A DNA stretch of 64,000 bases from Paenibacillus ihbetae (GTDB lineage: Bacteria; Bacillota; Bacilli; Paenibacillales; Paenibacillaceae), in contig NZ_CP016809.1 in assembly GCF_002741055.1 (NCBI RefSeq), positions 2,502,501 through 2,566,500 of the forward strand, given 5' to 3'. Both the position numbers and the translations under genes were made by a program. Below, in pieces: positions 1 to 64,000 of the stretch (within the stretch, counting starts at the first letter, position 1; the number at the start of each line of letters is the position of its first letter). Below the pieces are notes generated by a model, which made no database searches, was not told the origin of the DNA, and saw only the letters and a list, made by a program, of their open reading frames with translations.

Positions 1-1567
1 TTTGCTTAAAGTTGTACTCAGGCGGCGGAGAAGGAATACTCCACTCGAGGGTACGGCCGTCTTCCCATGGATCGTTCGCAACACCGGAAGGTTTTCTCGC
101 TGTCATGACAACGTTGGCCAGGAAGAGCAGTACACCGACACCCATCAATATCGCACCGATTGTACTAATAAAGTTCAAAGTGTCAAAGTTTTGGTTCGGC
201 AGGTACGACACGATCCGGCGCTGCATACCGAGCAAGCCCAGGAAGTGCTGTACAAAGAACGTCAGATGGAAGCCGATGGCGAATGTCCAGAACGTCCATT
301 TGCCAAGCGTTTCGTTCAGCATCCGTCCGAACATCTTAGGCCACCAGTAATGGAGACCAGAGAACAGACCGAATACCAAGCCGCCTACGATTACATAGTG
401 GAAGTGAGCGACTACGAAATACGTGTCGTGGAACTGGAAGTCGGCCGGAGCCGATGCCAGCATAACCCCGGTTACACCGCCCATAACGAACGTCGGCACG
501 AAACCGATCGCGAACAAGTTCGCGCTGGTAAAGCGGATTTGTCCGCCCCACATGGTGAAGAGCCAGTTAAAGATCTTAATACCCGTAGGTACCGCAATCA
601 GCATCGTTGCAATGGCGAACAATGCGTTCGCTACCGGTCCAAGACCTGTTGTAAACATATGGTGAGCCCAAACCATGAAGCCCAGGAAGGCGATCAGGAT
701 GGTCGCGAACACCATCGAGCTGTATCCGAACAACCGTTTACGCGAGAAGGTCGGAATGACTTCGGAAATGATACCGAAAGCCGGCAAAATCAGAATATAT
801 ACTTCAGGGTGACCGAAAATCCAGAAAATATGCTGCCACAATACGGGGCTTCCGCCTGCCGCAACATCAAAGAAGTTCGCGCCAAGCAACCGGTCAAAGC
901 TGAGCAATACGAGACCTACGGTAATCGCAGGGAATGCAAACAGGATCATTGCCGATGTAATGAAAGAAGTCCAAGTAAACATAGGCATTCTCATGAAGGA
1001 CATTCCCGGAGCACGCATCGTGATGATGGTAGCCAGGAAGTTGATACCGCCGATCAATGTACCAAGACCCGCAATCTGCAAGCCGATGGTATAGAAGTCT
1101 ACGCCGTGCGTAGAGGAATACTCTGTTGTAGACAATGGCGTATAGGAAGTCCAGCCCGCATCCGGAGCGCCGCCCATAATCCAGCTAAGGTTAAGCAGCA
1201 GTCCACCGAACAAAAACGTCCAAAAGCCAAGCGAGTTCAAAAACGGAAACGCGACGTCCCGCGCGCCGATCTGAAGCGGAACCACCGCGTTCATCAAAGC
1301 GAAGATGACCGGCATGACGCCGAGGAAGATCATCGTCGTTCCGTGCATCGTAATCAATTCGTTAAATACCTGAGCCGATACCAAATCGTTCATCGGTTTG
1401 ATCAGCTGCAGACGGATCAGAATCGCTTCAATACCGCCGATACCAAAGAACAAGCCGCCCGCTATCAGGTATAATATTCCGATTTTCTTGTGGTCAACGG
1501 TCGTAAGCCAATCCATTAACCCCGAGTAGCGCTTGACGCTATGGCTATGAGCATGAGCATGAGCCAA
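1..1567 (-). CDS. ctaD: Cytochrome c oxidase subunit I (caa3 type), C-terminus cut by window edge
   Basis: This is the catalytic haem-copper subunit of a terminal oxidase in the cytoplasmic membrane. It reduces O2 at the haem a3-CuB site and pumps protons. The reading frame is open from 1567 to the window edge, giving 522 residues of an expected 600 or more. Visible family signatures are TTVDHKKIG near the N-terminus, MHGTTMIFLG, the Tyr-His loop GHPEVYILILP, the CuB pair WAHHMF, and HDTYFVVAHFHYV with the haem ligands. The start is a TTG at 1565-1567, preceded by AAAAGGGGG eight bases upstream. The first residues are His-rich (AHAHAHSHS), coded by a repeated GCTCAT hexamer. It lies 32 nt after ctaC and is almost certainly cotranscribed with it. 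The identity is secure. The start codon is inferred from the ribosome binding site. Confidence 0.95.
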   Translation of the reverse strand, partial: MAHAHAHSHSVKRYSGLMDWLTTVDHKKIGILYLIAGGLFFGIGGIEAILIRLQLIKPMNDLVSAQVFNELITMHGTTMIFLGVMPVIFALMNAVVPLQIGARDVAFPFLNSLGFWTFLFGGLLLNLSWIMGGAPDAGWTSYTPLSTTEYSSTHGVDFYTIGLQIAGLGTLIGGINFLATIITMRAPGMSFMRMPMFTWTSFITSAMILFAFPAITVGLVLLSFDRLLGANFFDVAAGGSPVLWQHIFWIFGHPEVYILILPAFGIISEVIPTFSRKRLFGYSSMVFATILIAFLGFMVWAHHMFTTGLGPVANALFAIATMLIAVPTGIKIFNWLFTMWGGQIRFTSANLFAIGFVPTFVMGGVTGVMLASAPADFQFHDTYFVVAHFHYVIVGGLVFGLFSGLHYWWPKMFGRMLNETLGKWTFWTFAIGFHLTFFVQHFLGLLGMQRRIVSYLPNQNFDTLNFISTIGAILMGVGVLLFLANVVMTARKPSGVANDPWEDGRTLEWSIPSPPPEYNFKQ

Positions 1568-1599
1568 GGTTTGTACCCCCTTTTAAAGTTCTTGCTGTA

Positions 1600-2649
1600 T
1601 TAATAATCCAACTTATAATTGGCCAGGTAATCGGCAATTTGCTCGATCTCTTGATCGGTAAAGCCGAGGTCCTTCGGATTAGGCATCGTGTTGCCAGGTT
1701 TAACAGCCTGTGGCTCCGACAGCCATTCCACCAGGTTGTCCTTCGTCGGCTTCGAGCCTGGTTCGCCGCTTATATCGTTCAGCAAGATACTCGCTACGGT
1801 CTCACGTGATCCCATACCGGTCAAGTTAGGACCCATCGCTCCGCCCTGGTCGCCCACAGCGTGGCAAGAAAGGCAGTTGGTCTTGAACTTCTCGGCAAGT
1901 GCCGGATCCTCAGGAAGCACAGCAGGCGCTTTGAATGCCGCTACCCAATTCTCGAATGTAGCGTCATCAACCGCTTTCACCCGGAATTCCATGAATCCAT
2001 GGGAAGGTCCGCACAACTCTGCGCATTTGCCAATGTATGTATCCGCCTTGTCGGCAATCAGGGTCATGTAGTTGACGCTGCCTTCTGTGTTCGTATCCAT
2101 CTTGCCGCCGAGCGATGGCACCCAGAAGGAGTGAAGCACATCATTCGTTTTCAATTGGAAAGCAATTTTCTTGCCTACTGGGATGACAAGCTCTTGAGCC
2201 GTCTTAACACCGTAGTCTGGATAATTAAACTCCCACCAGAATTGGTGAGAAGTAACCTCTACCTTCACTGCATCCGGATCGTTCCAGTCGTTTTCGCCGT
2301 AAGCGAACACCTTTTGAATAGTAGGAATTGCAAGCACGAGTACGAGGAGCAGCGGAATAGCCGTCCAAATAATCTCAAGCTTGTGGTTTCCTTCGACTTG
2401 CTCTGGAATCTTATCCTGTCCCTTTTTCTTACGGAATTTAACAAGCACGTATGCGGCGATTCCAAATACCACAACCATTACGACGATCATAATCGAAATG
2501 GAGAGCTTAATTAAATCCAGTTGACCTTGTGCTACCGGACCTTGAGGCCTAAGGACCGACAAATCCTCACGTCCGCAGCCGGATAACACCAAAGCAAACA
2601 TGGCCATCAAAGGAAGAAGACGCTTTACAGCCTGCCACCGTTTCATCAT
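1600..2649 (-). CDS. ctaC: Cytochrome c oxidase subunit II with fused cytochrome c domain
   Basis: This 349-residue subunit accepts electrons from cytochrome c and passes them through the CuA centre to subunit I. Order: lipoprotein signal ending LVLSGC (Cys about 25), two membrane helices (about 47-70 and 92-112), a cupredoxin domain with the CuA ligands in CAELCGPSHGFMEF, then a C-terminal c-type haem domain with CLSCH and a likely Met ligand in GNTMPNP. The built-in haem domain makes this the caa3 type typical of Bacillales. The start is ATGATG behind GTGGGGT. The gene lies directly upstream of ctaD. A sigma-A-like promoter at 2763-2791 and a cre-like sequence at 2853-2866 sit upstream, suggesting catabolite control. 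Confidence 0.96.
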   Translation of the reverse strand: MMKRWQAVKRLLPLMAMFALVLSGCGREDLSVLRPQGPVAQGQLDLIKLSISIMIVVMVVVFGIAAYVLVKFRKKKGQDKIPEQVEGNHKLEIIWTAIPLLLVLVLAIPTIQKVFAYGENDWNDPDAVKVEVTSHQFWWEFNYPDYGVKTAQELVIPVGKKIAFQLKTNDVLHSFWVPSLGGKMDTNTEGSVNYMTLIADKADTYIGKCAELCGPSHGFMEFRVKAVDDATFENWVAAFKAPAVLPEDPALAEKFKTNCLSCHAVGDQGGAMGPNLTGMGSRETVASILLNDISGEPGSKPTKDNLVEWLSEPQAVKPGNTMPNPKDLGFTDQEIEQIADYLANYKLDY

Positions 2650-2762
2650 TGATCTACCCCACTTTTCCGATTTTCGTAGACTACCATCCGGCGCAAACAG
2701 CGGTAATCTACCTGCACAATCACGGATGAAGTAATCCTGTCAATTAAAGCAATCACTTATTA

Positions 2763-2791
2763 AATATAAGTTCACGGGTTGCTTTTGTCAA
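2763..2791 (-). promoter_or_regulatory. Sigma-A promoter for ctaCD
   Basis: On the minus strand TTGACA and TATATT are separated by exactly 17 bp. This places a transcription start about 105 nt before the ctaC start codon. Both hexamers are close to consensus. Confidence 0.75.
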
Positions 2792-2852
2792 TCATTCACA
2801 GGGAGTTCACAAATTGTTCGAAAAGTCGTCAAAGTCGCGCCGTTACTGAATT

Positions 2853-2866
2853 TGCAATCGCTTTCA
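2853..2866 (-). promoter_or_regulatory. Candidate cre (CcpA) site upstream of ctaC
   Basis: The minus strand reads TGAAAGCGATTGCA, which fits the relaxed catabolite-responsive element TGNAANCGNWNNCA. It lies about 60 bp upstream of the -35 box. Catabolite regulation of the B. subtilis cta cluster is known, so the match is plausible. The rest of 2650-3050 shows no gene. Confidence 0.5.
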
Positions 2867-2980
2867 TGACCTACCTCCCATCCCGTGCCCTATGGTTCGA
2901 CAATCTTCACAGGAGCTTGTACGGCAACGTTCTATGCATTATATACAGTCAATTCCCCGTTTTGAATCGATCATGACAAA

Positions 2981-3024
2981 AGGAGGTCCCTTAAGCAGTC
3001 ATCCCCGACTGCAAGGTTCCTCCT
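2981..3024 (-). terminator. Probable terminator after map
   Basis: Inverted repeat with arms AGGAGG..AGCAGTC and GACTGC..CCTCCT, one bulge, followed on the minus strand by a short TTTT. It lies about 27 nt past the stop of the methionine aminopeptidase gene. The T tract is short. Confidence 0.55.
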
Positions 3025-3050
3025 ATCATTATGCGATATTTTTCCGGATC

Positions 3051-3800
3051 TTAATCCGTCAGAATGAGCGGACCTTCCTTCGTAATGGCAACCGTATGCT
3101 CGTATTGTACGCCGACCGACCCGTCCGCGCTCGATATGGTCCAGCCGTCGTCCCCCCAGAATACGGCGCCGGAGGGTCCCAACGTAAACACCGGTTCGAT
3201 CGTAATGACCATCCCCGCCTTCAGCTTCAGCCCTCTTCCCTGCGTTCCGTAGCTGGGGACGTCAGGCGGCTCATGAAGCTGCCTTCCGATTCCATGCCCG
3301 ACCAAGGACATGACGATCCCGTAGCCCTCTTCTTCCGCAACCTCCTGAATGGCATGCCCGATGTTCCCCATAGCCGCCCCGGGTCTTGCCTGCTCAATTC
3401 CCTTGAATAGAGCTTCATGCGTCCGATTCATCAGCTTCATGACAGCAGCATTGACTTGGCCGACCGCATAAGTCCAGCCCGAATCGGCCAGCCAGCCATT
3501 CTTGTTCACGACCATATCGATCGTTACGACGTCTCCCTCCCGCAGCGGCCGGTCATCCGGAAACCCGTGACATACCACCTCGTTAACCGAAGCACAAGTA
3601 GCGTAAGGAAACCCCTTATATCCCTTCTGTTCGGGAGTCGCCCCCTTTCTCTTTAAAAATTCCTCTACCCGCTCATCGATCTCCATCGTGCTTACCCCCG
3701 GCTTGATATGCTTGGCAATCTCCCGGTGGCATGCCGCAAGTATGCGGCCGGCTTCCCGCATATATCCGATCTCTTCGGCGCTCTTCAGCTGTATCCTCAC
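3051..3800 (-). CDS. map: Methionine aminopeptidase, type I
   Basis: This cytosolic two-metal enzyme removes the N-terminal Met from new proteins. The 249-residue length matches type I bacterial MAPs. Metal ligands are visible in order: two Asp in VTIDMVVNKNGWLADSG, His in GHGIGRQLHEPP, Glu in ITIEPVF and Glu in QYEHT. The substrate-binding His lies in VVCHGFP. I chose the GTG at 3798-3800, with AAGGGAGTG upstream. The open frame continues about 87 codons further upstream, but that stretch has no family similarity. The gene stands alone, without adk, secY or infA, so it is probably an extra paralog such as B. subtilis yflG rather than the copy in the ribosomal-protein cluster. Confidence 0.92.
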   Translation of the reverse strand: MRIQLKSAEEIGYMREAGRILAACHREIAKHIKPGVSTMEIDERVEEFLKRKGATPEQKGYKGFPYATCASVNEVVCHGFPDDRPLREGDVVTIDMVVNKNGWLADSGWTYAVGQVNAAVMKLMNRTHEALFKGIEQARPGAAMGNIGHAIQEVAEEEGYGIVMSLVGHGIGRQLHEPPDVPSYGTQGRGLKLKAGMVITIEPVFTLGPSGAVFWGDDGWTISSADGSVGVQYEHTVAITKEGPLILTD

Positions 3801-3993
3801 ATCCGCCCACTCCCTTGTTTCGCTTCGCCAGCTGCTAACAATATATGTCCGGGACAACGCGAAAATTAACCGCACAGATGAAAAGCCTCGAATGCCTAGC
3901 TCATATGCTGGACCTAGGGGCGCATGCGATGCACTGAAACGTCTTTCAACAACCACTGCCCTTCCTTTATGGTCGAGGAGTTCCCCGATATGC

Positions 3994-4032
3994 AAAAAAA
4001 CCGCCCTCGGGACCAAGCCCGAAAACGGTTTA
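3994..4032 (-). terminator. Terminator after the 62-residue gene
   Basis: On the minus strand an imperfect stem AAACCG..CGGG / CCG..CGGTTT is followed by seven T. It lies about 70 nt past the stop at 4102. The remaining bases between 3801 and 3993 show no gene. Confidence 0.7.
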
Positions 4033-4101
4033 ACCATATACGTAATAACAAGGTGAAACATGCTAATAGCGATATTTCTAATCGTTCAGGTGCGCTAACG
4101 G

Positions 4102-4290
4102 TCAGGATACGGAGGAATTCATCTTCCCAAGCTCATGTTCAACGACAAGCGTGAGCTCTTCTTCATAACCTCCCATAATATGGTACTTCCGGACATACTC
4201 CTTTACAAATTTTTTCGGATCTTTAGGCCGGAAAATTCGTGTCATTTCCCGCAGACTTTCCTTAACCTCATTGTGACCTTTCGTTGCCAT
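4102..4290 (-). CDS. Small conserved-looking hypothetical protein
   Basis: A 62-residue, highly charged soluble protein, rich in Lys and Glu, with no signal or membrane segment. I do not recognise a family. It is supported as a gene by a strong ribosome binding site (AGGAGGG, seven bases before ATG) and by a good intrinsic terminator about 70 nt downstream, so it appears to be a single-gene transcript. Its central run RIFRPKDPKKFVKEYVRKY could form an amphipathic helix. Confidence 0.7.
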   Translation of the reverse strand: MATKGHNEVKESLREMTRIFRPKDPKKFVKEYVRKYHIMGGYEEELTLVVEHELGKMNSSVS

Positions 4291-4619
4291 GATGGATCCC
4301 TCCTAAAACGTGTGGAATGAAATACTCCGTTTAAAGAGAATGCCGAAAAGATCTACCCCATTAATTAAAGATGAAGCCATATTGCAGTTCTTACGGTGAC
4401 CATAGGTTGATATTCAGCAACTAACCAAGTACACCTGACACTATACATACCCTAGCAGCATGCATCTGAATCATTAATATATTGTATCATATTCTTCGGT
4501 TTGTTTCATCTTTCCCAAAAAATTGTTTTTTTGGCCATATTTTATACACAGCCCCCGAAAGCGTAAATCTGGTTAAGATACATACAACTATCCCTTATCC
4601 GTAGGAGGTCTGAAAGAAA
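4291..4619. other. Intergenic region between divergent genes
   Basis: AT-rich stretch between the minus-strand 62-residue gene and the plus-strand hydrolase. It must hold promoters for both. I see A/T-rich -10-like sequences near 4475-4500 and 4535-4550, but no pair of hexamers I would call firmly. No other feature is seen. Confidence 0.4.
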
Positions 4620-5651
4620 ATGACGAAGACCCAACCGATGATGCGCGCTCCTCTCATGACCGGCTCGCCGTTTCCTGCTGCCGAACCGGAGGAGCTCGGG
4701 CTTCCCCGCGATCCGCTGGACATGGTTGACAGCGTGATCCGCAAGCAATATCCGAAAATGCGAAGCTTCCTGTTCGTACATGCCGGCAAACTGTTGTACG
4801 AGCGGTACTACGGCGGGCATACGGCCCATTCATTCAACGATCTCAGGTCTGCAACCAAGAGCTTCACGTCCATTCTGATTGGCATTGCGAATGCCCGGGC
4901 CGAGCTTCCCGATCTGGACACGCCGGTAACGGACGTGCTCCAACGGTATATCCCGCGGAGGGCGCATCCCCTCTTAGGTAAAGTGACGCTTCGGCATCTG
5001 CTGACGATGACCTCCGGCTTCGCCTGGCAGACAGGCAAAAAGCTCGGGGAGCCGCTCATCCACCGCTTCCATCGCAGCCGCAGCTGGACCTCCTTTGCGC
5101 TGGCGCTCCCGGTCATGGAGGAGCAAATGGGCGTGTTTCAATACCGCAGCACGGACTCGCATCTGCTCTCCGTCGCACTAAGCGAGGCCACCGGCATGGA
5201 TGCGTTTGCCTATGGCAAGGCCCACCTCTTCGAGCCGCTTGGCATCGATCATGCGGCCTGGACCCCGAGCCCGGAAAGGCACAGCATGGGGCACATCGGA
5301 TTGTACCTGACATCGAGGGACATGGCCAAATTCGGGCTATGCTGCCTGAACGGCGGACGCTGGGAAGGTTATGAGCTGATCCCGGAAGGCTGGCTGAATG
5401 AGGCTCTGACCTCTCAGGCTGCGGGCTACCCCGCCTTCGGTGATTATGGTTACCAGTGGTGGACCGGCACGATCAGCGGAACTCCCTTCGCGCTTGCCCA
5501 CGGCCATGGCGGTCAGCAGATCTACTTGCTGCCGAAGCTCGACGCCGTCATCGTATTTACGGCCGACAGCAAGGTAAGCCGTTGGAGAAATCCGCGGATG
5601 CTGCTGGAACGGCATCTTGTCGGGCTTCTGCAGTCAAATTCGACACGTTAA
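4620..5651 (+). CDS. Serine hydrolase of the class C beta-lactamase / penicillin-binding fold
   Basis: A 343-residue predicted serine hydrolase. The nucleophile motif SxxK is seen as SATKSF near residue 78, followed by the active-site-wall residues HLLTMTSGF. The second motif is a YxN-like QYRSTD, and the third is HGHGGQ near the C-terminus, in place of KTG. This pattern is usual in the broad beta-lactamase-related family (esterases, D-amino peptidases, 6-aminohexanoate hydrolases), where the true substrate cannot be read from sequence. There is no signal peptide, so the enzyme should be cytosolic, which argues against a resistance beta-lactamase. The ribosome binding site TAGGAGGT is nine bases before ATG. 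Confidence 0.88.
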   Translation: MTKTQPMMRAPLMTGSPFPAAEPEELGLPRDPLDMVDSVIRKQYPKMRSFLFVHAGKLLYERYYGGHTAHSFNDLRSATKSFTSILIGIANARAELPDLDTPVTDVLQRYIPRRAHPLLGKVTLRHLLTMTSGFAWQTGKKLGEPLIHRFHRSRSWTSFALALPVMEEQMGVFQYRSTDSHLLSVALSEATGMDAFAYGKAHLFEPLGIDHAAWTPSPERHSMGHIGLYLTSRDMAKFGLCCLNGGRWEGYELIPEGWLNEALTSQAAGYPAFGDYGYQWWTGTISGTPFALAHGHGGQQIYLLPKLDAVIVFTADSKVSRWRNPRMLLERHLVGLLQSNSTR

Positions 5652-5749
5652 CCTGAAATCTCGTATGGATACGGATAGACCTTCCCGGTTCTGGTTACTT
5701 TATGCGATATGAATCATTACTAAATTTCAAGCTGAGAGGAGCATGCAAC

Positions 5750-6025
5750 ATGGCCGGTAAGGACAAGGATCTGCCACCAATTTCGAGGGATGAAGTTGAA
5801 GTAGACGGGATCTATACCAACGAATGGGGCCGGGAGGAATATTTAAAGCGCGGAGAGACCTTCCCTTTCGACCCGCAAAACGGCTCTACGGAATGGAAGC
5901 TGTCCGAATACGATTTCGAGAACCATCATCAGGGACGAACCGATGAACGGCTTGTTCCGAAAAAGAAAGGGCCCGACAAGCAGGTTAATATCGATTCCCC
6001 GTTCCGCCACGTGGAAATCGACTGA
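5750..6025 (+). CDS. Small hypothetical protein
   Basis: A 91-residue acidic soluble protein. I start it at the ATG at 5750 because GAGAGGAG lies just upstream. An in-frame upstream ATG at 5702 has no ribosome binding site. The middle (DGIYTNEWGREEYLKRGETF) faintly recalls short YjzC-like Bacillus proteins, but I cannot assign it. It sits between the hydrolase and the di-heme cytochrome on the same strand with gaps of about 100-160 nt, so linkage is uncertain. Confidence 0.7.
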   Translation: MAGKDKDLPPISRDEVEVDGIYTNEWGREEYLKRGETFPFDPQNGSTEWKLSEYDFENHHQGRTDERLVPKKKGPDKQVNIDSPFRHVEID

Positions 6026-6183
6026 CACGTTTTACTTTAAATGAAACAACACGATGAGCCGTTTAGCGGCAACCGACGAAACCGCGATCTATTTCAATGA
6101 ACAGGCATCCGTAATCTAGGGCAGCTGTTCTTTTCGTGAGCAGAAGCATTCGTTCTGCTCTCATGCAAAGGGTGATTAAGACT

Positions 6184-8139
6184 ATGACTACAACCAGATG
6201 GCTCAGGCTTCTTGTCCCACTGGCTGTTATGTGCGGAATATGGCTTGCCGTAGATATCAGAGGGCTTGAATATGCCTATATTCCGCCCAAAAGCAGGCTG
6301 GAAAACACACAGGCTCTTCAAGCACTTCAGCGTAACGCCGTACGCCAGTATGATGTTTGGGGCAAGATGCTCACCGTTCCGGGAAAAGCTCTGCAGGATG
6401 CCGATCCCCGTCTTACGCCACACAATGGGGCCGTCGAGATCACGGAGGATCTGCTTGCGCTCGGCAGACGCACGCTGTACAAGGAGTCGTTCGGCAATGA
6501 GGTGTTCTTAACGGATATCGTGGGCATTATTGACGGTCCGTTGAAGCTGAAGGGCATCCTCAAGGCCATCGCCGACTTGAAGGGACAAGGAACGGACAAT
6601 CTTCAGGTCGAACTGGATAAGGACATTACGGTCGGGGGAAAAACGTTTCGCAAGGGAGACAAAATCGCCACCGGGTTCGACGTCGCCAAAGGAGCCCATA
6701 CTCCGGTCGGAGTCACCTTCCGTTACGTCGAGGGCAGGACCAAGCTTGGCGTCAGCTGCATGGCATGCCATGCTACGGTCAACCGGGATACCGGCAACAT
6801 TGTGGAGGGTGCTCCGAATTCGGATCTGAACCTGGGACTCCTGCTCGCGCTCGCACCTAACAGCGCAGCCTATTTCACGCATACCGACGTATCCAAGCTT
6901 GTGGATTATGTGAAAGACCAGAACCGGACGGTGATCAACTCCAAAGGCAAGGCAGAGCCTTTGCCTGACCCGGACATGCTGGAGAAGGCCGTTGACGATA
7001 ACCTGGTCAAATGGGTGCCGGGGAGCTTTGACACAACGGTGGATATGATCAGCGACGTTACCCAAATCCCCGACATGTTCACCAAAGGCGGCCACCCGTA
7101 CAGCTGGAGCGGCTTCGGTCTGGCCGGCGGGTTCAACGGGTTAAGCACCTTCGGCAACAACGTCCATGCCCAGAACACGGATACGCTGAGCCAGACCGAG
7201 GTGAGTGAGGTTCTTCTCGGTATCGATAAGGAAGTCTATGCCGGCACCATTCTGCAAAATGCCTCAAGCCCAAAGTTTCGCTACAGCCCCAGCAGCGGGC
7301 TTAAGCCGACGCAATTTTTCAACAAGCTGGACCCGAATCCCGGTACGCCCGGCGTTAATGAAGTCATCAAAACACCGAATTTTCCGAAGGTATCGCCGAT
7401 CGCGCCGAACGGGCTGTATATCAGCTCGCCGGGCTTCAAAGCCGGCGAGCAGGTCAATGCCATGTCCGCTTATCAGAATACGATCCGGCCGCCGGAAGCG
7501 CCTGCGAAGAACGCGGATGCCAAGACGATACGCCTGGGGGCCGAAGTATTCAAAAAAGCGCAGTGCATTACATGCCATGCAGGCGATTATTTTACGAACA
7601 ATCGCATCCTGCCGGTTGACAAGGTCGGCACCGAGCCGGCCAGAGCGAATGCCTTCCACCGGACGGAGAAGGACTTCGGGGAGGCGCTGTTCTACTCGCC
7701 GGACACGCCCGTGCCCATTCCCCCTGACGCTAGGGTGGTCAAAGTGCCGATGGGGCATATCGATCCCAAGCAGATCGAGCTCGGGTTCGGGCATAACCAA
7801 AGCGGCGGCGGCTATAAAGTGAAAGGGCTGATCGGGCTGCGATGGTCGGCTCCGTATCTCCATGACGGCGGAGTGGCCGTCGGTCCCGAGCTGTCGCAGG
7901 TTGGGCTTTCCGAGACCCTTATGAAAGGAATTAAGCCAGACCCCTACAACAGCCTGAAGGCGATGGTTGACCGGCGGCTCAGGCAGCAGGTGATCGATGC
8001 CAATCGGAAGGATTCCCGGCTCAGGGACACCCACATCACGGGACAAGGCCATGAATTTTGGGTGGATGACGGCACAGGCTTTACGAAGGAGCAGCAGGAT
8101 GCGCTGGTGCAATATTTGCTCAGCCTGAAAATGAAGTAA
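6184..8139 (+). CDS. Membrane-anchored di-heme cytochrome c (cytochrome c peroxidase / RoxA-like)
   Basis: A 651-residue extracytoplasmic cytochrome. An N-terminal hydrophobic helix (about residues 7-24) acts as signal or anchor, and two haem c sites follow: CMACH near residue 192 and CITCH near residue 461. The C-terminal part has RWSAPYLHDGG, typical of the di-heme peroxidase / MauG superfamily. Length and haem spacing resemble the large RoxA-type subgroup better than the classical peroxidases of about 330 residues. Substrate and partner are unknown. I chose ATG 6184, with AAAGGG eleven bases upstream; an in-frame GTG at 6136 is less convincing. The caa3 oxidase genes nearby make a link to respiratory electron transfer possible, but this is only positional. 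Confidence 0.85.
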   Translation: MTTTRWLRLLVPLAVMCGIWLAVDIRGLEYAYIPPKSRLENTQALQALQRNAVRQYDVWGKMLTVPGKALQDADPRLTPHNGAVEITEDLLALGRRTLYKESFGNEVFLTDIVGIIDGPLKLKGILKAIADLKGQGTDNLQVELDKDITVGGKTFRKGDKIATGFDVAKGAHTPVGVTFRYVEGRTKLGVSCMACHATVNRDTGNIVEGAPNSDLNLGLLLALAPNSAAYFTHTDVSKLVDYVKDQNRTVINSKGKAEPLPDPDMLEKAVDDNLVKWVPGSFDTTVDMISDVTQIPDMFTKGGHPYSWSGFGLAGGFNGLSTFGNNVHAQNTDTLSQTEVSEVLLGIDKEVYAGTILQNASSPKFRYSPSSGLKPTQFFNKLDPNPGTPGVNEVIKTPNFPKVSPIAPNGLYISSPGFKAGEQVNAMSAYQNTIRPPEAPAKNADAKTIRLGAEVFKKAQCITCHAGDYFTNNRILPVDKVGTEPARANAFHRTEKDFGEALFYSPDTPVPIPPDARVVKVPMGHIDPKQIELGFGHNQSGGGYKVKGLIGLRWSAPYLHDGGVAVGPELSQVGLSETLMKGIKPDPYNSLKAMVDRRLRQQVIDANRKDSRLRDTHITGQGHEFWVDDGTGFTKEQQDALVQYLLSLKMK

Positions 8140-8238
8140 GCTCGGAGACAATAAGCATCATACTTTGTCCAAACCGTTCATAAGGTAAGGTATACAGCTT
8201 GACCTGCCGAAATGAACGGTGCCCAAGACAAGGAGTTG

Positions 8239-8583
8239 ATGACATTGTCCCCTTTCAAATCATCCACAGGACTTCCCGAGAATCTGGCTGCAACGCTCTG
8301 CTACTTCTTCCCCATGGTCGGAGGAATTCTGTTTCTGTCGTTAGAGAAAAGAAGCCGCTACGTGATCTTTCATGCGCTGCAGTCCTTGCTGACCTTCGCC
8401 GTTCTGGCGATTGCGCATCTGCTGTCAGGCGCGGTTCCGATTATCGGGCTGCTTGCTTCGGCGCTGCTTGCGCTGGTCGGCGTGGTGCTGTGGCTCGTGC
8501 TGATGGCCAACGCCATTCAGGGAAAATGGTTCAAGCTTCCGTGGATTGGAGCCATCGCGGAGAAACAGATGCAGCGAATTTGA
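8239..8583 (+). CDS. Tic20-like / DUF4870-type small membrane protein
   Basis: About 115 residues with three hydrophobic helices and the typical family phrase FHALQSL after the first helix. The family is widespread in Firmicutes and of unknown function. AAGGAG ends only three bases before the ATG at 8239, whereas an in-frame TTG at 8245 has ideal spacing, so translation may begin two codons later. A strong terminator follows at once, and the gene is probably transcribed alone or with the cytochrome. Confidence 0.85.
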   Translation: MTLSPFKSSTGLPENLAATLCYFFPMVGGILFLSLEKRSRYVIFHALQSLLTFAVLAIAHLLSGAVPIIGLLASALLALVGVVLWLVLMANAIQGKWFKLPWIGAIAEKQMQRI

Positions 8584-8605
8584 AGAAAACCCGCCCGATG
8601 TTAAA

Positions 8606-8649
8606 ACGGCCTCAAGTCCTGTGAACAGGGCTTGAGGCCGTTTTTTTTT
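8606..8649 (+). terminator. Strong intrinsic terminator
   Basis: Stem ACGGCCTCAAG / CTTGAGGCCGT, extended by CCTGT/ACAGG, followed by nine T. It ends the plus-strand membrane protein gene. Confidence 0.93.
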
Positions 8650-8729
8650 GCGTAGCATTTATATGAGGGAGAATTCCATGGATCGGGCGAAACCGGCGAA
8701 GCCGGCCTTAGCCTAGGAGTTAGCCTTCT

Positions 8730-10088
8730 TTATGCGGCATGTCCTTCGGCTGCATCGCCCTGCTTCATAGCAGGCTTCGTATATTTCAACCCGTTAAAGA
8801 TCAGATTGAGCACGATCGCCGTCACGCTGCCGACAACGATGCCGTTATCGGCAAGAATGCGGAAGTTTTCAGGCAGGCTCTCGAACAGTCCCGGTACCGT
8901 CGTTACCCCCAGGCCCATTCCGACAGAGCAGGCGATAATGAACAGGTTCTCATGACGGTTCAAATCCACCTGGTCGCCCAGCATACGGATGCCGGAGGAA
9001 ACGACCATCCCGAACAAGGCAACCATCGCTCCGCCGAGAACGGATGTCGGCACAAGCTGCGTTAATGCCGCAATCTTCGGCACGAAACCGATCAGCACGA
9101 GCAGGCCGCCGGCAACGACAATGACGTCGCGTGTCTTTACGCGGCTCATTTGAATAAGGCCGACGTTCTGGGAATACGTCGTGTACGGGAAGGAGTTGAA
9201 GATCCCGCCGACTACGATCGCAAGTCCTTCCGCGCGGTAGCCGCGGGCCAGGTCCTTCGATTTGATATCACGGTCCACGATTTTGCCGAGAGCCATAAAT
9301 ACGCCCGTGGATTCCGCCACGCTGACAATGGCAACCAGAATCATCGTCAGAACCGGCATCAGCTTAAATTCCGGAGTGCCGAAATAGAACGGCTGCGGAG
9401 CACGGAACCAGCCCGCTTCACGCAGCGGAGTCAGATCGAGCCCCCCGAACAGCGCAGCGGCGATCGTTCCGAGGATCAGGCCAAGCAGAACGGAGATCGA
9501 ACGCAAGAAGCCTTTGGCAAAGCGATTCATAATGATGATGAAGGCAAGGACGCCAAAGCCGAGCGAGATATTCAAGGCGCTGCCGAAATCCTCGCTGCCC
9601 TGACCGCCGCCCAGGTCATTAAGAGCTACCGGAATGAGCGTCAGCCCGATAATCGTAACGACAGAGCCCGTTACGACCGGCGGGAACACCTTGATCAGCT
9701 TGCCGAACAGACCCGAGAAGAGAATGACGAACAAGCCGGAGGCGATGATCGCGCCATATATTGCGGACAAGCCATGCTGCTGGCCGATGATGATCATGGG
9801 ACCAACGGCTTGAAACGCGCATCCGAGCATAACCGGAAGCCCGATGCCGAAATATTTATTACCAAATACCTGAAGCAATGTCGCCACACCGCATGCAAGC
9901 AAATCGATCGCGATGAGGTAGGTCAGCTGCTCCGTCGTTAACCCAAGTGCGTTCCCTACGATCAGCGGTACAATAATAGCTCCCGCGTACATGGCAAGCA
10001 CATGCTGCAGACCAAGTGAAAAGGTCTTGCCTGGATTCCTCCGTTTATCAAAGATCGGCTCCAACGCCGCTTGTTTCTGTTCTCCCAT
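8730..10088 (-). CDS. pbuX: Xanthine permease (NCS2 family)
   Basis: A 452-residue integral membrane purine transporter with about 12-14 helices, importing xanthine with protons. NCS2 signatures are visible: LGLQHVLAMYAG at the start, FNSFPYTTYSQNVGLIQMSR in the middle, and conserved Gln/Glu residues in GCAFQAVGP and VAIVSVAESTG. It lies 43 nt after xpt, the standard xpt-pbuX order of Bacillales, so it should be controlled by the purine riboswitch ahead of xpt. GGGAGG is 12 bases before the ATG, a rather long spacing. Confidence 0.95.
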   Translation of the reverse strand: MGEQKQAALEPIFDKRRNPGKTFSLGLQHVLAMYAGAIIVPLIVGNALGLTTEQLTYLIAIDLLACGVATLLQVFGNKYFGIGLPVMLGCAFQAVGPMIIIGQQHGLSAIYGAIIASGLFVILFSGLFGKLIKVFPPVVTGSVVTIIGLTLIPVALNDLGGGQGSEDFGSALNISLGFGVLAFIIIMNRFAKGFLRSISVLLGLILGTIAAALFGGLDLTPLREAGWFRAPQPFYFGTPEFKLMPVLTMILVAIVSVAESTGVFMALGKIVDRDIKSKDLARGYRAEGLAIVVGGIFNSFPYTTYSQNVGLIQMSRVKTRDVIVVAGGLLVLIGFVPKIAALTQLVPTSVLGGAMVALFGMVVSSGIRMLGDQVDLNRHENLFIIACSVGMGLGVTTVPGLFESLPENFRILADNGIVVGSVTAIVLNLIFNGLKYTKPAMKQGDAAEGHAA

Positions 10089-10131
10089 GGCTCTTGAATT
10101 CCTCCCAGTGGATTGTTATATGGCTTGTTAT

Positions 10132-10701
10132 CTATGCAAAAGTTACTGTACCGTCATCAAGCGACGCAATGCGCACCAGCGATTCCACACGGTAGCCTGC
10201 CTCTGCGAGCAGTCGTCCGCCCGGCTGGAACGCTTTTTCGATCACGATGCCGATGCCGACAACCTCGGCGCCGGCCTGCTCGACGATTCGGGCCAGGCCG
10301 AATGCAGCCTCGCCGTTGGCCAGAAAGTCATCGACGATCAGAACGCGGTCTCCCGGCTTGATGAATTTCTTGGAAACGGTAATTTCGTTCGTCTCTTGCT
10401 TGGTGAAGGAATAGACTTTCTCCACGAAGATATCCTCACGGAGCGTCAGCGACTTCTGCTTTCGCGCAAAGATCATCGGCACGTCCATCTCGAGCGCGGT
10501 CATGATGCCCGGCGCGATGCCCGAGGATTCGATGGTCAATACACGGGTGACGTTTTCATCCTTAAACCGACGCGTAAATTCCTTGCCTACCTCTTTCATG
10601 AGTACCGGATCCATCTGGTGGTTCAGGAACGAATCCACTTTCAGCACCTGTCCGCTAAGGACAATGCCTTCCTCTTTCACTTTGTTCTGCAGTAATTGCA
10701 T
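10132..10701 (-). CDS. xpt: Xanthine phosphoribosyltransferase
   Basis: A 189-residue salvage enzyme that makes XMP from xanthine and PRPP. The PRPP-binding loop is [12 protein letters not shown] near residue 120. Length and the start [13 protein letters not shown] match the B. subtilis enzyme family. AAGGGGGAG precedes the ATG. It is first in the xpt-pbuX operon, preceded by a guanine-type riboswitch at 10866-10931 and a terminator-like hairpin, so expression should fall when guanine is plentiful. Confidence 0.97.
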
Positions 10702-10740
10702 GATGCTCCCCCTTCATTGTTGTACACATTCCAAGCACGA

Positions 10741-10793
10741 AAAGCCCATCTCCTTCTTTCGCCGTTATCGCCGGGAAAAGAAACAAATGGGCA
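10741..10793 (-). terminator. Expression-platform hairpin of the purine riboswitch
   Basis: On the minus strand GCCCAT...ATGGGC encloses a further long pyrimidine/purine stem and is followed by TTTT. It lies between the aptamer and xpt, as expected for a riboswitch terminator. A separate small hairpin (TAAGGG/CCCTTA at 10825-10841) lies between the two. Confidence 0.65.
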
Positions 10794-10865
10794 TAAGCAG
10801 CAATAATACGCCGAGAGCTGCATAAGGGCGTGACCCTTACAGCTTGTCCGTCGCTGCCGCTGTAT

Positions 10866-10931
10866 CCCGTAGTCCAATCATTTCCGGTGATCGGGTAGAA
10901 ACATGCAGGCCAATCCCTGCACATATACGAG
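10866..10931 (-). promoter_or_regulatory. Purine (guanine-class) riboswitch aptamer
   Basis: The minus strand shows the whole three-way junction. P1 is CTCGT/ACGGG. P2 is TGCAGG/CCTGCA with a GATTGG loop. The joining segment is GTTTCTACC. P3 is CGATCA/TGATTG with the loop CCGGAAA. The 3' joining segment is GGACTAC. The C in GACTA corresponds to the specificity base C74, which selects guanine (and xanthine/hypoxanthine) rather than adenine. Placement ahead of xpt-pbuX is the classic one. Confidence 0.96.
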
Positions 10932-11214
10932 AACACGTATGTTCAGCAAGATGCAGCATTCGATTCCAGCCGCTCCCGGATTCAATCTCATAGGGGAATT
11001 TAACCATTCCGCCCTATTGATCGCCCATTGAGAGCCGCCCTCTGAATGTCTGCAAAATCTGCATGGTAAGATAAAATCAATCTCATGCTTACGTGTAAAT
11101 ATGATTATTCCGAATGAATGAAGTATAACGCAACTGGCATGAAAAAATAAAGTGAAAATTTACGGAAATCGAATTCAGAAGAGCCAAGAGCCTGTACCAT
11201 GGACATTCGAACAC

Positions 11215-11240
11215 AAAAAGACCACCGTTAACCGGTGGCC
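11215..11240 (-). terminator. Terminator after the metallophosphoesterase gene
   Basis: Minus-strand stem GGCCACCG / CGGTGGTC with loop GTTAA, followed by five T, a few bases past the stop at 11249. The region 10932-11214 beyond the riboswitch shows no gene and must contain the xpt promoter, which I could not place. Confidence 0.85.
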
Positions 11241-11248
11241 CGTATGTC

Positions 11249-12349
11249 TTATGGCTGAAACGAAACATGAATTTGCACGATCTCGGAACGCGAGCCCAGC
11301 CGAATCGGCGGTCCCCAAAACCCATAGCCCGAGGAAACGATGGAGTGCATTTGTCCTTTTTTCAAGTAACCCCAATCATTTTCAAACAACGCCCCGGTAA
11401 TCAGGTGTGCCGGAAACACTTGCCCGCGGTGGGTATGCCCCGAGACGACCAGGTCCACGCCCTGCTCCTCGGCCTCATCCAGCGCATTCGGCTGATGATC
11501 CAGAAGAAATGTCGGCCGCGTCTTGTCGACCTCCTTCATGATCTCGGATAATGCTGCACGCCCCGTATCCTGCTTATCCCGCCGCCCGACAATCATCAGG
11601 TCCTCGACGGCTGCCGCCTCATCGTACAGCACGGTCATCCCGCTGCGCTCCAGTGCTTCAATCAACTCCCGGATGTCACCCTCGAAGCGGTCATGGTTGC
11701 CAAGCGAAGCATATACCCCATATGTAGAGCGGATGCCTGACAAGATTTCGTCAATGCCTTGGTTAAGATAAGCGTCCAGATCATCATCGATGATATCGCC
11801 CGGAAACAGCACCAGATCCGGCTTTAACGCATTAATCTCCTCAACCATCCGCTTTGCATGGCCTTTTCCCGACAGCAGTCCGAAATGCATGTCGGAGGCC
11901 ATGACAATGTTAAGCTCATCCATCGCTCCCGCATCCTTGGCAATATTCACGCTGTATGCCCGCACTGTCGGACTATAGGCATTAAACGTGCCAAGCCCGA
12001 TCAACAGCAGCAAGAGTACCAGCACGAGCAGGCCCGCTCTCTTCCCCGCCCCGTCCCGTCGCAGCTTCGTTAGACGCAGCACCCACATCGTTAAATGCAG
12101 CAGCGGGAGAACGAGAATCAGTACGTAAAAGACCGCCATCCAATAGGCTCCGATTACGTTCAGCACCGTAAGATTGCCGAGAAAGCGCCCTGATATAAAA
12201 GAGGTCGATACAACCGTCAGGACGATAATGTACAGGGTCTTGAACAAGGCGGATTTCCCCGGGCCCATCCAGCTCCATACACTTCGCCCGATATAATAGA
12301 CAAGCAAACCGTAAATGATCAACGCTATGATACCTATGAAAATATACAT
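11249..12349 (-). CDS. Membrane-anchored metallophosphoesterase
   Basis: About 366 residues: four hydrophobic helices in the first 140 residues, then a calcineurin-like phosphoesterase domain. Metal-site motifs in order are SDMHFG, GDIIDDD, GNHD and GHTHRGQ. This is the YkuE/YaeI-like class of membrane phosphoesterases, often proposed to act on lipid-linked phosphate, but the substrate is not deducible. The catalytic domain probably faces outward after the last helix. I chose ATG 12349, since AAAAGGAG lies six bases upstream. An ATG two codons earlier overlaps that ribosome binding site. Confidence 0.9.
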   Translation of the reverse strand: MYIFIGIIALIIYGLLVYYIGRSVWSWMGPGKSALFKTLYIIVLTVVSTSFISGRFLGNLTVLNVIGAYWMAVFYVLILVLPLLHLTMWVLRLTKLRRDGAGKRAGLLVLVLLLLLIGLGTFNAYSPTVRAYSVNIAKDAGAMDELNIVMASDMHFGLLSGKGHAKRMVEEINALKPDLVLFPGDIIDDDLDAYLNQGIDEILSGIRSTYGVYASLGNHDRFEGDIRELIEALERSGMTVLYDEAAAVEDLMIVGRRDKQDTGRAALSEIMKEVDKTRPTFLLDHQPNALDEAEEQGVDLVVSGHTHRGQVFPAHLITGALFENDWGYLKKGQMHSIVSSGYGFWGPPIRLGSRSEIVQIHVSFQP

Positions 12350-12487
12350 CGCCATCTCCTTTTCATACACTCATTATAGCAAGGCTAATGAGCAAATCCC
12401 AGCATTCGCCGGTAGGGAAGACAGCATCCATAAGGATAAATCCATGCTTGAGATCGTATACCGTGTCGGCGCTTGTTCCTATTCAGG

Positions 12488-12793
12488 TTATAACCCCGTG
12501 TGCTTTCGCGGAATGAGCTCGTTCAAGATCGACTTCAGGTTGCGATCCTCTGTGTAACGCTCCTGCCCCATGTCCAGCTCATTGACCCGGATATAGGTGT
12601 AGGTTGCATCCGGAGCCGCCGGCTTGAACAGCAGCTCATCGCGCTCATCCGGAACGACGTTATATTCCATATCGTGAAACATATCCAGAAGCTGTTGTCC
12701 GGTAGGCTGCTTGCCCTTATCCACAAAGATCAGGCCCCTCAATTTCTTGGGTCCCTCCTTGTGCCCGACTGTAAAATGAACGATGCATTCCAT
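12488..12793 (-). CDS. Hypothetical protein
   Basis: A 101-residue soluble protein of unrecognised family, containing a possible alpha/beta fold. GAGAGGAG lies eight bases before the ATG at 12793; an in-frame GTG three codons earlier overlaps the ribosome binding site. It is the only gene between the phosphoesterase and the TrmB-type regulator, all on the minus strand. Confidence 0.7.
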   Translation of the reverse strand: MECIVHFTVGHKEGPKKLRGLIFVDKGKQPTGQQLLDMFHDMEYNVVPDERDELLFKPAAPDATYTYIRVNELDMGQERYTEDRNLKSILNELIPRKHTGL

Positions 12794-12883
12794 GCATGCC
12801 ACTCCTCTCGCTTCGTTGTCTGAATATCCTGCCCTTTACTCATGATATCCTGCATCGCGGGTGTATAATCCCTTATGCAAATA

Positions 12884-12907
12884 AACGCCAGGATAGTTCC
12901 CGGCGTT
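12884..12907 (-). terminator. Possible terminator
   Basis: Stem AACGCC..GGA / TCC..GGCGTT followed by TATTT on the minus strand, about 160 nt past the stop of the TrmB-type gene. It lacks a long T run. Confidence 0.45.
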
Positions 12908-13065
12908 CGTTAAAGTTTGGTTGTAGTTTATCATAAGATACCGTATCGGGCTGTGATTCCTGTCATTGCCGATTCATTCAATGCCATTGCGCTGAATACG
13001 CGAGCCTTGATATAGATAAACTAGCGATTTCTGACGCACCATCCAATACGGATAGATCGTGCTTG

Positions 13066-14076
13066 TCACGATCCGCTGTCTGTCCCTTTGGACGCGGGTT
13101 CAGATGCGGGTTCAGATGCGGGTTCAGATACCGGCTCAAGCCCAGCCTCCGCGCTAACGCCGGATTCGGCTTCCGCTTCCAAACCGGGTGCCGCTTCTTC
13201 AAACGCCCCCGTCTCCGGCGCAGACTTCCTGAAGAAGTCAGGATCATTCTCGCGCTCATCCTCTTCCCCGTACGGGTCGGCCAAGCCTTCCGGCGTCACG
13301 TACTCGCTCTGAATGTACCCGAAATTCCGGCCGTACCGCGACTCCAGTGTGTCCCCCATATCCTGCTCCAGCTGGAACAGCACCATCTCTTGAGTAAAAT
13401 GATGCAGCAGCAGCTCAGCCATCACAGGGTGCTCCGTAATCACGGCCCCGGTCTCGAATTCGCCGCCGCGCATTCCGAGCATGCACCACTCGCGGTCCAC
13501 AACGAAGGAGAATTTGCGGCCGCCCCGCTTTCGTTCCTCGAGGCCCCGCCAGCCCGGCCAGGCAAGGGTACGCGACAAGCTCTGCTCAGGGCCGTCGCAT
13601 GCCCACAGCACCTTAACGCCTCTAGCCTCCGCTTCAGCGAGCGGCTCGCGCAGCAGTGCGGCCTCCTCCCGCCAGACATCGACCACGATCTCGCGCTCCG
13701 CCCGTCCCAGCTCCCGAACGAGAGCATCGAGCACGGCCTGATCTCCTTCAATGCTGAGGAACGGGGCAGCCGTACCGCTGCTGCGCGGCAGGCTTTTCTC
13801 CACATAGGCAAGGGAAGCCTCGACGCGTCCCGAGATCATGCGCGTCAGCTCCTCCGGCTTCAGCGATCGGTATCGGACGGGTTCTCCGCTCATGCGCTCA
13901 AGCGCTCCCTGCCGCTCCAGCCGCTGCATGGCCGCGTACACATTAGACCTGGAGGCGCCGAGGCGCTTGGCCACCTCGTAGCCTCCGGCAGGTCCATGCT
14001 CGGCAAGGTCCACCATAATTTTCGATTCAATCTCGGTAAATCCCAAATTGCGCAGATGATGCAGCAATTGTTCCAT
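13066..14076 (-). CDS. TrmB-family transcriptional regulator
   Basis: A 336-residue DNA-binding protein. The first 70 residues form a winged helix typical of TrmB (GGYEVAKRLGASRSNVYAAM as recognition region). A longer effector-like domain follows to about residue 270. The C-terminal 60 residues are Glu/Ala/Ser/Pro-rich low complexity, including EPAS repeats coded by a 12-bp tandem repeat. GGGGGGA precedes the ATG. Targets cannot be read. TrmB regulators usually sense sugars, though many Firmicute members are uncharacterised. The repeat-rich tail is atypical and probably disordered. Confidence 0.88.
   Translation of the reverse strand: MEQLLHHLRNLGFTEIESKIMVDLAEHGPAGGYEVAKRLGASRSNVYAAMQRLERQGALERMSGEPVRYRSLKPEELTRMISGRVEASLAYVEKSLPRSSGTAAPFLSIEGDQAVLDALVRELGRAEREIVVDVWREEAALLREPLAEAEARGVKVLWACDGPEQSLSRTLAWPGWRGLEERKRGGRKFSFVVDREWCMLGMRGGEFETGAVITEHPVMAELLLHHFTQEMVLFQLEQDMGDTLESRYGRNFGYIQSEYVTPEGLADPYGEEDERENDPDFFRKSAPETGAFEEAAPGLEAEAESGVSAEAGLEPVSEPASEPASEPASKGTDSGS
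13091..13126. repeat. 12-bp tandem repeat inside the regulator gene
   Basis: Three copies of GCGGGTTCAGAT in a row, coding Glu-Pro-Ala-Ser on the minus strand. In-frame length change by slippage would alter only the disordered tail. Confidence 0.9.
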
Positions 14077-14182
14077 AATTTCTAGTCCCCCCAAAGATGC
14101 TCGAACGCTTGCTCTATCATACACACGATTGTTGTTGAACTTGCGCTTAAGGCCATGGTCGTCCGATTCCCTTACAATTCAA

Positions 14183-14986
14183 TTAGATTTGCTCCGCTCC
14201 GCAGCGCGGGCACCATTTCGAGCCCTTCGGCAGGTCGACGCTGCAAATTTGGCATTTTACCGTATCCCGTACCGGCTCTTCTCCGGATACATAATCCTGG
14301 TTCTGATTGTTTTCCTGCCAGAAACGGATGCGCCGGTCCAGCTCCAGCTGTCTTTCCCGCTCGCGCTCGAGCTCTTCCCAGTGTCGGCGCTCCTTCTCTT
14401 GCTCCTCCTGCTCAAGACGAAGCTGCTCAGGATCCACCTCGGGCTCGAGAAGCTCTTCATCGACAGGGCTGAACGGCTCAGGACCTTGACGATACGTGTA
14501 TGGCTCATGGTCCCGTTCATCGGCAGCCGCCGCAAAAGCATCGGCCTCATCCTCATCCTCGAAATCAAATCTGACCTTGTTCAGCTCAGGATCTTTCACC
14601 GCTTTCTCAATCGGCTCCTCCTCTTTCGGAACGATGCTGGCCAGCTTGCGGCCGCAATTCGGACAGAAATTGGCATCGAGCGCCACCACGCGTCCGCATT
14701 GGCAGACCCGTTCGTTTTTCAGCACCGCAATCCGGTTGCGGATCTCTTCGATCTTCTCCTGAAGACCGTCGCAGGTCTTGGCCAGCTCTACCATTTCCTT
14801 CTCGGCAACGGACATATCCTGCATGCGGTAGCCTTCATAGAATACTTTCCCCATCTGAAGGTAATATGAATTTTTCTGCTGCTCGATCTCCGCGATTTGG
14901 CTGTTCAGTTTATTGACTTCCACCACGTGCTGGGCTTTTTCCGTCGCCCGGTTCGCACCGTCCTTAAGCCTCTGCAATATATTCAT
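14183..14986 (-). CDS. Coiled-coil protein with two zinc ribbons
   Basis: A 267-residue cytosolic protein. Residues about 15-90 are a coiled coil. A first zinc ribbon follows (CQCG ... CPNCG, about 94-112), then a long acidic and charged linker with a second helical stretch (about 190-225), and a C-terminal ribbon (CQICS ... CPRCG). No enzymatic motif is visible. Such zinc-ribbon proteins may be scaffolds or nucleic-acid binders. GAGGAGG precedes the ATG. The gene lies about 100 nt upstream of the TrmB-type regulator on the same strand and could be cotranscribed with it. Confidence 0.85.
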   Translation of the reverse strand: MNILQRLKDGANRATEKAQHVVEVNKLNSQIAEIEQQKNSYYLQMGKVFYEGYRMQDMSVAEKEMVELAKTCDGLQEKIEEIRNRIAVLKNERVCQCGRVVALDANFCPNCGRKLASIVPKEEEPIEKAVKDPELNKVRFDFEDEDEADAFAAAADERDHEPYTYRQGPEPFSPVDEELLEPEVDPEQLRLEQEEQEKERRHWEELERERERQLELDRRIRFWQENNQNQDYVSGEEPVRDTVKCQICSVDLPKGSKWCPRCGAEQI

Positions 14987-15356
14987 CCCTATATCCTCCT
15001 CTTCCTTATACCCGGTTCATCACGCGCTTTCAAAAGCAGCGTCTAGTTTATCATCATTAGTAAAAGTACACGCTCACCCCTAACCGGTCCTCCGTTTCCC
15101 GCATGCCGTCGATCGGGGCTATGCTGGAGGGCGGACATCTCAATCCAGTATACGGTGGTAACGGTGATTCTATCATACCAAATTCCTTGCTTCTTGTGAA
15201 AATCGCCGTTTTCCTGTCATTTCAAGTGATTCAACCCGATTCCGGTAGTGTAAAGAATAGAAAAAAGCCAGCGCTTGCATTCAAGGCAGCGTTAGCAAGC
15301 AACGAAAGCTTACCGACCGTGCAGGAAATCAGCTGCCATTACTGGAGGGATAACGC
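14987..15356. other. Divergent intergenic region
   Basis: Separates the minus-strand zinc-ribbon gene from a plus-strand small gene. It must hold two promoters, but I find no convincing -35/-10 pair, hairpin or extra gene. Confidence 0.4.
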
Positions 15357-15725
15357 ATGACCACCGATAAAAAAACCTATTATGTCTCCGTCAACCATAA
15401 TCTGATCCGGGATGTCCCCGGAGATTCCAATGAATTCACCGTCATGCTCAGCAAGGACGAATTAACCCGGCTGAAGGATCTGATGAATGATTTCAGCAGC
15501 ACCGACCGCTACGCGTTCCAACGGACCTTCGTTCCGTATAAATCGGCTGATCACGACGAAGCCATTGAGCAATTTGACGAGCGGACGATCGACCTGTACG
15601 CGTTCCTCCATGAGCATGGGGATGAGCGTACGCGCCGCATGATCGAGGATATGAACATTATCCGCAAAATGGATGACACCGGCTATGATGATCCGGGCTA
15701 CGAGAATGCTCCGCTCAATAAATAA
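15357..15725 (+). CDS. Hypothetical protein
   Basis: A 122-residue acidic soluble protein with a helical middle (SKDELTRLKDLMNDF) and a disordered, Tyr/Gly/Asp-rich tail. I do not recognise a domain. GGAGGG lies seven bases before the ATG. It stands alone between a divergent zinc-ribbon gene and the repeat region at 15848-16073. Confidence 0.75.
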   Translation: MTTDKKTYYVSVNHNLIRDVPGDSNEFTVMLSKDELTRLKDLMNDFSSTDRYAFQRTFVPYKSADHDEAIEQFDERTIDLYAFLHEHGDERTRRMIEDMNIIRKMDDTGYDDPGYENAPLNK

Positions 15726-15847
15726 ACGAAATGGCAAGCCATGAAGCAGCCGTAATGTGAAAAAAAATCCTGAAGGGCTTCTCTTTCACCGATTGCAGCA
15801 GCCGAACGCCGTAAGCAAGCTTCCCGCTGCTTGCGTCAGACTGGAGG

Positions 15848-16073
15848 CTTGCGGCATGCTTGAAAGTATGCACGCTCGAAGCGCGCAACCGCTTGAAGAT
15901 CGTCACATGTCTGAAGCTCGTGACATGCTTTAAGATCGCAACCGCTTGTAGCTCGCAACGTGTTTCAAGATTGCAACGTGCTTCAAGAACGCAATCGCCT
16001 GAAGCTCGCGACATGCTTGAAGCTCATAAGATCACAACGTGTTTCAAGATTACAATGTGCTTGAACTTGCAGC
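15848..16073. repeat. Degenerate 18-bp tandem repeats, intergenic
   Basis: About a dozen diverged copies of a unit close to GCAACGTGCTTGAAGCTC. The period is mostly 17-19 bp. It lies between the convergent hypothetical gene and the VanY-type gene. Open frames across it are long only because the period is close to a multiple of three. None has a ribosome binding site. Confidence 0.8.
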
Positions 16074-16116
16074 ATAGGCAGCATCCACGCCTGGGAAACC
16101 TCAGGGATTTGATCCA

Positions 16117-16150
16117 AAGAAACCCCGAAGCACAGCTCCGGGGTTTCTTT
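16117..16150 (-). terminator. Terminator of the VanY-type gene
   Basis: Near-perfect stem AAAGAAACCCCG / CGGGGTTTCTTT with a short loop. It works in both directions and lies about 120 nt beyond the stop at 16270. Confidence 0.8.
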
Positions 16151-16269
16151 ACGATTACTTGAGCAGGCCCGACATCCAACGAGCCTAGCAGCTCGTCCAA
16201 GCAGTCTTGGCTCGTCCGATTCGCGACAAGAGCTGCATTCCTCCCCGTCTCGGCCCTTTCACACGACAA

Positions 16270-17142
16270 CTACAGCTTTATGTTGGCTTCGTCGAAATAC
16301 TCCTCCAGCGTCAGGCCGCTCTTCGCAATGTCCGGCGCGAGATCCTTCCCGACATAGCGGATATGCCAAGGCTCATACACGTATCCCGTAATATCCTCCG
16401 CCCCTTCCGGGTACCGGATGATGAATCCGAATTCCGGTGCGCGTCTGGCCAGCCACTCGCCTTCCTCCGTATGGCCGAAGGCTTCCTCGAGCGCGTTTCC
16501 TGCGCTGGGACTCGACACATCGATCGTCAGTCCGGTCTGGTGCTCGCTCGTGCCGGGCACTGCGCTCACGCGGTTTGCTTCTTCCTCTCCCTTGGTGCGG
16601 ACATTGTTTTCATAGATCACCTTCTGGCGGTCGTATGAGCGGTACCCCGAAACGGCGCGAAGCTCCATTCCGTCCGCCTCGGCCGCCGCAAACAATTCTT
16701 CAAGCGCCTTGGCAGCCTCTTGTCTCAGCATCCGCTTCTCGTGGGGACCGTCGAAAGAAAACGGCACGTTCGGCTCCACGAGGTCATCCGGCTCATAGCC
16801 GTCCGGGAGGCTGCGCTGCTTGTTCACCACAACGGTGACGGCATCCGGGTTGGTCACGACCATCTTGCCGTTCTCCTCCTGCACGGTTGCCTGGAGCGCA
16901 TTTTCGCTCCGTTTGGCCATCACGGGATCCGCCGGCTCGTTTCCGGCCTCTGCGTCCTCCCCGGTTCCTTCCGGAAGCGTCGTGCCTTCCTGGCCCTCGG
17001 CCGGCGCTTGAAGCTCCTGTCCCTGCTCTTTGCCTGAACCGGCATCATTCGATTGGCACCCTGCCAGAATGCTCCCCGCTACCAGCAGAGATGACAGCAT
17101 CAGGCTCGTCCAGCGTATATTTTTCCCATAAAATGCACTCAT
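16270..17142 (-). CDS. VanY-type D-Ala-D-Ala carboxypeptidase lipoprotein
   Basis: About 290 residues. A lipoprotein signal ends LAGC near residue 28, followed by an acidic disordered linker and a C-terminal M15B peptidase domain. Zn-site motifs are SEHQTGLTIDVS (His and Asp ligands) and EPWHIRY (Glu and His). VSGYRSYDRQ is also typical. The enzyme trims the terminal D-Ala from peptidoglycan stems outside the membrane. There are no vanS/R/H/A/X neighbours, so it is a housekeeping or spore-wall paralog rather than part of a resistance cluster. I chose ATG 17142, with AAAGGACGAGG just upstream. Confidence 0.92.
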   Translation of the reverse strand: MSAFYGKNIRWTSLMLSSLLVAGSILAGCQSNDAGSGKEQGQELQAPAEGQEGTTLPEGTGEDAEAGNEPADPVMAKRSENALQATVQEENGKMVVTNPDAVTVVVNKQRSLPDGYEPDDLVEPNVPFSFDGPHEKRMLRQEAAKALEELFAAAEADGMELRAVSGYRSYDRQKVIYENNVRTKGEEEANRVSAVPGTSEHQTGLTIDVSSPSAGNALEEAFGHTEEGEWLARRAPEFGFIIRYPEGAEDITGYVYEPWHIRYVGKDLAPDIAKSGLTLEEYFDEANIKL

Positions 17143-17292
17143 CACTGCCTCGTCCTTTCCCATCTTTATTGTCCTCATTGTACCTTATCCAAACGGTACA
17201 GGACAAACGCTGTCATGTCGAAGAATGACGCGGCATGCCGTCATTTCTCCGAATTTGCGGCGCCATGGCCGCGCTTTACGGCCTTTAGGCGT

Positions 17293-17358
17293 GAAAAAAA
17301 AGCAGCCATACGCCTGGCCGCCCCCTTCGAAAGGGGAGGTCTAAAGGCTATGGCTGCT
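17293..17358 (-). terminator. Terminator overlapping the end of the SWIM-like gene
   Basis: Minus-strand stem AGCAGCCATA...TATGGCTGCT with an inner CCCCTT/AAGGGG stem, followed by eight T. The gene's TAG stop lies inside the first arm. Confidence 0.92.
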
Positions 17359-18076
17359 CTATGCGGCGGCGCTTCTGCTCGGCCCGCTCCGATGCCGCGC
17401 GGGCAATGAGGCCGAGCGCCTGGGAAACGCCGCTGACGCCCGGCAGCAGGCCCGCCCAATCGCCGGCGGGCCCAAGCTCTCCGGGCGGCGGCGGGGACAG
17501 CGGCACCGCCAGCTCGCCCAGCTGCGGCCCCGGCCGGTGCAGCCGGCCTTCGGCCGCAGCCTCGGCCACCCATTCGCCGGGAGAAGGGCCGGACGGCCCC
17601 TTCTCCTTCACGCGGGTGGCCGCGTCCCCTGCGGCGCCGCCTGGCCGCGGCGGTACGGCCTTGGCCCAGGCGTCGAAGACGCCGGCCAGCAGCGCCTCCC
17701 GCGGCAGCCCCAGCAGCGCCAGCAGCTGGAGCGGCTCCGCCGCAAGCCTCTGCCGTGCGGCATCCAGCACGGCCTGCCCTTGCGCGCAGGCTTCGCGCCC
17801 GCATGTGCAAGGCACGGCCATCCCTTCGCCCGGCAGGGGCGAAGGAACAAAGCCGGCCAGCCACGGGGCTTCGCGGCCTGCAAGGAGCGAGTACAGCTCC
17901 AGCGGATGATCCGTAAGGTAGGCGATGATCGAATTGCGGACATCGCCCGCAAGCGGCTCGATCGCTACGCTGATTCCGCAGCCCCCGCCTGGCCCCCCGT
18001 CCGGACCGATCCGGCCCTGAAGCCGTCCCGCGGTCAGATCAAGCCGGAGTTCGTCGGATTTCGTCGGTTCCATCAC
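17348..18076 (-). CDS. SWIM-zinc-finger-like partner of the SNF2 ATPase
   Basis: A 242-residue, very GC-rich, Pro/Gly/Ala-rich protein. A Cys cluster CTCGREACAQGQ near residue 90 resembles the CxC...CxH core of SWIM zinc fingers, though the final His is not seen. In many Bacillales a SWIM protein is encoded beside a SNF2 helicase, which supports the reading. It lies 212 nt downstream of the SNF2 gene on the same strand, separated by short repeats. The last codons form the first arm of the terminator. The other five frames also stay open here because of GC skew, so the start is the least certain point. Confidence 0.72.
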   Translation of the reverse strand: MMEPTKSDELRLDLTAGRLQGRIGPDGGPGGGCGISVAIEPLAGDVRNSIIAYLTDHPLELYSLLAGREAPWLAGFVPSPLPGEGMAVPCTCGREACAQGQAVLDAARQRLAAEPLQLLALLGLPREALLAGVFDAWAKAVPPRPGGAAGDAATRVKEKGPSGPSPGEWVAEAAAEGRLHRPGPQLGELAVPLSPPPPGELGPAGDWAGLLPGVSGVSQALGLIARAASERAEQKRRRIEQP

Positions 18077-18151
18077 AGCACCCTCCTCTTCGCCGTAAAT
18101 CCTTCTATGTCATCCAAACATTCAAAATTGCTTCGTTCTATATCGCAACCT

Positions 18152-18270
18152 GATCAGAAGAGAATCTGGTAAGCATCCTGATCGATAGAATCTGGCTAGC
18201 GTCCTGATCGAAAGAGAATCTGGATAGCATCTCGATCATAAGAGAAAATCCGTTTAGCATTCTATCGATA
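18152..18270. repeat. Four diverged 26-30-bp direct repeats between SNF2 and SWIM-like genes
   Basis: Units begin at 18152, 18180, 18206 and 18234, each close to GATCGAAAGAGAATCTGG followed by ATAGCATCCT. A partial fifth (ATCGATA) closes the array. The units have drifted but keep the GATC start. Confidence 0.85.
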
Positions 18271-18288
18271 AGCTAACGGGATGCCCGT

Positions 18289-21200
18289 TTACATCCAATC
18301 CTGTCCTTGAAGCTCGATCAATCGGCGGAGCTCGCCGTCGGACATTTCGGTCAGCCATGTCTCGCCGGAGCCGACCACCTGCTCGGACAACGCCTTTTTC
18401 TGTTCGATCAGCTCGTCAATCCGTTCCTCCAGCGTCCCCTGGCAGATCAGCTTATGCACCTGGACATTGCGGTGCTGCCCAATCCGGAACACCCTGTCCG
18501 TTGCCTGATTCTCCACGGCCGGATTCCACCAGCGGTCGTAGTGGAGGACATGATTCGCGCGGGTCAAATTCAGCCCCACGCCCCCGGCCTTCAGCGACAG
18601 CACGAAGAACTCCGTGCCTTCGCCGTTCTGGAAGGCCCGCACCATCTCGTCCCGTTCGCGCTTCGGGACGCCGCCATGGAGAAAATGCGGCTTCTTCCCG
18701 TACTTGCGCCCGAGTACGTTCACGAGCAACTCGCCCATGCCGACATACTGGGTGAAGATAAGCGCCGATTCCCCCATATCTTCAATCTGGTCCAGAATTT
18801 CGAGCATCCGCTCCATCTTCCCGGAGGCTTCCGCGCGCACCGCTCGTCCCTCTTCCTGCCGCAGCAGCTGGGGATGATCGCATATTTGCTTCAGCTTGGT
18901 CAGCGAGGACAGCACCAGCCCCTTGCGGGCCATGCCCGTCTGGGTTTCGATCTGCCCCATCATCTCATCGACGACTGCCTGATACATAGCCCCCTGCACC
19001 TCCGTCAGCGTGCAGTAGGACTTCACCTCCAGCTTCTCCGGCAGATCCTTGCGGATGTCCGGGTCGCTCTTCAGCCTGCGCAGCATGAACGGCGATACGA
19101 GCCGGTGCAGCTCGCGGTATCTTTCCTGCTGCCCTTCGCCGGCGGCATAGCGCTGACGGAAGGCATTGAAGGAGCCCAAGTACCCCGGATTCAGAAAATG
19201 GAAGATGGACCACAGCTCCGCCAGGCGATTCTCCACCGGCGTTCCGGTCATGGCAATCCGGTGGGGAGCCGACAGCTTCATGACGCTCTGCGCCTGTTTG
19301 GTGCGGTAATTCTTAATATACTGCGCCTCGTCCAGCACAACGCTGGACCAACTGATGCCGGACAAGTCTCCTCCGTCGCGCCCTGCCAAATGGTACGTGG
19401 TCAGCACAACATCGTACTCTTTGGTCTTCCGCGCGAATTCATCTCCCCGGAGCCGCCGGACCCCATGATGAACATGAAGCGACAGCTCCGGGGCGAACCG
19501 CTGGAGCTCCCGCTGCCAGTTGCCCAGCAAAGACGTCGGGCATATGATCAGGACCGGGCCGGTGTTCCGGTCCGATTCCCTCCGGTCCAGCAGGCATGTA
19601 ATCACCTGAATCGTCTTGCCGAGCCCCATGTCATCCGCAAGGCAAACGCCAAACCCCATTTCGCGCATCATGCTGAGCCATTGATATCCACGTTCCTGAT
19701 ACGGCCTCAGCTCCCCATGCAGCATCGATGGGACAGGACGGGGCGGAACCTTCCGGATAACCTCCCCTTCAAGCAAGGAGGACAGCAGTCCCGCGGATTC
19801 AACCTCCTCGATAAAGAGACCCTTCCACAGCCGTTCCCCATCCATCTCGGCGGTCAGATGCATCCATTCCGCCAGCTCCATCTCGCCCTTCTCATGACGC
19901 TTCATGAAACGAAGCACCTGGTTGATCTCCTTCAAGTCGACTTCAACCCACTCACCGCGGAATTGGACGTACGGCAAATTCTGCTCCGCCAGCGATTTCA
20001 GCTCTTCCCGGGTGAGTCGCTGGCCCCCCATGGCCGCCGAAATTTCAAAGCGAACCAGATGCTCCATCCCCATCACGGGGAGCGGATGCATCCCGCCCGG
20101 CGATCTCGCATCGGACATCATCTTCAGAGACAGTCCGACCCGTCTGCGGCCTTCCTTGCTCCACCTCGTTGGCATTTGGACCGTCACGCCTTTTCCGGCC
20201 AGTCTCGGAACCGAATCCTTCATAAAGGAAGACAAGGCGCTGAGCGGTATCGACACCCCTTCGGGTGCCGGTCCACGCAAGCCCTCCGCGAGCTCCGGCG
20301 CAAGCTCCGCCGCTTCGCCGAGCCTTAGCAGCAGCTGCTGCTTCACGGAGGAATAAATCCGTCCCCGGATCAGCGGATCCGTCTCCGCCATTGCCCAGAT
20401 GCTGCCTGCGGGCAGCAGCAAGCCCTCATCCTCCAAGCCCCGCGCCCAGAACGAGATTTGCCAATCCTGCCGGTTGTCCGCAAGCGGAGGCTCGAGCCGG
20501 AGTCCGAGCCCGACCGTTCCGCTCTCCGGGGGCGCATCCTCGCCTGCAGCGTACGGGACCGCCGTTCCACCCGCTGCCTCCACCGCCGACGTCAGCTCCC
20601 CGATCTCTTCGGCTGTGCCTTGGACAGGCAGCTCGCGGTTAACCGTCAGCAGACTGTTCCACCACAGCTCGACTAAGGGAGAATACCCTCGGCGGTAATT
20701 CGCCAGATGGGGCCGCAGCTTATCCTGGGTTTCCCGTACCGCCTGGCGGGCCTCGCTGTCCAGAATGCCGCACAAGAACGAGTACAGCACGATCGCGCCC
20801 GCTTCCTCCCGGGTTGACGGGTCATGACCGGCCAGAGCTGCCGGCACGCCGATGCAGACTGGCGGAATATTGGCCGCCATTTGCATGAACCGCTCCCAGT
20901 CCTCCCCAGACAGCTGCGGCTTCCATACCGCACGGATGCTCTGCATCGAAGACCGTCGTCTTCCGATCACCGGCACTTCGGCGGTACCCGGCGCAAGCTT
21001 TCCTTGTAGCAGCAGCTGAAGCGCAAAGCGGCTTGCTTGTATCCAAAATTCCATCTCTTCTCCGGCTTCGAGACCCTGTGCTTCATAGTTTGCCGGCGTA
21101 AGCTCGAGCAGCATTTCGAACGCATCCCCCGGCGTGAGTGCCAGTCCTTCCATCGTCCGGCCGCCGACCATCTTCCGCTCCGGACGACGCGCGCTTCTCT

Positions 21201-21390
21201 CCCCGTAGGTCGGGGACGGATATCTGAGCTCTGCCAGCCGGAGAGTCGCATTGGCGAAGGGGCGGCTTCCATCCTGCATCCGCACGGCACGGACAACGCG
21301 GCTCCATGCATCCACCTTGGGCTCGGATACCTCTCCGGAAAAACAAAAGAATGCATCACCTAACCATACGCCATAAAGCGGTTGATTCAT
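18289..21390 (-). CDS. SNF2/RAD54-family DNA translocase-like ATPase
   Basis: A 1033-residue superfamily 2 protein. The N-terminal half (to about 560) is the bacterial SNF2-associated region. The ATPase core follows: DDMGLGKTIQVI (motif I), DEAQYIKN (motif II, DEAQ), MTGTPVENRLAELW (motif III), then the second RecA lobe with SLKAGGVGLNLT (motif V) and DRVFRIGQ (motif VI). Family members remodel protein-DNA complexes or act in repair, but bacterial roles are poorly known. It is likely to work with the SWIM-like protein encoded next. GGGAGAC precedes the ATG. Confidence 0.93.
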   Translation of the reverse strand: MNQPLYGVWLGDAFFCFSGEVSEPKVDAWSRVVRAVRMQDGSRPFANATLRLAELRYPSPTYGERSARRPERKMVGGRTMEGLALTPGDAFEMLLELTPANYEAQGLEAGEEMEFWIQASRFALQLLLQGKLAPGTAEVPVIGRRRSSMQSIRAVWKPQLSGEDWERFMQMAANIPPVCIGVPAALAGHDPSTREEAGAIVLYSFLCGILDSEARQAVRETQDKLRPHLANYRRGYSPLVELWWNSLLTVNRELPVQGTAEEIGELTSAVEAAGGTAVPYAAGEDAPPESGTVGLGLRLEPPLADNRQDWQISFWARGLEDEGLLLPAGSIWAMAETDPLIRGRIYSSVKQQLLLRLGEAAELAPELAEGLRGPAPEGVSIPLSALSSFMKDSVPRLAGKGVTVQMPTRWSKEGRRRVGLSLKMMSDARSPGGMHPLPVMGMEHLVRFEISAAMGGQRLTREELKSLAEQNLPYVQFRGEWVEVDLKEINQVLRFMKRHEKGEMELAEWMHLTAEMDGERLWKGLFIEEVESAGLLSSLLEGEVIRKVPPRPVPSMLHGELRPYQERGYQWLSMMREMGFGVCLADDMGLGKTIQVITCLLDRRESDRNTGPVLIICPTSLLGNWQRELQRFAPELSLHVHHGVRRLRGDEFARKTKEYDVVLTTYHLAGRDGGDLSGISWSSVVLDEAQYIKNYRTKQAQSVMKLSAPHRIAMTGTPVENRLAELWSIFHFLNPGYLGSFNAFRQRYAAGEGQQERYRELHRLVSPFMLRRLKSDPDIRKDLPEKLEVKSYCTLTEVQGAMYQAVVDEMMGQIETQTGMARKGLVLSSLTKLKQICDHPQLLRQEEGRAVRAEASGKMERMLEILDQIEDMGESALIFTQYVGMGELLVNVLGRKYGKKPHFLHGGVPKRERDEMVRAFQNGEGTEFFVLSLKAGGVGLNLTRANHVLHYDRWWNPAVENQATDRVFRIGQHRNVQVHKLICQGTLEERIDELIEQKKALSEQVVGSGETWLTEMSDGELRRLIELQGQDWM

Positions 21391-21580
21391 CGTTGTCTCC
21401 CGTCTTTTCCTGCTTTTTATAGATATTATTACTATCTTATACGATCACCGCATAATTTCAAAACGCCAGCCGAAAGAATTTTCGGGCTATAAAATGATGC
21501 CGCTCCCCTAAATGTTGCCACTTATTCGATCCTTGATGCGTATTGAATAAATAAACCTACATTTGTCAGGGGGAGCTCGA

Positions 21581-21793
21581 TTGGACATCTTGTTTGCCGG
21601 GAGCATTATTGGGCTGGGCGTTTTATTAATAGGTTTTTTATTGTTTATTATTCACATCATGATTTGTATATGGGGGTACCGCGATGCGCGGCGTCTTGGC
21701 AGAAGCCCTGAGTTTGCGCTGCTTATCCTGCTTGGCCTGCTGTTCTTTCCGGTTGTCGGGCTCATTCTCTATCTGCTGATCCGGAGGGCTTAA
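21581..21793 (+). CDS. Small two-helix membrane protein (PLDc_N-like)
   Basis: About 70 residues: helix 1 (about 3-27), a short basic loop YRDARRLGRS, helix 2 (about 40-65) and the tail IRRA. The layout matches the small PLDc_N-type membrane proteins common in Firmicutes, function unknown. I start it at TTG 21581 because the GGGGGAG lies five bases upstream. Confidence 0.75.
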   Translation: MDILFAGSIIGLGVLLIGFLLFIIHIMICIWGYRDARRLGRSPEFALLILLGLLFFPVVGLILYLLIRRA

Positions 21794-21925
21794 CTGGTTA
21801 ACCCCGTTGCCGCATGGCCCGGACTGCCGGAATCCTCCGGTGATCGTGAGGATGCGGGAGGCAAGGATGCGAGAGATCATTCCATTTCCGCTAACCGATC
21901 CCCATATCTATCCTGTAGCCACAGA

Positions 21926-21963
21926 AGAAGAGGCCGCTCCGACTGATCGGAGCGGCCTCTTCT
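21926..21963 (-). terminator. Bidirectional terminator
   Basis: Perfect 17-bp stem AGAAGAGGCCGCTCCGA with a four-base loop. It lies 14 nt past the stop of the sugar-binding protein gene and also faces the plus-strand small membrane gene. Confidence 0.88.
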
Positions 21964-21976
21964 CGCTTCTATATCG

Positions 21977-23269
21977 TTATTTTGCCTTCAAGCTTTCCCA
22001 GGACTTCTGGATGCCCTCGAACAATTGATCTTTATTCACATTGCCGGCAACATAGCCTTGCATTTGGCTGCCGAATTCGTTCATGCCGCCATCCGGGAAT
22101 TTATTGAACTCCCAGCTGAGCGTCTTGCCCTCCTGGCTGTATTTCACGATATCGTTGCCGAGATCGCCCAGTGTTTCGCTCTTGGTTTCGATGCTCTTGA
22201 AGGCCGGGATGAACTTAAATTCGTCGGTGATGTACCGTTTGCCGGTCTCCGAAGTGACGAGCCAGTTCAGGAATTCCTTCGCTTCAGGCTTTACCTTGGA
22301 TTTGTTATTGACTACCCAGTTGTTCGGCACGCCGACCGGAAGCTTGTCGTTCTCTTCGGCATTGTCGTTGATCGGCATCGGCAGGAAGCCGATGTTCAGC
22401 TCCGGATTGATTCCGTCGATCTGCACCTGGGTCCAGTTGCCGTTCTGCGTCATGGCGGCTTCCCCGCTGGCAAACAACGTAATTTCGGTGTTGTAGTCGG
22501 TCGTCAACGGGTTCTTCTGACCATACTTCACGGTCAGATCAAGCAGGCGGATCCACTCGTCGAATTTCGCATTGCCTGCAATCTTCTGCGTTCCTTCATT
22601 TAAGCCTTTGACAAAAGCATCCGGATCCTCTTGATGCGCAAACGGGATATTCAGCAGGTGGTTAGCCAAAATCCACGTTTCTTGATAGCCGTTGGCAAAC
22701 GGTGTAATGCCCGCCGCCTGGAGCTTCTGTGCCGCTGCCTCCAGCTCGGTCAGCGTCTTCGGCAGCTCGGTGATGCCGGCTTGCTTGAACAGGTCCTTAT
22801 TGTAAATGAAGCCGTAGCCCTCAATGCCGAACGGCTGTCCGTACAGCTTGCCGTCCTTCGTCATAGGCTCCTTCGCCACGTCCAGCACGTCATTCACCCA
22901 TGGCTGGTCGGACAGGTCCTCGATATTCTCGAACCAGGTATCCAGGTCGCGGTAGCCGCCTACGTTGAAGATGTCCGGCTCATCGCCCGAAGCAAACTTC
23001 GCCTTCAATGCCGCGCCGTAGTCGGAGCCGCCCCCGACCGTCTGAATGTCCAGCTTGATGCCGGGATGCTCCTTCTCATATTCCGCCTTCAGCTGGTTCA
23101 GCGCCTCCGCAATTTCAACCTTGAATTGGAAAATCTTAATGGTCTTCGTTCCGCCTTCAGCGCCGCCCTCGGCTTCCTGGCCGCTCTCTTTCGAGCCGCC
23201 GCCGCATGCTGCAAGCAAGGTGGAGAACGCCAGGATCATGACCAGCAGAAGCTTACCTTGTTTCTTCAT
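21977..23269 (-). CDS. Sugar ABC transporter substrate-binding lipoprotein
   Basis: A 430-residue family 1 solute-binding protein. The lipoprotein signal ends LLAACGGG (Cys about 21), and a bilobal periplasmic-binding-type domain follows. It delivers an oligosaccharide to the permeases encoded upstream. GGGAGG lies nine bases before the ATG. Here the binding protein is last in the gene order, after both permeases, which is less common. No ATPase gene is near, so a shared ATPase such as MsmX is likely. The sugar is unknown. Confidence 0.93.
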   Translation of the reverse strand: MKKQGKLLLVMILAFSTLLAACGGGSKESGQEAEGGAEGGTKTIKIFQFKVEIAEALNQLKAEYEKEHPGIKLDIQTVGGGSDYGAALKAKFASGDEPDIFNVGGYRDLDTWFENIEDLSDQPWVNDVLDVAKEPMTKDGKLYGQPFGIEGYGFIYNKDLFKQAGITELPKTLTELEAAAQKLQAAGITPFANGYQETWILANHLLNIPFAHQEDPDAFVKGLNEGTQKIAGNAKFDEWIRLLDLTVKYGQKNPLTTDYNTEITLFASGEAAMTQNGNWTQVQIDGINPELNIGFLPMPINDNAEENDKLPVGVPNNWVVNNKSKVKPEAKEFLNWLVTSETGKRYITDEFKFIPAFKSIETKSETLGDLGNDIVKYSQEGKTLSWEFNKFPDGGMNEFGSQMQGYVAGNVNKDQLFEGIQKSWESLKAK

Positions 23270-23406
23270 GTTATGAATCCTCCCTTTTGTATAGGTGTGT
23301 CAGTTGCTATAAATGGCGTTTGCTTCTTCAGTATAATTAACCTTTTTTCTATTCATCAGGTACGATATTGATCTCTCGGGTGGATGAAATTGACCGATTT
23401 ACCGGT

Positions 23407-24243
23407 TTATCCCTTGACCGCCCCGTGGGTAATTCCTTCGATGATGTATTTTTGCATTGCGAGGAAGAAGATGATGATCGGCAGAATACCGAGTACGAGC
23501 GCCGGCAGCGCAAGATCCCACTGCTTGGTATATTGTCCGAAGAATGCGAATGTCGCAATCGGTATCGTCCGCAGCTCGGCGGATTGCAGGATCAGCGACG
23601 GCAGCAGATAGTCATTCCAGATCCACAGCGTGTTGAGAATGATCACCGTCACGAACATCGGCTTCATGAGCGGAAATACGACCCGGAAGAATACGCCGTA
23701 TCCGCTCGCTCCGTCCACCGTTGCGGCCTCCTCGATCTCCAGCGGAATCGACTTCGTAAATCCATGGAACAGGAATACGCTGAGCGGAACACCAAACCCG
23801 AGATAGCAGATGATCAGGCCGTACAGGCTGTTATTGATGCCCATCGTTGCGGTTACCTTCACCAGCGGAATCATGATGGACTGGAACGGGATGACCATGG
23901 CCGCCACGAACAGGGCGAACATAATCCGGTTAAAGCGCGTATTGCGCCGCACCATCTGATACGCCGTCATGGCGCTCAGCATCGCCAGCAGCAGGTTGCT
24001 GGCAACCGTGACGACAAGGGAGTTCCAGAGCGCGGACGGGAATTTCGTGATATCCCATGCCCGTGAGTAGTTGCTCCATTCAAGCGTTGTCGGCAGCCCG
24101 GCCGAATCGGTCAGCAGCTCGCCGAAGGTCTTGACCGAGTTGACGAACAGGAAATAGAACGGCACCAGGAAGAGCAGCGCTACGATGATCATGATGAGCT
24201 CGGTAGCCAGCGTATTCAGCTTGTATTTTCTGACGGTCTCCAT
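23407..24243 (-). CDS. Sugar ABC transporter permease, MalG/inner component type
   Basis: A 278-residue permease with six predicted helices. The cytoplasmic EAA loop that docks the ATPase is seen as IEEAATVDGASGYGVF near residue 185. The start ATG overlaps the stop of the other permease (TAATG), so the two are translationally coupled, giving the usual 1:1 heterodimer. The C-terminus IIEGITHGAVKG is typical of the MalG branch. Confidence 0.93.
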   Translation of the reverse strand: METVRKYKLNTLATELIMIIVALLFLVPFYFLFVNSVKTFGELLTDSAGLPTTLEWSNYSRAWDITKFPSALWNSLVVTVASNLLLAMLSAMTAYQMVRRNTRFNRIMFALFVAAMVIPFQSIMIPLVKVTATMGINNSLYGLIICYLGFGVPLSVFLFHGFTKSIPLEIEEAATVDGASGYGVFFRVVFPLMKPMFVTVIILNTLWIWNDYLLPSLILQSAELRTIPIATFAFFGQYTKQWDLALPALVLGILPIIIFFLAMQKYIIEGITHGAVKG

Positions 24244-25124
24244 TATGCCTCGACCTCCTTGCTCTTCGTGAACCGAACCTGCAGGCTTGTGATGATGGCG
24301 ACGACGATGAAGAAAATGACCGCCTTCGCTGTGCCGAGGCCCAGACGGTTATTTGTATACGCTTCGTTGTAGATGTTCATGGCCACCGACTCCGTGGAGC
24401 CGAAAGGCCCGCCCTTGGTGAGCGACAGGTTCAGATCAAACATCTTGAAAGACCATGAGATCGCCAGGAACAGGCAGACCGTGACGGCAGGCATCACGAG
24501 CGGTATAATGATGGACCGTAGAACTTGTCCTCTGCTCGCGCCGTCGATTTCGGCCGCCTCCAGAATATCCTTCGGCACATTGTTGAGCGAGGAAATATAG
24601 ATGACCATCAGATAGCCGGCCGTCTGCCACACGAAGACGATGACGATGGCCCAGAACGCCGTCCCCTTGGTCCCGAGCCAAGGCAGATTGAAGAATCCGA
24701 GATTCGTTGCGCTGCCGATCGCCGCGAAGCCTTTGACGAAGATGAATTGCCAGATGAAGCCCAGTAGCAGGCCGCCGATCACGTTCGGCATGAAGAAGAT
24801 CGTCCGCAGCACGTTCCGCGTTTTGAGAGGCTTGGTCAGGAAGTAGGCCAGCACGAAGCCGAGAAGATTCGTAAGAATGACTCCAAGCACCGTAAACCTT
24901 GTGGTGAACCAGAATGAACTGCGGAATTTATCGTCATTGGTAAATATCGTTACGAAGTTATCCAAGCCGACCCAATCGATTTTATTCGATACGCCATTCC
25001 AGTTGGTGAAGGAATAATACAGTCCTAGAAGGAATGGAATGATCATGATCAGGATGAAAAAAATAGTGGAGGGTCCCACGAACAGAAACTGCTGGAGCAG
25101 CGCCGATGATTTTTTCCGATTCAT
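24243..25124 (-). CDS. Sugar ABC transporter permease, MalF/UgpA type
   Basis: A 293-residue permease with six helices and an EAA loop, ILEAAEIDGASRGQVL. It is the first gene of the importer operon. GGGGAG precedes the ATG. The 152-bp gap to the divergent histidine kinase gene should hold both promoters. A YesM/YesN-type system next to such importers usually controls them in response to the sugar. Confidence 0.93.
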   Translation of the reverse strand: MNRKKSSALLQQFLFVGPSTIFFILIMIIPFLLGLYYSFTNWNGVSNKIDWVGLDNFVTIFTNDDKFRSSFWFTTRFTVLGVILTNLLGFVLAYFLTKPLKTRNVLRTIFFMPNVIGGLLLGFIWQFIFVKGFAAIGSATNLGFFNLPWLGTKGTAFWAIVIVFVWQTAGYLMVIYISSLNNVPKDILEAAEIDGASRGQVLRSIIIPLVMPAVTVCLFLAISWSFKMFDLNLSLTKGGPFGSTESVAMNIYNEAYTNNRLGLGTAKAVIFFIVVAIITSLQVRFTKSKEVEA

Positions 25125-25276
25125 CCCTGTGATCTCCCCTTTGCGTTAAGATGTTGTATGATGTATAGCCATTATGAGGTAACCTGTTATCAATGAACAC
25201 GGAGAATCATGAACCGTTAGGTGTAAAATATTGACCATACCGATTCCTATGTATGATCTATCCGAGGTGAGCTGTC

Positions 25277-27058
25277 ATGAAATTCCGCAGTATTCAAACC
25301 CGGCTGATTCAGTTCATGCTGGCCGTTACAACGATTCCGCTTCTGCTCTCCTTAATCATCACATTCTCGCATACCCGCGAATCCGTAAAGGAACAGACGG
25401 TAAACGAGAACATTCGGCTCATTTATCAAGGAACGACCAACTTAAGAAACTATATGAACAGCATCAATCGGGCTTCGCTTTCCGTCTATTCGGACTCCTA
25501 CTTTCTGCGCAACCTCGCCCTGGATCCGGACAACCACCGCGTCGTAGCCGAGCTCTACGCCACCCTGCAGGCGATTCAGACAGGGATGGAGGACATCCAT
25601 CAGATCTACCTGCACAACTACTTGACCGGTCAATCGACCCAAGTGTCGAGCAATCTTCCAAGGCGCGAGTTCCGGAAGGAGCCTTACCGCCGGATTGAGC
25701 AGTTCGGTCCCGGCCCTGCCGCGATCGAGCCGATTCATGAGGTTCATAATTACGGATTTCCCCGCAGACCTGCCGACATTACCGATTTCAAAGTGATCAC
25801 CTTCTACCGGTCGATCAACAACATTCCCTCTTCCGAGCAGTATGCTCTCATGGCGATTGACGTCAAACTTGACAGTATCTTGGCCATTTGCGACCAACTG
25901 TATGCCAAGGGAGAGGAACAGTTATACTTGATTGATGATAGAGGCAGCATCATGTATAGTCCGGATTCCGATCAAATCGGGCAGCCTTTTGCCGATCAGA
26001 CGCTGCTGCATGAAATCGCCAAGGAAAAACAGGGCTATTATGACGGCAAGGAAGCGATGGTTATTTATGAGAAGCTGGATCTGCCCTATGCCCCTTGGAC
26101 TTTGGTGAAGCAGATACCACATAAGACGCTGTACAAAAATTCGACGGAATTAACGGGGATCAACGCGACGATCGCTATTTTTGCTCTGCTTGTTGTCATT
26201 TTCGGTACCCTATGGATATCCATTCGGATTACAAGACCCATTAAACAGCTCACGAGTTATATGAATCAGGTGCAGACCGGGCGGCTGGACGTCGATATCG
26301 ATGTAACGAGCCCGGATGAGATCGGCATTTTGTCGCGGCGGTTCCGGAACATGATGGACACGATCAATAACCTGATCCTGCGGGAGTACCGGCTGGAGCT
26401 GGCCAACAAGACCAACCAGCTGAAAGCGCTGCAGGCACAGATCGACCCGCATTTTCTGTACAATGCGCTCCAATCCATCGGGACGTTGGCCCTTCAGCAT
26501 AAGGTGCCGCGGATCTACTCTCTTCTTTCCTCCTTGGCGAATATCATGCGCTACAATATGCGCAACAGCGAGGCGAAAGTAACGCTGCAGGATGAGGTCC
26601 ACCATGTGCGGCTCTACCTGGAGCTTCAGAAGCAGCGCTTCCGGGATCAGCTTGAAATCTCATGGGATCTGGAGCCGGACAGCCTGCAGGCCCCCGTTCC
26701 CAAGATGATTCTGCAGCCGATCGTCGAAAACTATTTCAAGCACGGCATGAACAGCAGGGAGACCGTGGGACGCCTATCGATCTCTTCGCGGATAACCGAG
26801 GAACATAGACTGGTCGTCGTGATCGAGAATAACGGGACGTCGATCGAGCAGGACAGGCTGGCCGAGATCCGCCGCATGCTGGCCGATCCTTCGGGACAGG
26901 AGCCGCGAAGCGGCGATACCGGGGATATCTCCATCGGGCTTATGAATGTGCTGATGCGACTGAACCTATATACGGACAACAAGGCTGTTCTAACCATCGA
27001 GAATGCAGTGCCGCATGGCGTCATTGTCACGCTCAATATCAACGCTTGGGGAGAGTGA
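25277..27058 (+). CDS. YesM-type sensor histidine kinase
   Basis: A 593-residue membrane sensor. One helix lies at about residues 12-32, then an extracellular Cache-like sensor domain (about 35-285), a second helix (about 292-312), HAMP (TRPIKQLTSYMNQVQTG), the His kinase box IDPHFLYNAL with phospho-acceptor His near 392, and an ATPase domain starting ILQPIVENYFKHG. The ligand is probably a sugar or glycan outside the cell. GAGGTGAG lies five bases before the ATG. It is the first gene of the pair with the response regulator, whose gene is frameshifted here. Confidence 0.94.
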   Translation: MKFRSIQTRLIQFMLAVTTIPLLLSLIITFSHTRESVKEQTVNENIRLIYQGTTNLRNYMNSINRASLSVYSDSYFLRNLALDPDNHRVVAELYATLQAIQTGMEDIHQIYLHNYLTGQSTQVSSNLPRREFRKEPYRRIEQFGPGPAAIEPIHEVHNYGFPRRPADITDFKVITFYRSINNIPSSEQYALMAIDVKLDSILAICDQLYAKGEEQLYLIDDRGSIMYSPDSDQIGQPFADQTLLHEIAKEKQGYYDGKEAMVIYEKLDLPYAPWTLVKQIPHKTLYKNSTELTGINATIAIFALLVVIFGTLWISIRITRPIKQLTSYMNQVQTGRLDVDIDVTSPDEIGILSRRFRNMMDTINNLILREYRLELANKTNQLKALQAQIDPHFLYNALQSIGTLALQHKVPRIYSLLSSLANIMRYNMRNSEAKVTLQDEVHHVRLYLELQKQRFRDQLEISWDLEPDSLQAPVPKMILQPIVENYFKHGMNSRETVGRLSISSRITEEHRLVVVIENNGTSIEQDRLAEIRRMLADPSGQEPRSGDTGDISIGLMNVLMRLNLYTDNKAVLTIENAVPHGVIVTLNINAWGE

Positions 27059-27067
27059 GCACTAGAG

Positions 27068-28674
27068 ATGAAAGTATTGATCGTAGACGACGAACAACAC
27101 GTAAGAGAAGCGATTGAGATGCTTGCGGACTGGGAGCGTCATGGCATAACGGAAATTTATCAGGCTGCCGACGGCGAGGAGGCGGTTCGGTTAATCGAGG
27201 AGAAGAGATCGTCATGACCGATATGCGGATGCCGAATAAAAACGGCCTCGAGCTGCTGACCTGGCTGCACACGTCCAGACCCGACATCAAGGTGCTCGTT
27301 ATCAGCGGATACGATGATTTCGAGTATGTCCGGCATACGATCCGCTCGGGAGGATCGGATTATATTTTGAAGCCGGTCGATGCGGGAAGTCTGAACGAGG
27401 CGCTCGGCAAGGCGGCGGATGCCTGGCGGTTGGAGGAAGAGAAGCGGAAGCAGATCATGAGCCAGAATATCGAAATGAACCAGATGACCCCGCTCTATAT
27501 GGACCGGCTTCTCTCGGATCTTGTGAACGGGTACGGGAGCAGGGAGAGCATCGTGGCCCAGCTGCAAAACCGGATGGCTCTGCCGTCGGCAGGAGATCCC
27601 TGCCATATCGTTGTTATTAGCGATGTCCAGTTTGACAAAGAGCTGCTGTCCAAATTTCGGAACCGGCGGCACCTGCTCTCCTTCACCTTGATTAACATCT
27701 GCAACGAGCTGCTGCGCGATCAAGGGGTGGCCTTCCGCCATATCGACAAGCCCGGGGAAATGATTGTGCTGTATTGGAACCCTCGTCTGCCCGTCAACGA
27801 TATGCTCGAACGGATCAACGACGGATTGTTCGCCATTCTCCGGCGGCGTGCCCATTTCGGCTGCGCGGCAGCAGCTTTCCCGGCGGACCTGCCGAAAGCA
27901 TACCTGAATGCCGTCCAGGCCCTGTGGAGCCGCAACCTGCTGACAGGCAAATCGCGAATTCATAAAGAGCGCGTTCCGGAAAGCGAAGGCTCCCGTACCC
28001 CTCGATTGGCCTCGTACGAGGAGACGTTCAAATTGGCCGCCCTCAGCGGGAGCAGGGAACGGATCGAAGCAGCAGCAGACGAGTGGATTAAGGAAGTCCG
28101 GGACATGGATCGGGTGTCTCCGGAGCAGCTGCTGCGCATAAACTCCGAGTGGGACTGGATGCAGCAGCATTGGACCGAGAATGAGGTGAAGAGCGTACAG
28201 GAGCCCGTGGAGGACGCGGAAATCTCTCAAGACCTGCCCTCCCCTCTTCCCTTGAATGAGGACGGCATGCTGTGCTGGGAACGCTGGCGGGAACAGATCT
28301 GCGGCCGACTCAACGCGGCCTCCAGGGTGCTTACCCAGATTCATTCAAAGGACAACCATATTATTCATGATATCGCCCGGTATTTGGAGAACAGCTATCA
28401 TGAAGAGATTTCGCTGCAGCAGATTGCCGGCCGTTTCTTCCTCAGCAGAGAGTACATATCCCGCAAATTCAAACAGGAATTCGGTGTGACTCTCTCCGAT
28501 TTTCTCGGGCGCATACGCATCGACAAAGCCAAAACCCTGCTGCTCAATCCTCAGCTCCGCATTGCCCAGATTGCAGAGATGGTCGGTTACCAGGATGAAA
28601 AGTACTTCAGCAAGGTGTTTAAAAAAATGGAGGGCGCGACGCCCAACGAATATCGGAAAGTGCATCAGAGATAG
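27068..28674 (+). pseudogene. YesN-type response regulator, frameshifted in the receiver domain
   Basis: An AraC-type response regulator in two pieces. The first (27068-27217, 49 residues) begins MKVLIVDDE and holds the acidic pair of the receiver. It ends at a TGA just after EEKRSS. The second frame starts at ATG 27214 with TDMRMPNKNG, holding the phospho-acceptor Asp, and continues 486 residues to a C-terminal AraC helix-turn-helix pair (YISRKFKQEFG; YFSKVFKKMEG). An intact homolog would read about EEKRPEIVMTDMRMP, so one or seven bases seem lost near 27203-27212. The stop and the next ATG overlap as ATGA, which could allow reinitiation, but neither piece is a full receiver. Sequencing error is the main alternative. 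Confidence 0.85.
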
Positions 28675-28720
28675 GGGACATCCGCCGGAAAACGCCGGCT
28701 TGGGCCCAGGAGCAACGGCA

Positions 28721-28818
28721 TTAGCCACGGGATCGCCGGCTTGAGCCACGGGATCGCCGGCTCGAGCCACGGGATCGCCGGCTCGAGCCACGGGATCGCC
28801 GGCTTGAGCCAGTGGATC
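28721..28818. repeat. 21-bp tandem repeats
   Basis: Four units of 21 bp close to GCCGGCTCGAGCCACGGGAT plus C, starting at 28735, 28756, 28777 and 28798. A partial copy precedes them. They lie between the convergent response regulator and ridA genes. Confidence 0.92.
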
Positions 28819-28896
28819 CCCGACTTCGGCAACGTTTGGTCAATGCCTCAGAGATCTCGCTAGAAGTAACGCCCCGCTTAGCATGCTGATCCGACC

Positions 28897-28942
28897 AAAA
28901 AAAGAGCTCCCGGCTGCCTCTAGGGCATGCCGGGAGCTCTTC
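28897..28942 (-). terminator. Terminator of ridA
   Basis: Minus-strand stem AAGAGCTCCCGGC / GCCGGGAGCTCTT followed by seven T, 18 nt past the ridA stop. Confidence 0.93.
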
Positions 28943-28959
28943 GTTTCCTTCGAAAAGCG

Positions 28960-29340
28960 TTATCCTTTGACCGCAATGACTTCAATTTCCACCAATCCGT
29001 CCTTAGGCAGACGGGCTACCTCCACCGCGCTGCGCGCCGGATAAGGCTCGGAAAAGAAGCTGCCGTATACCTCGTTTACCGCCGCAAAATCATTCATGTC
29101 CTTCAGGAACACGGTGGTTTTGACGACCTGGTCCAGGCTTGTCCCTGCCGCTTCAAGAATGGCCTTCACGTTGCTTAAAGACAACCGCGCCTGCTCCTGC
29201 ACGCCTTCACCAAATTCTCCCGTTTCCGGATTCAGACCGAGCTGGCCGGAGGTATACACGAAGCCGTTGATCTCTACCGCCTGGCTGTAAGGACCGATCG
29301 CGCCTGGCGCTTTAGGCGTGGAAATAATATGTTTGTTCAT
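28960..29340 (-). CDS. ridA: RidA family enamine/imine deaminase
   Basis: A 126-residue cytosolic enzyme that hydrolyses reactive enamine/imine intermediates such as 2-aminoacrylate. Typical signatures are IGPYSQAVEINGFVYTSGQ at the start and the catalytic Arg in YPARSAVEVARLP. The length fits the YjgF/YER057c/UK114 family. GAAGGGAG precedes the ATG. It is a single gene with its own terminator; the gene upstream on the same strand is an oxidoreductase 68 nt away. Confidence 0.95.
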   Translation of the reverse strand: MNKHIISTPKAPGAIGPYSQAVEINGFVYTSGQLGLNPETGEFGEGVQEQARLSLSNVKAILEAAGTSLDQVVKTTVFLKDMNDFAAVNEVYGSFFSEPYPARSAVEVARLPKDGLVEIEVIAVKG

Positions 29341-29408
29341 GGATATGGCTCCCTTCTATGTAATTCCGTATGTTCACATTGTAAACGTCCAACTGCAGAC
29401 TGGCAAAT

Positions 29409-30083
29409 TTAATCAGCCGTATCTCCCAGCACGTGGATGACTTCATTCGGATAAACGTGGTGCCCCTTCATATCGGCAAGCCCGATCTTCACCATTGAAC
29501 GGGCCACCTTCTGAGCAGGGATCGCCCGGTATGGAGCGAGCTTCGGACGCCTGAACAGCGCATCCAGGGAAGTCATCAGTACCGCAGCCGCTTGCTCGCC
29601 GAAACGGCGGTCCGGCCGATTTCCTAACAGCAAAGACGGGCGGAACAAATGAAGACCATGAAAGTCCATGGCCGCCAGGCCTTCCTCCATCTCGCCCTTG
29701 GTCCGAAGATAGAAATTCCGCACGTCCGGGCTTGCGCCCATCGAGCTGACCGCCAGGAACTGGCGGACGCCGTGCCTTCGGGCAAGCGCTGCCGACTTCA
29801 GCACATATTCCACATCGACCTTCCGGAATTGCTCCCGGGAGCCGGCCTTCCTGATCGTTGTCCCGAGGCAGCAATACACGCTGTGAACATCCGCGAAGGC
29901 TTCCTCAAAGCGCTCGAGCTCATCCCAATCCACGGGAATGATCCGCAGCCCGGGATGGGCAGCTTCGGGCGGCCTCCTCACCAGCACCCGGACCTCATCT
30001 ATATCCGGTCTTCTCAGCAATTCCTCGGTAACCTCTCCTCCGACAAGCCCCGTTGCCCCAATAACGAGGGATATCTGTCCCAT
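29409..30083 (-). CDS. NAD(P)-binding Rossmann oxidoreductase (HTATIP2-like)
   Basis: A 224-residue atypical short-chain dehydrogenase-like protein. The dinucleotide loop is GATGLVGGEV at the N-terminus, followed by CCLGTTIRKAGS and VSSMGA. This pattern is typical of the HTATIP2/YwnB-like NAD(P)H-binding family. The substrate is unknown. AAGGGGGG lies six bases before the ATG. Confidence 0.88.
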   Translation of the reverse strand: MGQISLVIGATGLVGGEVTEELLRRPDIDEVRVLVRRPPEAAHPGLRIIPVDWDELERFEEAFADVHSVYCCLGTTIRKAGSREQFRKVDVEYVLKSAALARRHGVRQFLAVSSMGASPDVRNFYLRTKGEMEEGLAAMDFHGLHLFRPSLLLGNRPDRRFGEQAAAVLMTSLDALFRRPKLAPYRAIPAQKVARSMVKIGLADMKGHHVYPNEVIHVLGDTAD

Positions 30084-30327
30084 CTTACTGCCCCCCTTAA
30101 TTATTCATCATCTAAATCATTTATCAGGTTAAGACCTCGGCTCATGGACAACCTGAACAGCTTCGATGCGGACAAAACTTCGTTAATGTTAGGCTGACCG
30201 AACGCCTGCTGCTGAGATCATTCTACACCCCATTACGCGGCTGTCAACACGCTTGGATCCGGTGAAATAATTCATGGATGATACAGCCGTTTCCAGAGGG
30301 GCAAATCGCAGCGTAACCACAGAAAAA

Positions 30328-30361
30328 AGAGTGCAAATCAGGCACGATTTGCACTCTTTCT
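30328..30361 (-). terminator. Terminator overlapping the end of the 95-residue gene
   Basis: Minus-strand stem AAAGAGTGCAAATC / GATTTGCACTCTTT followed by further T. The last codons and the TGA stop at 30338-30340 lie inside the hairpin. Confidence 0.92.
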
Positions 30362-30625
30362 CCAAGCGGTTATCAAGTTAAGCAGCGGCTTCCAATCCCT
30401 GCGGAACCAGCCGGGGGCTTCGGCATGCGCCGCGTCCCCCTCCGGCAAACCGGCCGGTAAGGATGCCTCGCTCAAGCCTTCGTGAATAGGGAAGGGCTCA
30501 TCCTCCATCAAGACGTAGTACTTCATATCAAACGTACTGACCATGTCTCCATGAAGCGTTAGCACCTTGTCGTTACGAATATCGATCACCTTGCCGGTCA
30601 CAACCCGGTTCTCCAACACGATCAT
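30338..30625 (-). CDS. Hypothetical protein
   Basis: A 95-residue soluble protein. Its first half is beta-rich (VVTGKVIDIRNDKVLTLHGD), like a small barrel. A Pro/Ala linker follows, then a basic C-terminal helix. The family is not recognised. It lies 22 nt downstream of the csbD-like gene on the same strand and is probably cotranscribed. Its final codons build the terminator stem. Confidence 0.72.
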   Translation of the reverse strand: MIVLENRVVTGKVIDIRNDKVLTLHGDMVSTFDMKYYVLMEDEPFPIHEGLSEASLPAGLPEGDAAHAEAPGWFRRDWKPLLNLITAWRKSANRA

Positions 30626-30647
30626 TCGCCTCCCTTAATCTAAGGCT

Positions 30648-30851
30648 TTAATCCCGAAATCTCGCGCTCCAATCCGCATATTCGCGCTCTGCGGCATCCT
30701 TCGAATGTCCGTAGCGCTCCTGCAGCTTCCCGACCAATTTATCCTTCTCCCCGGCGATGACATCCAGGTCGTCATCCGTCAATTTACCCCATTGCTTCTT
30801 CGCTTCACCCTTAATCTGGTTCCATCTCCCTTTAAAAACGTTGTTATCCAT
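30648..30851 (-). CDS. CsbD-family stress protein
   Basis: A 67-residue hydrophilic protein with the family phrases FKGRWNQIKGEAKKQWGKL and DDLDVIAG. CsbD proteins are induced by general stress in Bacillus (sigma-B) and their role is unclear. I chose ATG 30851, nine bases after GGGAGG. A sigma-B promoter was looked for upstream and not found with confidence. Confidence 0.9.
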   Translation of the reverse strand: MDNNVFKGRWNQIKGEAKKQWGKLTDDDLDVIAGEKDKLVGKLQERYGHSKDAAEREYADWSARFRD

Positions 30852-31076
30852 AAACATCAGCCTCCCTCTCAAGTAATGAGCCCTGCAATCCTCTATCTTT
30901 CGTGTGTATATTGTTTACCCGCAGGCAGCCGCTCTGAATCCTTGGAGGATACGGGTACGGGCCGACCGCCCTTTCCCTCTCGCCTCAACCTGGCGCCCGT
31001 CTGGCGCCCCTCTAAAGTGATGATCGCTGTTTAATCATCCAGTCTGGAGGTCAAAGAGACGGAAGTCGAATGACGC

Positions 31077-31110
31077 AAAAGGCCCCGCGAATCCACAGGA
31101 TCCGCGGGGC
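31077..31110 (-). terminator. Terminator of the HD-GYP gene
   Basis: Minus-strand stem GCCCCGCGGATCC / GGATTCGCGGGGC followed by TTTT, about 55 nt past the stop. Confidence 0.85.
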
Positions 31111-31164
31111 ATCTATCCTTCCAACGTTTCGAGGGGGTTCGAAGGCCGATGGCAGTCCTCAGCC

Positions 31165-32670
31165 TTAGCGAATCGTGACCACCTTCGTCTCGCTTTTCAT
31201 ATAGTTCACGAACATGCCTGCAAAGTCCGGGTCCCACTGGGTCCCCTTCCCCTCCTCCAGTATATTCAGCGCATCCGCCGATCGCATGCCGCTGCGGTAG
31301 GGCCGATCCGACGTCATCGCATCATACGCATCAGCGACGGCAATAATCCGCCCGAACAGCGGGATATCCTTGCCCTTCAGGCCATCCGGATAACCGCACC
31401 CGTCGTATCGTTCGTGATGGGACCGCACGCCTTCCAGGTAAGGAGCCATGGCGTCGGCCGGTTCAATCTGCAGCAAAATATTCTCGCCCTGCTGCGGATG
31501 CGTCTTGACCTGATCGAACTCCTCTTCCGTCAGCTTGCCTTCCTTCAGCAATATATGATCCCGCACGCCGATTTTGCCGATATCATGCAGCAGTGCCGTC
31601 TTATGCAGCAGATCGATCTCCTCCTCGCTGAGACCGGCCAGCCGGCCGATCAGAACCGAGTATTCCGCAACCCGAAGCGAATGCCCTGCCGTGTAAGGAT
31701 CCCTTGCATCGAGCGCTGCCGCGAGGGCCGCGAAGTAGCTGTCGAGAAGCTTACGGTTCCGTTCCTCGCGAACCTGAAGGCCGCGAACCATCATATTGAA
31801 GCCCGCGATCAGTGTGGAGAATTCATCGGAATATAGATTCGAGGTTTGAATAAGGCGTCCTTCTTTAATTTCGTTCATCGCCCGGTACAGCTGACGGATG
31901 GGGCGCTGTAAATCCTGGGTCAGGAGCCATGCACCGACATATGCGAATCCGACGCCAAGCAGCAGGACACCCCCTGCCCAGCCCCAATACTGCTGCGGAG
32001 CAATTTTGTTAAGTCCCTCCAGCCTAATCTGAACGGCCAGCGAGAACAGAAAGAGCGGGAACGTGCCGATGAGCATCGTGCTGAGCAAAAATTTGACGCG
32101 GATCGCCAGGAATACATGGCCCTCCAGCGAGAAATCGACGCCATGCCTCGACAGCGCCTTCCGCCGTATTCCCTTGATCAGCGGGCGAATGGCAGCAATC
32201 GTCAGGAAGAATTCGATCATGGCATGGCAGCTTGCAAGGAGAACGGCCCCAAGTGAAGCAAGCCATATGTAAAAGGCAGGAAAGCTCAGCTTCCCCTGCT
32301 CCATCATCCATATGGTCAGCAGAATGGCCGGCAACGACAGCCCAAGCAGATGGGGACCGAAGATGCGGTAGACAGCGAGGCGCGGCATACGATGCACGTG
32401 TAAATAGGCTTTTTCCAGCAAATCCAGATCCGGGTCCTCTTCTTCAAAGACGGCACGGATCGGCTTAAGCTGCGTCAGGAAGACGCTGAGCTCCGAAATG
32501 AGCATAATCATAAACGAAATGGCCAGGATGGCCATCAATCGTGCGCATTCCTCGAAGGAAATTTCCAGGGTCGTTACCAATAATACGCCGCCGACAACAA
32601 CAACAGATGCAATCGAGCCGATCATATAATTCCGAACAAGCTGTTTAAGAAATGACTTATACAGTTGCAT
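31165..32670 (-). CDS. Membrane HD-GYP domain protein (probable c-di-GMP phosphodiesterase)
   Basis: A 501-residue protein. The N-terminal half has about six helices. A HAMP-like segment (LQRPIRQLYRAMNEIKEG) follows, then an HD-GYP domain of about 190 residues. The metal-binding pair is HDIGKIG, followed by KTHPQQGENIL, HHERYDGCGYP and ADAYDAM. The GYP position reads GCGYP, so the signature is kept. HD-GYP enzymes usually degrade cyclic di-GMP, though some only bind nucleotides. GAGGCGG precedes the ATG. It is transcribed alone. Confidence 0.9.
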   Translation of the reverse strand: MQLYKSFLKQLVRNYMIGSIASVVVVGGVLLVTTLEISFEECARLMAILAISFMIMLISELSVFLTQLKPIRAVFEEEDPDLDLLEKAYLHVHRMPRLAVYRIFGPHLLGLSLPAILLTIWMMEQGKLSFPAFYIWLASLGAVLLASCHAMIEFFLTIAAIRPLIKGIRRKALSRHGVDFSLEGHVFLAIRVKFLLSTMLIGTFPLFLFSLAVQIRLEGLNKIAPQQYWGWAGGVLLLGVGFAYVGAWLLTQDLQRPIRQLYRAMNEIKEGRLIQTSNLYSDEFSTLIAGFNMMVRGLQVREERNRKLLDSYFAALAAALDARDPYTAGHSLRVAEYSVLIGRLAGLSEEEIDLLHKTALLHDIGKIGVRDHILLKEGKLTEEEFDQVKTHPQQGENILLQIEPADAMAPYLEGVRSHHERYDGCGYPDGLKGKDIPLFGRIIAVADAYDAMTSDRPYRSGMRSADALNILEEGKGTQWDPDFAGMFVNYMKSETKVVTIR

Positions 32671-32867
32671 GGTCCGCCTCTACTTTCGTAACAGAAATAA
32701 ACACCCCGTTGCAAGCCGAACATTGGTCTGCAGCATCTTTCGATAATCCTGCATAAAATAGGGATTATCATCGAATTCCGCCAAAATTATCGTTACTATG
32801 AATATCGTTGGAAATGCCAAAAAAATCAAGATCTTTAAGCGGCAATCGGCAAGATTGTTGATGAATT

Positions 32868-32896
32868 TTGCTTATCGGGCCTAGATGTGATATAAT
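32868..32896 (+). promoter_or_regulatory. Sigma-A promoter for the candidate structured RNA
   Basis: TTGCTT and a perfect TATAAT separated by 17 bp. The predicted transcription start is near 32903, well ahead of any coding region. Confidence 0.7.
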
Positions 32897-32902
32897 AATA
32901 TC

Positions 32903-33219
32903 TTGTTAGATGAAGTTTAACCCCGTAAGTTCCTCGAAATTTGATATTACATCTCAGATGAAGTAGAAAATTCCTATTTAATGACCCTAAGAGTAAGAGT
33001 TTTACGGAACGTTTTCTGATTCACACTGGAGCGGTCATCGGAGCCGCAAGGACGAAAGAGAGGCAGGGCTTTTGTTGTTTTGGAAGTAATGATTCTTGAA
33101 TAACTTCACACACGGAACCGACTGTACAGACTGCATGCGTCTGTCAGGGGTTAAATTTTATAAGCGGCGCGTTTCGCGCCGCACCAAGGGACTCGGCTGG
33201 ATAGCCGGGTCCCTTTTCC
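32903..33219 (+). ncRNA. Candidate structured RNA (leader or independent ncRNA), unidentified
   Basis: About 315 nt bounded by a sigma-A promoter and an intrinsic terminator, with no convincing coding frame. A long-range helix joins 32912-32924 (AAGTTTAACCCC) to 33147-33159 (GGGGTTAAATTT), closing a domain of about 220 nt. Inside lie hairpins such as CTG..CAGAC/GTCTG..CAG at 33122-33147 and GCGG/CCGC near 33030-33050. After the closing helix come a perfect GCGGCGCG/CGCGCCGC hairpin (33164-33182) and the terminator stem. I checked by eye for T-box, SAM, TPP, cyclic di-GMP, RNase P, tmRNA, SRP and 6S signatures and saw none. It could be an attenuated leader of the giant repeat gene or an independent RNA. 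Confidence 0.55.
33186..33219 (+). terminator. Terminator of the candidate RNA
   Basis: Stem AAGGGACTCGGC / GCCGGGTCCCTT with a six-base loop, followed by TTCCATTTT. It ends about 160 nt before the start of the repeat-protein gene. Confidence 0.82.
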
Positions 33220-33313
33220 ATTTTACCGGCATGGTTCCCCATGGCGGCTATTTTCGAACAGGTCCCTTACAACAACTGCGGCTGTTGGTCCGGTAAGCCC
33301 TGAAACATCAGTG

Positions 33314-33341
33314 ACAGCCGCCTACTCGCCTGCATAGGATA
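33314..33341 (+). promoter_or_regulatory. Possible sigma-K-type promoter for the repeat protein
   Basis: CATAGGATA fits the sigma-K -10 pattern CATAnnnTA, and an AC core lies 17 bp upstream. It sits about 40 nt before the TTG start. Such short motifs arise by chance, so this is suggestive only. Confidence 0.33.
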
Positions 33342-33378
33342 TCGGAGACGATTTAGTATCCAGAAGGAGTGTGCCGTT

Positions 33379-36300
33379 TTGAAAAAAAAGAAGAAAACCT
33401 CATCCTCCTCTACCCAGCCCTTCAGAGTCGATCCGAGTACCCGGGAGCTTGACCTGCTGGAGCGAGGTACGGGACGCAACTCCAAAAAAGAAAAGGAAGC
33501 CCGCATCCTGTCCGCGGCTTCCGTAGTGGATTCCGACGAAGACCTTGTAGGCTTAGCTGAACTGAAGCAGGAGCAAGAGAACGAACAACAGTTTGAACAG
33601 GAGATAAGGCAGGAACCGGATGAGATACAGATACAGGTCATCCACGATATTCTGGCGGAACAAAACCCGTGCAATCCACCGAGCGAAGTTTTTCCGAGCC
33701 AAGAGAAACCTGCCGATACCACATCTTTTGCAGCCATCCATGCTGAACAAGAGCAGCTGCTGGCCGATAAGGAAATGCCTGGAGTGAAGGGAGCATTCAT
33801 ATACACCGAGGATATCGGCGAATATGCGATTACCGATAGCCGAATTGCCTCCCGGGCCGTGACCGCCTCCAAAATCGCACCAGGTGCCGTTGGATCCGAA
33901 GCGCTTCAGGATTACAGCGTGAGCAGCATCCATATCACGGACGAGGCCGTTACCTCAAGCAAGATCGCCCCGCTGTCCATTACCAGCGATCACCTGATGG
34001 ACGGCTCATTATCCACTCGCAAGCTGCGCGACGGCGCGGTAAACGGAAGCAAAATCAAAGACGGGGCAATCACGGCCCAGAAGCTCGCGGATCATGCGGT
34101 CGAAGGGAATAAAATTGCCGATGGCGCCGTGACGGCCCGCCACCTGCAGCATCTGATCGTGACGACGGAGCTGCTTGACGATCAATCCGTCAGAGGCGAC
34201 AAAATTGCCTCCAGCGGTATCGAAACCCGTCATCTGGCCAATGGGGCCGTGCACAGCTCCAAGCTCGCGGACTACGCGGTCACGACAACCAAAATCCGTG
34301 ACGGCGCGATCAGCAGCGAAAAGATTGAATATGGTGCCGTTACCGGCTCTCACATCCAGCAAGGCTCCGTAGAAAGCGGGCATTTGGCACCCGGAGCGGT
34401 CACTTCCGAGCATTTAGCTTATGGTAGCGTCGGTTCTAATCAAATCGCCGAAGGCGCCGTTGGTTCAGCACATCTTCAGGCTGGTACGATCCTCTCCCGC
34501 CATATCGCGGACGGTGCGATCGGCACCGAACAGATCAGACACGGCTCCATTGGAGATGAGCAGCTCGCTTCAGGCGCCGTGGCTTCCCGGCATCTTGCCG
34601 ATTCCAGCATTACAAGCTTCAAGTTGGCCGACCAGTCTGTCCATACAGCGAAGCTGGTGGAGCAGGCCGTCACTGCCTCCAAGATCGCGGACCAAAGCAT
34701 TCTGCCGAGCAAAATTGCTAATGAAGCGGTACAAACCCGGCATTTGAGCAAAGGATCGGTAGAATCGGCCCATATTGTAGATCAAGCAATTTCGACCCAA
34801 CATCTGGCTGATCAAGCGGTGAATGCGTCACATATCGCGGAGGGCAGCCTGACGCCGAAGCATTTTGCACCGGAAAGCGTAACCGGATCCGCCATAAAGC
34901 CTAAAGCGGTCGGACCGCAGCATCTGGCTGACGGCGCCGTAGCCAGGCAGCATATTCAGCCGGAATCCATCGGCGACAAGCAGCTGGCTCCTGGCAGCGT
35001 CACCAGCAGCAAGCTGGCGCTGGGCTCTGTCGGCGGAGCGATCATTGCGCTTGATGGCGTGACTTCCGTCAATATCGCCAAACAGTCAATATTACAGCAT
35101 CACCTAGCCCAAGGCAGCGTCGGAACCAACGCTCTTCAGGAAGGAGCGGTGCGCTCGGCCCATCTGTCCGACCAAGCAATCGAAGCAAGGCACCTCAAGG
35201 CCGAAAGTGTGCAAAGCAAGGCGCTTGCGCGCGGCTCGGTCACGGCGGATAAAATTGCGGAGGGCAGCGTCACTGAATCCGCCATCGGGAATGGTGCTAT
35301 TGCCCCTCGCCATCTGGGCGATCACGCCGTCACATCGCTGAAGCTGTCGCCGGAAAGCGTATCGACCGACAAGCTTGTCGACCTTGCCGTTACTTCCTCC
35401 AAGCTTGCGGAGGGCAGCGTCACCGCAGACAAGATTGCACAGAAGGCTGTACAATCGGCCCACCTGTCCCCGGGTTCCGTATCGGGAGAGGCGATTCAGG
35501 ATCAGGCGGTTACTTCAGACAAAATTGCACCGCTGGCAGTAGAAAGCACTCATCTCGGCCTGGAATCCATCTCGGGCAAGCATATTGTGCAGGAAGCGAT
35601 TCACGGTTACCACATCAAGAAAAAATCCGTCACATTAAATCTCTTAGCGGACGAAGCTCGCACGCCGGAGATGTTGTTTAATGACGGCAGCATTCCAGGT
35701 TCCAAGCTGGGCGTCCAGTCCGTCTCGGAAGCCCATCTCTCCCCTGCATCGGTATCCGAGCAGGCGCTGAAACCAAACTCCGTGAGCGGAGACAAAATCA
35801 AGCCGCTCTCCATCAGCGCCGGGCACCTGCAGCAGGCGAGCGTCCTGTCCAACCATCTGGGGACGGACATCGTCAAATCCGAGCATATCGGGGACAGCGC
35901 CGTAACGGATCGCCATCTTGCTCCGGATTCCGTCAAAGCGCATCATATTCAGAGCTCAAGCATTGAATCGGACCATATCGCCGTTCAGGCGATTTCGGCC
36001 CGGCACCTGGCTGAACAAGCGGTAAATTCGGACCATATCGCGGAGGGCTGCCTGATACCGAAGCATTTTGCACCGGACAGCGTCACCGAATCCGCCATCG
36101 GGGACGGCGCCATAGTCCCCCGCCATCTGGGCGACCACGCCGTTACGTCGCTGAAGCTGTCGCCGGAAAGCGTATCGACCGACAAGCTTGTCGACCTTGC
36201 CGTTACCTCCTCCAAGCTTGCGGAGGGCAGCGTCACCTCAGACAAGATTGCGCAGAAGGCTGTACAATCGGCCCATCTGTCCCCGGGCTCCGTATCGGGA

Positions 36301-38430
36301 GAGGCGATCCAGGACCAGGCGGTTACTTCAGACAAAATCGCACCGCAGGCAATTGAAGGCGCTCATCTCGGCCTGGAATCCATCTCGGGCAAGCATATTG
36401 TGCAGGAAGCCATATACGGTTACCACCTGAAGAAAAAATCCATCACATTAAATCACTTAGCGGACGAAGCTCGCACGCCAGAGATGTTGTTTCATGACGG
36501 CAGCATTCCGGGTTCCAAGCTGGGCGTCCAGTCCGTCTCGGAAGCCCATCTCTCGCCTGCGTCGGTATCCGAGCAGGCGCTGAAACCAAACTCCGTAAGC
36601 GGGGACAAAATCAAGCCGCTCTCCATCAGCGCCGGGCACCTGCAGCAGGCGAGCATCCTGTCCGACCATCTGGGGGCGGACATCGTCCAATCCGAGCATA
36701 TCAGGGACAACGCCGTGACGGATCGCCATCTTGCTCCGGGTTCAGTCGGATCGCACCATATTCAAGAAATAAGCATTGCATCTTCCCATTTAGCGGAAGG
36801 AAGCATTCTTTCAGGTCATATTACAGAGGGCTCTGTAAACAGCCAGCATATCGCAGAAGGCTCTGTCGGTTCCAAACACATTGAGCTGTTCGCGATTCAG
36901 AGCCACCATCTTGCCCCTTATTCCGTTAATGCCGCCCATCTGGGGAATCTATCCGTAGGGCACGTGCATCTGCAGCCGGACAGTGTCGGCGTGGATCAAC
37001 TGCAGCCGGGTTCGGTAAGATCCCGGCAATTAGCCGAAGGTGCGGTCCTTCCCCACCACCTTCAGAAGCACTGCATCAGTACAGAGCATATCGAAGCCGG
37101 GGCGATTACGGGGGAACTCATAGCTGAAGGAACGATGACTGGAGATAAGATCGCGGACGGAGCCATTACAGGCTCGCACATCTCCGACGGTGCCATCGAG
37201 AGCAGGCATCTGGGACCGGATGCTTTCAGCGGCTTCACCCTCGCCGATGGAGCCATTGACAGTGCCAAGCTGGGAATAAAGGCAGTGACCAGCGCTCATT
37301 TGAACGACGCCGCTGTCACAGGACTCCACATTGCGCAGGGCGCCATTACAAGCACTCATGTGGCCGATGGCTCCATCGAGAGCAGACATCTCAAGCCGGA
37401 TGCTTTCAGCGGATTCACGCTTACCGATGCTTCCGTCACCGGGGAGCATATTGCCCAAGGTACTGTTACGGGCTCGCATATTGCTGAAGGGTCTCTGAGC
37501 GGGGCGCACATCGCCGAGGGGGCCATTGAGAGCAGGCATCTAAGTCCAGACGCCTTCAGCGGATTCACCCTTACCGATGCTTCCGTCACCGGGGAGCATA
37601 TTGCCCAAGGTACTGTTACGGGCTCGCATATTGCTGAAGGGTCTCTGAGCGGGGCGCACATCGCCGAGGGGGCCATTGAGAGCAGGCATCTAAGTCCAGA
37701 CGCCTTCAGCGGCTTCACACTGGCCGATGCCTCCGTCACCGGAGAGCAAATCGCTCAAGGCGCTATTACGGGCTCGCATATTGCTGAAGGGTCTCTGGGC
37801 GGGACACACATTGCCGAGGGGGCCATCGAGAGCAGGCATCTCGGACCGGACGCCTTCAGCGGCTTCACGCTAGTCGACGGTTCCGTCACCGGAGAACAAA
37901 TTGCCCAAGGCACCATTACAGGCTCGCATGTTGCTGAAGGATCTCTGGGCGGAGCGCACATCGCCGACGGAGCCATCGAGAGCAGGCATCTCGGACCGGA
38001 CGCCTTCAGCGGCTTCACGCTCGCCGATGGTTCCGTCACCGGAGAGCAAATCGCCCAAGGCGCTATTACGGGCTCGCATGTCGCTGATGGATCTCTGGGC
38101 GGAGCGCATATCGCCGAGGGGGCCATTGAGAGCGAGCATCTCGGATTTACGCCAGTGCGCGGAACGGCCGGACAGATGAAGCTCCAACAATTTGGCATGA
38201 CGCCTTTCGTGTTGAACGGTCCTGAAGCCAAAGCCGAAGTGGGGGTTCAATTCGAGGAGCCCTTTGGCGGCATCAACTATGTCATCGTAGGCATGAGCAA
38301 CAATCCCGGCTTCCAGATTTCGCTGAAATCCCAGCAAGAGGACAGTGCCGTGCTCGAGGTCGTACGTCAGCCCGGCTGCAATCTGGCCTATGGCTTCATA
38401 TCCTGGATTGCGATTGGTCCTTCCCTGTAG
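33379..38430 (+). CDS. Giant decapeptide-repeat protein (WIAG-tail-like)
   Basis: A 1683-residue protein with a basic start, a Glu/Gln-rich N-terminal 130 residues without signal peptide, then roughly 140 repeats of about ten residues of the form DGAVTSSKIA / EGSVESRHLA, and a non-repetitive C-terminal domain of about 90 residues ending SWIAIGPSL. The regular pattern of small, beta-branched and His/Lys positions suggests an elongated beta-solenoid or trimeric fibre, like phage tail fibres or spore-surface filaments. The end recalls proteins named for a WIAG tail in Paenibacillus; this is from memory. The TTG start at 33379 follows AAGGAG by about ten bases. The role is unknown; a sporulation promoter is possible. 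Confidence 0.88.
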   Translation: MKKKKKTSSSSTQPFRVDPSTRELDLLERGTGRNSKKEKEARILSAASVVDSDEDLVGLAELKQEQENEQQFEQEIRQEPDEIQIQVIHDILAEQNPCNPPSEVFPSQEKPADTTSFAAIHAEQEQLLADKEMPGVKGAFIYTEDIGEYAITDSRIASRAVTASKIAPGAVGSEALQDYSVSSIHITDEAVTSSKIAPLSITSDHLMDGSLSTRKLRDGAVNGSKIKDGAITAQKLADHAVEGNKIADGAVTARHLQHLIVTTELLDDQSVRGDKIASSGIETRHLANGAVHSSKLADYAVTTTKIRDGAISSEKIEYGAVTGSHIQQGSVESGHLAPGAVTSEHLAYGSVGSNQIAEGAVGSAHLQAGTILSRHIADGAIGTEQIRHGSIGDEQLASGAVASRHLADSSITSFKLADQSVHTAKLVEQAVTASKIADQSILPSKIANEAVQTRHLSKGSVESAHIVDQAISTQHLADQAVNASHIAEGSLTPKHFAPESVTGSAIKPKAVGPQHLADGAVARQHIQPESIGDKQLAPGSVTSSKLALGSVGGAIIALDGVTSVNIAKQSILQHHLAQGSVGTNALQEGAVRSAHLSDQAIEARHLKAESVQSKALARGSVTADKIAEGSVTESAIGNGAIAPRHLGDHAVTSLKLSPESVSTDKLVDLAVTSSKLAEGSVTADKIAQKAVQSAHLSPGSVSGEAIQDQAVTSDKIAPLAVESTHLGLESISGKHIVQEAIHGYHIKKKSVTLNLLADEARTPEMLFNDGSIPGSKLGVQSVSEAHLSPASVSEQALKPNSVSGDKIKPLSISAGHLQQASVLSNHLGTDIVKSEHIGDSAVTDRHLAPDSVKAHHIQSSSIESDHIAVQAISARHLAEQAVNSDHIAEGCLIPKHFAPDSVTESAIGDGAIVPRHLGDHAVTSLKLSPESVSTDKLVDLAVTSSKLAEGSVTSDKIAQKAVQSAHLSPGSVSGEAIQDQAVTSDKIAPQAIEGAHLGLESISGKHIVQEAIYGYHLKKKSITLNHLADEARTPEMLFHDGSIPGSKLGVQSVSEAHLSPASVSEQALKPNSVSGDKIKPLSISAGHLQQASILSDHLGADIVQSEHIRDNAVTDRHLAPGSVGSHHIQEISIASSHLAEGSILSGHITEGSVNSQHIAEGSVGSKHIELFAIQSHHLAPYSVNAAHLGNLSVGHVHLQPDSVGVDQLQPGSVRSRQLAEGAVLPHHLQKHCISTEHIEAGAITGELIAEGTMTGDKIADGAITGSHISDGAIESRHLGPDAFSGFTLADGAIDSAKLGIKAVTSAHLNDAAVTGLHIAQGAITSTHVADGSIESRHLKPDAFSGFTLTDASVTGEHIAQGTVTGSHIAEGSLSGAHIAEGAIESRHLSPDAFSGFTLTDASVTGEHIAQGTVTGSHIAEGSLSGAHIAEGAIESRHLSPDAFSGFTLADASVTGEQIAQGAITGSHIAEGSLGGTHIAEGAIESRHLGPDAFSGFTLVDGSVTGEQIAQGTITGSHVAEGSLGGAHIADGAIESRHLGPDAFSGFTLADGSVTGEQIAQGAITGSHVADGSLGGAHIAEGAIESEHLGFTPVRGTAGQMKLQQFGMTPFVLNGPEAKAEVGVQFEEPFGGINYVIVGMSNNPGFQISLKSQQEDSAVLEVVRQPGCNLAYGFISWIAIGPSL
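35281..36750. repeat. Segmental duplication (813-bp offset) inside the repeat gene
   Basis: The stretch from about 35281 to 35935 recurs from about 36094 to 36748, with few changes and an exact 813-bp offset (271 codons). Both copies carry the same interrupting segment ADEARTPEMLF. This shows a large in-frame duplication on top of the decapeptide pattern. Confidence 0.88.
37381..38130. repeat. Five 150-bp tandem repeats inside the repeat gene
   Basis: Units start at about 37381, 37531, 37681, 37831 and 37981, each coding 50 residues that include SRHLGPDAFSGFTL. Units near 37441 and 37591 are identical over at least 120 bp, so the expansion is recent. Confidence 0.92.
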
Positions 38431-38449
38431 AACGTTCACGAATCTTTAC

Positions 38450-38484
38450 AGGACTCCCCCGACCTCAGTCTCCGGGGAGTCCTT
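38450..38484 (+). terminator. Terminator of the repeat-protein gene
   Basis: Stem AGGACTCCCC / GGGGAGTCCT with an inner GAC/GTC pairing, followed by TTT, 20 nt past the stop. Confidence 0.85.
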
Positions 38485-38631
38485 TATGTACACGACCGCA
38501 GCTCGAGGTGCCCATCCGGGGATTTGCATGTTTGCAAAGTCGATGCAGCAAGTTCCGATCAATGAAAAGCATGGCAGCCCGCTGACACCCTCCGCTCCTG
38601 GACAGCTATTTCAAATGGTCTATATTATGCC

Positions 38632-38660
38632 AAAAAAGACGAGCCATAGTGCTCGTCTTT
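38632..38660 (-). terminator. Terminator of the MFS gene
   Basis: Stem AAAGACGAGC / GCTCGTCTTT followed by six T on the minus strand. It also faces the plus strand. It lies about 200 nt past the MFS stop. The rest of 38485-38861 shows no gene. Confidence 0.75.
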
Positions 38661-38861
38661 AATATGAATGAAAATCGCTTGATGATGAATTGGGCGGAGC
38701 GAGCAGCTCACTGCTTTCAGCGGTTGAAAAGAGGTCCCTTTTAAGTACCTGTGGCGCGACAATCACCTTCTATTGCCGATACAAGTCCCTATTCGGTACA
38801 TTTGACGGACCTGTGCTGCATTACGAAAAAAATGCCCCTACGTATTTTCATTGCGCCTAAG

Positions 38862-40112
38862 TTACATGCTTGAAGCTTCCCTCACATCGTGACCGTTTGA
38901 GCCCGGCGCCCATCGGGCCCGTGCCCCGAACGCATAGCATCCGGATAAGAATAAAATCCCTGCCGCAGCCATAAAGGTCGTCCTGACGCCAAATCGGTCT
39001 ATGACATACCCGAACAACAGCGTGGACGCTCCAAACACGAGTGAGATCAGCGAGCTTTGCGCTGCATACACTTTCGGCATCATCTGCAGGGACGCGCTGC
39101 GCTGAAGCATGGTTTGCAATGAAATCGCCTTGAGCTGGTCAAACAGGCCAAACCCTGACGAAAACATTAATGCCAGCCACGGAATCGAGGTCATTCCAAA
39201 GCCGAACGTCATCAGGCTGATGCCGAAGGAGGCATATACGGTTAAGCCGACGATATGGCGATCCATCCACCTCGAGCCCTTCATGCCGCACCATCCCCCT
39301 GCCATCAATCCCAGAAAAAAGCTGGCGTTAATATATCCCCACCAAGCCTCTTCCTTGTGCAGCACCTCGGACACGTATACATATACGATAGCAGCGATCC
39401 ACACGACACCGGCAATGGATTCCAGCACGTAGATAACGTGGATCGTCCGCAAAGCGGGCTGTTTCCAGATGAGTACCCAGCCTTCACGCATGGAGCTCCA
39501 ATAAGGAGTTCGAGCCTTCCGTTCGCTTGAGTTTTCTAAAACCCACGGATCCTCCATCCTCTTCGTCAATACAGCGGCAGCGGCTGCCAATACGACGGTC
39601 AACCAGATAACCTGACCGCCTCCGAATATGGCCACCAGCATTCCCCCGGCAGCCCATCCGCCTAACTGAACCATCTGGTCGACGACGGCAACGAAGCTGT
39701 TCGCCCGGGTTAATTCATCCCGCGGAACAACCCTCGGGAGCATCGCATGGCTCGCCGGAGCGGCCCAGCCGTCCAGGAACGAGATAAGGAGCACCATTAC
39801 AAGAATCACATACACCGTCATCTCTTGATTACCCAGTGCATATCGGGTCATGACGAGCAGCAGCAGTACCGCCGTCTTTCCCCATTGTGAGATGAGAAGC
39901 AGCGACTTAAGGGCGTATTTGTCCATCAGTACGGGCGCAAAGCCCCCGCTAATAAATCGAGCCAGCGTGGTAACAAAAGGAATCATCGCCATATGCATGG
40001 CAGATCCCGTGATCTCATGGACGATCGCCATTAGCCCGACAACGTAAAATAAATCACCGCAATTGGCAAGGGCCTGGCCGATCCAGAGATAGCGGAAAGA
40101 TTTGCTCTTCAT
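38862..40112 (-). CDS. MFS transporter
   Basis: A 416-residue major facilitator protein with about 12 helices. The N-terminal pattern FRYLWIGQALANCGDLFYVVGL is typical of the MFS branch that includes the macrolide and siderophore exporters (MefA/EntS-like). The motif-A loop is seen as FAPVLMDKYALK. The substrate is unknown. ACGGGGT precedes the ATG. It is a single gene, divergent from the sigma factor. Confidence 0.9.
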   Translation of the reverse strand: MKSKSFRYLWIGQALANCGDLFYVVGLMAIVHEITGSAMHMAMIPFVTTLARFISGGFAPVLMDKYALKSLLLISQWGKTAVLLLLVMTRYALGNQEMTVYVILVMVLLISFLDGWAAPASHAMLPRVVPRDELTRANSFVAVVDQMVQLGGWAAGGMLVAIFGGGQVIWLTVVLAAAAAVLTKRMEDPWVLENSSERKARTPYWSSMREGWVLIWKQPALRTIHVIYVLESIAGVVWIAAIVYVYVSEVLHKEEAWWGYINASFFLGLMAGGWCGMKGSRWMDRHIVGLTVYASFGISLMTFGFGMTSIPWLALMFSSGFGLFDQLKAISLQTMLQRSASLQMMPKVYAAQSSLISLVFGASTLLFGYVIDRFGVRTTFMAAAGILFLSGCYAFGARARWAPGSNGHDVREASSM

Positions 40113-40509
40113 GGTTCTACCCCGTTTCTTTCAGTATTCAATTGTATGGGTGGTGGGGTAGTAACCTACATGTTCCAGCCTCGCTTCCTTGTCTTCTATG
40201 TTCACAGGGTAACATAATTCCCTGCCGCTTGTTAACCTAAAGCAACGAAATCAATGCATTGCAATTTTCTTGAGTGTCACTCGCCTTCGATCCTTCGATT
40301 CTTAGCTTCGGCTTGTCTCCAGATACTTCCATGTTTTTTTAGTCGTGTGCTAAAACTATTTCGGCTTCTACCCGGTCTAATAGTCGGTATGGCCGACAAG
40401 AATGGAGCAGGCCAGCGAACGCTGCATCTTCCATGCGCGCGCCAGCATCGATCCTTTGCAGCAGCAGCCGATTCTGTACAGCATCATCAAGACGTTTAAA
40501 TAGCAAGGA
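40113..40509. other. Divergent intergenic region
   Basis: Lies between the MFS gene and the ECF sigma gene. I see no clear promoter pair, hairpin or gene. An autoregulated ECF promoter may be hidden near 40440-40490. Confidence 0.35.
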
Positions 40510-41025
40510 GTGAGTGAACTGGCCAAGGCACTTTCGCAGCAGCAGTTCAGCGAAGATATTACGAGGTGCAGCGGGAAGCTGTACCGGGTGGCATATTGTT
40601 ATGTCAAAAATGAGCAGGACGCCCTGGATATCGTATCAGAAGCGACATACAAGGCTTATCTTTCTTATGAGCGGATGAAGACGCCGCAGTATTTCGAATC
40701 CTGGATTACCCGGATCGTGATTCACTGTGCGCTCGATCGTCTGAACCGAAACAAGCGGATCACCTTTATGGAGGATCAGACCCAGGAATACGCGGCTGCC
40801 GAACTCGCGGTTCCGCTGGAAGAGAAGCTGGATTTATATGAGGCGATGGACCGGCTTGCGCCGGAGGAGAAGGCGTATATTATTTTGAAATTTTTCGAAG
40901 ACCTGCGCTTCAGAGACATTGCCGATGTCCTGGAGCTGCCGGAGAACACGGTCAAAACCCGGTTTTACCGCATCATCGGAAAGCTTAAACAATATTTGGT
41001 CGAAGGAGAGGTCGAGGGATTATGA
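40510..41025 (+). CDS. ECF-type RNA polymerase sigma factor
   Basis: A 171-residue sigma-70 family protein with region 2 (DALDIVSEATYKAYLSYERM) and region 4 (FRDIADVLELPENTVKTRFYR). These direct RNA polymerase to a small regulon. The GTG at 40510 overlaps AAGGAG, so spacing is poor; a CTG at 40519, in frame, has better spacing but is a rare start. The stop overlaps the start of the membrane partner as ATGA, typical of a sigma / anti-sigma pair. Confidence 0.9.
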   Translation: MSELAKALSQQQFSEDITRCSGKLYRVAYCYVKNEQDALDIVSEATYKAYLSYERMKTPQYFESWITRIVIHCALDRLNRNKRITFMEDQTQEYAAAELAVPLEEKLDLYEAMDRLAPEEKAYIILKFFEDLRFRDIADVLELPENTVKTRFYRIIGKLKQYLVEGEVEGL

Positions 41026-41870
41026 CGGGTAAGGAACGTTATGAACAGATCAAAATTCCGGCTCAGCTGGCCAGCGTGATGGAGTCGGCACGGCACAAAG
41101 CAGCCGCACGCAAACGATCCTTCCGCTTGATGCGATACGCCAGCGCGGTTGCCGCCAGCATCGTCCTGTTGTTTGTCGTTAACATCCCGGGCGTTGCTAA
41201 TGCCTTGTCCAAAGTCCCGGTCGTAGGCAGCATTGTGCAGGTGCTTCAATTTGGCGGGGGCGGTGAGCGGACCGATGGCGTAAGCGTCGACACCGAGACG
41301 GTAGAGGATGTGCTTCGCATCAACTTCGACCAGGCAGGCGAAACGGTATCCAGCGTGCCAGCCTTTGCCGTCGAGCATCGGAAAGCCCCGAACAGGCTCA
41401 TCTTTACGATCAGCGGCGTTCGAAATTTCGATTATGATGCCGTCAAGAACGACCTGCTGGCTCTTCCCCTCGTGGAGGACGTCTATGAAAATATTATCCT
41501 TGATGATTCCGCGATGCGCTTTGTGGTGGAGCTGAAGGATGGCGTGACCCATTCCGTGTCGGAGTACCGGAACCCGGGTTATATCGAGCTGAGACTTGCC
41601 TCCACCGGCAAACAGATAAAGCCCCGCGAAGTGTTTTATATCCGTAGTGAAGCTATGCCGCAGGGAGAGTCCCTTGCAATGCTCGAGGAGATTTACTACG
41701 AAGACGACGTAACGTTTATTAAGACAGCCGGCGGAGATTTCATTGCCGTGATCGGGGGGTTCACTACCCGGGAGGAAGCAGAAAAGAAGCTCGGCGAAAT
41801 CTCATCCCGTGAAGGCTATGGCGGTGATCTTCGGATTGACAGCTGGATGAGTAATGCCCGTCCGGATTAA
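41022..41870 (+). CDS. Membrane partner of the ECF sigma factor (anti-sigma-like, DUF4179-type) with SPOR-like end
   Basis: A 282-residue protein. A short cytosolic basic region (1-36) precedes one membrane helix (about 40-58), followed by an extracellular part. The N-terminal part resembles the DUF4179 partners of ECF sigma factors. The extracellular part has a segment like an AMIN or beta-sandwich domain (FVVELKDGVTH) and ends with FIAVIGGFTTREEAEKKLGE, which resembles a SPOR peptidoglycan-binding repeat. It is coupled to the sigma gene by a four-base overlap and is probably its inhibitor, sensing the envelope. That role is inferred. Confidence 0.75.
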   Translation: MTGKERYEQIKIPAQLASVMESARHKAAARKRSFRLMRYASAVAASIVLLFVVNIPGVANALSKVPVVGSIVQVLQFGGGGERTDGVSVDTETVEDVLRINFDQAGETVSSVPAFAVEHRKAPNRLIFTISGVRNFDYDAVKNDLLALPLVEDVYENIILDDSAMRFVVELKDGVTHSVSEYRNPGYIELRLASTGKQIKPREVFYIRSEAMPQGESLAMLEEIYYEDDVTFIKTAGGDFIAVIGGFTTREEAEKKLGEISSREGYGGDLRIDSWMSNARPD

Positions 41871-41931
41871 GAGGCACGAGGAGTTCAATACTCAGGGGAA
41901 GACCTGCAATTTAACGAGCCTTAAATATACC

Positions 41932-41967
41932 GCAGCCCGGCTCCATCTATCGGAGCCGGGCTGCTTC
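41932..41967 (+). terminator. Terminator of the sigma operon
   Basis: Stem GCAGCCCGGCTCC / GGAGCCGGGCTGC with loop ATCTATC, followed by TTCT, about 60 nt past the stop. Confidence 0.85.
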
Positions 41968-42072
41968 TGCTGGGAAGTGATTTTTAAGAAAAGGCCGTTA
42001 ATGAGATCAGGATAACCTTATCAATCATCCAAATTTCCCTGCCATGCCGAGAAACTGGCGAATGGTTCGCAA

Positions 42073-43134
42073 TTATGACGGCCGACCCGGATATATCATC
42101 ACCTTCACACTGGTGTCCTTCTGCGTGCGAGCCAGCTCCACGGCCTCTTGAATCCGGTCCAGCGGGAATTCATGGGTAATGATGTCCCGGATCCGGCTGC
42201 CGTTGTTCTGCAGCAGCCGAATCGCGGCCGGGTACGTATTGGCATAGCGGAACACGCCGTACACGTCCAGCTCGGCATCCACCAGTGCGCCGATATCGAC
42301 AGGAATGGCGTCCTTCGTCGGCAGGCCGACAAACACGATCCGTCCGCCACGGTTCACGTAGTCGATGGAGCCTTCAATCGCTCCCGCATTGCCGGACGTC
42401 TCGATGATCAGGTCGACGCCTTCTCCCCCGGTCAGCTCCCTGAGCCGCTCAGGCACGTCATCCGACAGCGGATTGATTACGCCGGCAGCGCCGATCCGCG
42501 TGGCCAAATCGCGTCGGAATTCCACTACATCGCTGCCGTACACCTGCGATGCCCCGGACAGCTTGGCCGCTTCGATGGCTAAGAGACCGATCGGTCCGAG
42601 GCCGAGCACCAGCACCCGGTCCTCCGGGCGGATCCCGCCCCGGCGAACCGCATGGAGGCCAACGGACAGCGGCTCCAGCAGCGCGCCTTCCTCAAAGGAC
42701 ATTTCGTCCGGCAGCTTGAACAGAAAATCGCTGCGAACCGCCACGTATTCCGCCCACGCCCCGTCCACCGGAGGGGTGGCCATGAATACGACATCCGGGC
42801 AGAGGTTGTACCGGCCGCTCTTGCAATACGCGCAGCGACCGCAGGTTACGCCCGGCTCGACGGCGACCCGGTCTCCTACCGATACATTCGTCACTTGATC
42901 CCCCGTCTGAACCACAATGCCTGCTAGCTCGTGCCCCAGAATGAGCGGCTCCTTGACCTCATATCTGCCGATGCGTCCATGCTCATAGTAATGGACATCC
43001 GAACCGCAAATGCCGATGCAGTAAACCTGAATGAGCGCTTCATCCGGCTTCGGCTCGGGAACGGGAACCTGCTTCACGCCGATCGACATCGGCTTGTCCA
43101 GAACGGCCGCTGCCATCATTTTCGATTGTGACAT
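42073..43134 (-). CDS. Zinc-dependent sorbitol/polyol dehydrogenase-like enzyme
   Basis: A 353-residue medium-chain dehydrogenase oxidising a polyol with NAD+. Catalytic zinc ligands lie in GICGSDVHYYEHG and LGHELAG. Four structural zinc Cys lie in CGRCAYCKSGRYNLC, and the NAD loop is GLGPIGLLA. The stretch SDVHYYEHGRIG is characteristic of the sorbitol dehydrogenase (GutB) branch. I chose ATG 43134, preceded by GAGGTG. The open frame runs 45 codons further upstream, into the alpha-glucosidase end. It starts 19 nt after that gene, so the two form an operon for sugar use. Confidence 0.9.
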   Translation of the reverse strand: MSQSKMMAAAVLDKPMSIGVKQVPVPEPKPDEALIQVYCIGICGSDVHYYEHGRIGRYEVKEPLILGHELAGIVVQTGDQVTNVSVGDRVAVEPGVTCGRCAYCKSGRYNLCPDVVFMATPPVDGAWAEYVAVRSDFLFKLPDEMSFEEGALLEPLSVGLHAVRRGGIRPEDRVLVLGLGPIGLLAIEAAKLSGASQVYGSDVVEFRRDLATRIGAAGVINPLSDDVPERLRELTGGEGVDLIIETSGNAGAIEGSIDYVNRGGRIVFVGLPTKDAIPVDIGALVDAELDVYGVFRYANTYPAAIRLLQNNGSRIRDIITHEFPLDRIQEAVELARTQKDTSVKVMIYPGRPS

Positions 43135-43153
43135 ACTGACAACACCTCGAATC

Positions 43154-44851
43154 TCAAGTAATCGCTTTCTCCTGTAGTGTAACATGATATACAACCGCTT
43201 CATAAGGGCGCAGCGTGAATCGCTCCTGTAAAAATTCGGCCGGCGTATAATTGGAGAGAACGACTTCAAGCTTGCGCTCCCGCCACGGGGAGGGCAGGCG
43301 AAGCTCCGGGGTGTTTCCGAAAAAGTTCAAGACGATCAAATAGGCTTCATCCCCTAAGCTCCGGGAGTACATGAAAATTTCCGGATGCTCCTCCAGCCAA
43401 TCGTCATAGGTGCCGTAAATGAGGGTTTGACTGGACTTGCGCAGGCGAATCAATGCCTTGTAATAGTTCAGGATCGAGTCCTCATCCTTCTCCTGCTGCC
43501 GTACATTGATCTCATGGTAATTGGGATTCGGGCGGATCCACGGCACAACGGTCGAGAAGCCTCCGTACAACGAGTCATCCCACTGCATTGGAGTCCTCGC
43601 GTTATCGCGGGCCCGATATGCAATTCTCCGCATCGTCTCCTCTACGTCCTTCCCGTCCAGCAGCCGCTCCCGGTAATAGTTGTAGATCTCCACATCCCGG
43701 TATTGGCTCAGCTCGCTGAAATCCGCATTGGTCATGCCGATCTCCTGTCCTTGATAAATGAACGGCGTCCCTTGCTGGAGCATGAAGAAGGTGGCCAGCA
43801 TCTTGGCCGATTCCTTATGGAAATTCACGGGATCGCCAAAACGCGAGACGGAGCGCGGCTGATCGTGATTCTCCATAAACAGCGCATTCCAGCCGACGCC
43901 CTCCAATCCCTTCTGCCATTTGCGCGTAATACGCTTCAACTCCGCCAAGTCCCACGGGGCAAAATCCCAGCGGCCCTCCGCTCCGAAATCCATGCTGACA
44001 TGCTCGAATTGAAAAATCATATTGAAGGCCCCGTTCTCCTCCCCGATCCACAGATCAGCCTCGGAGACATCGGTTCCGCTGGCCTCGCCCACCGTCATAA
44101 TGTCATACTCCGCAAAGGCTTCGCGCTTGAACTGCTGCAAAAAGTCATGAATGCCTTCAATATTGCGGTGGCCCGGATTCGCATCGACATAACGGAAATT
44201 GCCCGGATTCGGCATGTCCGGGAGACCCGGCGCTTTTTTGATATGCGTTATGGCGTCCACGCGGAAGCCGTCAATGCCCTTGTCGAGCCACCAGCGGATC
44301 ATGCGGACCAGCTCCTGCCTCACCTCCGGATTCTCCATATTAAGATCCGGCTGCTTTCTCGAGTAGAGATGCAGGTAATATTGGCCGGTTTGCTCATCGT
44401 ACTCCCAGGCGGAGCCGTTGAACATCGAGGCCCAATTGTTGGGCTCGGCCCCTTCCTTGGAGTCGCGCCATATGTAATAGTCCCGTTTGGGGTTGTCCCG
44501 GGAAGAGCGGGATTCAATGAACCACGGATGCTCGTCGGACGTGTGGTTCAGAACCAGGTCCATGATGACCCGCATGCCCCGGTCGTGAATTTCGGCCAGG
44601 AGACGGTCAAAATCCTCCATCGAGCCGAACTCCTCCATGATGGCATGATAATCGCTGATGTCATAGCCGTTGTCATCATTGGCCGATTTATAGATCGGGC
44701 AAATCCAGATGACGTCGATGCCGAGCTCCTTCAAATAATCCAAGCGGGATATGACGCCAGGCAAATCGCCGATGCCGTCCTCGTTCGTATCCATAAAGCT
44801 GCGCGGATATATCTCGTAAGCGACAGCTTCTTTCCACCATACTGTTCGCAT
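43154..44851 (-). CDS. GH13 alpha-glucosidase / oligo-1,6-glucosidase
   Basis: A 565-residue cytosolic glycosidase of the oligo-1,6-glucosidase / trehalose-6-phosphate hydrolase group. GH13 regions in order are DLVLNHTSDEH, GFRVDAITH (nucleophile Asp), TVGEASG (acid/base Glu) and MENHDQPRS (transition-state Asp). Length and the start WWKEAVAYEIYPRSF fit. It hydrolyses short alpha-glucosides taken up by the cell. GGGGGAC precedes the ATG. It is cotranscribed with the polyol dehydrogenase. Confidence 0.94.
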   Translation of the reverse strand: MRTVWWKEAVAYEIYPRSFMDTNEDGIGDLPGVISRLDYLKELGIDVIWICPIYKSANDDNGYDISDYHAIMEEFGSMEDFDRLLAEIHDRGMRVIMDLVLNHTSDEHPWFIESRSSRDNPKRDYYIWRDSKEGAEPNNWASMFNGSAWEYDEQTGQYYLHLYSRKQPDLNMENPEVRQELVRMIRWWLDKGIDGFRVDAITHIKKAPGLPDMPNPGNFRYVDANPGHRNIEGIHDFLQQFKREAFAEYDIMTVGEASGTDVSEADLWIGEENGAFNMIFQFEHVSMDFGAEGRWDFAPWDLAELKRITRKWQKGLEGVGWNALFMENHDQPRSVSRFGDPVNFHKESAKMLATFFMLQQGTPFIYQGQEIGMTNADFSELSQYRDVEIYNYYRERLLDGKDVEETMRRIAYRARDNARTPMQWDDSLYGGFSTVVPWIRPNPNYHEINVRQQEKDEDSILNYYKALIRLRKSSQTLIYGTYDDWLEEHPEIFMYSRSLGDEAYLIVLNFFGNTPELRLPSPWRERKLEVVLSNYTPAEFLQERFTLRPYEAVVYHVTLQEKAIT

Positions 44852-45068
44852 TGTTAGTGTCCCCCGTTATGTATGCGGCCCGTGCGGTAGCTGACAGGAC
44901 GCTGCAATGATTGAATGGTGCAGGCAGGAGAGGGCTGGCGTAACTGCAGCGGACGTAAGAGCGGCCGCTCGCCGTTTCGAGATGGCTATGGGTCCCCGTG
45001 CTTCTCCTGTACCTGCCGCTGCATCCAGTATTGCCGGATTGCCCTGCTTATAAGCCCACCATGTGGGA

Positions 45069-45218
45069 GGACATCCTGAGTTGGTCGGAGTTGCTTCCTG
45101 AAACGAGCTGTTAAAATGACTTCTTCATTGGAGCTGTTAGAGGACTTCCTGAATCGGAGGCGTTGGGGAAGCTTCCTGAATCGAAAGCTGCTGAGTGACT
45201 TACTGAAAAAGAGCTGAC
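45069..45218. repeat. Degenerate 26-30-bp tandem repeats in intergenic DNA
   Basis: About six diverged copies of a unit close to CTTCCTGAATCGGAGCTGTT plus a few A/G-rich bases. They lie between the UvrA-like gene and the alpha-glucosidase gene. The rest of 44852-45280 shows no gene. Confidence 0.75.
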
Positions 45219-45280
45219 CCGCAGCAGTAAACACCGCTGATGGGGACAGCTCCAGCATGAAACGCCTTGAGGATGATCTA

Positions 45281-47530
45281 TCACACCACATACTTGGCGG
45301 TGAGCGAATGCTCCGCCTTCACCAGCTGCCCAGGCGTCCCCTCGAACACAACCGTTCCGCCCCGGCTGCCGCCTTCCGGTCCCATATCGATAATCCAGTC
45401 CGCCTGCCGGATGACGTCCAGATTATGCTCGATGACGATCACCGAGCTTCCGTTATCCACCAGCCGGTTCATGATTTCGATCAAATGCCCGACATCAGAC
45501 ATATGCAGCCCGGTCGTCGGCTCGTCCATCACATACACCTTACCCTGCTTGTGCAGCTCGCTCGCCAGTTTGATGCGCTGATTCTCTCCTCCGGAGAGGG
45601 TGCTTAGCGGCTGACCAAGCGTCAAATAATGCAGCCCGACATCGTGCAGCGCCTGAAGGCGAAGGCGGATCTCCTTGTTTTCGAAAAAGTCCAGCGCCTG
45701 CAGCACCGTCATGTCCAGCACCTCGGTGATCCTTTTTCCGTTCAGCTTGTATTGGAGCACCTCGTCTCTGAATCGTCGTCCCTCGCATGTTTCGCATGGC
45801 GACACAACGCCTTCCATGAACGCCAGGTCCGTATAGATAAAGCCCAATCCCTGACACTCCGGGCAAGCTCCCTTCGAATTGAAGCTGAACAGGGACGGGC
45901 TCTGTCCATTCGCCTTGGCAAACCGTTTCCGAAGATCGTCCATGATTCCGGTGTAGGTGGCCGGATTGGAGCGGATCGAGGTGCTTACGGCAGACTGGTC
46001 AATGACAATCGCTTCGGGATGCTCCGGCAGAAAGGCATGATGAATGAGCGAGCTTTTGCCCGACCCTGCCACGCCTGTGACAACCGTCAGCACGCCTTCC
46101 GGGATGTCGACCGTCACGTTTTTTAAATTATGCACGTTTGCACCGGAGATCCTCATATGTCCGGAGGGCTTGCGGAAGCTGTGCTTAATCGGCAGGCTCT
46201 GCCTCATAAAGCGCCCGGTTAATGTGTTTTCCTGGCTGTACAGCTCCTCTACCGTACCCTGAAAAACAATCTCACCCCCGCGGGTTCCGGCGTAAGGCCC
46301 GACATCCACCACATGATCGGCGATTTCGATCACATCCCGGTCATGCTCCACGACCAGCACCGTATTCCCTTTATCGCGCAGCTTGCGCAGCATCCCGTTC
46401 AGACGCTGCACATCCCGCGGATGGAGCCCGACGCTCGGCTCATCGAAGACGTACATCATATCGGTTAAGCTGCTGCCCAGATGACGGACCATCTTTACCC
46501 GCTGGGACTCGCCGCCGGACAAGGTGGTCGTCTCCCGGTTCAAGGTCAGATAATCCAATCCCATATCGATCAAATGCTGCAGCCGTTCGGTTAAGCTGTT
46601 CACCATCGTCTGCGCGATCGGCTCCCGAATGCCTTCAATGACCTTCTTCAATTCCGAGATCTCCATCGCCGTGCACTCGGCAATATTGTAGCCGTTAATC
46701 CGGCAGCTTAGAGCCGCTTGGCTGAGCCGCGTTCCTTGGCATAACGGGCAAGGGGCATGCGTGATGAAATTTTTGACATGGTTCATCGTCCGTTCGGACA
46801 GTTCGCTGCTGTCCCGCTGAATGTAGAGCCGGTTAAATTTATGAACGAGCCCTTCAAATTCGGCTTCGATCGGCCCGCCCTTGGACGGAAACGACACCTT
46901 GCGATCCTTGCCGTACAGCAGCAGCTCCCACTCCTCGTCGGTATAGTCCGAGAGCTTCTTGTCATTATCGAAGAAACCGGAGAACGTGTAGTTTTTTAAA
47001 TACCAGCTGTCTACCGAAAAGATCGGGAACAGCACCGCTCCCTCATTCAGCGATTTCGACGGATCCAGAAGCTTCTTAAGATCCAGCTCGACCTTCTTGC
47101 CGATCCCCTGGCATTCCGGGCACATCCCTTGCGGGTCATTAAAGGAGAACGCGTTGGAATAGCCGATGAACGGCTGCCCTACTCTGGAAAACAGCAGCCG
47201 CAGAATCGAATAGAGATCCGTAATCGTTCCTAGCGTCGACCGGGAATTGCCGCCCAGCCGCTTTTGATCGATGACGATGGCCGTGGACAGATGATCAATC
47301 GAATCGACATCCGGCTGCTTATGCCGCGGAAGGCGATTGCGGGCGAACGCGGTAAAGGTCTCGTTCAGCTGGCGCTGGGCCTCCGCGCTGATTGTATCGA
47401 ATACGATCGATGATTTGCCGGAACCGGATACGCCGGTAAACACCGTAATTTTCCGCTTCGGAATTTGCAGTGACACGTTCTTCAGGTTATTCTCCCTTGC
47501 TCCCTGAATGTCGATAAACGAATGTGACAT
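45281..47530 (-). CDS. UvrA-like ABC ATPase (class II, short form)
   Basis: A 749-residue paralog of the excision-repair protein UvrA, about 200 residues shorter than the housekeeping copy. It has two ATPase units (GVSGSGKSS and GVAGSGKSS), signatures TLSGGESQRV and TLSGGENQRI, and Cys clusters CPECQGIG, CPLCQG and CPECQGLG for zinc. The missing part includes the UvrB-binding domain, as in UvrA2 / drug-resistance paralogs. It may give tolerance to DNA-binding drugs. AGGAGG precedes the ATG. Confidence 0.9.
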   Translation of the reverse strand: MSHSFIDIQGARENNLKNVSLQIPKRKITVFTGVSGSGKSSIVFDTISAEAQRQLNETFTAFARNRLPRHKQPDVDSIDHLSTAIVIDQKRLGGNSRSTLGTITDLYSILRLLFSRVGQPFIGYSNAFSFNDPQGMCPECQGIGKKVELDLKKLLDPSKSLNEGAVLFPIFSVDSWYLKNYTFSGFFDNDKKLSDYTDEEWELLLYGKDRKVSFPSKGGPIEAEFEGLVHKFNRLYIQRDSSELSERTMNHVKNFITHAPCPLCQGTRLSQAALSCRINGYNIAECTAMEISELKKVIEGIREPIAQTMVNSLTERLQHLIDMGLDYLTLNRETTTLSGGESQRVKMVRHLGSSLTDMMYVFDEPSVGLHPRDVQRLNGMLRKLRDKGNTVLVVEHDRDVIEIADHVVDVGPYAGTRGGEIVFQGTVEELYSQENTLTGRFMRQSLPIKHSFRKPSGHMRISGANVHNLKNVTVDIPEGVLTVVTGVAGSGKSSLIHHAFLPEHPEAIVIDQSAVSTSIRSNPATYTGIMDDLRKRFAKANGQSPSLFSFNSKGACPECQGLGFIYTDLAFMEGVVSPCETCEGRRFRDEVLQYKLNGKRITEVLDMTVLQALDFFENKEIRLRLQALHDVGLHYLTLGQPLSTLSGGENQRIKLASELHKQGKVYVMDEPTTGLHMSDVGHLIEIMNRLVDNGSSVIVIEHNLDVIRQADWIIDMGPEGGSRGGTVVFEGTPGQLVKAEHSLTAKYVV

Positions 47531-47712
47531 CCCAATATCCTCCTATGGCTGTAATGTGCTTCCATTATAAGAATGAATTATGACATGTACTGTCTTAATT
47601 GAAGGAAAAGACCAAAAAATAATGAATGGTTTGCCATTGCTCATCCAGTCCGTTACAATTACGGGAAAATCATATTTATTCCGGTTCCGGATTATGGGAG
47701 AATAATAGAGAT

Positions 47713-48267
47713 ATGAGTAAAAAAATTGTAGCGATTGATATGGATGACACGATCTGCCACCTCATTCCTAAAGCCATTCACTATCATAATTTGCAATATA
47801 AGGACCCGCAGCTAACGCTGGATCAGATTACCGACTACAACCTGAGCGAAATCTGGCATCCGGAATGCTCGGAGGATTTTTTCTTCGGTAAGCCGGGTTT
47901 ATATGAGGAGCTCGACATTTTTGATGAATATACCATTGACGAAGTCGAGCGGATGACGCACGATTATGACGTCATTATCATTACGGCTGCCCGCCCGTCC
48001 TCCGTGCCCGAGAAATGGAAATGGCTGCAGACGCATATGCCGTTTATACCGTTCGATAATTTCTTCGTGGCCAAGCGCAAATATTTAGTAGAATTCGATC
48101 TATTGATCGACGACGGTCCGCATAATGCGATTGCGGCAAGGGAAGCGGGGAAGCAGACGATCCTCATCCCGCGTCCATGGAATGCGCATATTCAGCATGA
48201 ATTCATCCTGAAGGATTCCTGGAAGGGCATGAACGAATTGGTCGGCCGGATTTTGTCCGAAAAATAA
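47713..48267 (+). CDS. HAD-type 5'(3')-deoxyribonucleotidase-like protein
   Basis: A 184-residue HAD phosphatase of the NT5C/YqfW type. Motif I is DMDDT, motif II ITAARP and motif III/IV LIDDGPHN. Family members dephosphorylate nucleotides. I start it at ATG 47713; the ribosome binding site is weak (GGGAGA, about 13 bases away). It is followed 18 nt later by a small hypothetical gene on the same strand. Confidence 0.86.
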   Translation: MSKKIVAIDMDDTICHLIPKAIHYHNLQYKDPQLTLDQITDYNLSEIWHPECSEDFFFGKPGLYEELDIFDEYTIDEVERMTHDYDVIIITAARPSSVPEKWKWLQTHMPFIPFDNFFVAKRKYLVEFDLLIDDGPHNAIAAREAGKQTILIPRPWNAHIQHEFILKDSWKGMNELVGRILSEK

Positions 48268-48285
48268 CAATCAAGGGGATAAACA

Positions 48286-48516
48286 ATGAATATAGAACGA
48301 AATAGTCGGTACTTGTCGCAAGACGTTCATTTCTTTGCAGCTGCGCTGTCGGAAACGCTCGTATCCGTATGGGAAGAGGATCCCGCCAGCGTGTATGTGG
48401 AGGTTGAGCGTGGATACATCGAATGCTATACGCCGGATGTCGTCCGTGTCCGGAATGAAGAAACCGGTCTGGTCAGCCACTACAGCCGGGATACCGCAAT
48501 GTTTCAGCGCATGTAA
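48286..48516 (+). CDS. Small hypothetical protein
   Basis: A 76-residue soluble protein, not recognised. AAGGGG lies seven bases before the ATG. The gene follows the HAD nucleotidase after 18 nt and precedes a strong terminator, so the two form one operon. Confidence 0.75.
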   Translation: MNIERNSRYLSQDVHFFAAALSETLVSVWEEDPASVYVEVERGYIECYTPDVVRVRNEETGLVSHYSRDTAMFQRM

Positions 48517-48582
48517 GGATTTTTTAATGAGCAGTCGAGAAATTCTCATGTTTATTACAGTTCCAAGTTCCGAGAATAGACA

Positions 48583-48629
48583 AGAAGGTGCCTCTAAGAT
48601 CGTGATCTTACGAGACACCTTCTTTTTTT
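48583..48629 (+). terminator. Terminator of the nucleotidase operon
   Basis: Stem AGAAGGTG..CTCTAAGATC / GATCTTA.GAG.CACCTTCT followed by seven T. Confidence 0.93.
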
Positions 48630-48737
48630 GCGTAGATAGATGCTTTGGTGAACGAAGCGCTGCTTCCCGGGATTCACGCGATTACCCGGATCGCGTTAGA
48701 CCCGTCTATCACACCTCTTCCCTCGTTTGCTTGTCCC

Positions 48738-48772
48738 ATGCTGCTCACCATGCTGCTCACCATGCTGCTCAG
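48738..48772. repeat. 12-bp triple repeat
   Basis: Three copies of CCATGCTGCTCA in a row, in non-coding DNA between the nucleotidase operon and the holin-like gene. Confidence 0.9.
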
Positions 48773-48867
48773 AAAGAAGTCCTGCATCTGATATATATTA
48801 GTCCCTATGCCTCCAAGGCGTATATCCGCCTCTAATCGCTTGGAATATTCGAAGATGCGGCGAGCAT

Positions 48868-49143
48868 TTACTTCTTCTTTCCGGAAATCGCCTCCGCCGT
48901 CTGCTTTACGGCCTGGTGACCGAATACGGCAAATGCGCCCGCGATAATACCTTGAATTATATTTTCAACGCTCCAACCGATAAGGCCTGCCGTGAACAAA
49001 ATGGATACGACGATGACGACATAGATGATGCTCCAATTCGGAACCTTCGGCGTTTGCTTGAGCACGTAGCCGATGACCCAGCAGGCAATAACTACCAAGT
49101 AAAGCCTCGGGTCGATCATCTGTGCAATAATGCTCCATTCCAT
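48868..49143 (-). CDS. Holin-like small membrane protein
   Basis: A 91-residue protein with about three hydrophobic helices and a basic, Lys-rich end (ISGKKK), the layout of phage holins. The phrase GWSVENIIQGIIAGAFAVFGHQ resembles phage holin families of Bacillales. No endolysin or other phage gene is adjacent, so it is either a domesticated holin or a relic. AGGTGGGG precedes the ATG. Confidence 0.75.
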   Translation of the reverse strand: MEWSIIAQMIDPRLYLVVIACWVIGYVLKQTPKVPNWSIIYVVIVVSILFTAGLIGWSVENIIQGIIAGAFAVFGHQAVKQTAEAISGKKK

Positions 49144-49653
49144 GGCATATCCCCACCTTTCCTCTGATGACTTTCTACTACATTCTATTCTCGGAATCTA
49201 TCGATTTGCTTGGACCCATACCCTGCGGACCCCTTCCTTGTGCAGTCCCGATAACCAAGCCGTTAATTGGCCGTCAATGTTTATTCTTTGCATTTCTGAG
49301 TGCATTTCTGAGATATTTCTTGCGGTCTTGGCGCCTCTGTTAACCGTCCATAGCTGCCGAGCACCCAATGTGTAATGAAGGCTTTCGCTTGGTTACTTAG
49401 AGGTACTTAACGTTCTCTCCTCTACTATCAAGGTATGCGGGACAGGAGGTGGAATATTCATAGCTTTTGAGAAGAAGCGGATGGAGCCATTCCATGGATA
49501 GAGCGCATGGATAAAGCCCAACCTGATCGATCCTGCTTCCGCTTCATCCCTTCCCCGACAACATAAAAAAAGACGCGCCCCGTATTATACGGGTACGCGT
49601 CATCTTCTCCTTGCTCATCCCCAATTCCAATAAAACCATACGTGTTGCGTTCG
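49144..49653. other. Intergenic region with one terminator
   Basis: About 510 bp between the ABC exporter gene and the holin-like gene. Apart from the hairpin at 49565-49601 I see only a short direct repeat (GCATTTCTGAG, near 49290-49315) and no gene with a ribosome binding site. Confidence 0.4.
49565..49601 (-). terminator. Terminator of the ABC exporter operon
   Basis: Minus-strand stem GACGCG...CGTAT / ATACG...CGCGTC followed by seven T, about 50 nt past the stop. Confidence 0.88.
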
Positions 49654-51468
49654 TTACCTGAGAACGACTTTTTCGCTTACCGTGACCGGCGGCTCTTCAC
49701 GCTCCGCGGCCGTTTGTTCTCCCGCCCACAGCAGCCTCATTTCTTCGCTCGTCGCGAGCAGCTCCGATAACGTGCCTTCTGCCTCAATTCGGCCGTCCTT
49801 CATGACGATGATATGATCCGCTTTGGCGAGCGCCGCCCTCCGGTGCGATACCGCGATGCAGGTAACGTCTTTCTCCTTGAAGAGCCCCTCCCATACCTGC
49901 TGCTCCGTCTCGACATCCAGCGCGCTGGACAGGTCGTCGAAAATATACAGATCCGCCCCCGTCATCAGCATGCGCGCCGTAGCCGCACGCTGGATCTGAC
50001 CTCCCGACAGCATGACGCCCCGCGGGCCGACGAAGGTCTCCAGGCCCTGGTCAAGGTCCTGGATATCCTTCTCCATGACGGCAAGACGGATGGCGCGATC
50101 CAGCGCCTCGTCCGCACGGTCTCTTTTGCCCTGGACAATGTTCTCCTTTAAGGTGTCGCTGAACAAACGAGGGACCTGCGGCGTATAGGCGGCTCTTGGC
50201 GGAACCAGGAATGCGGCCGGGTCTACCTCCGTGCCGTTCCAACGAATCGTACCTTCCTGCTTCGGCAGCAAACCAAGCAGGGTCCGCACAAGCGTGGACT
50301 TGCCTGCACCGATCCGCCCTGTAACCACCAGGAACTTGCCGCGCTCAAGCCGGAAGCTGATATCCGATATTCCGCTCTCCGAACCCGGGTACCGGTAAGT
50401 TAACCCGCTCACCGTCAGCTCCTTAAGCTGCAGCCTCGGGTCCCTTACAGGCTCCTGCAGTTCCGGCGGCTCCCCGTTCAGGTACGTTTCCCGCCCCTCA
50501 ATGATCCGGTCCTCTTCCCCCGGCCGGAACAGCATTCGCATCCGGTCGAAGGATACCTTCAGCCGTTTATGCTGGAACACCATGTAGCCGAATAAGGAAA
50601 TGCTGAATCCGATATTCGCCAAATAACTCGTGAACAAGGCGAAGTCGCCGACGCTAAACCGCCCGGCCTGCATTTCCGCAGCGCACATCAGCAGGATCAA
50701 CCCTGTGCAAATGCTGAGCACATGCTGGTTCAGCGACCGCATCCACTGCTTGAACAGATTGTCCTTGAGCGCTGCCTGGCGGCGCTCCTCGTTCAGCTTC
50801 GTAAAGCGTTCATGGACGTGATCCTCAGCCTGGCCAAGCTTGAGCGCCTGAACCGCGCCGAAGGTCTCCGCGATAAAACTCGTAATTCGGCCGGTCGCTT
50901 CCCGGTTCTTCTGACCGTATCTCCGCGCCCGGTTGCCGGACAGATTGTTCAGCAGCGTTACGATGACCAGCGGCAATACGGCGACCAGCATGATTTTCCA
51001 GTTAATGCTCGCCATAATGACAACGGACACCAATGCAAATACGAGACGGCCCCAGAAATCCACCCAGGACTCAACGTACTCGACAACCTCGTCCACGTCA
51101 TCGCGGAAGCGGCTCATCGCCTCGCCCGGCGAAGCGGGCAGATTCCGTCCCGGCCAGCGCATAATGCCGGCCAGCATATTCGTGCGCAGAATCGCCTGAA
51201 TGTGATAAATGTACGTTACCCATTCATAGAATGCGGCGAAGAAAGTCCCGACTCTAACTACCCGCACAGCCGCAATAAAAATCAGCGGCACGGCCAGCCA
51301 CAAGTAGTCGGCAGTCCCGGAGCTTGCAGTCGCCCGGTCGAAGAACCACTGCATCCCGAGACCGATCAGCAGCGGTAAAGAGTGGAATACGCACCACAAG
51401 ACGCCGTTAATCAAAAACAATGCGGGGCGGAAACGAAACAATCGCCCGATAAAACCGGCTACCGTCAT
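49654..51468 (-). CDS. ABC exporter half-transporter, subunit with degenerate ATP site
   Basis: 604 residues: six-helix membrane domain, then an ATPase with Walker [10 protein letters not shown], signature LSGGQIQRA and H-loop SHRRAAL. The Walker B end reads [12 protein letters not shown], so the catalytic Glu is replaced by Asp. This is the usual degenerate site of heterodimeric exporters such as TM287/288 or BmrCD. Start ATG 51468 overlaps the stop of the partner gene (ATGA), and GAGGAGGAG precedes it. The substrate is unknown; drugs or peptides are likely. Confidence 0.92.
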
Positions 51469-53210
51469 GCAAGCTCCTCCTCTCTGCCTGTCGTCAGCAA
51501 TCTGGCATAATGGGAAGACGGATCCTGGGCCAGCGCCTCCCGCTCCCCGAATTCCAGGATGCGTCCGTCGCCGAGCACCATGATTTTGTCCACCTGCTCC
51601 AGCGTTGCCAGCCGGTGCGCAATAATTATTCCCGTGCATTGACGCATCAGCTGATCTACCGCCGCCTGCAGCATCGTCTCCGTGGCTGCATCCAGTCGCG
51701 AGGAAGGCTCATCCAGAATGACGAGACTCGGCTGCGTCAGAAAGACTCGCGTCAACGCGAACAGCTGGGCTTCCCCGGCAGACAAGGATGACCCTCCCGT
51801 CGACAGATGGGTGTCCAGCCCTTCCGGCTGCGCATCGATCCATTGGCGAAGTCCAAGCCGCTCCGTCGTTTCCAGGATGAAGTCATCCGATACGCCGGCA
51901 TCGAACAGCGTCAAGTTGTCGCGGAGCGTGCCGTCGAACAGCTGAACGTCCTGCGTCACCATCCCGACCCGCCGGTACAGCGCCGGGAGCGTCAGCTCCG
52001 TAATATCCGTGCCGCCCACGCGAATGACTCCGCTGTCGATATTGTACAGCCGCAGCAGCACCCGGCTCAGGCTCGACTTTCCGCTTCCGGTGCGTCCGAT
52101 GATGCCGAGGCGCTCTCCTGGCTTCACGGTAAACGTGATGTCCTTCAGGACAGGCTTATCCTCGTTGTAGCTGAAGTTCACGCGCTCGAACTCCAGGCCA
52201 AGGGGTCCCTCCGGCAGCCGTTCCTTCTGCCCGTTTACGATCTCGCTGCGGTTCGAGAGCAGCTCCCTGGAGCGCAGCATGCCGGACTTTGCCTTCTGGA
52301 ATTCCTGCACCTGGTCGCCCAGCATCTCAATCGGATCGTTCAGCATCTGCGTGTATTGATAGATAAGAAACAACGTTCCGAGGCTGATCTCGCCGATCAG
52401 ATAGTAGCGGACTCCAAGCAGAAGCACGCCCGTGACCGCAAGCGCGAACAGGATAACCGTCGTGTTCCAAGGGATGACGCGAAGCATCCAGGCCTTCCGC
52501 CCTTTCAGGAACACGGCCCGCATCAGCCGGTAAAACCGGTTCATCACATACGGTACGTTACCATTTGCCTGCACGTCCTCGATCCCGGCAATGCGCTCCT
52601 CAATCAGACCGAACAAGGACGCGCTCGCTTCCCGCTCGTTCTTGGACGATTGAACGCCCAGGTTGCGGATGATGACCATAAACATAATGGACAGCAAGGT
52701 AAAGACCGTCATGACCATGGCAATTGGCAGATTGACCGTAAACATGAATCCTAATATGCCGGCGAGCAGCACGAAGCTGCCGATAACCTGCACGATGAAC
52801 ATCGCGAAAAAATTGGAGATGCTGGTCACATCGCCGTCCACGCGTTCGATCATGACGCCGGGCGTTTTCGTATTATGAAACCGCATATCCAAGCGCAGGC
52901 AGTGCTTCAGCAGATCCCCGCGAAGCCGGTTCGTCGCCCGCCATGAGATGTCGTTGCCTAAATAGCTGACCGCCACCGTAATGAGCTGATTGGCGACGGC
53001 GACAATCAGGAACAGTCCTGCCAGCTGCAGCAGGCTGCTAAGCAGCCCTCCGCCCGCAGCGGTATCGATAAACCGCTTTACGATCTGCGGGTTCAATAGC
53101 TGCAGACCGCTTGATGTCAGCAGCATGACGAGCAGAATGATCAGCCTTCCCTTGACTGGACTCAAGTACCGCAGGAGCCAGGACATGGATATCTTTTCTT
53201 TTTTGGGCAC
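51465..53210 (-). CDS. ABC exporter half-transporter, catalytic partner
   Basis: About 581 residues: six-helix membrane domain, then an ATPase with Walker [10 protein letters not shown], Walker [13 protein letters not shown] with its catalytic Glu, and H-loop IIAHRLATL. Its signature reads LSAGEAQLF rather than LSGGQ. Together with the degenerate partner it would make one hydrolysing and one non-hydrolysing site. I chose GTG 53210 after GGGGGTGGG; ATG 53225 is the other candidate. First gene of the operon. Confidence 0.9.
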
Positions 53211-53621
53211 AGTGCCCACCCCCATTAAACAACCAAATATTGTATGTCGACGATTACCAAGCCATGGCCGGATAAAGCCGCTCACCAGTAAATCATTACC
53301 AGTCTACATGAAAATTCCGGCCTTTCCTAGGTAAAGAATGATTATAAAGTTCCTTCCCGGCGCCGGCGACCAGTGGTATAGTAAATGGATAATTGACAAC
53401 TGTCTGTCATGTAGATTGGTTACGCAAGGTGACTCTATCGTTCCCGTTGATTCTGGTGATCGTTTATGAGGTTAAATAAGCACAAGCGCTGACCTTCGCC
53501 AACACGTAACAACCACTTTATGCATAAAAATTGAAATCGGATATTTATAAACTTGTATATATAATGGATGGATCAAAACCACGTACGCCATCGCTGCGTG
53601 ATCTTACCGGAGGTGCACATC
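53211..53621. other. Divergent intergenic region
   Basis: AT-rich region between the exporter operon and the small plus-strand gene. TTGACA occurs near 53393 and a TATAAT near 53559, but no well-spaced pair could be assigned to either gene. No other feature is seen. Confidence 0.35.
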
Positions 53622-53954
53622 TTGAATACGGAAATGAACCCATTGGATGGACTTAATGAAGAGAAGCTGCAGGAAATTCGGGACAACGCCTCAAAGCTGT
53701 CCGAAATGCAGCAGGAGGTGCCCGTGGAGGACGTGTTCACGGATGCTTTCGTACAGCGGCACACCGGATTCTCCTCCATTGGAGAGCTTCTGAAATCTGC
53801 CGGATATCAAGGAACGACCGACGAGGATTTCGACCGCTTCATTCAGCATTCCTCGATCAGCCGGTTCATGGCGGAGCACACCCCATTCGATAGCTGGCAG
53901 GCATTCCAGGACCAGGCCGTGACGGCCTACATCACCCGATTGCTGGGATTATAA
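53622..53954 (+). CDS. Hypothetical protein
   Basis: A 110-residue acidic, helical soluble protein of unrecognised family. GGAGGT lies seven bases before a TTG at 53622, which I take as the start. An in-frame ATG four codons later is an alternative. A terminator follows at 54004-54036. Confidence 0.72.
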   Translation: MNTEMNPLDGLNEEKLQEIRDNASKLSEMQQEVPVEDVFTDAFVQRHTGFSSIGELLKSAGYQGTTDEDFDRFIQHSSISRFMAEHTPFDSWQAFQDQAVTAYITRLLGL

Positions 53955-54003
53955 CCTTGTTGTGTAAGAAGGCCTAACCCGCTACATAAGCCCTGTATGC
54001 GAA

Positions 54004-54036
54004 GAAGCCCCGCCGATGCTCACTCGGCGGGGCTTC
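54004..54036 (+). terminator. Intrinsic terminator
   Basis: Perfect stem GAAGCCCCGCCGA / TCGGCGGGGCTTC with loop TGCTCAC. It has no long T run on the plus strand. Confidence 0.75.
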
Positions 54037-54173
54037 CAATCTATTGTAAGGGGTGCTCTTATCATAGTCCTCGAATCTTAAAGGAAGCTTAAAGCTGGAT
54101 TAGCGAAAGATAAAAAACATACTTTGGGAACATACTCCTATTCCGGATCGTTCGCATCATCCCAGTCCGATTA

Positions 54174-55058
54174 CTAGTTTTCGTTTAGATGATCGTTGAA
54201 CCGTTCTCTCGAAATCCTGATGAATTCGGATACCGCTGCGGTTTTGAAGGTATCTTTACGGCGTATAAACACAGTCGGCGTTCTTAGTAACTCATCCGAG
54301 ATGCTGTGATGGTACACGTTATATTTCATCATGGCTCTTTCGATTACCGACCGAGGCAGCAGCGACACGCCGAGCCCGGCATGAATACATCCCAGAATCC
54401 CCTCCAAAGTTCCGAATTCCATCATTTTAGCGGAAATTCCCTTTATATGCAGCCAATCCTCGAGTATTCGGCGGTAGTGACATCCAACCCGAAATACGAG
54501 TATGGTCAGATCGCGCAGTTGCTCCGGCCGATGGATCGGGCCAGTTTGCCCGCCTGACAGGAGTACAAGCTCCTCACTCCCGATCTCTACGGTTTCAAGC
54601 TCTGCGTGCTCGCCTGGCGAGGATACCAAAGCACCGTCCAGCTCGTATTTCAGTACCGAATGGACAAGCTCCTCCGTCGTTCCCGTTCTGAGTACTAAAT
54701 CAACGTCGGGATATGAATGATGGTATTCAGCGAGAATCGATGGAAGCCGAATCGCAGTTGTGGTTTCCAATGATCCGATTCGAAGCGGCCCTCGGGGGAT
54801 TGAACGGTCGGATACGACCCGCTCTGCTTCTTGGGTAAGGAAAATAATTTTTTCAGCATAAGATTTTAGCGCCTCTCCGGAAGATGTAAGCCGAACGCCC
54901 TGACGACCGCGATGAAACAGCTCGGTGTTCAGCTCGCTTTCAAGCTGCTGAATTCTTATGCTTATGCTTGACTGAACATATTCTAACTTCTCGGCTGCCC
55001 TGGTAAAGCTCCCCTCGCTGGCAACAGCCAAAAAAATGCGCATGTCCCGGATGTCCAC
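54174..55058 (-). CDS. LysR-family transcriptional regulator
   Basis: A 294-residue regulator. The winged helix occupies residues 1-60 (FTRAAEKLEYVQSSISIRI), and the inducer-binding domain follows. It is divergent from the nitronate monooxygenase gene, the classic LysR layout, so that gene is the likely target. GTG start behind GGAGG. A palindrome with T-N11-A spacing lies just upstream. Confidence 0.93.
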   Translation of the reverse strand: MDIRDMRIFLAVASEGSFTRAAEKLEYVQSSISIRIQQLESELNTELFHRGRQGVRLTSSGEALKSYAEKIIFLTQEAERVVSDRSIPRGPLRIGSLETTTAIRLPSILAEYHHSYPDVDLVLRTGTTEELVHSVLKYELDGALVSSPGEHAELETVEIGSEELVLLSGGQTGPIHRPEQLRDLTILVFRVGCHYRRILEDWLHIKGISAKMMEFGTLEGILGCIHAGLGVSLLPRSVIERAMMKYNVYHHSISDELLRTPTVFIRRKDTFKTAAVSEFIRISRERFNDHLNEN

Positions 55059-55077
55059 GGTTATACCTCCAACTAAA

Positions 55078-55094
55078 CATTGAAAATTTCAATG
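55078..55094. promoter_or_regulatory. LysR-box-like palindrome
   Basis: CATTGAAA-A-TTTCAATG, a perfect 8-bp inverted repeat with a one-base centre and T-N11-A core, 20 bp upstream of the lysR-type start and in the divergent gap to the monooxygenase gene. Confidence 0.65.
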
Positions 55095-55300
55095 GAAAAC
55101 ATCATTTAGGTTCATTTTACTTGATATATGAAGGCAGGTAAAATAAGCAGTGATTCTTACCTACGTCTCATCATCCAGCTTCGTAATGGTTGCCGTGATG
55201 GCGCCCAATCTCAAGCTCAGCCTTTATCTGCAGTTAAAAGCTAAACATGTCCTCGCCCATATGGAGGCACGAAATATACAGTTAACAGGAGGCATTAAAA

Positions 55301-56383
55301 ATGTTTGAAACAGCGATCACAAGCACGCTCAATATTCGCTATCCGATCTTTCAGGCACCGATGGCAGGCGGGCCAACGACTCCTGAGCTAGTCGCCGCCG
55401 TTTCAAATGCAGGCGGACTGGGCAGCCTTGGCGGCGGCTATTTAACCCCTGAACAGCTCCGTCATGCCATCCATAAAATCAGAGCGTTAACCGACGGGCC
55501 TTTCGGGGTAAATTTGTTCGTCCTGGAGCAACCGGAGGAATCCGATGAAACCATTGCCCAAATGGCTGATTACCTGAACATCTGCCGCAAGGAGCTTGGC
55601 ATCCCGCAAAATCCACCCCTTCCCCAATATTCGGAGTCGTTTGAAGAGCAGGTGCAGGTACTGCTGGAGGAGCGCGTTCCTGTTTTTAGTTTCACGTTTG
55701 GCATCCCTTCACCGGGCGTTATTCAAAGCATGAAACAGCGCGGAACATTCGTTATTGGCACAGCTACTACAGTGGATGAGGCTGTACAGTTGGAGTTATC
55801 GGGGGTAGATGCTATTGTAGCGCAAGGCAGCGAAGCAGGAGGACATCGAGGAACATTTCTCAATAACGGTTCGGATGCGTTAATTGGACTCATGGCTTTG
55901 GTTCCCCAAATTTGTGATCATGTTTCGATTCCCGTGATCGCATCAGGGGGAATCATGGATGGACGGGGACTCGTAGCCAGCCTCGCTTTAGGAGCAGCAG
56001 CGGTTCAAATGGGCACTGCGTTCTTGACCTCTACGGAGAGCGGCGCACATCGAGCGCACAAACAAAAGATACTATCGGCAAACGAGGACGCTACTGTAAT
56101 TACATGTGCTTACTCGGGCAAAGCAGCGCGTGGTATTCATACAGAATTCATACGCGGCATGCATGAATATCCCGGCAGGATCCCTCCTTATCCCATTCAG
56201 CATGTCATGACACGGGATATTAGACAGGCTGCGGCAATGGCGAATAACCCGGAGTATATGTCACTCTGGGCCGGGCAAGGCTTGAGGCTGGCTAAGTCCC
56301 GATCTGCCGCTGCCATTATTAAACAAACCATGGATCAGGCAAATCGGCTTGTAAACAAGAGTTTGCACTGTAAGAATGATTAA
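55301..56383 (+). CDS. Nitronate monooxygenase (2-nitropropane dioxygenase family)
   Basis: A 360-residue FMN enzyme with a TIM-barrel fold that oxidises alkyl nitronates. Signatures are FQAPMAGGPTTPELVAAVS at the start, AQGSEAGGHRG and PVIASGGIMDGRG for FMN phosphate binding, and AAAVQMGTAFL. AGGAGG precedes the ATG. It is divergent from a LysR regulator. It may detoxify nitro compounds such as 3-nitropropionate; the substrate is inferred. Confidence 0.93.
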   Translation: MFETAITSTLNIRYPIFQAPMAGGPTTPELVAAVSNAGGLGSLGGGYLTPEQLRHAIHKIRALTDGPFGVNLFVLEQPEESDETIAQMADYLNICRKELGIPQNPPLPQYSESFEEQVQVLLEERVPVFSFTFGIPSPGVIQSMKQRGTFVIGTATTVDEAVQLELSGVDAIVAQGSEAGGHRGTFLNNGSDALIGLMALVPQICDHVSIPVIASGGIMDGRGLVASLALGAAAVQMGTAFLTSTESGAHRAHKQKILSANEDATVITCAYSGKAARGIHTEFIRGMHEYPGRIPPYPIQHVMTRDIRQAAAMANNPEYMSLWAGQGLRLAKSRSAAAIIKQTMDQANRLVNKSLHCKND

Positions 56384-56424
56384 AGTATTCATGACTCTCA
56401 AATATCGAATAGCCTCGCACTGAA

Positions 56425-56465
56425 CGGAAGCAGCGATCGGAACGATACGCGGCTTCCTTTTTTAT
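56425..56465 (+). terminator. Terminator of the monooxygenase gene
   Basis: Stem GGAAGC..CGAT / CGAT..GGCTTCC followed by six T, about 45 nt past the stop. Confidence 0.85.
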
Positions 56466-56574
56466 TGAACGCGGCCTGGAAGATGGGAGCATCGGGCCTG
56501 TGATCGATAAGCGTATTTTTAAAATGCACACCCATCTCGAGGCGCACCTTAATTTCATGATTTAATTCAAAGCC

Positions 56575-56605
56575 TTGACTATGACGTTAGGTCATAGTGC
56601 ATAAT
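56575..56605 (+). promoter_or_regulatory. MerR-type promoter with operator palindrome
   Basis: TTGACT and CATAAT are separated by 19 bp, the over-long spacer typical of MerR-controlled promoters. The spacer carries a perfect inverted repeat ACTATGAC-GTTAG-GTCATAGT (56578-56598). A MerR-family gene is second in the operon, so autoregulation is very likely. Confidence 0.85.
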
Positions 56606-56636
56606 CGCGCTATCAATACATTTAGGAGTGAAAGAG

Positions 56637-57563
56637 ATGAACATAACAACACTGCGTTCGGACCAAATTTATCAAAAGGTTGCCCAGGCTCCGCCCGAGG
56701 AAAAGCTTGAATTATTCAGAAACGAAATGATGGCTCCCTTTATGAAGCAGTGGGAAATTCAACAGATCCCTTTTAAAGCTGAAGAGGCGAACGGTTTTGA
56801 CGTGATTACGTTTAACAGTATGATGCATCGAGCCCCTCATCAGATTACCCCTCAGATCTCGGCAGAGATCGAGCTGATCTCATCCGAAGACTTTTGGTTA
56901 GAGTGTGAGCATGCCGTGAAGAGAAGCTTGAATCAATTTGTTGAGCATGGCATAAATCTTCCCCTTTCCGATTATTTGTTTACCATTCAACTCGGGAATC
57001 CGGAAAGCCGTGCCTTAATCATAAACGAAGGATATAGCGGATTTGGGGGCATTCCCGGGTTTATCTGGGGTACGCTCCTGCCAAATGAGTACACAATGCC
57101 TCGAATGAAGGCTGCGCTGGCGCACGAATGCAACCATAATGTGCGATACCAATTTATTCAGTGGGATCACACCGTGAATTTGGGCGAGCTTATTGTAAGT
57201 GAAGGATTGGCTGAAAACTATGCTACGCTCATGTTTGGAGAAGAATTGCTCGGTCCTTGGGTAACGAAGACAAATGCAGAAACGCTTAACCGGCAGATAA
57301 AGCCTGTGCTTAGAGAGCAGCTGCAATTAACGGGGTTTGATCAAATTGCTCCGTATCTTTACGGTGACGAGATTGCAAAGCTTCAAAATTCCCAACCGGT
57401 CAATATGCCTTATAGTGCCGGATACGCTTGCGGATATTATTTGATCCGATATTATTTAAGAAGAACAGGTAAAACGATTTTCGAGGCCACCATCACGCCT
57501 GCTGCTCAAATACTAGACGAAGTAAAAGGATTCTGGGATGAAGAAACCATTATTAGCGGTTAA
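56637..57563 (+). CDS. DUF2268-like predicted zinc metallopeptidase
   Basis: A 308-residue protein with the zinc-protease motif HECNH near residue 167 and a likely third ligand in EGLAENY about 30 residues later, both typical of the DUF2268 family of predicted Zn-dependent proteases. There is no signal peptide. AGGAG lies eight bases before ATG 56637. It is the first gene of a MerR-controlled operon, and its end overlaps the merR-type start by 26 nt, so the two are translationally linked. The substrate is unknown. Confidence 0.86.
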   Translation: MNITTLRSDQIYQKVAQAPPEEKLELFRNEMMAPFMKQWEIQQIPFKAEEANGFDVITFNSMMHRAPHQITPQISAEIELISSEDFWLECEHAVKRSLNQFVEHGINLPLSDYLFTIQLGNPESRALIINEGYSGFGGIPGFIWGTLLPNEYTMPRMKAALAHECNHNVRYQFIQWDHTVNLGELIVSEGLAENYATLMFGEELLGPWVTKTNAETLNRQIKPVLREQLQLTGFDQIAPYLYGDEIAKLQNSQPVNMPYSAGYACGYYLIRYYLRRTGKTIFEATITPAAQILDEVKGFWDEETIISG

Positions 57564-58332
57564 GGATATTGTTCAGATTACAGGCATTACGAGTCGGACC
57601 CTGCATTACTACGATAGAATTGATTTACTCAAACCGACACATCTGACGGAAAAAGGGTATCGCCTGTATGACCGAAGCAGCTTGGAAAAACTTCAAACCA
57701 TTTTGTTTTTAAAGGAATTGGATTTTTCCTTGAAAGAAATTGCGGACATTTTAAAGCTGCCCAGACAAGAGCAGAATCAAATATTAAAGGAGCAGCGACA
57801 AACCTTATTCTTGAGAAAGCAAAGACTAGAGACGATCATGGCGGCTCTCGAAGAATACGTTTCGGGGAAAGATATCAGTAGTTTGCAGCTCTTCAACGGT
57901 ACTTCCGTTCTGCCTTTGAAAGAGCAGTATGCAAATGAGGCGAGATTCTTTTATGGCGAAACCGAGGCGTATAAAGAGTTTAATGAAACGTTGGAAGAAT
58001 TATCACCGGAGGATAAGGAAGCACGTTATCAATCCATGGAGGACATATTCAAACAAATGGCGTCTTGCATCGATCAGGATCCGTCCTCCGAAGAAGTTCA
58101 GCGATTAATCGAGGAGTGGAAGCAAAATCTGATGCAATTCATGACCTGTGATGCAGAGTTGCTGGCCTGCATTGCCCATACTTACAAATTCGACGCACGA
58201 TTCAAAAACTATTTCAATCAATATGGCAATGAGGATTTAGCAGATTTCCTTTACTCCGCAATCATGCATAATATCAACCGGGAAGCATCTCGCGGCGGGC
58301 CGCTATCTCAGCCGGAGGATACCCTGGACTAA
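57538..58332 (+). CDS. MerR-family regulator with TipAS-like effector domain
   Basis: A 264-residue regulator. The N-terminal MerR winged helix is seen as VKDIVQITGITSRTLHYYD, followed by a dimerisation coiled coil (about 75-125) and a helical C-terminal half with features of the TipAS antibiotic-binding domain (RFFYGETEAYKEFNETLEEL; YGNEDLADFLYSAI). TipA-type proteins activate their own promoter when they bind thiopeptide-like drugs. The MerR-type promoter at 56575 fits this. It overlaps the metallopeptidase gene. Confidence 0.88.
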   Translation: MKKPLLAVKDIVQITGITSRTLHYYDRIDLLKPTHLTEKGYRLYDRSSLEKLQTILFLKELDFSLKEIADILKLPRQEQNQILKEQRQTLFLRKQRLETIMAALEEYVSGKDISSLQLFNGTSVLPLKEQYANEARFFYGETEAYKEFNETLEELSPEDKEARYQSMEDIFKQMASCIDQDPSSEEVQRLIEEWKQNLMQFMTCDAELLACIAHTYKFDARFKNYFNQYGNEDLADFLYSAIMHNINREASRGGPLSQPEDTLD

Positions 58333-58334
58333 GG

Positions 58335-58360
58335 GGAGGACGTTACCGCGTCCTCCTTTT
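58335..58360 (+). terminator. Terminator of the MerR operon
   Basis: Stem GGAGGACG / CGTCCTCC with loop TTACCG, followed by TTTT, directly after the stop. Confidence 0.9.
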
Positions 58361-58420
58361 AAACTTGCTTATTTATAGTGGATGGTGATCTAAAAGCAAA
58401 AGAAAACCACCTAATCAGTC

Positions 58421-58446
58421 AAAAAAGACAGCCTGGACGGCTGCCT
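58421..58446 (-). terminator. Terminator of the EamA gene
   Basis: Minus-strand stem GGCAGCC / GGCTGTC with a short loop, followed by six T, about 37 nt past the stop. Confidence 0.82.
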
Positions 58447-58482
58447 TCGAGTATTAATTGAGGTTAACAATAAAAAGAGAGG

Positions 58483-59385
58483 TTACTCATTTTTAGTCCT
58501 ATAAGAATTTTTTATTTTTATGCTAACTTCACTAATAAACGTTGATCCCAGTAACAGGATAGCTCCGAATATTTGAAACACTGTCATACTTTCGCCTATG
58601 ACAAGAGCTGAAATCAATAATGATGTTAGGGGATCTACATAACTTAATATAGCGATGCTTTGGCCTTCTAGCCCTTTCATTCCGGAAAAGAACAGGTAAA
58701 ATCCCACGCCTGCATGCAGGATTCCCAAAATCAAAATAAGGATCAAAGAATCATTGGATATCTGAAATAATCCTGATTTCTCTTTCACAATAAAAAGGTA
58801 GGCAATCAACAATACCGAAGATAATAATAATTGTGTAACCGTGATTTCTAACCCGTTCATGTTCCTGATAAATTTGTTGGTCAAAGTCAGGATGGCATAA
58901 AAAGTGGCAGCGATAAGTCCATATACGATACCAAGCAAATGATTGCCATCTTCACCGCTTCTCCCGCTCTGTAAAATTAAAACCAACCCGAAAAGGGCAA
59001 CACAGGCGCATAAACATTTTTTTAGAGAGAGCTTTTCTTTAAGGACAATAGGTGACACCACAATTACCAAAACAGGAGCGAAATAGTAACTTAAAGCGGC
59101 ATTAGCGATTGTTGTTTCCTTATAAGACTGAAAGAGAAAGACCCAATTTCCGCTCAATGCGATGCTTGCAAGTAATAAGGTAAAAGCATTCTCTTTGATA
59201 TTAAGCCAAGATGCTTTATTCTTGGTAATAATTGAGATTCCGAACAATAACAAACCGCCAATCAGACTCATGAATAGAGCTATTTCACTTGAACTCAAAT
59301 CGATATACTTAGCAAATACTCCAACCGCACCGAAAATCACCATAGACAAAACGAAATACATTTTTTCTTTCAATTTTTTTCCCAC
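58483..59385 (-). CDS. EamA/DMT-family transporter
   Basis: A 300-residue drug/metabolite transporter with ten helices, built of two EamA repeats. The second repeat has the typical GIVYGLIAATFYAILTLTNK, and the end of the protein has SYVDPLTSLLISALVIGE. It exports a small metabolite, amino acid or drug; the substrate is unknown. The gene is markedly AT-rich and marks the start of an atypical segment. Two related palindromic boxes lie upstream. The start ATG 59385 has only a weak GTGGGA site. Confidence 0.88.
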   Translation of the reverse strand: MGKKLKEKMYFVLSMVIFGAVGVFAKYIDLSSSEIALFMSLIGGLLLFGISIITKNKASWLNIKENAFTLLLASIALSGNWVFLFQSYKETTIANAALSYYFAPVLVIVVSPIVLKEKLSLKKCLCACVALFGLVLILQSGRSGEDGNHLLGIVYGLIAATFYAILTLTNKFIRNMNGLEITVTQLLLSSVLLIAYLFIVKEKSGLFQISNDSLILILILGILHAGVGFYLFFSGMKGLEGQSIAILSYVDPLTSLLISALVIGESMTVFQIFGAILLLGSTFISEVSIKIKNSYRTKNE

Positions 59386-59435
59386 TTTCTACTATTATGA
59401 TGGTTAGACCGACAAGATCAAGTCTTCCATTGCAT

Positions 59436-59501
59436 ACAGTAGAATCTATGGAAAAGGTCCATCAAACTTCATGTAGACACCTTGACAGTAGATTCTACTG
59501 T
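59436..59501. promoter_or_regulatory. Paired palindromic boxes upstream of the EamA gene
   Basis: 59485-59501 is a perfect palindrome ACAGTAGA-T-TCTACTGT. A second, incomplete copy ACAGTAGAATCTA lies at 59436-59448, 49 bp away. They fit an operator pair for a dimeric repressor or activator. A TTGACA overlaps the perfect copy on the plus strand. The regulator is not in the window. Confidence 0.55.
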
Positions 59502-59693
59502 TGTGGTTCTACAGGGGGGGCAATAAAATTATACATTTTTATCCTCCTTCACTAGTGGATTGATATATATAATGTGTCTGGCATGTTTTTACAGTATAAC
59601 ACACGAAATTTAACTTGGTTACGCTACAAAATACCATATACCGTTGCCCGTTAGCTTAACGAGAATATTCTTTGCAAATATAATTATTACGTT

Positions 59694-60987
59694 TCAATAT
59701 TCCTCAGCATTTACTCGATTAATCAATACGGGTTCAATGCCAGTTGCCTCCCGATACCGCTGCTTGATTACGTCGCAGAACTTCGGATCAAGTTCCAGTG
59801 TCCGACAAACACGGTCGAGCTGGTCACAAGTCATCAAGGTGCTACCAGATCCACCGAAGAAATCGACCACCATATCTCCGTTCTGACTGCTGTTTTTGAT
59901 CGGTATGGCCAGGAGCTCGAGCGGCTTCTGCGTCGGGTGAACATATTTGCTGATATCTCCACGGGAGACCTTCCAGACCGTCGCCGGTTCCTTTGGCTCA
60001 CCAGGAAGCCCGGCGCGCCATACCGTTGATTGCCGCCGATCGCCATACCAAGCAGGAGCCTTACCCCGTAGATGAGCATAAAAGACCGGTTCGTGCTGCC
60101 AGCGATACTGCGACCAGCCAAAGGATGCTGCATTCTTCACCCAAACGCACTGGCTGCGAACGACAATACCGGCCGCGTTCATGGCATCCTCAAACTCGCG
60201 CTGGTACGAAGACGGGTGAAAGACATAGATAGCGGCCGTCGCCTCCATAATCGACGAATACCGTTCAAAGACGGAACGCAAAAAGCCCGCAAACTCCTCT
60301 GCGGGCATATCGTCGTTCATTATGCTGTTACGTCCATCCGCAGCAAGACGCTCTGAATCACTCTCGACTGCGACATTGTACGGGGGATCCGTGACAACTA
60401 GGGCCACCTTGGCTCCTTCCATCAACCGTTTCCGGATCCGTAGCATCTCCGAAGACTAACCGATGTGGACCGAGCTGCCAGACATCGCCCCGCTGCGTCT
60501 CCGGTTCTTTGATGTCATCCAATGCCTTCCCTACGTCGAAATCATCCTCAACGACCGACCCTTCAATATCTGGAACTTCGGGAAGAGCGCTGACAAGGTC
60601 CTCGATCTCCTCCTGGTCGAATCCGGACAAATAGAGATCCGCACCGGACCCCTGCAGTTCATCTAATAACCTTGCCAGCGCTTCCTCATCCCATCGTCCG
60701 GAAACCTTATTCAGCGCCAGATTGAGAAGCCGTTCCTGCTGATCGTCCAGGTCAACGACTGAAACCGAGAGCTCGGTCCGACCCAGCTCTTGGACTATGA
60801 TCTTATATCGTTGATGCCCGCCGACCAAGTTGCCAGTGCGCTCGTTCCAGACGATTGGCTCCACATAACCAAACTCCTCGATGCTACGCTTTAGCTTTTC
60901 ATATTCTGGATCTCCCGGCTGCAGATCAATCCTCGGGTTGTAAGCAGCTACGTTAATCTGATCTATCGAGATGACTCTGATATCCAT
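59694..60987 (-). pseudogene. Phage-type ParB-nuclease/DNA methyltransferase fusion, frameshifted
   Basis: The first frame (60987-60358) starts with a ParB-like domain (VGGHQRYKIIVQELG) and continues to FGDATDPETV, then runs out of frame. The second frame (to 59694) continues as RLMEGAKVALVVTDPPYNV, with the DPPY catalytic motif, DDMPAEEF and the AdoMet loop DFFGGSGST. An intact homolog would be one protein of about 415 residues, so about eight bases seem lost near 60432-60440, next to a short GGTT repeat. Such fusions are typical of prophages. No other phage gene is adjacent, so this is a decayed remnant. Confidence 0.88.
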
Positions 60988-61252
60988 GCCTGCACCATCC
61001 TATTTGAGTTGAGTTGGTTTTACATATACACGCACGCAAAATAGGGGCACACGCCAACGCTGTGCCCATTCTCTGCCGTTTTCCTGACACGTTCCTCTAT
61101 TCGTGTCCATGATCGGTCACAGATGCCTTAAATCGGCTTAGATTTGGACGGTTGAGAGCAAAAACATCACAATTCGACATCAGGAAGTATTCCCCTTCTT
61201 GATACACCGCTGTTTGCTGCAAATCGCCAGTCGAAAAAAGAAAAGATAAAGT

Positions 61253-61284
61253 AAAGCCTAGTATCAAGTATCGACACTAGGCTT
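61253..61284 (-). terminator. Hairpin at the end of the 59-residue gene
   Basis: Stem AAGCCTAGT / ACTAGGCTT, followed on the minus strand by TTTACTTTATCTTTT. A plausible but interrupted T tract. Confidence 0.6.
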
Positions 61285-61443
61285 GTAAACAACTAATTCC
61301 AATGATGATACCGCATTTAGTGAAGTTTGTTCTACGTTCTGCTTATCTTCTACATTGAATACTAATATCATGAAGAGGTACATTATCAGCAAAAGCAAAA
61401 TAATTATTGAGACTACAATAACTATCTTCTTCTTTAGTTTCAT
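61264..61443 (-). CDS. 59-residue membrane protein
   Basis: Begins MKLKKKIVIVVSIIILLLL, giving a basic start and one long hydrophobic helix (about residues 7-29), followed by a short polar tail ending KPSVDT. GGGGTG lies six bases before the ATG. It starts 65 nt after the stop of a secreted-protein gene on the same strand. The closing codons form the first arm of a hairpin (AAGCCTAGT / ACTAGGCTT, 61253-61284) with the TGA in its loop. The family is unknown. It could be a partner or immunity-like protein of the secreted product. Confidence 0.7.
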   Translation of the reverse strand: MKLKKKIVIVVSIIILLLLIMYLFMILVFNVEDKQNVEQTSLNAVSSLELVVYKPSVDT

Positions 61444-61508
61444 GTTGTCACCCCTTTATGATTTCCTCTTGTTTTTAACATATTCCAAATAATTATAACA
61501 TAAAACAA

Positions 61509-62285
61509 TTACAAATTACTTATTCCACCAGTAGCAGTTCCAGCTTTAGTAATTTGTACCCATTGTCTTTTAGTTCCTACTTGCAAACCCAACTTATCCC
61601 AGATAAAGTTCCAGGACCAATCAGTTGTAAATTTGGCTGAGGATTTATCCGAAGCTATGTCTACAGGATATTCTTTTTTTGCAATGTGAGCTAGCGGTAC
61701 ATAATTTTGAACCAATACCCCACGCGCATGGACAATTTCAGTAATTTGACTCGCGTTAGTTTTTACTTCGGTAGTCCTTACCTTTAACTCCACCCGTGTT
61801 TTCACAAAATCAAGACCCATTAACTGAGTAATACTTTCATGATAGTAAGAATAGTCTTTAGTATCTCCTATTGCCATCGGAGAAATATTAGATGAAGCAG
61901 GAGATACTTCTACCATTGATGAACGAACAACAAGGTCTCCATTATAGAATGATTGACTACCTTCTGTTTGTTCATTTATAGCAGAAAAAGTGGTTTTTAA
62001 AAATTCAGGATCATTTAAATAATCAACAAACTTTTGCTGTTTATCTTCCGGTAAACTAAGGAATTTATCTATATACTCATTAATATCTGTACTGTCTACA
62101 GAGTTACTAAATGAATATTTAACTTGAGTTTGTTTTAGAAAAGTAATGTAGTCTTCTGGAGTTTTAACATCATATGTAAGCTGAGACTCTACTGACTCTG
62201 TTGAATTCGCGCTAACACTAATAGGCACCGACAACAATAAGGACATTGAAACGACAGCAGCAATCAACTTTTTTAATTTTCTCAA
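61509..62285 (-). CDS. Secreted protein of unknown function
   Basis: 258 residues with a clear Sec signal (MRKLKKLIAAVVSMSLLLS...SVSA, cleavage near residue 26). The mature part is polar, with no Cys in the visible sequence. The last 35 residues are richer in Trp and Gly (WSWNFIWDKLG and KAGTATGGISNL). I do not recognise a family. It is AT-rich and sits in the atypical segment upstream of a 59-residue membrane protein. A secreted toxin or bacteriocin with a small membrane partner is one possibility; nothing proves it. Confidence 0.8.
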   Translation of the reverse strand: MRKLKKLIAAVVSMSLLLSVPISVSANSTESVESQLTYDVKTPEDYITFLKQTQVKYSFSNSVDSTDINEYIDKFLSLPEDKQQKFVDYLNDPEFLKTTFSAINEQTEGSQSFYNGDLVVRSSMVEVSPASSNISPMAIGDTKDYSYYHESITQLMGLDFVKTRVELKVRTTEVKTNASQITEIVHARGVLVQNYVPLAHIAKKEYPVDIASDKSSAKFTTDWSWNFIWDKLGLQVGTKRQWVQITKAGTATGGISNL

Positions 62286-62428
62286 AAATAATACCTCCCG
62301 TTTTAAATTAGGATAATATACCTCTATCCACCTTTATTGTGAAATTTTAGTACATTTATATCGTAAATATTTATATTTTCCTTGTACAGGAATTTATTTA
62401 CATATTATTACTTTTACAAAGATAATAA

Positions 62429-62503
62429 AAAAGACGAGAAGAGGGACGCCCCGGTTACTATTGCTGCATTCATGCAGCCGTGCGTGTCATTCTCGCCTTT
62501 TTT
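62429..62503 (-). terminator. Large multi-helix terminator-like structure
   Basis: Outer stem AAAAAAG.CGAGAA / TTCTCG.CTTTTTT, a middle stem GGACGC / GCGTGTC and an inner perfect stem GCTGCAT / ATGCAGC. It is bidirectional, with T runs on both sides. It lies about 90 nt beyond the lipoprotein stop and is longer than a normal terminator. Confidence 0.7.
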
Positions 62504-62595
62504 CTATGATTACATCCTATCACGGGATAACCGTCATGTGGTGTTCAAATCAGGGTCAATGAACATTCAACTTATGTTCACATTAGGGTCAAAAA

Positions 62596-63243
62596 TCATT
62601 CGTTCGGAAGCTCCGAATAAAACCTCTGTAAATTAGAGGTGAAGTCCTGAAATGATAAACGGGCTCTAACTTTAGAATCATCACTATTTAAATTTTGTCT
62701 AATTACATCGAACTTGCTGCTGTTTTCATCCACTAGTATTGGTTCAGATATATTCTCTATAATCGCGGTTATGCATAGATTTAAATTATCTGCAGCTGTG
62801 TTCAGATATTGAAAAGCTTTGGAGTACCTTTCTGAGTCATTCCACTCCTTAGACATATTGGACAATTCCGCCTGGATTTGCTCTACTTGTGGCCGTAAAA
62901 TTTCAGCATCACTTATAGAGAGATTTGAAGCATCCTCATTTATTTCTTTAGTCAGTGTAAGTAGTCTTTCATAAATTGGAGTAGTCATTTCAACAAACTT
63001 AGCTTTTTCAACTTTATTTTGTTCTTTTTTGAGCGCTTCTTCCGCCATCGCCTTTAAAGCAATTGCCTCTTCACTGGTGGGCTCTTCTATTAAGGCACTA
63101 TTTATAGACTCAAGAGATCCCTCATAATTCTCTTCTCTCATGGAATCTTTGGCCTGCCTCATATATCCCTCATACTTATTGAACATTGTACAAGCTGAGC
63201 AAACAAAAACCATCGTTGCAATAATTAATATTGTTCTTCTCAT
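62596..63243 (-). CDS. Lipoprotein with helical repeats, unknown function
   Basis: A 215-residue lipoprotein. The signal ends VCSAC (Cys about 18), followed by a TPR-like start (YEGSLESINSALIEEPTSEEA) and long helical stretches up to about residue 150. No enzymatic motif is seen. I chose ATG 63243, with GGGAG eight bases upstream. The gene is AT-rich and isolated, with its own terminator. Confidence 0.8.
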   Translation of the reverse strand: MRRTILIIATMVFVCSACTMFNKYEGYMRQAKDSMREENYEGSLESINSALIEEPTSEEAIALKAMAEEALKKEQNKVEKAKFVEMTTPIYERLLTLTKEINEDASNLSISDAEILRPQVEQIQAELSNMSKEWNDSERYSKAFQYLNTAADNLNLCITAIIENISEPILVDENSSKFDVIRQNLNSDDSKVRARLSFQDFTSNLQRFYSELPNE

Positions 63244-63387
63244 CAAAACAACTCCCTGCAGAACCTTCAAAGTCACAGGAATTTCCTGTTTTATAACTCT
63301 CATCATTATATCATTCATTATTTGTTTAATATATCCAATACGTTCGGCATAATCCTGTTCGAAAAGCCCCGCTCCTCAAGCAAAAAG

Positions 63388-63433
63388 AAGAAAGCAAACA
63401 CCTTCCCAAAGGAAAATTGTGTTTGCTTTCTTT
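63388..63433 (-). terminator. Terminator of the surface-protein gene
   Basis: Minus-strand stem GAAAGCAAACAC / GTGTTTGCTTTC followed by TTCTTTTT, just past the stop at 63440. Confidence 0.88.
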
Positions 63434-63439
63434 CGTCAA

Positions 63440-64000
63440 TTAAGCTTTTCTTTTTCTGAACATGAGAACCAAGCCAGCACTCAAGGTGATGAGTCCTGCG
63501 AGTCCCAAGTTGAAGAGGTTTGTTGAAGTATTCGGCAGTTTATTGCTACCCTTTGCCCCCACTGGTACAGTAGAATCCCCTCCGATGTTTTCATCGGTAG
63601 GAGATTGAGCTCCATCGTTCTCTTCGGACGAGGAATCACCCCCGGAATGAGGTGGAGATGTCGGGTTGTCTCCCGATCCTCCCGTATCCGTATCGTCACC
63701 CGGATCAGTAGGGTTCGTGCCATTACCTGGATTTGTCGGATTGGTACCGTCCCCTGGATCCGTTGGATTCGTTCCATTGCCCGGGTCTGTTGGGTTGGTG
63801 CCGTTCCCTGGATCCGTCGGGTTCGTTCCGTTGCCCGGATTCGTTGGATTCGTGCCATTGCCTGGATTTGTTGGGTTGGTACCGTTGCCCGGATCCGGTG
63901 GATTCGTGCCGTTTCCTGGGTCTGTCGGGTTCGTGCCATCTCCAGGATTGGTTGGCGGTGTATTCGGCTCTGTTACTCGAACGGTAACTGTAACCTCTGT
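63440..64000 (-). CDS. Cell-wall-anchored surface protein, C-terminal part only
   Basis: The last 186 residues of a protein whose start lies outside the window. After TVTVRVTEPNTPP comes a stalk of about nine copies of a nine-residue repeat (DPGNGTNPT with N/D changes), then a Ser/Gly/Asp-rich linker, a sorting signal LPNTS, a membrane helix (LFNLGLAGLITLSAGLVLM) and the basic tail FRKRKA. This is the standard layout of a sortase substrate, with Ser instead of Gly in the fifth place. The unseen N-terminal part should carry the functional domains. The frame is open to the window end. Confidence 0.9.
   Translation of the reverse strand, partial: TEVTVTVRVTEPNTPPTNPGDGTNPTDPGNGTNPPDPGNGTNPTNPGNGTNPTNPGNGTNPTDPGNGTNPTDPGNGTNPTDPGDGTNPTNPGNGTNPTDPGDDTDTGGSGDNPTSPPHSGGDSSSEENDGAQSPTDENIGGDSTVPVGAKGSNKLPNTSTNLFNLGLAGLITLSAGLVLMFRKRKA
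63700..63950. repeat. 27-bp tandem repeats coding the surface-protein stalk
   Basis: About nine copies of a 27-bp unit close to GGATCCAGGCAACGGCACGA plus AYCCAAC on the minus strand. Third-codon positions vary more than the amino acids, so the peptide repeat is under selection. Confidence 0.88.

Follow-up and report, generated by a model that had tools for sequence, protein, structure and literature searches.

Positions 32903-33219 of the window (the whole 64,000-nucleotide stretch of Paenibacillus ihbetae DNA that was analyzed) almost certainly hold a structured RNA encoded on the plus strand. The data support a single-copy gene for an RNA of about 315 nt, whose two ends are joined by a closing helix and which contains a three-way-junction core with a purine-rich hairpin loop. 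This junction is the most widely conserved part of the RNA and was overlooked in a preliminary description of the locus, which had been made from the sequence alone. Downstream on the plus strand, at 33379-38430, lies the gene of a giant repeat protein of 1683 aa with short repeats such as GSVTADKIAEGSV, and a purine riboswitch (67.4 bits) is found elsewhere in the window, at 10850-10950 on the minus strand. The features of the RNA locus are as follows.

32868..32896, plus strand: promoter TTGCTT, 17-nt spacer, TATAAT, with TG at 32888-32889 (from sequence)
32903..33219, plus strand: structured RNA gene, about 315 nt, homologous to BsrC, on the strand opposite to the Rfam model
32915..32924, plus strand: 5' arm of the closing helix, GUUUAACCCC (compensatory changes, minimum-energy fold)
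32929..32933, plus strand: 5' arm of a second long-range helix, GUUCC, pairing with 33114-33118 (alignment, minimum-energy fold)
32968..33002, plus strand: hairpin AAAUUC(C)UAUUU / GAGUA(A)GAGUUU with a conserved ACCC in its loop (alignment; absent from the minimum-energy fold)
33001..33088, minus strand: match to Rfam BsrC (RF01410), 66.8 bits with a cut-off of 38, strand opposite to the RNA
33014..33085, plus strand: three-way-junction core closed by P1, 33014-33019 / 33080-33085 (92-sequence alignment)
33031..33047, plus strand: P2 hairpin of the core, GCGGU / GCCGC (outer pair GC in 47, AU in 29, GU in 13)
33051..33076, plus strand: P3 hairpin GACGAAAG / CUUUUGUU with purine-rich loop AGAGGCAGGG at 33059-33068 (covariation)
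33114..33118, plus strand: 3' arm of the second long-range helix, GGAAC (alignment, minimum-energy fold)
33126..33144, plus strand: small hairpin ACAGAC / GUCUGU (sequence, minimum-energy fold; variable in relatives)
33147..33156, plus strand: 3' arm of the closing helix, GGGGUUAAAU (compensatory changes, minimum-energy fold)
33164..33182, plus strand: GC hairpin GCGGCGCG-UUU-CGCGCCGC (sequence, minimum-energy fold)
33186..33219, plus strand: intrinsic-terminator-like hairpin of 13 pairs with a short U-rich tail (terminator scan, minimum-energy fold)

The promoter claimed in the preliminary description is present as an extended −10 element, with TATAAT at 32891-32896 and the TG one base ahead of it, although the −35 element (TTGCTT, 32868-32873) agrees with the consensus at only three of six positions. 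Because of this poor −35 match, the RNA promoter is missing from a simple promoter scan, which returned two other promoter-like sites, compared with 1.2 in shuffled sequences. The claimed intrinsic terminator was likewise recovered, as a hairpin at 33186-33215 followed by a short U tract (TTTTCC); the scan gave two such sites, compared with 0.9 in shuffles. The folding energy of the 317-nt RNA is −107.3 kcal/mol (z = −5.04), and none of 100 shuffles was as low.

The outer structure was assessed in an alignment (A2) of 17 related sequences, which were picked by motifs for the arms of the closing helix and leave out the other Paenibacillus clade. The pairing percentage of this helix, 99.4% of cells with one unpaired cell, is therefore biased, and the letters in its two pairs that changed on both sides (C-G to U-A, with pairing kept) are among those that the selection motifs permitted. 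The preliminary description had placed the helix at 32912-32924 / 33147-33159 and proposed a check of its covariation; the pairs found lie within that range and, in this motif-selected set, include the two compensatory ones. In the second long-range helix, 97.6% of cells are paired, with three wobble and two unpaired cells and no both-sided change. Internal helices are present as well; the hairpin at 32968-33002 has compensatory changes in two of its 11 pairs. RNAalifold predicted the closing helix, GUUCC/GGAAC, the 32968-33002 hairpin, and the core from the 17 clade sequences. Across this structure, 99.2% of cells pair and five pairs have both-sided changes, as many as in none of 500 shuffles; the count of further pair types was equalled in 13 of 500. 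The minimum-energy fold keeps the closing helix (10/10 pairs), GUUCC/GGAAC (5/5), the small hairpin, the terminator, and the GC hairpin noted in the preliminary description, and contains no pair of the 32968-33002 hairpin, P1, P2, or P3.

Comparable long-range pairing is seen by eye beyond this clade: the other Paenibacillus clade has a similar closing pair, AUCCCC/GGGGAU, and diverged Bacilli carry a pair such as AUUCUAC/GUGGAAU where the second long-range helix sits. An alignment-free test on 90 of 118 non-redundant loci, drawn from 167, showed a better fit between the two flanks (5' and 3') of the same locus than between flanks taken from different loci. For near windows, the mean residual was −2.0 kcal/mol (z = −4.5), with 22 of the 90 loci in the best tenth where nine were expected; for wide windows, z was −3.3 and 16 of 90 loci fell in the best tenth.

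For the core, 92 sequences remained out of 153 extracted after a 93% identity filter (alignment A1). RNAalifold predicted from them a three-way junction of 19 pairs, 11 of which have both-sided changes. Standard pairs fill 95.7% of cells and 144 cells are changed on both sides, values as high as in none of 500 shuffles, and the pairing percentage drops to 32-49 when the structure is slid by one to three columns. All six pairs at 33015-33019/33080-33084 and 33022/33077 have both-sided changes, and one P3 pair occurs as UA in 43, CG in 33, and UG in 16 sequences. Most of the 92 cores were found by an exact pattern whose letters include most of the loop and of the 5' arm of P3, so the sameness of P3 and its loop in these loci is built in. 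A fairer figure comes from 59 loci found by R1, a model of the core built on the plus strand, and not by the pattern: 51 of them retain the loop AGAGGNAGGG, and in diverged families the P3 stem letters change with pairing kept. Since the minimum-energy fold has none of the core pairs, the core rests on covariation and not on predicted stability. Kissing of the purine loop with a CCC loop or CCUC stretches was considered and rejected, as by eye the Y position of the loop does not track its would-be partner. A small protein encoded in the RNA was also rejected: the longest open stretch spans 41 codons, the first of which is read as L, and the paired stem changes argue against a conserved reading frame.

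The preliminary description had called the RNA unidentified and suggested a search of Rfam. A cmscan with all families gave BsrC as the sole match above cut-off at the RNA locus; the eight further matches in 32600-33500 up to E = 10 are each below their own cut-off, and raiA, OLE, and 6S are absent from all nine. The label "unidentified" is thus to be corrected, as the locus is that of BsrC, for which Rfam holds an 87-nt fragment modeled on the opposite strand. The name bsrC was reportedly given by Saito et al. 2009. The score lies above the curated BsrC cut-off, but the RNA and the model are on opposite strands, as wobble pairs show: among the 92 cores, 275 cells are G.U and nine A.C when read on the plus strand, and 95.7% of cells pair on the plus strand versus 80.5% if read on the minus strand, which places the RNA on the plus strand. 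The data support Rfam BsrC being an other-strand fragment of a Bacilli-wide RNA, of which the window locus is the Paenibacillus form. As Rfam models the opposite strand, Rfam-based annotation puts the label on the wrong one.

A published transcript fits this assignment. RNA-seq of P. riograndensis SBR5 annotated a 322-nt "BsrC sRNA" at 688,067-687,745 on the minus strand (excerpt of PMC5670726). One genome of our survey (G1062), which we infer from coordinates to be SBR5, has an R1 match at 687,836-687,933, also on the minus strand; given this identity, the transcript lies on the strand of R1, opposite to that of Rfam. The homologous transcript starts 6 nt past a TATAAT box, and its 3' end as published lies about 40 nt ahead of a terminator-like hairpin in G1062. 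It is highly unlikely that the minus-strand BsrC is the functional RNA as in Rfam, with the plus strand antisense or silent. The 66.8-bit score on the minus strand speaks for that reading, as does a BsrC match opposite to the core in 14 of 14 scanned loci; against it stand the wobble-pair counts and pairing percentages given above, the position of promoter and terminator on the plus strand, and the 322-nt transcript on that strand (genome identity inferred). Taken together, the evidence favors the independent RNA of about 315 nt proposed at the outset: covariation in the closing helix and in the core, R1 matches in nearly the whole genus (59 of 61 genomes), gene neighbors that vary between genera, and a transcript of fitting length in a relative.

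The RNA is widespread. Within the order, the BsrC model matches 278 of 296 genomes, which represent 37 of 48 genera, with one match per matching genome; within the class, R1 matches 209 of 398 genomes from 76 of 145 genera (both among the matches listed). A phylum-wide draw of 398 genomes yielded 14 R1 matches, all within the class (among the matches listed). The core DNA pattern recovered at least 119 stretches in named genomes, with Bacillus, Paenibacillus, Alkalihalobacillus, Brevibacillus, Jeotgalibacillus, Fictibacillus, Ammoniphilus, and others among the matches listed. Two copies are present in eight of nine Bacillus-type genomes (for example, L070/L076 and L155/L165), and three in a few genomes of the class survey (among the matches listed). 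One of the two copies of B. halotolerans ATCC 25096 lies between genes for 140-aa and 269-aa proteins, both on the RNA strand, which we take to be ydaG and ydaH. With family models, the 140-aa protein had only sub-cut-off oxidoreductase matches and the 269-aa protein none. A homologue at the bsrC locus, ydaG-ydaH, was thus found in this strain, and the ydaG-ydaH copy has an altered P3 stem (ACGAUUG) with an unchanged loop, GAGAGGUAGGG. The presence of the RNA in so many sampled genomes, 278 of 296 in the order and about half in the class, and in two copies in the B. subtilis-group genomes examined, makes a basic role likely.

Published data on the Bacillus homologues, available to us as excerpts, add several points. 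According to the literature, bsrC lies between ydaG and ydaH, and BSGatlas lists a second BsrC match between cspC and ydeB (excerpt of PMC8208703). B. subtilis bsrC had a ratio of 53.6 in Hfq co-immunoprecipitation, the excerpt giving no strand (PMC3574147). BsrC is made in vegetative growth and was not seen in stationary phase, and dRNA-seq of B. amyloliquefaciens detected no BsrC homologue (both from an excerpt of PMC4634765). A literature search that scarcely covers subscription journals, its sources available in part, returned no paper on the function of this RNA.

Gene neighbors were counted at 171 of 178 loci (seven were missed by the core pattern), in stretches of up to about 8 kb and with the window locus not included. 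No gene is common to all 171. A gene similar to the giant repeat gene follows the RNA on its 3' side in four close relatives (L080/L217, L086/L206, L220, and L083), and no match to it was found at the other fetched loci over 3 kb. A local link between the two is possible in close relatives; the RNA as a leader of the giant repeat gene is not favored, as the RNA is kept without the gene and a terminator intervenes. CarD genes occur in 34 and CshA genes in 15 of the 171 loci, and one representative of each kind was verified, CarD and cold-shock domains by Pfam and CshA by an NCBIfam equivalog model. Such gene linkage can be inherited, and that of CarD is mostly from one Bacillus lineage.

Cold-shock protein (csp) genes lie within 2 kb of the RNA in 47 of the 171 loci; in 124 loci, no csp match was found in the stretch examined (up to about 8 kb). 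Nearly all csp matches (54 of 56) are within 2 kb, 45 of those 54 on the strand of the RNA, and in 19 of the 171 loci csp starts within 350 nt after the P3 loop. In these 19 loci, the mean best promoter score is 9.7 ahead of the RNA (8.8 when shuffled) and 8.9 between RNA and csp (8.9 when shuffled); in three of them (L276, L097, and L119) the stretch between RNA and csp scores one unit or more above shuffles as a promoter, and several contain long hairpins there. The window locus has no csp alongside, and the nearest of the four csp genes of its genome is about 155 kb away. The link of RNA and csp is therefore real as a pattern, though it is not universal.

Two of the csp genes of the same genome (G000:C1:2690802-2690990 and 2910512-2910700; L290 and L291) are preceded by a long leader hairpin, UUCACAUAUUGUAGAGGGUU...AAUAUGUGAAUUUUUUU, and then a U-run, with no BsrC-like core ahead of csp. 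Similar hairpins are found in L097, L126, L141, L236, and L276, where by eye the letters differ between genera and the pairs seem kept. Since these csp genes carry such a hairpin without the RNA, it seems to belong to csp and was rejected as the terminator of the RNA; it is possibly an undescribed csp leader or attenuator. In an Rfam scan of 14 neighboring loci other than L290 and L291, only the cspA model matched at csp leader hairpins, in five of the 14.

Several other functions have to be weighed against a trans-acting role in a cold-shock circuit. The RNA could be a base-pairing sRNA whose purine-rich loop and C-rich stretches pair near mRNA start sites, perhaps with Hfq, a reading that we consider doubtful. 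Three observations point in this direction: 51 of the 59 loci found by R1 have the same loop, heptamers rich in C (ACCTCTT, for example) are enriched in the 5' flanks (28 loci versus 2.8 expected), and B. subtilis bsrC has the Hfq ratio given above (excerpt of PMC3574147). But GUUCC is not free in the clade of the window, where it is paired with GGAAC, and the enriched heptamers resemble one Bacillus lineage (by eye, among the matches listed). A CsrA sponge, in which the GGA of the P2 loop and the AAGGA before P3 would titrate CsrA, is very unlikely. Most P2 loops do contain GGA, and the presence of the RNA tracks that of CsrA, with 180 of 398 genomes having both and 136 neither, a correlation that is open to shared ancestry; P2 loops without GGA exist (AAAGA and GGGG), the RNA occurs without a CsrA match in 29 of the 398 genomes, and CsrA occurs without the RNA in 53. 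CsrA is not an obligate partner.

Improbable, too, is a riboswitch-like aptamer that binds a ligand in control of csp and has also turned into a stand-alone gene. The conserved junction letters of the three-way junction and the 19 loci where csp starts no more than 350 nt downstream would suit an aptamer, but a riboswitch would be recognized by a fixed position before one kind of gene, whereas here the neighbors vary, no downstream gene is common to the loci, and in the window the RNA has long-range closing helices and a terminator of its own. We regard as extremely unlikely that the RNA acts on the ribosome by pairing with the 530 loop of 16S rRNA. This idea draws on a CCGCGG element present in 30 of the 171 loci (4.3 expected): in 23 non-redundant loci with the element, the 530 window has a median rank within the top 2% of 16S windows (33% when shuffled), and CGGCUGCUGG, found in one Paenibacillus clade that is not among the loci of this test, complements 16S 522-531. 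Yet 18 of the 23 loci have their top-ranked site around 1350 rather than 530, and for 70 tested of the 108 other non-redundant loci the 530 window has a median of 0.37 versus 0.35 when shuffled. As a general feature, 16S rRNA pairing is not supported. The element itself mostly sits 28-45 nt after the P3 loop, often after GUGGAA (L033, L069, L244, L252, L254, and L279), and further away in one of the 30 loci (L131); because it is palindromic, it might serve dimer formation.

The explanation that we prefer combines a structured RNA gene with a trans-acting role in a cold-shock circuit and a place in the 5' part of csp transcripts, and as a whole we judge it about evenly balanced. Its central element is tentative, somewhat short of even: the RNA may work in trans, as a scaffold or regulator of a cold-shock/RNA-chaperone circuit, in which a small RNA-binding protein such as Csp or Hfq would most likely bind it. 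Where it lies directly ahead of csp, it would also form the 5' part of the csp transcript, and termination or read-through past the RNA could help to set the Csp level. The broader view of a mis-stranded class of large structured Bacilli RNAs with cold-shock proteins as partners, trans-acting RNPs in most genomes and in several families the 5' part of csp transcripts, in which one RNA would couple its own termination to the supply of Csp, is rather unlikely as stated. With the strand corrected, the structure described, and a link to csp, cshA, and carD genes at hand, the function can be tested in a laboratory strain.

Among known systems, the closest is BsrC (RF01410) itself, which occupies the same loci, its model matching also a B. 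subtilis control in addition to the genomes of the order (among the matches listed), but differs in its opposite strand, its length (87 nt versus about 315), and its one hairpin, which lacks P1 and P3. The cspA thermoregulator (RF01766) is comparable as a cold-shock leader RNA, but has no match to the window RNA up to E = 10, and in five of 14 neighboring loci its model matches stretches that include the csp gene itself. The raiA motif RNA (ModT, RF03072), known from >2,500 species of Bacillota and another phylum (excerpt of PMC11706538), is comparable as a conserved structured RNA widespread in Bacillota; it has no match at the RNA locus up to E = 10, and a search for it in the genome of the window was empty, as were the controls. 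OLE RNA, a large structured RNA of Gram-positive bacteria that is part of an RNP (excerpt of PMC9723947), is longer, at about 600 nt, and has no match at the RNA locus up to E = 10, but the RNA described here may work alike, as a large structured RNA in an RNP.
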